Positions 1-23,626 of a DNA stretch of 23,626 nt are shown here, piece by piece; position 1 is the stretch's first letter; each line of letters begins with the position of its first letter. Both the position numbers and the translations under genes were made by a program. A model generated the notes under the pieces. The model had not been told where the DNA came from. It did no database searches and saw only the letters and a list, made by a program, of their open reading frames with translations. Source of the DNA: Treponema sp. (GTDB lineage Bacteria > Spirochaetota > Spirochaetia > Treponematales > Treponemataceae); assembly GCA_017453705.1 (NCBI GenBank), contig JAFTEK010000107.1:1-23626 (forward strand), written 5' to 3'.

Positions 1-125
1 GGATTGTATATCTCACCGTCAGAATATGAGGAGCCGCCGTTGCCGGTGCAGGAAATTAAGAATGCAGAATGCAGAATTAAGAATACAGAATGAAGAATGA
101 AGAGTCGGAGTGGTCGCTTGTCCAT
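1..125 (-). CDS. Lipoprotein, 5' part only (second copy of the leader-module lipoprotein)
   Basis: This is the first 41 codons of a lipoprotein gene that runs off the left edge of the window. The ATG at 125-123 follows an AGGAGG ribosome site with six bases between. The product begins MDKRPLRLF, then has a hydrophobic core made of repeated ILHS.F blocks, ending in a permissive lipobox FLISC with Cys26 as the predicted lipidated residue. A Gly/Ser-rich stretch follows. The visible protein differs from the lipoprotein starting at 2038 by one residue (Phe9 instead of Leu9), so the two are paralogues at least at the N-terminus. It is expected to be exported and membrane-anchored. Whether its body matches the paralogue, and whether it also carries a poly-G switch, cannot be seen here. 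Confidence 0.7.
   Translation of the reverse strand, partial: MDKRPLRLFILHSVFLILHSAFLISCTGNGGSSYSDGEIYN
53..101 (-). repeat. Degenerate 7-bp tandem repeat, seven units, inside signal-peptide codons
   Basis: Seven consecutive 7-mers on the minus strand (TTCATTC, TTCATTC, TGTATTC, TTAATTC, TGCATTC, TGCATTC, TTAATTT) encode the hydrophobic core of the lipoprotein signal peptide. Three units make seven codons, which explains the heptad-like ILHSVFL/ILHSAFL pattern. Gain or loss of one unit would shift the reading frame. Confidence 0.85.
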
Positions 126-163
126 TGTGTCCTCCTGTCAGTCGCTTCCGCTGGGTATGTGCT

Positions 164-192
164 ATTATATCACAGGTCGGGGCATGGGGCAA
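164..192 (-). promoter_or_regulatory. Sigma70-type promoter of leader module A
   Basis: On the minus strand a -35 TTGCCC (192-187) and a consensus -10 TATAAT (169-164) are 17 bp apart, with an extended TGA before the -10. Transcription should start near 157, giving a leader of about 30 bases to the ATG at 125. Confidence 0.75.
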
Positions 193-235
193 CTGCCAGC
201 GTAGCTTCAAGGCCGGCTGGGCGGAATTTGTATTT

Positions 236-643
236 TCATACAGAAACAATACACGGTTCTTCATAATTGGAAATAAGCTTATCATGAGTAAGAAGCAACA
301 TTTTTTCAGATTTCGCTTGGCATATAAGCATTCTGTCAAATGGGTCTTTATGTTGCCGGTCCACAGACTGTGAATACTTCAAAGAGCTTAAAAGAACTAT
401 TTGCCTTGGTAACAGTGGTAGAAAAATGATATCAGCCTTGATTGACAACTCATTCAGTCGTTTTCCCGAAAAAGGAAAGATGTCTGGATGTAAGGAATGT
501 TTAATCTCAGACTCCCAAATAGTCACAGGACTATAGTAAACTTCATTCGAGCTGTCAGATATGAGCAGCCTTGCCTTTTGTGAAAGTCTCTGGTCGTTGG
601 TGTGCAACCAGACTAAAATATGGGTATCAAGAAGCAATCTCAT
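236..643 (-). CDS. PIN-domain ribonuclease toxin, VapC-like
   Basis: This predicted type II toxin of 135 residues is of the PIN class, whose members cut RNA through a metal-binding acidic cluster. It opens with MRLLLDTHILVW, the hallmark of the COG3744-type VapC family (Asp6). Further candidate acidic residues are Glu44 in TIWESEIK, Asp100 and Asp103 in KDPFDRML, and Asp121 in LTHDKL. I chose the ATG at 643 because it lies one base after the antitoxin stop; a start at 676 would add eleven residues that overlap the antitoxin. The stop is eleven bases from the edge of leader module A. The gene is AT-rich relative to the housekeeping genes, which fits horizontal acquisition. Target RNA is unknown. 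Confidence 0.85.
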   Translation of the reverse strand: MRLLLDTHILVWLHTNDQRLSQKARLLISDSSNEVYYSPVTIWESEIKHSLHPDIFPFSGKRLNELSIKADIIFLPLLPRQIVLLSSLKYSQSVDRQHKDPFDRMLICQAKSEKMLLLTHDKLISNYEEPCIVSV

Positions 644-644
644 T

Positions 645-896
645 TTACACACCGAACAGGTTAGCGACTTCATCATCGTACATATTTATGTTATCAGGAT
701 ATCGAAATTCTCCTTCGGCAAGACCAAATATAGGATGACCTGACGCTTTAGTTTTTAAAGGTACTTCTTCAGGTTGTGAAAGACTGAGTATGATGTCCAG
801 AAACGAAGAAACTTGTTCAAAATACTGTTCAGGAACAGACATCAATTTTTTTTTCCCAAAACTGCGTATGGCATACGGCATCTCTCCTAATTCCAT
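645..896 (-). CDS. Antitoxin partner of the PIN toxin
   Basis: This small protein of 83 residues precedes the PIN toxin with one base between stop and start, the usual antitoxin-toxin arrangement. A central helix-like stretch (SVPEQYFEQVSSFLDI) is followed by a C-terminal segment KASGHPIFGLAEGEFRYPD and an acidic end, resembling the toxin-wrapping tails of DUF2281/VapB-like antitoxins; the family match is by pattern only. The start is uncertain. The ATG at 896 overlaps a good -10 box and has no ribosome site, so if that promoter is used translation must begin at the ATG at 881 (preceded by AGGAGAG) or later. A run of nine A within the coding strand (854-846) is a further possible slippage site. 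Confidence 0.75.
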   Translation of the reverse strand: MELGEMPYAIRSFGKKKLMSVPEQYFEQVSSFLDIILSLSQPEEVPLKTKASGHPIFGLAEGEFRYPDNINMYDDEVANLFGV

Positions 897-924
897 TGTA
901 CCATAAAACTGAAGATAGTGACAA
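895..924 (-). promoter_or_regulatory. Promoter of the antitoxin-toxin pair
   Basis: Minus-strand -35 TTGTCA (924-919) and -10 TACAAT (900-895) are separated by 18 bp. The predicted transcription start is near 888, inside the longest antitoxin reading frame. Autoregulation by the antitoxin is expected from family knowledge but no operator was identified. Confidence 0.5.
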
Positions 925-935
925 GTTTCGCATTG

Positions 936-944
936 CCCCCCCCC
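936..944 (-). repeat. Poly-G tract (9 G) between lipoprotein stop and antitoxin promoter
   Basis: Nine consecutive G on the minus strand lie seven bases after the lipoprotein stop codon and end eleven bases before the -35 box of the antitoxin promoter. Length change here would not alter a protein but could alter promoter geometry or read-through from the lipoprotein gene. Confidence 0.8.
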
Positions 945-950
945 GCGCCC

Positions 951-2038
951 TTATTGGATGGTGCAAACCGTCTGCCATTCCACCGAGCCGTCACCCAGCG
1001 TAACTTTGGAGACCATCTGGATTTGGTTTCCTGCATTCAGGGTGATTGAGACTGTGCCCCAAGTCCAGCTAGAGGAAGTGTCCAAGGTCGCAGTCAGCCA
1101 TGTTGACCCGTCCGTCGTATAGGAGTATGAGAGAGGCTCAAAGGAGAAAAGCCCCTCGTTCTGGAAGTCCAGAAGTTGGTCTATGTAGCTGAGGCTGTAA
1201 CTGATAGAATTTCCCGGGGCGGGGTCATAATACACGCCCGGTGAGTCTGCGTCCATCTTCTGGGACGTGTCCAGCTCCAGCTGCAGGCTGACCCCTTCCG
1301 CCGCAGTGAATGAGCCTGCGGAGAATTTGTAAATCGCCTTTTCTGCGGTGACGAGGGCAAAGCCTTGAACCGTCACGTTGTCGCCAAGCTTTGCGCTTAT
1401 CTCGTCTGTTCCCGCCGCCTTGTTATAGTCCCATGTTGTCCCGCCATCACTGCTGACCCGGTACACGTAGTAGTTCACGCCAGAAGGAACCAAAAGCTGT
1501 ACATCCAGCTTGTCGATGAGCGTGACTGCCAGGCTGCTGTCGCTGTCGGTCACGGTCTTGCTGGTCTTTCCGGTCTGCACGAGGATTCCGCTTGAGTCGC
1601 GCACGTCCATCTTGACGGTGACTGTGGAGCCTGTGGGAACGGCCGGTATGTTGAACGTGACCTTGCCGTCCGCGTCCGCAGTGGCGGTGTAGGATGTGCT
1701 GGTTCCGTTCACGGTAATCGTGAGCGTGACCGAGCCGCCGGATGGAAGACCTATCTCACTTGCTGCGAATGAAATCTTGCTTGTTTGTTCAGGCTGAGCA
1801 GTGCTCCCCCCCCCCCGGATAATAGCCGGACTATCGCCTTTGTGTCGCCTGCGTTGGAGAGGGTCAGTATGTCGTCAGAGGAAAAAGAGCTGCTTGAGCT
1901 GGAGGACGAGCCGGGATTGTATATCTCACCGTCAGAATATGAGGAGCCGCCGTTGCCGGTGCAGGAAATTAAGAATGCAGAATGCAGAATTAAGAATACA
2001 GAATGAAGAATTAAGAGTCGGAGTGGTCGCTTGTCCAT
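951..2038 (-). CDS. Phase-variable surface lipoprotein, frame broken at an 11-G tract
   Basis: Two reading frames form one gene. The upstream part (2038 to the G tract) gives MDKRPLRLL, a repeat-built hydrophobic core, lipobox FLISC (Cys26), a Ser-rich linker with eight Ser in a row, and TKAIVRLLSGGGG. The downstream frame is open from the G tract to the TAA at 953-951 and encodes about 290 residues of Ser/Thr/Gly-rich, beta-strand-like sequence (SGGSVTLTITVNGTS, then repeated Thr-rich segments), as in Ig-like or surface beta-sandwich domains. With 11 G the frame leaves the body and stops near 1751. With 12 or 9 G the whole gene reads through as about 362 or 361 residues. The ATG follows AGGAGG and the module B promoter. 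The body frame is intact, which argues for a reversible switch rather than a dead gene. Specific function is unknown; adhesion or antigenic variation is inference. Confidence 0.8.
1806..1816 (-). repeat. Poly-G tract (11 G), frame switch of the lipoprotein
   Basis: Eleven G on the coding strand sit between codons for LLS upstream and STAQPE downstream. The two frames join only when the number of G is a multiple of three. The deposited length of 11 is therefore one short of an ON state. Confidence 0.9.
1966..2014 (-). repeat. Degenerate 7-bp tandem repeat in the signal peptide of the complete lipoprotein
   Basis: Seven 7-mer units match those at 53-101 apart from one base in the first unit of the coding direction. 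They encode the ILHSVFL/ILHSAFL hydrophobic core. The unit length is not a multiple of three, so copy-number change would be a second frame switch in addition to the G tract. Confidence 0.85.
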
Positions 2039-2076
2039 TGTGTCCTCCTGTCAGCCGCTTCCGCTGGGTATGTGCT

Positions 2077-2105
2077 ATTATATCACAAGGCCGGGCATGG
2101 GGCAA
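2077..2105 (-). promoter_or_regulatory. Sigma70-type promoter of leader module B
   Basis: Minus-strand -35 TTGCCC (2105-2100) and -10 TATAAT (2082-2077) have a 17-bp spacer and an extended TGA before the -10. All three spacer substitutions relative to copy A leave the promoter boxes intact. Confidence 0.75.
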
Positions 2106-2139
2106 CCGCCAGCGTAGCTTCAAGGCCGGCTGGGCGGGT

Positions 2140-2409
2140 TTATACAGCCAGACTCGCTTGCAGGGAGGCTGTGACCGATTCGTTCTGGGTATTCAGATAG
2201 TCCAGCCTGTTGGAATATGTATCCTTTATTCCGTTAATGAACTCATCTATCCATGAAGGAGTGAGAACCTTTACATTTGCGAAATCCAAGGAAATTGTAT
2301 CGTCTTTATCCAGGCTGTTAAAGATATATGCCTTTGCCATAAGGAAGGCTTCTCTTCCTGCAGGGCGCGAGACAAGTACATCACCGAATTTACCAATGTC
2401 AACATTCAT
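2140..2409 (-). CDS. STAS-like (DUF4325) protein
   Basis: This is an 89-residue protein. The central LDFANVKVLTPSWIDEFING (about residues 41-60) fits the DUF4325 STAS-like pattern, in which an acidic-aromatic strand is followed by a Ser/Pro turn and a helix carrying DEF. STAS proteins typically act as phospho-switched partners of GHKL kinases, as in RsbS/RsbT. The ATG at 2409 overlaps the end of the ATPase gene by eleven bases, so the two are translationally coupled and almost certainly work together. The Ser in TPSW would be the candidate phospho-site by analogy, which is inference. The stop codon directly abuts leader module B. Downstream targets are not visible in the window. Confidence 0.75.
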   Translation of the reverse strand: MNVDIGKFGDVLVSRPAGREAFLMAKAYIFNSLDKDDTISLDFANVKVLTPSWIDEFINGIKDTYSNRLDYLNTQNESVTASLQASLAV

Positions 2410-2956
2410 TCCTTTCCTCCTTTGCTTCTAGTAAAGCTAGGCAGCCTGTGAAGGAAAAATCTTTTTCAGAAAACTGAACAATTCCATTTTCTATAGTGCA
2501 AGCTGCATTTCCCGACTGAAAATATAAAGACCAGCCTTTCTGTTTCACCGAGTCGCAGACAAATTTCAATCCGTTTCCTCGTTGTTCTGGGCTGCGACCT
2601 GAGATTCGCTCTGTAAATGCTACTTTTATGGCGTCCAAATCCGTGCTACAATCCTTTGCTTTCTTGAGAGAGGAACGTAAACCTCTTCCGAAATCTGCCA
2701 GGATAACATAGTCATCTTTAACATTAAAATATGCACCTCTAGCATGACCTTCCGAATAATTCCAGTTATGATCAAAGGTGTTATTCCCTATCTCTCCAAT
2801 AACAGCAGAGAGCAAATACCTGTTTGTCTGCATTACATAAGAATCTAAACGTGCTTGAAAAACGTCTCGTGTTGTACAGAAAAAATCCTCATCCTTTCTG
2901 GCAGATGCCTTTTCAATGAGTTCTATCATCTTTCCGACACTGTTTTTCCATTCCAC
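2399..2956 (-). CDS. GHKL-type ATPase (histidine kinase-like, no phosphoacceptor domain)
   Basis: This is a 185-residue protein with the three nucleotide-binding boxes of the Bergerat fold: N box EIGNNTFDHN (55-64), G1 box DFGRGL (88-93) and G2 box RGNGLKF (126-132). No membrane segment, sensor or dimerisation/His-phosphoacceptor domain is present, so it resembles anti-sigma/RsbT-type kinases rather than sensor kinases. I chose the GTG at 2956, which lies six bases after AGGAG supplied by leader module C. The next gene, a STAS-like protein, overlaps its 3' end; together they suggest a partner-switching pair. The gene is AT-rich compared with its housekeeping neighbours. Its regulatory target is unknown. 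Confidence 0.8.
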   Translation of the reverse strand: MEWKNSVGKMIELIEKASARKDEDFFCTTRDVFQARLDSYVMQTNRYLLSAVIGEIGNNTFDHNWNYSEGHARGAYFNVKDDYVILADFGRGLRSSLKKAKDCSTDLDAIKVAFTERISGRSPEQRGNGLKFVCDSVKQKGWSLYFQSGNAACTIENGIVQFSEKDFSFTGCLALLEAKEERNEC

Positions 2957-2962
2957 CGTAGT

Positions 2963-3044
2963 CTCCTGTCAGTCGCTTCCGCTGGGTATGTGCTATTATA
3001 TCACAGGTCGGGGCATGGGGCAACTGCCAGCGTAGCTTCAAGGC
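2963..3044 (-). repeat. Leader module copy C (promoter and leader only)
   Basis: This 82-bp stretch is identical to positions 132-213 of copy A. It includes the promoter, leader and part of the ribosome site but stops before the lipoprotein start codon; from there the sequence is unique and enters the ATPase gene. A different gene is thus placed behind the same expression signals. Confidence 0.95.
2995..3023 (-). promoter_or_regulatory. Sigma70-type promoter driving the ATPase/STAS pair
   Basis: Minus-strand -35 TTGCCC (3023-3018) and -10 TATAAT (3000-2995) with a 17-bp spacer are identical to the copy A promoter. The predicted start near 2988 gives a leader of about 32 bases to the GTG at 2956. 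Confidence 0.75.
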
Positions 3045-3089
3045 AACTGTCAGCGATGCTTCAAGGCTACCGCCAGCTATTTCGTGAGC
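3021..3089. repeat. Tandem repeat, 23-bp period, three units (third degenerate)
   Basis: Units 3021-3043 and 3044-3066 differ at only a few bases (both end in GCTTCAAGG). The third unit, 3067-3089, keeps the CCGCCAGC start and then diverges. The first unit overlaps the upstream edge of leader module C, so the array may be where the module recombined or inserted. Confidence 0.8.
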
Positions 3090-3175
3090 TTGCGTCACAG
3101 TGTTCCAAAGGGGTTGCCTCGGATTATTACCAAACAAGGGGTAAAATGGAGATATGAAAGGGAGTTGTCCGCGAC

Positions 3176-3244
3176 GCTGACAGAGCTGTATCCGCGAGGC
3201 TGACAGAGCTGTATCCGTGGGGCTGACACTGGACTGTCAAAGGG
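3176..3244. repeat. Tandem repeat, 23-bp period, GCTGACAGAGCTGTATCCG-type
   Basis: Units at 3176-3198 and 3199-3221 are nearly identical and the third, 3222-3244, is degenerate. The period equals that of the array at 3021-3089 although the unit sequences differ. The adjoining text GTTGTCCGCGACGCTGACAG recurs in similar form at 20080-20099. Between the two arrays (3090-3175) I see no gene. Confidence 0.8.
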
Positions 3245-3278
3245 TGAAACCCTGGAGTGTTTGGCTTGTTCTATATGT

Positions 3279-4019
3279 ATGCGCAAGGGTAAATTCATAT
3301 ATGCACTGATATATCTCACTGTTCTCTTTTCGTTGACCGGTTGCGGCGGCAGCCTGGGGGTTGCTGCCCGCGATGACGGCAAGGCGGACGTGTCGCTGTT
3401 CATGGACACCGGCAAGGCTGCTTCCAATATGATAGCGTCTATAATGGCCAGCCTTTACCCGTCTGCAAGCTCTGGAAAAGGGGCTGTCTTTACTCCGGAC
3501 AGGGCGGCGGCACTTGAAAAGAGCCTGTCCGGAGGCGAGCTGGAGGCGGTGAAAGCGGAAGCCCTCTCTCCTTCCGTCCTGTCTCTTGCGGCAACGATAA
3601 AGGATGCCGCGTCAAGGAATTCTGACAGCCAGCCGGGTGTCTTGCTTTCTTCCATGGTCAGGCAGTCCGGCGATAAGATGACGCTGACCCTTTCCCCGGA
3701 AGTCCTTCGCGGATTGTACGGGTCAATGGACGAGCAGACCAGGGGGTACGTTGACCTGTTTATGGCACCGGTGTTCACTGGCGAGGAGATGGAGGGAGCT
3801 GAGTATGCTGCCCTCATCGGTTCAATCTACGGCAAGGATATGGCTGACGAGCTTTCCACCGCCATGCTGGAACTGACTCTGGCCGCCCCAAAAGGCCGCA
3901 AGGTCAAAAGCTGTTCCGCAAGCGATGCCAGGCTGTCAGGAAGAAGGGCCAGCATCCAGCTGCCTGTATTGGACTTGCTTGTGCTAACGCAGGAAAGGAC
4001 TTACTCAATCACCTGGTAG
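3279..4019 (+). CDS. Predicted lipoprotein of unknown family
   Basis: The 246-residue product begins MRKGKFIYAL with a basic end, a hydrophobic core and the lipobox SLTGC (Cys22), then GG, so it should be exported and lipidated. The mature part is mostly predicted helix, rich in Ala, Ser and Met (segments such as MIASIMASLYP and DELSTAMLELTLAAP), with no domain I recognise. The ATG at 3279 gives the cleanest signal peptide but lacks a close ribosome site. An in-frame TTG at 3261 has GGAG four bases upstream and would add six residues, so it is a real alternative. The gene sits upstream of the DUF1266 pair, whose promoter begins on its stop codon. No convincing promoter of its own was found. 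Confidence 0.7.
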   Translation: MRKGKFIYALIYLTVLFSLTGCGGSLGVAARDDGKADVSLFMDTGKAASNMIASIMASLYPSASSGKGAVFTPDRAAALEKSLSGGELEAVKAEALSPSVLSLAATIKDAASRNSDSQPGVLLSSMVRQSGDKMTLTLSPEVLRGLYGSMDEQTRGYVDLFMAPVFTGEEMEGAEYAALIGSIYGKDMADELSTAMLELTLAAPKGRKVKSCSASDARLSGRRASIQLPVLDLLVLTQERTYSITW

Positions 4020-4048
4020 TTGCCCAGTTTTTAGAGATAGCCTATAAT
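4020..4048 (+). promoter_or_regulatory. Promoter of the DUF1266 pair, apparently leaderless
   Basis: -35 TTGCCC (4020-4025) and -10 TATAAT (4043-4048) have exactly 17 bp between. The -10 ends six bases before the ATG at 4055, so transcription should start at or next to the start codon. No ribosome site is present upstream of 4055, in agreement with a leaderless mRNA. The -35 directly follows the stop codon of the upstream lipoprotein gene. Confidence 0.7.
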
Positions 4049-4054
4049 AAAGCC

Positions 4055-5965
4055 ATGAATAAAGTTGTCAGCCCTTTCCGCCAGCAGTTTCTGCTGCTCC
4101 TTAGGCTTTTGCCGCTTCTCTGCCTTGCCTGTCCGTATGCCTTCGCAGAAGGGAATGCCGAGCTTCCCCTCTGGAATCCCGACAAGTGGGCGTCAGAATT
4201 CATATATGAGACAAAAGGCAACGAGTATGAGACGACTCGGATGAGGATATGCCAAGTTACCAATGACCCCAAATGGGATCCCGCTCTCCCTGACGTGTTC
4301 GGCGGCAAGGAAATAAAGCTCCGCGACCGAGAGGCCGAGGTAATCGCCAAGCTGGATTCCCTCACGAGCCTTATCAGGGCAGCGGAGCCTATACGTTGGA
4401 CGAAAGATGCCAGGCACTCTGCGGACGACGAGAAAATCTGCTACCACTATTCACTGCACCGCTATATCCTAAAGAACACCCCCACATCGTGCATGATCCT
4501 GTATTTCAGTAACGATGAGTGTAATCTTGAGCGGTTCTGCCTTGTTACGAGGAAAGTTCCCTTTACTGCAGGAGAGGAGTTCTTCCTGTACCCGAACGTA
4601 TATCCTGAGACTGGCAGAACCGTAATCGACTGGAAGGCCGACATCTCGTCCTGGAATGCCTTGACGGAATACGGGCGGTATTTTTGCATGTTGTCGCTGC
4701 CAGCAATTGCGAGAAACAATCTGAAGGTCTTTTCCGTCAATCCCGAGCCGACACAAAAAGGCAGCAGCCATATGACAAAATCCCGACAAAGACTTGAGGG
4801 CGGCTGGGAATGTTACTCAAGGGCAGAGCTTCTTGACCTCATCAAACGGTTCAACGACGATAAAGGCTTCCATGCGCCCTGGTATGACTATTTGCGCCAG
4901 TTTTTGCGCAAATATCCGGGCAAGACAGTGGAACAGATTTCCGTGCTGGAATGTCTGAGCATGAAAGACACGGCCTGCCTTTTTTATATCATGCAGGTGG
5001 AGAAGAAGCTTGGGGAATACGGGCTTCTCGCATGGGATTACGGAAGGCTGCTCACAGTGCTGCGCTGGGGCATCGGTGCAGGCTGGCTGAGCGAGCAGGA
5101 GGCCATGCAGTACGCCCGCCCGCTGATTGATGAGATTCTGGACTGCTACGCCTCGTGGGAGGACTACCTTGCCCACTATACAATCGGACGGGGCTTGTTT
5201 GCGCTCGACAGCGGCTACGATATACCTGTTCATCTATATGGGGTGTTGTACGATTCTCTAAACTATGCCCGCAACTACGAGACCGTAGACAAGGAGCACC
5301 AGCTGTCATTCCGCGGGGCCGCATTTCCGGCAAAAAAGCAGAACGGCAACCCAGTCCTCAGCTACAATGATGTATGGTACACACCGACAAGTCTTGCAAA
5401 GGAATGGGAGCGGGCTTATGCCATCTCCAAGAAGGACCCCTTCTACATCAAGATGCAGGATGCGTATGAACTGGAGATGTTTTGCGGTACCAAGCAGAAG
5501 ATTCCCTGCCTTGCAATCAAGTACATCGATTTGATTGAGCCAAAGGGACTGCCGCCCAAGGAGATACTGTCAAACTACGGAATAGCATCCAGCACACTCA
5601 AAAAAATCGTGCCGGAAAAACAAGGCATCCAGTCCCGCTACGGAATGTATGTTGACTTCTACGGCGCATACCTTTCTAAACTCCTTGAACTGGAAGATTA
5701 CCAGCAGCTGTACTGGGTGCTGTGGGATCTTGATGATGAAAACACAACGGATTCTACCCTGTGCCTCCTGTACTCCTTTTACTACTATGTGAAAGCAAAA
5801 GATGCAAAGAACCAGAAGAAGGTCATGGAGTACAAGCAGAAAGCCATCGACTTTTACATACGCCCCAGCGACAAGAAGTTGACAGCTGACGACGAGGAAG
5901 CACAGCCGATTTTTGACCAACTAGAAGAAATGTTGAGGAGGGGAATCCGTGTCACGTTCAAGTAA
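4055..5965 (+). CDS. Secreted DUF1266-domain protein (first paralogue)
   Basis: The 636-residue protein has an N-terminal signal peptide (leucine-rich core, LCLAC, then AFAEG). Cleavage after AFA is likely; the Cys in LCLAC could alternatively be a lipid site. Residues about 325-395 contain AWDYGRLLTVLRWG, GWLSEQEAMQYARPLIDEIL and SWEDYLAHYTIGRGLFAL, the signature of the DUF1266 family, whose biochemical role is unknown. The rest has many Tyr and Trp and no catalytic motif I recognise. It overlaps the next gene, a full-length paralogue, by 17 bases. The pair looks like a tandem duplication, with conserved blocks such as DPxLPDVFGG, SADD and YARPLIDE in both. Because of the leaderless promoter its translation may be set apart from that of the second copy. 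Confidence 0.75.
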   Translation: MNKVVSPFRQQFLLLLRLLPLLCLACPYAFAEGNAELPLWNPDKWASEFIYETKGNEYETTRMRICQVTNDPKWDPALPDVFGGKEIKLRDREAEVIAKLDSLTSLIRAAEPIRWTKDARHSADDEKICYHYSLHRYILKNTPTSCMILYFSNDECNLERFCLVTRKVPFTAGEEFFLYPNVYPETGRTVIDWKADISSWNALTEYGRYFCMLSLPAIARNNLKVFSVNPEPTQKGSSHMTKSRQRLEGGWECYSRAELLDLIKRFNDDKGFHAPWYDYLRQFLRKYPGKTVEQISVLECLSMKDTACLFYIMQVEKKLGEYGLLAWDYGRLLTVLRWGIGAGWLSEQEAMQYARPLIDEILDCYASWEDYLAHYTIGRGLFALDSGYDIPVHLYGVLYDSLNYARNYETVDKEHQLSFRGAAFPAKKQNGNPVLSYNDVWYTPTSLAKEWERAYAISKKDPFYIKMQDAYELEMFCGTKQKIPCLAIKYIDLIEPKGLPPKEILSNYGIASSTLKKIVPEKQGIQSRYGMYVDFYGAYLSKLLELEDYQQLYWVLWDLDDENTTDSTLCLLYSFYYYVKAKDAKNQKKVMEYKQKAIDFYIRPSDKKLTADDEEAQPIFDQLEEMLRRGIRVTFK

Positions 5966-7838
5966 GATTGTTTGCAAGTTTTTTTTGCTGTTGCTTTTTC
6001 TCTGCCTTGCCTGCTTCTCCGCCTTTGCCGAGGAGATAAAGGAGCTTTCCGTGTGGAGTCCCAACACAGAAGATACGGAATTTCTGTACGCGACGGAAGG
6101 CGATGAGCAAGAGTCGGTGCAGGTCAGGGTAAGCAGAATCGCCTCGACAAAGCTGTGGGATCCGATGCTGCCGGATGTCTTTGGAGGCAATAAGATAAAG
6201 CTGAGGGACAAGGAGTCCGATACCGTCGCCAAGCTGAATTCCAGCCCGAACCTTTTCAAGGCGGCGGAGCCTGTGCGATGGACAGAAAATATCTCCCACT
6301 CTGCGGACGACAAGAAAAAAAGCTATCATTATTCGCTGCACAGCTATATCCTCAAGAACAATCCTAAGCTGTGCATAATCCTGTTTTTCTCAGGCGATGG
6401 GAACGGACTTGAACAATTCTACCTTGTAAGGAGGGAAGTCCCATTTTCCGCCGGAGAGGATTTCTTCCTGTACCCCAACGTATATTATCCGAACGACTGT
6501 ACCATTAACAACTGGAAGTCCGACATCGAGGACTGGAATGCACTGTCTGAATACGAGCGGTATTTCTGTATGCTGTCGGCACCTCTTGTCGCCAACCATC
6601 CGCAGAAAATGTTTTCCGTCAACCCTGAGCCGCTTGTTGGCAATACTGAGAGCAAAACCTATTCCCAGGCAGTTCTTGAAAGAGACTGGAGCTGCAGTTC
6701 AAGGGCAGATCTTCTGGAACTCATAGATGGATTTAGAAACGAAAGCGGCTTTAGCCCGATGTATGAGGGCTTCCTTAAGCTTTTGGCCAAATATCCCAAA
6801 AAGACACCGGATGATATCTCCGCTATGGAATGTCTTACTATACATGATACAGCCTGCCTGTTCTATGTCAAGCAGATGGAAAAGAAACTCGGAGAACACG
6901 GTATGCTTGCATGGGACAACGGAAGAATACTCGGCGTGATGCGCTGGGGCATCGCCGCAGGCTGGCTGTCAGAACAGGAAGCCATGCAGTATGCCCGTCC
7001 GCTGATTGATGAGCTGCTTGACAGCTATGCCTCATGGGAGGACTACCTTGCCCATTATACAATCGGGCGAGGCCTGTTCGCACTTTCCCGCCGCCATGAT
7101 ATACAGGAGTACGAACACGATGAATTGCTCAATTCGCTCAACTATGCCCGAAGCTATGAGACCGTAGACACTAAGCACCAGCTTTCATTCCACGGAACCA
7201 AGTTCCCGGCAAAGAATCAGAAGGGCAATCCTGTACTTACATACAACGACGCATGGTACAAGCCTGCGGCGGACGCAAAGGCCTGGGAAGAAGTATACTT
7301 CCTCTCAACAAAAGTCATTAATTCCATCAGCCAGAATGACGAGCGCAAGATGCTGTCATTCTGTGCCAAAAAGAGCAATATTCCCTGCGCAGCATCCCTG
7401 GCAGTTATTCTCCGGGAGGCCAAAGGACTTGGTTCAAGAGAGCTTATCAGATATTATGACAGCGCGAATCCTGCGTTTGATAAAGTCGTACCCGAAAAAC
7501 GGGATTACAACACCGGGAGCAAGATTTATACCACATTCTACACTGTCTATTTTTATAGGTCTCTTGCCATAAATGACTTTGACCGGATGTACAAAGCCCT
7601 GCAAAAGCTCGATGACGAGAACACGATTGACGAGTCAATGTGCATCAGCTACTCATTGTATTACTATACAAAGATGAAAACCGAGAAAGACAGGGCAAAA
7701 ATCGATGTGTATGAGAAGAAAATAATAGGATTTTTCAGCCGTATACTGGCTGATGGCAGGCCGATTGGCGAAAATGAATTAAAACAGATATATGCCTGGT
7801 TGGAAGAAAACCTGAAGGGAGTCCTCTCAAAGTTTTAG
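5949..7838 (+). CDS. Secreted DUF1266-domain protein (second paralogue)
   Basis: The 629-residue product starts at a GTG at 5949, five bases after a strong GAGGAGGGG ribosome site that lies inside the end of the first paralogue. The signal peptide is short and leucine-rich with LCLAC followed by AFAEE. The DUF1266 block (about residues 320-390) has AWDNGRILGVMRWG, GWLSEQEAMQYARPLIDELL and SWEDYLAHYTIGRGLFAL, almost the same as the upstream copy. The C-terminal third has drifted most. The 17-base overlap implies translational coupling. Export to the periplasm or outer surface is predicted; function is unknown. A small hairpin (7842-7855, CCTTC/GAAGG) follows the stop codon but lacks a T tract. 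Confidence 0.75.
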   Translation: MSRSSKIVCKFFLLLLFLCLACFSAFAEEIKELSVWSPNTEDTEFLYATEGDEQESVQVRVSRIASTKLWDPMLPDVFGGNKIKLRDKESDTVAKLNSSPNLFKAAEPVRWTENISHSADDKKKSYHYSLHSYILKNNPKLCIILFFSGDGNGLEQFYLVRREVPFSAGEDFFLYPNVYYPNDCTINNWKSDIEDWNALSEYERYFCMLSAPLVANHPQKMFSVNPEPLVGNTESKTYSQAVLERDWSCSSRADLLELIDGFRNESGFSPMYEGFLKLLAKYPKKTPDDISAMECLTIHDTACLFYVKQMEKKLGEHGMLAWDNGRILGVMRWGIAAGWLSEQEAMQYARPLIDELLDSYASWEDYLAHYTIGRGLFALSRRHDIQEYEHDELLNSLNYARSYETVDTKHQLSFHGTKFPAKNQKGNPVLTYNDAWYKPAADAKAWEEVYFLSTKVINSISQNDERKMLSFCAKKSNIPCAASLAVILREAKGLGSRELIRYYDSANPAFDKVVPEKRDYNTGSKIYTTFYTVYFYRSLAINDFDRMYKALQKLDDENTIDESMCISYSLYYYTKMKTEKDRAKIDVYEKKIIGFFSRILADGRPIGENELKQIYAWLEENLKGVLSKF

Positions 7839-7863
7839 CCCCCTTCCATAGAAGGCTTCCTAA

Positions 7864-7872
7864 TGATATAAT
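7864..7872 (+). promoter_or_regulatory. Extended -10 promoter of the leuB operon
   Basis: TGATATAAT at 7864-7872 is a perfect extended -10 (TGnTATAAT). The -35 position 17 bp upstream (TTCCAT, 7844-7849) is weak. The leader of about 72 bases contains a short hairpin (TTTCAAAG against CTTTTGA, about 7885-7906) and AAGGAG upstream of the ATG at 7951. I see no T-box or leucine-rich leader peptide. Confidence 0.55.
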
Positions 7873-7950
7873 GAATAGTAGCAGTTTCAAAGGTAAGAGA
7901 CTTTTGAGGCAGGCTTGATGAACTGACAATTTCAAGGAGTTTACCCTTTT

Positions 7951-9045
7951 ATGGAAAAGAACATTGCGCTTATTCCCGGTGACGGAATCGGACCTGACGT
8001 GGTGGCAGAGGCCGTAAACGTGCTTAATGCTGTTGCAGCGAAATTCGGACACAAATTCAACTATACAAATGTGATTGCGGGCGGAGCCGCTATTGACAAG
8101 TGGGGCAAGCCCCTTCCACAGGAGCAGCTGGACATCTGCCTTAAAAGCGATGCCGCCCTGCTCGGAGCTGTCGGAGGCCCCAAGTGGGACGATGTTGCCC
8201 CTGAGATTCGCCCTGAGAAGGCCCTGCTCGGACTGCGCGGCGGCATGAAGGTATATGCCAACCTGCGTCCTGCCGTCATGTGGAAGCAGCTCAAGGATGC
8301 CTGCCCCCTCAAGGACGAGATTGCCGGAGACGGCCTTGATATTCTCGTCGTCCGTGAGCTGACCGGCGGTATTTACTTTGGCGAGAGGGGGACAGCCCCT
8401 GACGGAAAGTCCGCGTGGGATACCGAGCGTTACAGCTGGGAAGAGATTGAACGGATTGTCAGGATGGGCTTTGACTTTGCCCAGAAGAGAAAGAAGCACC
8501 TTACGGTCGTGGACAAGGCCAACATCCTTAACTCCAGCCGCCTCTGGCGCAAGGTTGCCGAGACCGTGCACAAGGACTACGCGGATGTCGCGCTGGACTT
8601 CCTGTACATTGACAACGCGGCCATGCAGCTGGTCAAGAACCCAAGGCAGTTTGATGTGATTGCGACGAGCAATATGTTCGGGGACATTCTGACCGATGAG
8701 GCCGCCCAGGTCACTGGTTCTATCGGTATGCTGGCTTCTGCTTCACTGGGTGACGGGAAGGGGCCCGGCCTTTATGAGCCTATTCACGGTTCTGCCCCTG
8801 ACATCGCGGGCAAAGACCTTGCCAACCCCCTTGCGACTATTCTTTCTGCAGCCATGCTCCTGCGGTTCAGCTTTAATGCGGAGGCAGAGGCCAAGGCAAT
8901 AGAGAATGCGGTGGACAAGGTTCTGTCCGATGGCTGGCGTACAGGCGACATAGCGGGCAAGAGTCTGGATTCTGTAAAGGCGGCGGGCAAGCTTGTTGGC
9001 ACCAAGAAGATGGGGCAGCTCGTCGTAGAATACCTTGGCAAGTAA
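7951..9045 (+). CDS. leuB: 3-isopropylmalate dehydrogenase
   Basis: LeuB oxidises and decarboxylates 3-isopropylmalate to 2-oxoisocaproate with NAD+, the third step of leucine synthesis, in the cytoplasm. The 364-residue length is normal for the family. Clear family motifs are the [11 protein letters not shown] start, [14 protein letters not shown] substrate-loop region, [13 protein letters not shown], the catalytic-lysine segment TVVDKANIL, and [13 protein letters not shown] followed by [15 protein letters not shown]. The ATG has AAGGAG twelve bases upstream. It is the first gene of a leuB-purD-pseudouridine synthase operon. The other leu genes are not in the window, so its presence only suggests leucine prototrophy. 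Its separation from leuACD is mildly unusual. Confidence 0.97.
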
Positions 9046-9058
9046 CTGGAGGGCTGGC

Positions 9059-10390
9059 TTGAAAGTTCTTGTAGTCGGAAACGGTGGCCGCGAGCACGCC
9101 ATAGCATGGAGACTTGCGCAGAGCAAGGATGTGGAGCAGGTTGTCTGTGTTCCCGGCAACGGGGGGACGGCCTATGAGGACAAGTGCGTCAACATAGATG
9201 ACGAGGGCGGAAGCTATGTCGAGATTGCCAAGAGGGAGTCTTGTTCCATGGCGGTCATAGGCCCTGAGAATCCTTTGGCGGAAGGTCTTGCGGATGACTT
9301 TTGGGCGGCTGGAATCAGTGTGGTAGGCCCTAAGAGGGCGGCTGCCAGGCTGGAAGCCAGCAAGGGCTTTGCCAAGGACTTTATGAAAAAATATGGGGTT
9401 GCCTCTGCTGCCAGCGAGACTTTCACTGATGAGAAGGCTGCCCTGGACTACATAAAGAAGCACGGTGCGCCTATCGTCGTAAAGGCGGACGGTCTTGCGG
9501 CTGGCAAGGGGGTAGTCGTCGCCAAGACCCTGGAGGAAGCCCAGGCCGCTGTTCGCGAGATGATGGAGGACAAGAAGTTTGGCGAATCCGGCAGCAGTCT
9601 GGTCATAGAGGACTATCTGACCGGAAACGAGCTTTCCGTGCTGGCTGCGGTCAGCGTCACCCCGGAGTTCGCCGCGGACGGCAGGGCCTGTATCATTCCG
9701 TTCCTGGGCGCGAGGGATCACAAGAGGCTCTGCGACGGTGCGAAAGGCCCCAATACGGGCGGAATGGGTGCTGTCGCCCCTGTGGAAGGCATTACCCCGC
9801 TAATCAGCTCCCAGTTTGAAAAGAACATCTTGCAGCCTACGCTCAAAGGCCTTATAGACATGAAGGCCGATTACAGGGGCTTTATATTCTTTGGCCTCAT
9901 GCTTACTGAGGACGGCCCCAAGTGCCTGGAGTACAATGTCCGTCTGGGTGATCCTGAGACTCAGGCCGTGCTGCCGTTGATGGACTTTGACTTTGCCGCC
10001 ATGTGCAAGGCGATTGTGGACGGAACCCTCAAGGACTTTAGCTTTGACTGGAAGCCGGGCTGTGTCGTTGCCCCTGTTGCTGTAAGCGGCGGATACCCGG
10101 AGGAATACAGGAAGGGGCTTCCCATTGAGTGTGACAAAGACTTGCTTGTTAAGAGCGGGGCAAAGCTTTTTATAGCCGGTGCCAAGAATGACAGGCGGGG
10201 TGACAGAATTAAGACTGACGACTCAATGGGGCTTATCACTAGCGGAGGCCGCGTTCTTGCCTGTGCTGCTTATGGCAAGGATTTTCAGGAGGCGTGGAAC
10301 AAAGCTTACGAGGCCATGAAAGCCGTCCACTTTGAGGGTATGTTCTACAGGAAGGACATAGGGCTGCCGGGTGCGGCTCAGTCCGACTGA
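9059..10390 (+). CDS. purD: Phosphoribosylamine-glycine ligase
   Basis: PurD joins glycine to 5-phosphoribosylamine with ATP, the second step of de novo purine synthesis. The product of 443 residues begins MKVLVVGNGGREHAIAW, the standard PurD N-terminus. ATP-grasp features follow: IVVKADGLAAGKGVVVAK, the FLGARDHKR and NTGGMGAVAP loops, and LEYNVRLGDPETQ with the metal-binding Glu/Asn. I chose a TTG at 9059 because it gives the canonical N-terminus and sits five bases after GGAGGG; a longer start at 9035 would overlap leuB. The gene is 13 bases after leuB, so it is cotranscribed. Together with purA at 20193 it indicates de novo purine synthesis, which T. pallidum lacks. Confidence 0.96.
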   Translation: MKVLVVGNGGREHAIAWRLAQSKDVEQVVCVPGNGGTAYEDKCVNIDDEGGSYVEIAKRESCSMAVIGPENPLAEGLADDFWAAGISVVGPKRAAARLEASKGFAKDFMKKYGVASAASETFTDEKAALDYIKKHGAPIVVKADGLAAGKGVVVAKTLEEAQAAVREMMEDKKFGESGSSLVIEDYLTGNELSVLAAVSVTPEFAADGRACIIPFLGARDHKRLCDGAKGPNTGGMGAVAPVEGITPLISSQFEKNILQPTLKGLIDMKADYRGFIFFGLMLTEDGPKCLEYNVRLGDPETQAVLPLMDFDFAAMCKAIVDGTLKDFSFDWKPGCVVAPVAVSGGYPEEYRKGLPIECDKDLLVKSGAKLFIAGAKNDRRGDRIKTDDSMGLITSGGRVLACAAYGKDFQEAWNKAYEAMKAVHFEGMFYRKDIGLPGAAQSD

Positions 10391-10408
10391 CGGATTAAGT
10401 GTATTGCC

Positions 10409-11158
10409 ATGAAGCAGCAGGCTGATTTTACAACGCTTTACTCCGACAGCGACATCATCGTGGTCAACAAGAGGAGCGGGCTTTTGGTGGCGGCAGACCG
10501 CTACGATGACAAAGCTCCCCGACTGGATCTTGAGCTGGAAAAGGAAGCCGGGAAAATCTGGGCTGTCCATCGGATTGACAAGGACACGAGCGGCCTGGTC
10601 GTCTATGCCCGCAATCCCGACAGCCACAAGAGCCTTTCGGAGCAGTTTGAGAAGCGGGAGGTGCGCAAGGTCTACCACTGCCTGGTCAACGGAAGGCCTG
10701 TCTGGAAGGAATTCCATGCCGACTACCCCTTGCAGGTGGACGGAGACAAGAGGCACAGGACTATAGTTGCCAAGGGCGGCAAGCCTTCTGTCACGGACTT
10801 CCGCATGATCGGAGCATGCGGCCCGTTCAGCTGGCTGGAAGCCCTTCCCAAGACCGGGCGTACCCACCAGATACGCGCCCACTTAAGGGAGATGAAGCTG
10901 ACCATCGTGGCCGACCCCCTCTATTCCGGCAACCAGAGGGGGGTCTTTTTGAGCGACTTTAAGCGCAAGTGGAACGGCATAGAGGAGGAAGAACGCCCTC
11001 TTCTGTCAAGGCTCGCCCTACATGCTTACTCAATCAAGTTCAGGCATCCGGGAACAGGGGAAGAGGTCTTTTTTTCAGCCCCTTATCCCCGCGACCTGGA
11101 AGCCGTCAGGAAGCAGATGGCCAAGATTTTTAAGGTTGACCCCTTGGCCGTGAGCTGA
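10409..11158 (+). CDS. RNA pseudouridine synthase, RluA family
   Basis: This predicted enzyme of 249 residues converts a uridine in rRNA or tRNA to pseudouridine. It has the RluA-family catalytic block VHRIDKDTSGLVVYAR (catalytic Asp57 by homology), the YHCLVNGRP strand, and KTGRTHQIRAHL. There is no N-terminal S4 RNA-binding domain, so it is closer to the short RluA/RluC-like or TruC-like enzymes than to RluD; the exact target cannot be set from sequence. The ATG at 10409 lies 18 bases after purD with no clear ribosome site, so coupled translation is likely. It is the last gene of the operon and is followed by a strong terminator. Confidence 0.92.
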   Translation: MKQQADFTTLYSDSDIIVVNKRSGLLVAADRYDDKAPRLDLELEKEAGKIWAVHRIDKDTSGLVVYARNPDSHKSLSEQFEKREVRKVYHCLVNGRPVWKEFHADYPLQVDGDKRHRTIVAKGGKPSVTDFRMIGACGPFSWLEALPKTGRTHQIRAHLREMKLTIVADPLYSGNQRGVFLSDFKRKWNGIEEEERPLLSRLALHAYSIKFRHPGTGEEVFFSAPYPRDLEAVRKQMAKIFKVDPLAVS

Positions 11159-11164
11159 GTGAAA

Positions 11165-11206
11165 CTCGAAAGATCGCAGTGAAGCGAGTCTTTTGAGATG
11201 CTTTTT
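11165..11206 (+). terminator. Rho-independent terminator of the leuB operon
   Basis: A 13-bp stem with one bulged G and one G-U pair (left arm CTCGAAAGATCGC, loop AGTGAA, right arm GCGAGTCTTTTGAG) spans 11165-11197 and is followed by TTTTT at 11202-11206. It lies between convergent operons. On the minus strand the same stem is followed only by TTTC, so it may act weakly for murD too. Confidence 0.75.
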
Positions 11207-11244
11207 GTAGATGTCCTGAGGCTGGCTCCCTAACCTTTTACAGC

Positions 11245-12855
11245 TCAGATGAACACGTCCTTTACTGCGGACTTGAACTTTTCGCCACGGTCAAACTCAT
11301 TGTTGAACATGCCGAAAGAGGTACAGCCCGGAGAAAAGACGACGGGAAGGGGTGTGTGCTTGGTGACAGGGCCGAAGACATGACGTGCGTCCGGGGCGGA
11401 AAGACGTTCCTTGAGCTCCATGAGCAAGGCCTTTATGGAAGGGTATGGCCCCATGTAGCCTATCCTGCCTAAATCCAGCAGGGGGCGCAGTTTTTCTGTG
11501 CCGCTTCCTTCCAGCAGGTAAATCTGCTGGACTCTGAACTTGCTTCCGTCTTCGCCGCTCAAGGTTCTGGCAAGGGGGTGGAAGTCCAGCTTTTTGTCAG
11601 TGCCACCCGCAATAAGGACGATCCTCTGGTCGAAAGACTGGCTTGCAACAGCCGTGGACTCCGGGACTGTGGAGCAGCTGTCGTTATAGAATGTCAAAAG
11701 CCTGCCGTCTTTTTCGTTCTTCCACTTGTGGCAGGCTTCCAGTCTGTGGGGCAGACCCGGCCATGTCGCAAGGATATTGCATATAGCTTCTGGGTTTACC
11801 TTTAAAAGATGCAAGGCTAGAGCGGCTTTGAGGGCGTTTATCCTGCCGATGGGACCGGGAACGTCCAGCTCCTTTAGTATCCTCTCCTGAAGCTCTCCCT
11901 TTAGCACAGCCTGTTTGCTGCGGAGCGTCTTGGGCAGGTTTGCCCATCCTGTGATAGCGCCGCTTCTCTCTTTCTTGAGGAAGGCTCCCCAAGTGTCGTT
12001 ACGCAGGACTGACTGGCTGTAGCGCATAACAGCTCCGCCGGTTTCCCTGGCAAAGTCATCCCCCCAGCATTTGCAAGCTTCTTTTGGGTTTGCGCACTCG
12101 CTCAGGTATCCGTCCTGATCCGCATCCAAAATAGTGAAGTCGCTCTCATCCTGATCCGCATAGATGAGCCTTTTGTCATCAACGTAGCTGTCCATGTCAG
12201 CGTACCAGTTCTGGTGGTCGGGCAGTATCTTTGTTATGATTGCGATTTTTGGTTTAAGGAGTTTTCTTCCCCTCAGGTCACGCAGCTGCCAGCTGGAAAG
12301 CTCCAGGACGACGAGGGTTGTTCCGTTGGTTTCGTCCAGAAAAGACAGGGGGCTGACCGTGATATTGCCGCCAAGGAAAGCTGAGTAGCCTGATTTTTGC
12401 AGTCCGTAGTGGATTGCGGAGGCCGTGCTGCTCTTGCCCTTGCTGCCAGTCACGGCGATAATAGTGGACTTGCAGAAGTTAAGGAATACGCTTATGTCGG
12501 TTTCCACGGCTTTTGCTGCTTGCAGATACTGGTTGCCCTCGAATTTGACTCCGGGGGTCTTTATAACGCAGTCCGCATTGCTGAAGTCTTCCATACGGTG
12601 CTGACCCAGCACATAAGTCAGCCGGCTCCTGTCCAGTTCGGGGTCGTTGGTTATGGAGAGAATCGTTGGCTCCAGCTCCTGACGGCTCTTCATGTCGGTC
12701 ACGGTGACGTAAGCCCCATGACGCAGGAAGAACTTGACGCTCGCCTCGCCGCCTCCGTTAAGACCAAGCCCCATAATCGTAATGTGCTTGTCCTTTATGT
12801 CCTCCAGGCTTTTAAAGTAACAGCCCTCCGGGTAAACATGAACTTTACTCTCCAT
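11245..12855 (-). CDS. murD: UDP-N-acetylmuramoylalanine-D-glutamate ligase
   Basis: MurD adds D-glutamate to UDP-MurNAc-L-Ala in the cytoplasm for peptidoglycan synthesis. It shows an N-terminal Rossmann region (TIMGLGLNGGG, then VTDMKSRQEL), the ATP loop TGSKGKSSTAS (about 136-146), the LELSSWQL and ILPDHQNWY segments, NDSCSTVPEST in place of the usual NDSKATNPxAT, and the C-terminal SPGCTSFGMFNNEFDRGE. At 536 residues it is about 80 longer than typical MurD; the extra length lies mainly in the middle domain, around KCWGDDFARETGG to LKGELQERI. The ATG at 12855 has GGAGAG upstream and lies 25 bases after the tex stop, so the two form an operon. Confidence 0.95.
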   Translation of the reverse strand: MESKVHVYPEGCYFKSLEDIKDKHITIMGLGLNGGGEASVKFFLRHGAYVTVTDMKSRQELEPTILSITNDPELDRSRLTYVLGQHRMEDFSNADCVIKTPGVKFEGNQYLQAAKAVETDISVFLNFCKSTIIAVTGSKGKSSTASAIHYGLQKSGYSAFLGGNITVSPLSFLDETNGTTLVVLELSSWQLRDLRGRKLLKPKIAIITKILPDHQNWYADMDSYVDDKRLIYADQDESDFTILDADQDGYLSECANPKEACKCWGDDFARETGGAVMRYSQSVLRNDTWGAFLKKERSGAITGWANLPKTLRSKQAVLKGELQERILKELDVPGPIGRINALKAALALHLLKVNPEAICNILATWPGLPHRLEACHKWKNEKDGRLLTFYNDSCSTVPESTAVASQSFDQRIVLIAGGTDKKLDFHPLARTLSGEDGSKFRVQQIYLLEGSGTEKLRPLLDLGRIGYMGPYPSIKALLMELKERLSAPDARHVFGPVTKHTPLPVVFSPGCTSFGMFNNEFDRGEKFKSAVKDVFI

Positions 12856-12880
12856 AACTTACACTCTCCACGGAATCTTT

Positions 12881-15292
12881 TTATTTCTTGAGCAATGCGG
12901 CGAAGGGGTTGTAGTACATGCCGTCATCAGAGCCGCCGTACTGTTTGTTTCCCCTGTCAGGCCTGCCTGAGCCGGAGTTTTTGTTTGTGCCGGTGCTTCT
13001 GGCCGAGCCGCTTTTTTCCGCTGTGCCTGCGGGAAGAGAGCCTTTCTTGACGACGACAATCCGCTTTTTGCCTGTTCCGCTTGCGGCAGCCGGCTTTCTC
13101 TCGCCGGTTCCGGTGCGGGGAGAGGCATCGCTCTTGAGAGAGAGGCCTATTCTCATGCGGTCTGGATCCAGGCTGATTATGGTGAACTCCTTTACGTCAC
13201 CGACTTTCACCACGTCCATAGGGTCTTTGACAAAGCTGTCTGACAGCTCGCTTATGTGGACGAATCCTGTCTCGTGCAAACCGATGTCTACGAAGGCTCC
13301 GAAATCCACGACATTCTTTATCTTGCCCGTCACCTTCATGCCTGTCTTAAGGTCTTCAAATTTGACCACGCCCTTCTGCATAATCGGGGCAGGATAGCCG
13401 TCGCGGGGGTCACGGTTGGGCTTGGCAAGCTCGTCAATGATGTCGTTTATCGTCATTTCACCGACGGAATACTTCTCTTCCAGCTGTTTACGCAGCTCGG
13501 CGGTTATCTTTTCTTTCTTCTGGACAAGGGGCAGTATTTCACCGGCGACAGCGTAGTTCTCAGGGTGTACCCAGGTGTTGTCAAGGGGGTTGGAGCTTTC
13601 TGGAATCTTGAGGAAGCCCGCGCACTGCTCGAATGCCTTGGGACCCAGGCCTGACACTTTCTTCAGGTCATCGCGGCTGGTAATCTTGCCGTTCTCGTCG
13701 CGGTATTTGACGATTTTCTTTGCAAGGGAAGAGTTTATTCCAGAGACGTACTTGAGAAGGGATGCGGATGCTGTGTTTAAGTTGACGCCTACCTGGTTTA
13801 CGACTGAACCAACAACCTCGTCCAAGGTGTCGGAAAGCTTCTTCTGGTTTACATCATGCTGGTATAACCCGACACCGATAGCCTTTGGGTCTATCTTGAC
13901 CAGCTCCGCAAGGGGATCCTGCAGGCGGCGACCCATGCTGATTGCACCGCGAATTGTCAGGTCAAGCTCCGGGAACTCCTCGCGGGCTATGTCGCTGGCC
14001 GAATAGACGGAAGCGCCTGACTCATCCACGACCGTGTAGCTCACGCTGTCCGCATAGTTCTCGATTATAACTTTCGCGACGATAGCCTGTACTTCCTGGC
14101 TGCCGGTGCCGTTGCCGACGGCGACAATCTGTATGTCGTACTTGTCAATAGCCTCGTTGAGCTTGTTGTAAGCATCGATGGGGTCGGCGACCTGCTTGAT
14201 AAGGAAGTAGCCCAGGTACTTGCCGGTCTCGTCCAGCGCGGCGCACTTGGTTCCAGTGCGGATTCCGGGGTCTACACCCAGGACGCGGCTGCCTTTTATT
14301 GGCTGTGTCATCAGCAGGTTCTTGAGGTTCTCGCTGAACACCCCGATTCCGTGTTCGTCCGCCTCATCAGCCTCATCACTGCGTATTTCGCGCACGACAG
14401 CAGGGGAGAGCAGGCGGATAACACCGTCTTCGATTGCATCCTTTAGGAACTTGTTCTTGAGGCTGTACTTGTCCTGTACTTCACGAACTGCGTTTTCCAC
14501 GCTGACATCTATAGTCACATCCAGGGCACCCTCTCGCTCGCCACGGTTTATAGCCAGTGTGCGGTGGGGCTTGAGCTGGTTAAGCGGCTCGCTGTAATCC
14601 CAGTACATCTTGTAGGTGGACTTCTTTTCCACTTCCTCGGCAACCTGTCCTTCGGGAACGATTCCTTTGGTGACGATGGAGCCTGTGTCCATGTAGTAAT
14701 CGTGGACGGTCTCGCGGTTCTTGCTGTCCTGGGATACACGCTCGGCTATGATGTCTTGGGCTCCCTGGATTGCGTCTTCCACACTCGCTACAGAAAGCTC
14801 CGGGTGCTCTGAGTCCTCTTTTACAAACTCAGCGGCCTTTGCTTGTATCTCTGCGTCAGAGAGGGCGGGGATATCGGCAGTGCCCATGATTGCGTCGGCA
14901 AGAGGCTCCAGCCCCTTCTCCTGGGCGACCATTCCGCGTGTCTTCTTTTTCTTTTTGAATGGTGCCCAGAGGTCTTCTAGCTCCGTCATAGTCTTGGCAC
15001 CCATCGTCGCGTTGTAAAGGCTTTCGGTCAGTTTGCCCTGTGTGAATATGCCACGGACAATCTCTAGCCTGCGCTCTTCCAGATTCTTATATGTAGTAAA
15101 GAGATGGTCTGAATCGCGAACTTGAACTTCGTCCAAAGAGCCGTGCTGCTCTTTGCGGTAACGTGCTATGAAGGGAATTGTGCATCCTTCCTTCACCAAA
15201 GAAATGACCGCGCTTACCTGCGCGACGCGGATGTTAAGCTCTTCCGCGACTTTTTTCAGGATGTCCACCTCGTTGACTTGAAGTGCATCCAT
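12881..15292 (-). CDS. tex: Tex-family S1 RNA-binding transcription accessory protein
   Basis: Tex is a cytoplasmic nucleic-acid-binding protein that influences transcription and RNA turnover. The order of parts is typical: an N-terminal helical region ending CTIPFIARYRKEQHGSLDE, the central YqgF-like RNase H fold (GSRVLGVDPGIRTG; IVAVGNGTGSQE), the helix-hairpin-helix pair (NTASASLLKYVSGI; VSGLGPKAFEQCAGFL), and a C-terminal S1 domain (NVVDFGAFVDIGLHETGFVH). A basic low-complexity Gly/Lys/Ser-rich tail of about 70 residues follows and ends NPFAALLKK. I chose the ATG at 15292, which has AGGA four bases before it and fits the mapped promoter; the in-frame ATG at 15313 has no ribosome site and would lie about three bases from the predicted transcript start. 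It precedes murD in one operon. Confidence 0.93.
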   Translation of the reverse strand: MDALQVNEVDILKKVAEELNIRVAQVSAVISLVKEGCTIPFIARYRKEQHGSLDEVQVRDSDHLFTTYKNLEERRLEIVRGIFTQGKLTESLYNATMGAKTMTELEDLWAPFKKKKKTRGMVAQEKGLEPLADAIMGTADIPALSDAEIQAKAAEFVKEDSEHPELSVASVEDAIQGAQDIIAERVSQDSKNRETVHDYYMDTGSIVTKGIVPEGQVAEEVEKKSTYKMYWDYSEPLNQLKPHRTLAINRGEREGALDVTIDVSVENAVREVQDKYSLKNKFLKDAIEDGVIRLLSPAVVREIRSDEADEADEHGIGVFSENLKNLLMTQPIKGSRVLGVDPGIRTGTKCAALDETGKYLGYFLIKQVADPIDAYNKLNEAIDKYDIQIVAVGNGTGSQEVQAIVAKVIIENYADSVSYTVVDESGASVYSASDIAREEFPELDLTIRGAISMGRRLQDPLAELVKIDPKAIGVGLYQHDVNQKKLSDTLDEVVGSVVNQVGVNLNTASASLLKYVSGINSSLAKKIVKYRDENGKITSRDDLKKVSGLGPKAFEQCAGFLKIPESSNPLDNTWVHPENYAVAGEILPLVQKKEKITAELRKQLEEKYSVGEMTINDIIDELAKPNRDPRDGYPAPIMQKGVVKFEDLKTGMKVTGKIKNVVDFGAFVDIGLHETGFVHISELSDSFVKDPMDVVKVGDVKEFTIISLDPDRMRIGLSLKSDASPRTGTGERKPAAASGTGKKRIVVVKKGSLPAGTAEKSGSARSTGTNKNSGSGRPDRGNKQYGGSDDGMYYNPFAALLKK

Positions 15293-15322
15293 CTGTTCCT
15301 GTGTGAATTCCATACGGACTGT

Positions 15323-15351
15323 ATATTACGACAAAAACATAGGAAGGTAAA
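15323..15351 (-). promoter_or_regulatory. Promoter of the tex-murD operon
   Basis: Minus-strand -35 TTTACC (15351-15346) and -10 TAATAT (15328-15323) with a 17-bp spacer. The predicted start near 15316 leaves a leader of about 24 bases carrying AGGA before the ATG at 15292. The stretch 15352-15453 upstream has no gene, only fragments resembling the CAG-rich intergenic repeats. Confidence 0.5.
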
Positions 15352-15453
15352 GGGGGGCGGACAGGCACGGCAGTGCTGGAGTTTCTGATAGTCTTGAGCA
15401 GACGGATACGGCAGTACGGACAGCCAGTGCTAGCGTTTGGTTTCCTGCCAGCC

Positions 15454-16041
15454 TCAGCGAAAAGGTTTCCAGTGGGACTCGTCCGCAAAAGCCAGCATCT
15501 GGCTGTCACCTGAGCTATCCCCATAGGCTACAAGACGGTAATTTTCTCTGTCGGGAAAAAGGCTCTGTATCCTGCGGACTTTCTCCTGTCCTTTACAGTT
15601 GGCTCCGACAAAGCGGCCTGTCAGATGACCGCCAGAGTCAATCTCAGGAACAGTAGCTTGCACCTGCACTTTGTGTCCGTCCATGAATTCCACGATGTAA
15701 TTTTTTATGCTTGCGCTGACTATGAGGACGGGGCTTTTTTGGCTGGCTTCCTGTATGCAGTTGAGTCCGCCTTCCCGCAACAGGCTCTTGTTGGCCTGTG
15801 CAAAAGCCCGGCATCTTGTGTTGAATTCTTGGGCTGTCATGCCCTTGAAGCATCTGGCAAAAAGTCTCTCCTTGGTCTCTTGCAGGCTTATCCTGTGCAA
15901 GAGCATCGCGATGACTGACGGAATCAAAAGCAGGAGATAAAGGGCAAATTTCACATACCCCACAGAATAAAGCAGGAAGGCAAAGAAAGTGTCTTTTGTC
16001 GTGAGCGTCCCGTCAAAGTCAAACGCATATACAGTCTGCAA
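15454..16041 (-). CDS. HAD-superfamily (IB) phosphatase, linked to the prenyltransferase
   Basis: The 195-residue product carries all HAD motifs: FDFDGTLT (nucleophile Asp8, acid Asp10), LIVSAS (motif II), KGQEKVRRI (motif III Lys) and YGDSSGDSQML (motif IV). It belongs to the PSPase-like IB group and ends in the usual ADESHWKPFR tail, so it is complete. Residues about 25-50 form a hydrophobic cap segment that could contact the membrane. The start is a TTG at 16041, one base after the stop of the UbiA gene, with ribosome site GGGGGAG supplied by the poly-G tract. By context it is proposed to remove the 5-phosphate from polyprenyl-phosphate phosphoribose made by its neighbour. That role is inference from linkage and from known HAD-UbiA fusions. 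Confidence 0.85.
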   Translation of the reverse strand: MQTVYAFDFDGTLTTKDTFFAFLLYSVGYVKFALYLLLLIPSVIAMLLHRISLQETKERLFARCFKGMTAQEFNTRCRAFAQANKSLLREGGLNCIQEASQKSPVLIVSASIKNYIVEFMDGHKVQVQATVPEIDSGGHLTGRFVGANCKGQEKVRRIQSLFPDRENYRLVAYGDSSGDSQMLAFADESHWKPFR

Positions 16042-16042
16042 G

Positions 16043-17002
16043 CTATGCTCCCCCCCCTATTGTAATTAACTCATCAGTGATGAACCAGTGCAACCAAGGA
16101 ATCGGAACTATCATCAGCACGATAAAAAGCACTATAAGGGCAAAGACATAAGCCATCAGCTTTTTCTCGTGATATAGTTTTTCCGGCTTTTGCACTGCGG
16201 AGTCTTCTTTGAACGCAAGGTAAAAGTAATAGCAGAACAAGCCCATGAAGGCAGGAATAAAAAGAATCAGCTCTATCCTGTACTTGAGCAGGAAGATACC
16301 GGTGAAGAAAACCGAGCATAGGGCATAGAAAAAGGCACTTATGAGCAGGGATTTTTCTGTGTAATAGGCGAATGACTTCCTGTAAAGCTTGGCAAGCTTT
16401 GCGTCTCCTATCATGCGGAACTCGGCGAATCGTTTTGTTGCCATAAGGAATGCACCGCACATCCAGTAGCCCAGTATGATACTTACCGGGGGCAGGGTGT
16501 TGGCTGAGATGATGAACCAGCCTAAAAGCAGGCGTATTGCATTGTTGACAGATTCTGAAAGGACATCAAGGATGGGGATGTCCTTGGTTCTGACAGGCTT
16601 GACGTTGTAGAGCAAGCCCATAAACCATAGAAAAGCTACGGATATAAGGAACATCCGCCCTACTAAAAAGCCTGTGCATAAACCTAAAACGGATAGTATG
16701 CCCCATAAAGCCCACACGATGCTTCCTTTTAGCCCGGCTGTTACCGCAGGTCTGTTTTTCTTTGTCGGATGAAAGCGGTCGAATTCCGCGTCTAGCCATT
16801 CATTGATGCTGTAGTTGGCGGATGCGACAAGACAGGTGGAGATGAAGCCCATGACGAACCTGCACAGGAGGCTTTTGCCTTCATCTGAATTCAGGATGTT
16901 TGCGCCTGTATGTGTCAGCAGCAGGGCGGCCACGCTTCCCGGCACTATAAAAAGCTGCTTAATCCAGTGGTCTGGACGCATTATCTTCACGTACTTGTTC
17001 AT
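16043..17002 (-). CDS. UbiA-family polyprenyl-phosphate phosphoribosyltransferase-like enzyme
   Basis: The 319-residue membrane protein has about eight to nine hydrophobic segments. The first Asp-rich motif reads NEWLDAEFDRFHPTKKNRP (67-85), matching the NDxxDxxxDxxHPxKxxRP form of mycobacterial Rv3806c (decaprenyl-phosphate 5-phosphoribosyltransferase) rather than the quinone or haem branch. The second conserved region has YNVKPVRTKDIPILDVLSES and NAIRLLLGW, then ATKRFAEFR, again as in that group. It is predicted to move phosphoribose from PRPP to a polyprenyl phosphate at the inner membrane. The HAD phosphatase gene follows with one base between, and a GT-C glycosyltransferase lies divergent. 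An 8-G tract encodes part of the last residues (IGGGA). No strong promoter was found in front of the ATG. Confidence 0.85.
   Translation of the reverse strand: MNKYVKIMRPDHWIKQLFIVPGSVAALLLTHTGANILNSDEGKSLLCRFVMGFISTCLVASANYSINEWLDAEFDRFHPTKKNRPAVTAGLKGSIVWALWGILSVLGLCTGFLVGRMFLISVAFLWFMGLLYNVKPVRTKDIPILDVLSESVNNAIRLLLGWFIISANTLPPVSIILGYWMCGAFLMATKRFAEFRMIGDAKLAKLYRKSFAYYTEKSLLISAFFYALCSVFFTGIFLLKYRIELILFIPAFMGLFCYYFYLAFKEDSAVQKPEKLYHEKKLMAYVFALIVLFIVLMIVPIPWLHWFITDELITIGGGA
16050..16057 (-). repeat. Poly-G tract (8 G) at the UbiA-HAD junction
   Basis: Eight G lie four codons from the end of the UbiA gene. Read with 8 G the codons are GGG GGG GGA GCA TAG. With 7 G they become GGG GGG GAG CAT AGC TTG, which removes the stop and enters the HAD frame at its own TTG start. 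Confidence 0.85.
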
Positions 17003-17054
17003 TCTTTAACCCTGATTGCTTTATGCTAGCAGAAAAACAGAAAAAAAGCTAGGG

Positions 17055-17084
17055 TTGACAACAGAAAAGCTTGTGCGATACACT
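17055..17084 (+). promoter_or_regulatory. Promoter of the GT-C glycosyltransferase gene
   Basis: A consensus -35 TTGACA (17055-17060) and -10 TACACT (17079-17084) are 18 bp apart. The leader of about 25 bases carries AGAAGG seven bases before the ATG at 17117. A GCTAGC/GCTAG pair at 17024-17029 and 17048-17052 in the divergent gap could be an operator, but this is weak. Confidence 0.6.
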
Positions 17085-17116
17085 GATAAAGGATATCTAT
17101 AAAAAAAGAAGGCAGT

Positions 17117-18925
17117 ATGAGCATTATGTTTGATGATAAGCGTGGCAAAAGATTAGCTTTTGCGGTCTGTGGGGCGGTCATTTTCTTTGCCCTCTTTTTC
17201 CTGCTGCCGCCTGTGCAAGCTCTTTTCATTTCTGCCGGCGAAAGGCTGAAGGGCAGGGCGTTGAACCACGAGCACTGGCATAGGGAATTGTCAACGGTTG
17301 CCGTTTGTGTCATCCTTTTTTCTTCTATAATAGCCGCACTCTTCCGCTATGCAATCAGGTTCAAAAGCCTTGCGGATATGACCGCTTCTATAAACGAAAG
17401 ACGGACAGGCAGCTTTTTTATTGCGGCTGTATTCTTCCTGCTGGCGTTCTTGGGCGGCTTTGCATACATAACGAGCGGGCACGACTGGGGGGATGATTTT
17501 GCGGAGTACATTTTACAGGGGGTTTCCATTGCGGACGGCACTTATGCAACGGAGCATATAGGAAACGGCATCTTTTTCATCTATCCGCACGGCTTTCCCC
17601 TGTTGATTGCGGCTGTATACAAAGTTTTTGGCTTGAATCTTTTTGCATTTAAAATGATAAGCGTAGTCCTGTATGCGGCCTTTGTTTCTATATTCTTTTT
17701 GTTTTGTGACAAGAGGCTTAAGCGTCTTACCGCAGTGACATTGGCTTTCCTTTTTGCGTTCAGCCCCTGTTTTTACAAGCTTTTGGACTGTATCCTCTCT
17801 GATGTTTCCAACCTGTTGTTTACGTTTATCAGCCTGTACTTGATGTCACAGTTCTTTATGGACGATACAAGCGGTAGAAGAAAAACACTGTATTCATTTG
17901 CCATAGGCTTTTTTTCATTCTGTGCCTATATATGCCGTGACAGCGGTATCGTGCTTCCCTGTACCCTTGCGGCCATGCAGGTCCTTCATCTGGCAGGAAG
18001 GCTCTCCCATGTAAAAAAGGGCGGCGTGGACTTCCGCAATATACTGATTCATATTCTGCCGTATATAGTCTTTTTTGCATTGAGTTTTTTTGTGAACGAT
18101 GTTCTTCTTGCCTGTCCGGAGAGGAAGCAGACCGATATCTTCCGTTCCCTGAGTCCTGTCACTGTCATGACAAACTGCCTTTATTATTTCAAAGTAATCT
18201 CCTACTTTTTTTACCCGCGTTTTATATGGTTTGCCATCTTCACTGCTATAGCTTGGGCAATGGTAAAGTTTGCACGTCAAGATGGTGTTCTTCTCGTATA
18301 CTTTCTGGGTATTATGGGCTTGTATATAATTTGGCCGACTGACCAGGGCATCCGCTATGTTGCATCTGCGCTGCCTGTCCTGATGTTTTTTGCAGGCAGG
18401 GCAGTTGAGCTGTTGGTGGGCGTAGAAGAATTCAGCGGTGATGCACGTTCTTCCCGGCCTATGTTCGTGTTTACCTGGCAGTCCTACGTGCTTCTCGCCG
18501 CCCTGTTCTGTGCCAGCTCCTTGTCGGTCTGCCTTGTTGCCGATGCCCGCAACTGTATGTCAGGAAGGTATCTTGCCAATGGCAGCTACACGAAGGAAGC
18601 TGTTGAGATGTACCAGTATATAAATGACGAGCTTTCTGATGACGAGAGCATCTTTTTCTTTAAGCCCAGGTTGCTGTTTATGGAAACCGGGAATGTCACT
18701 GTCAATTATATGTCTGCCCCAGGGCAGAAGATGGATATGTCATTTGACTACTACCTGCACACTTTTGACCACGGATACGGACAGCTTATTTCTGACGGGC
18801 AGGCACAAGCGGACTCGTTCGACATTGAAGGCTGTGAATTTGTCTGCGTCCATGAGAACGCGAGCATGAAGCTCTTCCGGAAGCTCCAAGGCAATCCCTG
18901 GAAACCGGGGCTGCCCAGTCGTTAG
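17117..18925 (+). CDS. GT-C fold membrane glycosyltransferase (PMT/ArnT-like)
   Basis: The 602-residue integral membrane protein has about 11-13 hydrophobic segments followed by a soluble C-terminal part. The first large outer loop contains SGHDWGDDFAEYI (120-132); the DD at 126-127 is the catalytic-type acidic pair of GT39/ArnT-like enzymes, which take sugars from polyprenyl-phosphate donors on the outer side of the inner membrane. A FIYPHGFPLLIAAVYKVFG stretch follows, as in this superfamily. Divergent transcription from the UbiA/HAD pair suggests that it uses the furanosyl-phosphopolyprenol which that pair may make; this is inference. Acceptor (protein, lipid or glycan) is unknown. The ATG at 17117 has AGAAGG upstream. 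Confidence 0.8.
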   Translation: MSIMFDDKRGKRLAFAVCGAVIFFALFFLLPPVQALFISAGERLKGRALNHEHWHRELSTVAVCVILFSSIIAALFRYAIRFKSLADMTASINERRTGSFFIAAVFFLLAFLGGFAYITSGHDWGDDFAEYILQGVSIADGTYATEHIGNGIFFIYPHGFPLLIAAVYKVFGLNLFAFKMISVVLYAAFVSIFFLFCDKRLKRLTAVTLAFLFAFSPCFYKLLDCILSDVSNLLFTFISLYLMSQFFMDDTSGRRKTLYSFAIGFFSFCAYICRDSGIVLPCTLAAMQVLHLAGRLSHVKKGGVDFRNILIHILPYIVFFALSFFVNDVLLACPERKQTDIFRSLSPVTVMTNCLYYFKVISYFFYPRFIWFAIFTAIAWAMVKFARQDGVLLVYFLGIMGLYIIWPTDQGIRYVASALPVLMFFAGRAVELLVGVEEFSGDARSSRPMFVFTWQSYVLLAALFCASSLSVCLVADARNCMSGRYLANGSYTKEAVEMYQYINDELSDDESIFFFKPRLLFMETGNVTVNYMSAPGQKMDMSFDYYLHTFDHGYGQLISDGQAQADSFDIEGCEFVCVHENASMKLFRKLQGNPWKPGLPSR

Positions 18926-18951
18926 GGCGGCTGTCTCAGTAGTATTCACGT

Positions 18952-19947
18952 CTACAGCTTGTCCTCTATTTCGTCGCTCCTCTCGAACACCAGCACATCA
19001 TTCAGGCGGATTATGTCGCTGGCTTTGGCATAGCTCCTTCTTCCGTCACGATATACAAGCAGGATGCGGATATCAGAGTCTCGTTCTATCTTGGAAACTT
19101 TCTTGCCAATCCAGGAGCTGTCCAAGTTGACGATGATTTCTTCCAGTTTGAGTGAGCGGTCATTAAAAGGGTTGGAAACATTGGTGTACTCTTCCACAAA
19201 TCCTGCTGATATGATACCGGTGGGTATGGCGACAGTCAGGACTCCAAGGATTGCCGTTATACCTCCCATGAGCCTGCCTATTGCCGTTATGGGGTATATG
19301 TCACCGTAGCCTATTGTCAGCAGTGTTGCGATGCTCCACCATAGGCCGGAGAATGCGTTGCCGAATGCTTCTGGCTGGGCTTCGTGCTCGGTGCTGTAAA
19401 TGCAGAGGGAAGATGCCATCATCAGTATGAAGATGATGAAAAGAGATGATGTGAGCTGGTTCTTCTTTTTTACGATTACATCTCGAATGACGGCGAATGA
19501 ATCGTAGTATGCGTTTATCCTGAACAGGCGGAGGATTCGCACCACCCTGAGCATCCTGAATGCGACAAATCCGTTCAGGAAGAACATGGGCAGTATGGTC
19601 AGAAGGTCTACAATTCCATAAAAGCTTTTGATAAAGCGAATTCGCGAGCTGACGGGGCCTTCATCCGGGTACAGGAAGTCTGCCGTCCAAATTCGGAGTA
19701 TGTATTCCACGATAAAGACAGCGGTTGTGAAGATTTCTAAAGCGACAAACAGCGTTTCGTAAGAGTTCAGGCTTTCAAACGTTCGCATGAACAAGACTGC
19801 GATGTTAAGAAGTATCATCAATATGATGAAAAAGTCGAACGCTCTGGACGGAAGGTCGTTTACCTGTCCTATCTGTATTATGTCGAAAATCCTTCTTCTG
19901 CGGCTAGTGGCGGGGGAAGAATCTTTTTTGCTGTCCTTTGTTGCCAT
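18952..19947 (-). CDS. Voltage-gated potassium channel subunit with C-terminal RCK-C-like domain
   Basis: The 331-residue protein is a six-transmembrane Kv-type channel. The cytoplasmic N-terminus is basic (SRRRR). S1-S3 lie at about 37-125. The S4 sensor has five Arg at every third position (131, 134, 137, 140, 143). The pore has GLWWSIATLLTIGYGDIYP with the K+ filter TIGYGD at 211-216. S6 is followed by a coupling segment and a C-terminal domain of about 65 residues (LDSSWIGKKVSKIERDSDIR to IRLNDVLVFERSDE) like the TrkA-C/RCK-C fold, suggesting ligand control. The gene converges on the glycosyltransferase gene with 26 bases between and no terminator seen. The ATG lies only nine bases from the -10 box, so the mRNA is probably leaderless. 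Confidence 0.93.
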   Translation of the reverse strand: MATKDSKKDSSPATSRRRRIFDIIQIGQVNDLPSRAFDFFIILMILLNIAVLFMRTFESLNSYETLFVALEIFTTAVFIVEYILRIWTADFLYPDEGPVSSRIRFIKSFYGIVDLLTILPMFFLNGFVAFRMLRVVRILRLFRINAYYDSFAVIRDVIVKKKNQLTSSLFIIFILMMASSLCIYSTEHEAQPEAFGNAFSGLWWSIATLLTIGYGDIYPITAIGRLMGGITAILGVLTVAIPTGIISAGFVEEYTNVSNPFNDRSLKLEEIIVNLDSSWIGKKVSKIERDSDIRILLVYRDGRRSYAKASDIIRLNDVLVFERSDEIEDKL

Positions 19948-19955
19948 TTCTGTCC

Positions 19956-19984
19956 ATTTTACACGGAAAAAGCGTTTATAACAA
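19956..19984 (-). promoter_or_regulatory. Promoter of the K+ channel gene, near-leaderless
   Basis: Minus-strand -35 TTGTTA (19984-19979) and -10 TAAAAT (19961-19956) have a 17-bp spacer. The predicted start is at about 19949, next to the ATG at 19947, and no ribosome site could fit on such a transcript. Confidence 0.6.
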
Positions 19985-20006
19985 GTTCGAAGCAGGAATT
20001 GTAGTT

Positions 20007-20026
20007 TTCAAAATTCGAGTTTTGAA
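20007..20026. other. Perfect 7-bp inverted repeat in the channel-purA divergent gap
   Basis: TTCAAAA (20007-20013) and TTTTGAA (20020-20026) flank a six-base loop. No T tract follows in either direction, so it could be an operator or a weak hairpin. Further right, 20080-20099 (GTTGTCCGCATCGCTGACAG) matches 3164-3183 with two differences. The gap 19985-20145 holds no gene that I can support. Confidence 0.4.
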
Positions 20027-20145
20027 GGCACCCGGGCAGGAGACTTTCAGCCATTCTGATTGTCATCTGTCAGCCCCCTGGTTGTCCGCATCGCTGACAG
20101 AGGCACAAGCTAACGAACTACCTATAGAATCATTTCATACTTTGT

Positions 20146-20153
20146 GTTATAGT
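20146..20153 (+). promoter_or_regulatory. Extended -10 promoter of purA
   Basis: TATAGT at 20148-20153 with a TG just upstream (20145-20146) is a plausible -10; the -35 (TAGAAT, 20125-20130) is poor. The leader has AGGAG at 20182-20186, six bases from the ATG. No purine riboswitch fold was recognised. Confidence 0.4.
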
Positions 20154-20192
20154 AAAGGGGTCTGATTGACTTCTATATTACAGGAGATTCTG

Positions 20193-21425
20193 ATGAAGGT
20201 CGTTATTATCGGTGCCCAGTGGGGTGATGAAGGTAAGGGAAAAATCGTGGACTACCTGGCCCAAGATGCAAAGCACGTCGTCCGTTATGCGGGCGGGCCC
20301 AATGCGGGGCACACGATTGTCGTGGACGGAAAGAAAATCGCCCTCCACCAGGTGCCGAGCGGCATACTGTACTCCAACAAGACGGTGTTCCTTGGCGCGG
20401 GCATGGTGCTGGATCCAGAGGCTTTCTTCGATGAGCTCCAGATGCTCAAAGACAACGGAATCAACTGGGAAGGCCGCGTGTTCATATCCGACAGGACGCA
20501 GATTATCCTGCCCCGCTACCGGCGGATGGACAAGGAGCGCGATGCCCAGCGCAAGAGGCCGATAGGCACGACCGGGCGGGGAATAGGAATCGCCTACTCC
20601 GAGAAGGCACAGCGAGACGGACTGCGCCTTGCCGACCTGGACTGGGCGGAGAAGATGGCCGAATATGACGGCGAGGACAAGGAATATCTGGACAAATACA
20701 AGGACAGGCTGCTTGCGATGAGGGTTGACCTGACCGAGCGGATGTGGGCTTTCCGTGAGGACAACATCCTCTTTGAGGGAGCGCAGGGCGCGATGCTGGA
20801 CATAGACAGCGGAACCTACCCCTACGTTTCTTCCGGGGCTAGTTGTGCGGCAGGGGCTGCGACAGGCTGCGGAATCGGCCCGCACGACATAGACAAGGTT
20901 ATGGGCGTGTTCAAGGCTTACGAGACCCGCGTGGGCAACGGTCCCATGCCCTCCGAGTTCAACGAGGCGGATGCTGCGGAAAGCGAGCTGTGCAAGTACG
21001 TGCGCGACACGGGCAACGAGTACGGCGTCACCACCGGGCGGGCACGCCGCTGCGGCTACTTGGATCTGGTTGCCCTCCGCTATGCCTGCCGGGTCAACTC
21101 AATCGACGGCCTCGTGCTGACCCACATCGACATCTACGACGCGATGGATCAGATAGAAGCCTGTGTCGCATACGACATTGACGGCAAGATTGTGACCGAC
21201 TTCCCCGCCAGCGTGGAGAAGCTGAACAAGGCCAAGCCCGTGCTGGAGAAGTTCAAGGGCTGGAAGGCCGAGCTCAAGGACTGCAAGAGCTACGACAAGC
21301 TGCCCGAGAACGCCAAGAAGTACATAGATTATATAGAAGCTTTCACGGGAACCAGCGTGGACATCATCTCCGTGGGCGCAGACCGCAACGAGACGATTAT
21401 CCGCAAGGAACCCTGGAAGAAGTAG
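20193..21425 (+). CDS. purA: Adenylosuccinate synthetase
   Basis: PurA makes adenylosuccinate from IMP, aspartate and GTP, the committed step to AMP. The 410-residue protein begins MKVVIIGAQWGDEGKGKIVD, the family signature with the GTP loop, and has GGPNAGHTI, the IGTTGRGIGIAYSEK segment, LFEGAQGAMLDIDSGTYPYV, RVGNGPMPSEF, the TTGRARRCGYLDL loop and a C-terminal ISVGADRNETI guanine-binding motif. I chose the ATG at 20193, with AGGAG six bases upstream; an upstream TTG at 20166 would add nine residues without support. The gene is GC-rich like its downstream neighbour, and a hairpin follows its stop. Confidence 0.97.
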   Translation: MKVVIIGAQWGDEGKGKIVDYLAQDAKHVVRYAGGPNAGHTIVVDGKKIALHQVPSGILYSNKTVFLGAGMVLDPEAFFDELQMLKDNGINWEGRVFISDRTQIILPRYRRMDKERDAQRKRPIGTTGRGIGIAYSEKAQRDGLRLADLDWAEKMAEYDGEDKEYLDKYKDRLLAMRVDLTERMWAFREDNILFEGAQGAMLDIDSGTYPYVSSGASCAAGAATGCGIGPHDIDKVMGVFKAYETRVGNGPMPSEFNEADAAESELCKYVRDTGNEYGVTTGRARRCGYLDLVALRYACRVNSIDGLVLTHIDIYDAMDQIEACVAYDIDGKIVTDFPASVEKLNKAKPVLEKFKGWKAELKDCKSYDKLPENAKKYIDYIEAFTGTSVDIISVGADRNETIIRKEPWKK

Positions 21426-21439
21426 CGGAATAAAACCTT

Positions 21440-21465
21440 GAAAAACTGCACTTTGCGCGTTTTTC
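21440..21465 (+). terminator. Hairpin after purA, possible weak terminator
   Basis: GAAAAAC (21440-21446) pairs with GTTTTTC (21459-21465), extended by GC/GC with one bulged T. The right arm itself carries five T. It may terminate or attenuate transcription into the DUF1015 gene. A TATAAA-like box near 21479 could restart transcription, but no good -35 fits. Confidence 0.45.
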
Positions 21466-21505
21466 TGGGGTAACTCCTATAAAACTCACGGAAGAAGCAT
21501 ATTAT

Positions 21506-22861
21506 ATGGAAGAATTCGATGAATTCGGCCTGAGCCTGCCCGAAATCCTGCTCCCCAAGGACAGGAATCTGGGCAGCTGGTCTGTCATTGCCTGCGACCA
21601 GTACACCCAGGACGAGGGCTACTGGAAGCGGGCGGAAGTCGCCGCCGGGGGCAAACCCTCCACGCTGAACCTCATTCTGCCGGAGGTCTACCTGTCTCGC
21701 CCGGACAAGGCAGAGAGGATTGCCCGCATAAAAAAGACGATGGCCGCCTACCTTGCGGGCGGGGTCTTTGATGCGCCCGAGACCGAGGCCGTCTACGTGG
21801 AGCGGACGACGGCGTTCGGCAGGGTCAGGCACGGGCTTGTCATCGCAGTCGATTTGGAGGACTACGAGTGGAAGCCGGGCAGCCGTGCCCTCATCCGGGC
21901 GACCGAGGCGACCATCCCGGAGAGGATTCCCCCGCGCAAGGAGATACGCACTGGTGCACCGCTTGAAAGCCCCCACATCATGCTGCTTGTGGACGACCCC
22001 TCGCGCTTGCTTGTCGAAGGAACTGGTGAACTGGTCAAATCCGATGCTGCTGCGAAAGGCGGTACAACAGGCGGCGGCGTGCCGTTATACGATGGCGACC
22101 TTATGCTCGCATCCGGACACATCACGGGCTGGGCGGTCAAGGGGGAAAAAGCCCTCTCTCACCTGCACAAAGCCCTGTCCGCGCTCAAGGAAGCCGGATG
22201 TTCTGACGACGGCAGCGTCTTCCTCTTCGCGGTGGGCGACGGCAATCACTCGCTCGCCACAGCCAAGGCGGTCTGGGACGAGTACAAGGCGAAGAGCGGG
22301 CTGAGCGGGGCTGAGTTTGAGAACTGCCCCGTGCGCTATGCCCTTGTGGAAATCGTGAACATCTATGACAGCGGGCTTACTTTCGAGCCGATTCACCGGG
22401 TTGTCCTTGGCGACGAGGTGAACCCCGACGGCCTCATCGCGAATCTTGAAAAGGCATTGGGCGGCAGCCACCGGGATGTCGCCGATTCTGCCGCTCTTGA
22501 GGCGGCGGTCAAGGCCTCCAAGGCCTCGTTCGGATTCGTCTACATAGGCAAGGACGGCAGGCAGCACTTTACCCTGCTGGGGACTGGCATAACGGAGCTG
22601 GCGGTTAGCCGTTTGCAGCCCGCGCTGGACGACTACCTTTCCGGCAAGAACGACTTGGAGTTGGACTACATACACGGCGCGGACGAGGTGTTCCGTCTGG
22701 GCGGAGAGCCGGGTGCGGTCTCCATCATGCTGCCCCCCATCGCCAAGGACTCCTTCTTCGCGACAATCGCCGGGCGCGGCCCCCTTCCCCGCAAGAGCTT
22801 CTCTATGGGCGAGGCGAGCGAGAAACGCTTCTATCTGGAATGCAGGCGGCTGTTCGGGTAG
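21506..22861 (+). CDS. DUF1015 family protein
   Basis: The 451-residue cytoplasmic protein belongs to the DUF1015 family by its VIACDQYTQDEGYW start, the LILPEVYLSRPD segment, FGRVRHGLVIAVDLEDY, VGDGNHSLATAKAVW and the C-terminal YIHGADEVFRLGGE and FMMPP-like SIMLPPIAKDSFF regions. The biochemical activity of the family is not known to me; the conserved DGNHSLATA segment suggests a binding or catalytic site. The ATG at 21506 is preceded by GGAAGAAG at a rather long distance. The gene is GC-rich and ends one base before the PIN gene, which by contrast is AT-rich. Confidence 0.85.
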   Translation: MEEFDEFGLSLPEILLPKDRNLGSWSVIACDQYTQDEGYWKRAEVAAGGKPSTLNLILPEVYLSRPDKAERIARIKKTMAAYLAGGVFDAPETEAVYVERTTAFGRVRHGLVIAVDLEDYEWKPGSRALIRATEATIPERIPPRKEIRTGAPLESPHIMLLVDDPSRLLVEGTGELVKSDAAAKGGTTGGGVPLYDGDLMLASGHITGWAVKGEKALSHLHKALSALKEAGCSDDGSVFLFAVGDGNHSLATAKAVWDEYKAKSGLSGAEFENCPVRYALVEIVNIYDSGLTFEPIHRVVLGDEVNPDGLIANLEKALGGSHRDVADSAALEAAVKASKASFGFVYIGKDGRQHFTLLGTGITELAVSRLQPALDDYLSGKNDLELDYIHGADEVFRLGGEPGAVSIMLPPIAKDSFFATIAGRGPLPRKSFSMGEASEKRFYLECRRLFG

Positions 22862-22862
22862 T

Positions 22863-23369
22863 ATGCAGGTAGCTTTGAATAAAACAAAAGTCTATCTCGA
22901 TACCTCTGTAATCAGTTATCTTGAGCAGAAGGATGCCCCTGAGCAGATGCAGATAACCCGCAATGTGTGGGATACATTTAAAAGCGGGAAATATGATATC
23001 TATATATCAGATGTGGTTATTCGAGAGCTTTCAAAATGTTCTGACAGCCAGAAGCGTGCACTTTTGCTTTCTCATCTTGATGAGATCGATTACAAGTTGG
23101 TCGATGTCACACATGAGGTGTTTGCTTTCGCCGAACAGATGATAGATTTCGGTATCTTGAAGAAAAAGAGCTTTGACGATTGCCAGCATATAGCCGCAGC
23201 GGTCATTAGCAATTGTGATGTCATTATTTCATGGAACTTCAAGCATATCGTAAATTATGATACAATCAAAGGAATAAAGATTCTGACAACGACCGAAGGC
23301 TATAAAGACATTTTGATTTATTCACCGGAGGTATTCCAGTCGGAGAGGGAGGACGAGAATGGCAGTTGA
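22863..23369 (+). CDS. PIN-domain protein, likely toxin of a toxin-first module
   Basis: The 168-residue protein has the PIN fold acidic residues: Asp13 in VYLDTSVIS, Glu55 in VVIRELSK, Asp105-Asp106 in SFDDCQHIAAA, and an IISWNFKHIVN strand typical of this branch. I chose the ATG at 22863 because it starts just before the conserved first strand and one base after the DUF1015 stop; the longer open frame upstream is a shadow of DUF1015. The 3' end overlaps the next small gene by eleven bases. The composition is clearly more AT-rich than DUF1015, which fits insertion of an acquired module behind a core gene. RNase activity is inferred from the family. Confidence 0.85.
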   Translation: MQVALNKTKVYLDTSVISYLEQKDAPEQMQITRNVWDTFKSGKYDIYISDVVIRELSKCSDSQKRALLLSHLDEIDYKLVDVTHEVFAFAEQMIDFGILKKKSFDDCQHIAAAVISNCDVIISWNFKHIVNYDTIKGIKILTTTEGYKDILIYSPEVFQSEREDENGS

Positions 23370-23565
23370 TAGAGTCGAGGGAAAAGCTCCCGTTCTTTCC
23401 CCTCGTTTTGATGTTGAGGACATCAGAAAACTCCGTGAGTACAATTCACTCCGCCATATCAATATGACGGCTGAAGAAATCATTGCGGAAATCAAGGCCG
23501 ACACTGCTGACATTATCGAGCAGCTTGTAAAAAAAGGAAACGTCACAAGAATAGTGAGGGTATAA
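23359..23565 (+). CDS. Small protein, likely antitoxin of the PIN module
   Basis: This 68-residue protein overlaps the PIN gene and has a strong ribosome site (AGGGAGGA) just before its ATG at 23359. The N-terminal third is loop-like (GKAPVLSPRFDVEDIRKL). The C-terminal part, NMTAEEIIAEIKADTADI, is predicted helix. Similar small genes commonly follow PIN genes of this kind, in the reverse of the usual antitoxin-first order. No DNA-binding motif is obvious. The antitoxin role is inferred from position and size. Confidence 0.65.
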   Translation: MAVDRVEGKAPVLSPRFDVEDIRKLREYNSLRHINMTAEEIIAEIKADTADIIEQLVKKGNVTRIVRV

Positions 23566-23591
23566 GGACAAATCAGAAAATCCAGATTAGA

Positions 23592-23622
23592 GCTGTTCGG
23601 AAACTTCAGTTTTCCGAACAGC
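23592..23622 (+). terminator. Strong inverted repeat after the PIN module
   Basis: A perfect 12-bp stem (GCTGTTCGGAAA against TTTCCGAACAGC) with a 7-base loop lies 26 bases after the last stop codon. The window ends four bases later, so a T tract cannot be checked. It may be a terminator or the end of a repeated element. Confidence 0.5.
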
Positions 23623-23626
23623 AACC

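Follow-up and report, generated by a model that had tools for sequence, protein, structure and literature searches.

Three copies of a promoter-leader segment at a Treponema lipoprotein locus: possible direct-repeat scars of two insertions

Introduction

The window analysed here is a 23,626-nucleotide stretch of a Treponema sp. genome (contig JAFTEK010000107.1), and its first 3,044 positions hold three copies, A, B and C, of an 82-bp promoter-leader segment. The source assembly is a fragmented metagenome-assembled genome of 393 contigs, 72% complete. An initial annotation had suggested that each module plus its gene looks like an inserted unit. On balance, the three copies are probably direct repeats left behind by two insertions, each with a long target duplication, at a single mosaic lipoprotein locus that would be switched by slippage.

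The promoter-leader core and its copies

The repeats at the start of the window are as follows.

1 to 224, minus strand: direct repeat A with promoter, leader and head of the lipoprotein, truncated where the contig ends, with contig C52 as probable continuation
132 to 213, minus strand: core copy A, composed of a single 23-bp repeat unit, a predicted promoter (TTGCCC-17-TATAAT, TG before the -10 box) and a Shine-Dalgarno sequence
1914 to 2137, minus strand: direct repeat B, 218/224 to A, with similarity to C52 reaching about position 1812
2045 to 2126, minus strand: core copy B, matching A and C at 77/82 positions and forming the direct repeat downstream of the ATPase/DUF4325 unit
2963 to 3044, minus strand: core copy C, matching A at 82/82 positions and forming the direct repeat upstream of the ATPase/DUF4325 unit
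3019 to 3077, minus strand: 23-bp intergenic repeat array, its last unit forming the 5' part of core C

The basic observations of the initial annotation were borne out. Cores A and C are identical, B is nearly so (93.9%), and the count of 218 identical bases between positions 1-224 and 1914-2137 was reproduced exactly (97.3%). Edge A, at 224, lies 11 nt past the stop codon of the preceding VapC frame, which ends at 236, and edge B, at 2137, lies 2 nt past that of the DUF4325 frame, which ends at 2140. All modules are read leftwards. A similarity search with core C as query returned E-values of 3e-37 for A and 2.5e-30 for B, so the copies are not a product of chance.

Each core copy is a predicted promoter, presumably active, with a Shine-Dalgarno sequence. 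Its 5' end is a dispersed intergenic 23-bp repeat that supplies the predicted -35 box; this unit occurs at 17 places with at most three mismatches, four of them in the window, against none for a reversed control. The full core is found three times in the 72%-complete genome, all inside 3 kb, and is absent from the 38 other genomes searched (23 of the same genus) and from the sequence upstream of nine other lipoprotein-family members (four in this genome, five in genome G069). The core is therefore local, and a genome-wide cassette system on a shared promoter was not supported; the proposed search for further cores found none beyond the three copies, pointing to local duplication. The core shows no significant fold (z -0.6 to +0.2), and an Rfam scan of positions 1-4300 returned no RNA leader element at gathering score.

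The flanks of the three cores differ. A and B have in common 11 bp upstream of the core (CCGCCCAGCCG) that are missing from C. Within the 224-bp block, five of the six A/B mismatches fall in the 82-bp core (Fisher p=0.026).

The two repeat-flanked units

The genes and tracts lying between the repeats are listed below.

236 to 676, minus strand: PIN-domain VapC-like toxin, Pfam PF01850 at 39.4 bits against a cut-off of 23.6
645 to 896, minus strand: weak VapB-like antitoxin candidate, NCBIfam E=0.0099, 16.4 bits, below the cut-off of 60
924 to 895, minus strand: promoter-like site before VapBC, TTGTCA-18-TACAAT
936 to 944, minus strand: 9-G tract just upstream of that site
951 to 1712, minus strand: lipoprotein B tail, in the other frame, 69% to intact P0002
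1751 to 2038, minus strand: lipoprotein B, first frame, with signal peptide and lipobox, leaving frame at the poly-G tract
1806 to 1816, minus strand: 11-G tract in lipoprotein B, meeting point of the two frames
1967 to 2016, minus strand: heptanucleotide array encoding the signal-peptide core (equivalent in copy A, 54-103)
2127 to 2962, minus strand: 836-bp unit flanked by direct repeats C and B, with 6 nt between one edge and the start codon and 13 nt between the opposite edge and the stop codon
2140 to 2409, minus strand: STAS-like DUF4325 protein, 89 aa, Pfam 28.4 bits against a cut-off of 23
2399 to 2956, minus strand: GHKL-type ATPase-like protein, 185 aa, a motif-based call

The GTG of the 836-bp unit sits 6 nt behind the Shine-Dalgarno sequence that it would have captured, and the unit appears to leave no room for a promoter of its own. 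Its 185-aa protein is called ATPase-like from EIGNN..DHN, DFGRG and RGNGL, which we take to be GHKL-type motifs; it has no Pfam match at 0.01, its homologue in genome G045 matches only HATPase_c_2 (E=0.067), and alignment against PDB sequences gave no match up to E=1. A reading as a defence system was tried with PADLOC on four small proteins of the locus and set aside, the only result being a weak DrmA match of the ATPase (E=0.0043).

On the lipoprotein side, the window starts inside repeat A. The end of contig C52, from the same assembly, overlaps the window start exactly over 33 bp, and the contig has a 342-aa reading frame that is in phase with lipoprotein A (phase set by hand). Lipoprotein A probably continues there across a presumed join, the two pieces having been compared separately; such a continuation would lengthen the A/B repeat to about 325 bp, ending near the poly-G tract of B, at which lipoprotein B is interrupted in the assembly. 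The A and B tails share only 31% identity, and each has a different best relative outside the pair: P0002 for the B tail (69%), P0006 for the A tail (37%). The A tail's 35% to P0002 is almost equal to the latter value, so its separate ancestry is only hinted at. The VapC-like frame overlaps that of the antitoxin candidate preceding it.

The inserted appearance claimed by the initial annotation stands, with the geometry reversed, the promoter/leader no longer being counted as part of what was inserted. Judged from sequence, what seems to have been inserted is the ATPase/DUF4325 pair and the lipoprotein B tail with VapBC, whereas the promoter/leader seems to be the target that was duplicated.

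Comparable repeat-flanked units elsewhere

The same architecture occurs at other loci. Direct repeats of at least 40 bp and at least 84% identity, spaced 350-5000 bp apart, were sought in 661 kb of loci, a non-random set picked for lipoproteins, the ATPase, DUF1266, integrases or 23-bp repeats, yielding 11 rows that represent 10 distinct intervals. The ATPase/DUF4325 pair lies in two of the ten, between 82-bp repeats in the window and 94-bp repeats in G045, another species, in which the repeated sequence is the beginning of prmC and is unrelated to the window repeats. A VapC-type gene lies in two more, between the 224-bp repeats of the window and 58-bp repeats at 100% on contig C279 of this genome, where the short gene before VapC has no recognisable antitoxin match. 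Unassigned small units occupy a further two, with repeats of 60 bp (contig C213 of this genome) and 158 bp (G069:C53); the 158-bp repeat overlaps the end of a gene that by eye is topoisomerase-like. The idea, also by eye, that these two units encode GNAT enzymes was confirmed by neither Pfam nor NCBIfam.

Long direct repeats thus mark both unit edges, at 82 and at least 224 bp here and at 58, 60, 94 and 158 bp elsewhere, and the target is left complete despite the repeat, as with prmC in G045 and promoter B in the window. Two counts speak against the insertion reading: four of the ten intervals are not such units, and detectable flanking direct repeats are present at only two of nine ATPase/DUF4325 loci.

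Insertion with long target duplication and its alternatives

Insertion with long target duplication is favoured over plain duplication. In a first event, the 836-bp unit would have entered directly behind the Shine-Dalgarno sequence of the lipoprotein promoter, duplicating the 82-bp promoter/leader so that the unit gained promoter C and the lipoprotein kept promoter B. In a second, a tract comprising 11 bp from the edge of the first unit, the promoter, the leader and about 70 lipoprotein-head codons would have been duplicated around a unit consisting of a different lipoprotein tail and VapBC. Lipoprotein B would thereby have become a chimera while lipoprotein A stayed intact, both with a head copy of their own. 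This order is suggested by the 11 bp of A and B that C lacks. Recombination between repeats would then be expected to loop units out or bring another gene to the first promoter, and poly-G, 5-, 7- and 8-mer tracts that precede the signal peptide, lie within it or follow it closely would switch expression by slipped-strand mispairing. Because the second unit starts inside the lipoprotein gene, family recombination or tandem duplication fits it about equally well, and because C is closer to A than to B, its own unit's other repeat, later conversion or mutation is required.

A possible though less probable explanation is that promoter and lipoprotein head were simply duplicated in tandem at this locus and then diverged, with gene conversion and recombination within the family but no insertion. 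The confinement of all copies to 3 kb and their absence from the 38 other genomes agree with it, as do the composition of the A/B repeat (promoter and head of one gene family), the other family pairs with one head before different tails (for example G198 5286/8260) and the uneven A/B mismatches, which suggest conversion. It leaves unexplained why unrelated repeats surround an ATPase/DUF4325 pair at prmC in G045 and a VapC-type gene on C279, and why the start and stop codons of the 836-bp unit are so near the edges of the repeats.

A small mobile promoter element of MITE or REP type, built on the 23-bp repeat, is unlikely. The unit is dispersed, its end provides TTGCCC, and a second site (C356) combines it with TTGCCC-17-TATAAT across an unrelated spacer; the promoter part, however, is confined to the window locus, so that mobility is unsupported beyond the 23-bp unit. 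By eye, copy C has neither terminal inverted repeats nor a short target duplication, and no transposase is present among the neighbouring genes examined.

Misassembly of short metagenomic reads, which the fragmented, incomplete assembly and a window ending inside a repeat that overlaps C52 might suggest, is very unlikely. Typical reads are longer than the 82-bp repeat, each copy has different flanks, and similar structures recur in other assemblies.

A chromosomal integron array with each repeat as an IntI recombination site is scarcely credible: Treponema integrons are known and have similar one-direction cassette-like units (PMC3607928), a VapC-type gene is among the units here, and IntI is encoded on contig C95 (429.5 bits against a family cut-off of 265) and exceeds the cut-off in 5/7 family genomes versus 0/14 control genomes, but the integrase is on a different contig, the folding 60-bp attC-like sites of a G198 array (z -2.4 to -3.3) are unlike the 82-bp core, which holds a promoter and Shine-Dalgarno sequence instead, and neither the G198 attC core (up to three mismatches) in the window nor RYYYAAC...GTTRRRY in a simple scan of positions 1-3300 was found.

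Relation to known systems

Read as insertion with long target duplication, the locus resembles Helicobacter pylori insertions in placing a small selfish-type unit between long direct target repeats with the target gene intact. It differs in its spirochete host, in its cargo of a VapC-type gene and an ATPase-like/DUF4325 pair, and in a duplicated target that is a promoter-leader seemingly captured by the unit. Restriction-modification genes of H. pylori are reportedly inserted in this manner, in work attributed to Nobusato and Kobayashi (2000) and Furuta (2010). PMC3120642 describes a duplication of 8 bp and an island surrounded by a 44-bp repeat.

Neisseria Opa proteins form a multigene family in which part of the leader peptide is encoded by a repeat prone to slippage and diversity comes from inter-copy recombination (PMC3960869). 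The family here likewise has a leader-coding repeat (the CTTCT array of one G198 member) and apparent inter-copy recombination, but consists of lipoproteins with mostly poly-G and 7/8-mer tracts and switching that is predicted. Opa is absent from the Pfam and NCBIfam matches of the scanned members, in which a lipobox is present. In Treponema pallidum, poly-G phase variation with promoter tracts is described for tprE/G/J/L and tp0126, the tprL tract being 7-11 long (PMC7864442). Poly-G tracts of similar length thus lie near surface-protein genes in both, although many of those in the lipoprotein family are in-frame after the lipobox, unlike the promoter tracts of T. pallidum; no family link was found between these T. 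pallidum genes and the lipoproteins.

Slippage-prone repeats in the lipoprotein family

Among 200 genomes of the genus, the lipoprotein family was detected in 7, with counts per genome that are lower bounds (16 candidates scored), and four members gave no Pfam or NCBIfam match above cut-off. Head counts cover those 64 of the 78 profile rows in which the lipobox Cys was located; gene L208 accounts for two of the rows, whereas the rows for C52 and window A probably belong to one gene. Slippage-prone repeats occur in 29 of the 64. Poly-G runs of at least 8 lie in 21/60 heads with complete flanks versus 9/1921 control windows, the controls being drawn from the same loci, not from random genomes. 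Short-unit arrays are at heads in 9 of 11 distinct cases (12 rows merged by hand), and in one G198 member the CTTCT array encodes LLFSSLLFSS. In eight genes among the 78 rows (window B, L072, L201, L202, L203, L204, L208 and L226), the frame is split beside a 7-12 G tract with both pieces found. The poly-G enrichment is positional. Across the whole genome, poly-G of at least 9 gave 28 overlapping matches forming 22 tracts, a number not clearly above simple expectation (hand estimate).

Several family genes have a common tail behind different heads. A shared expression head before different cargo, as the initial annotation proposed, is supported, with apparent tail and head exchange within the family as well. 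A tentative generalisation would be that, in treponeme-like spirochetes, toxin-antitoxin-type and ATPase-like/DUF4325 modules are compact mobile units whose insertion makes 58- to 300-bp target duplications, preserving the host gene and able to capture a promoter, a signal peptide or both; within a phase-variable mosaic lipoprotein family, the direct repeats would make such loci reversible, recombination picking the gene behind a common head and slippage setting its translation.

If this is true, uncultured gut treponemes hold a large Opa-like repertoire of switching and shuffling lipoproteins, the small ATPase/DUF4325 pair behaves as a mobile selfish or defence module like toxin-antitoxin units, and long target duplication is a route of promoter capture. 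In the gut, immune evasion is not an obvious driver of such variation; phage, protozoan predation and attachment are candidates. A search of CC-licensed PMC literature found no report of phase-variable lipoproteins in rumen treponemes. The predicted structure of family member P0002 is mostly beta strand, with a mean pLDDT of 72.5 and values below 50 for residues 1-64.

Structure of the three-copy locus

The repeats are real: copies A and C of the 82-bp promoter/leader segment are identical over 82/82 bases, B differs from them at 5, and a longer A/B repeat has 218/224 bases common to 1-224 and 1914-2137. The source assembly (genome G000) is a fragmented MAG of 2.28 Mb in 393 contigs, 72% complete. 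The copies, located by sequence comparison, are:

132-213, minus strand, core A
2045-2126, minus strand, core B
2963-3044, minus strand, core C

In reading order, core C is followed by an ATPase-like gene, a DUF4325 gene with a STAS-like product, core B, lipoprotein B, a VapB-like/VapC pair, core A and lipoprotein A. The ATPase/DUF4325 unit spans 836 bp, with a GTG start 6 nt behind core C and a final stop 13 nt before core B.

Every core carries TTGCCC-17-TATAAT with TG ahead of the -10, followed by a Shine-Dalgarno sequence, a predicted promoter. A pattern search of G000 returned six TTGCCC-N17-TATAAT sites and none of the reversed pattern. A 23-bp unit lies directly upstream of four (A, B, C and a promoter-like site on contig C356, whose spacer is unrelated to theirs), and the unit is dispersed over 17 places at ≤3 mismatches, 4 within the window, against 0 in the control; copies are mostly intergenic and frequently arrayed, as judged by eye. 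A general intergenic repeat thus makes up the 5' third of the module, its end serving as the predicted -35. The promoter part is confined in G000 to the three-copy locus and was absent from the 38 other genomes searched. The initial annotation had suggested a common expression head before exchanged cargo, possibly a recombination-driven cassette locus; this reading finds partial support, with the promoter copies being local.

Within 661 kb of loci that were not a random sample, 28 of the 64 arrays reaching a TRF score of 100 had a period of 22, 23 or 46 bp and a sequence particular to their locus; examples are window 3019-3077 and 3168-3228 and loci L004, L206, L209 and L244. Two tandem DUF1266 paralogues, 53% identical, occupy window 4055-7838, the first having TTGCCC-17-TATAAT at 4020-4048; two more lie in tandem on contig C264, with relatives in genome G069. 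At the right end (22713-23565), the ORF list shows by eye a second PIN-like gene, then a short gene.

Lipoproteins A and B

Lipoprotein A is cut by the contig end. The end of contig C52 overlaps the window start exactly over 33 bp, this 33-mer occurs elsewhere only at B (search with window 1-131), and by hand arithmetic lipoprotein A probably reads on, in phase, into a 342-aa frame of C52. Between A on C52 and B, the first 119 bp compared there are identical before an abrupt drop, and the tails share 31% identity over 190 residues; judged by sequence, two clearly different lipoproteins thus stand behind one nearly identical head. The B tail is 69% identical to P0002, an intact 368-aa protein with a different signal peptide. 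Separate ancestry of the A tail is less clear because it is 37% identical to protein P0006 and 35% to P0002; P0002 and P0006 share 40% over 219 residues.

Near probable lipoprotein A on C52 (L063 6445-11142), a 1566-aa DUF4011/helicase/MTES_1575 protein scores 1330.8 bits against PDC-S37, a candidate defence family.

Direct repeats and history of the locus

A direct-repeat scan (≥40 bp, ≥84% identity, spacing 350-5000 bp) of 661 kb of non-randomly selected loci gave 11 rows, or 10 distinct intervals. The ATPase/DUF4325 pair lies inside two (window, 82 bp; genome G045, 94 bp at 96%), the G045 repeat consisting of the opening 94 bp of prmC, placed behind prfA, with complete prmC coming after. 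A VapC-type gene lies inside two others (window, 224 bp; contig C279, 58 bp at 100%); the C279 gene scores 51.7 bits for PIN, above the 23.6 cut-off, and 72.6 for NCBIfam VapC, below the 80 cut-off. Two more enclose small unassigned units (contig C213, 60 bp; G069 contig C53, 158 bp), and the remaining four comprise lipoprotein repeats (L187, L064), an internally repetitive protein (L075) and L083. The L083 repeat (2929-3571, G050:C39) is 73 bp at 86% around ~0.5 kb.

ATPase homologues occur in 9/59 genus genomes, G000 included, with a partial copy in G063. A DUF4325-like gene adjoins the ATPase in 8/8 other genomes by eye (Pfam-confirmed for G045), and the pair sits in differing contexts among them.

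Insertion that duplicated a long stretch of its target is the likelier explanation, ahead of plain duplication, though it is not proven. For insertion, the ATPase/DUF4325 pair and a VapC-type gene also lie between direct repeats at other sites (G045, C279); against it stand the lack of a flanking repeat within 700 bp at 7/9 ATPase loci and the non-random choice of scanned loci. Cores A and B have 11 bp upstream in common that C lacks, which suggests that the larger duplication followed the arrival of the ATPase pair. Most probably, two nested insertions, each duplicating its target, took place at a single member of the mosaic lipoprotein family, and units between repeats could loop out.

Chromosomal integron L243 8767-13459 (G198:C26) carries IntI, then units with two 60-bp attC-like sites, including a VapBC-like pair by eye; G000's IntI lies at C95:898-1833.

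Mosaicism and slippage-prone tracts in the lipoprotein family

The family, which is mosaic and probably phase-variable, was detected in 7/200 genus genomes at E≤1e-10 with a profile built from 11 heads; for A, B and the C213 and C320 members, no Pfam or NCBIfam match exceeded cut-off (best LtfC, E=0.0035).

Tail-head exchange is seen, on alignment, in several genes, not all. The C320 gene and a G198 gene, from two species, are 92% identical over 2.4 kb from +460 (L068 3865-6256 against L187 8725-11115), rising to 98-100%, against ~34-62% before +460; the tract takes in 0.6 kb downstream of the lipoprotein tail, flanking genes are arranged differently, and two flanking-gene comparisons gave a background of 78% and 80%. 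This tail may reflect either recent transfer or a chimeric contig. In its head, that G198 gene is 85% identical to the adjacent gene, which carries a different tail. Tails that are 88% identical follow different heads in the pairs G069 L073/G164 L200 and G069 L075/G164 L205. Other pairs, such as G123 L227/G181 L194 (90%), align through head and tail as ordinary orthologues.

Tract counts were drawn from 78 profile rows. Poly-G of ≥8 stands no more than 180 nt from the lipobox Cys in 21/60 complete heads versus 9/1921 control windows (p=3e-27), and 9/11 distinct short-unit arrays (5, 7, 8 nt) are at heads; 29/64 heads have either tract and 35/64 neither. In eight genes the coding sequence changes frame next to a tract of 7-12 G, one of them being lipoprotein B, whose two frames meet at 11 G; frames open despite tracts include C213, C320 and G198:C7. 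Switching would follow from such tracts. A 7-mer array in the window encodes the signal-peptide core ILHSVFLILHSAFLI, and in a G198 member a CTTCT array, resembling the CTCTT repeats in the leader of Neisseria opa genes (PMC3960869), encodes LLFSSLLFSS.
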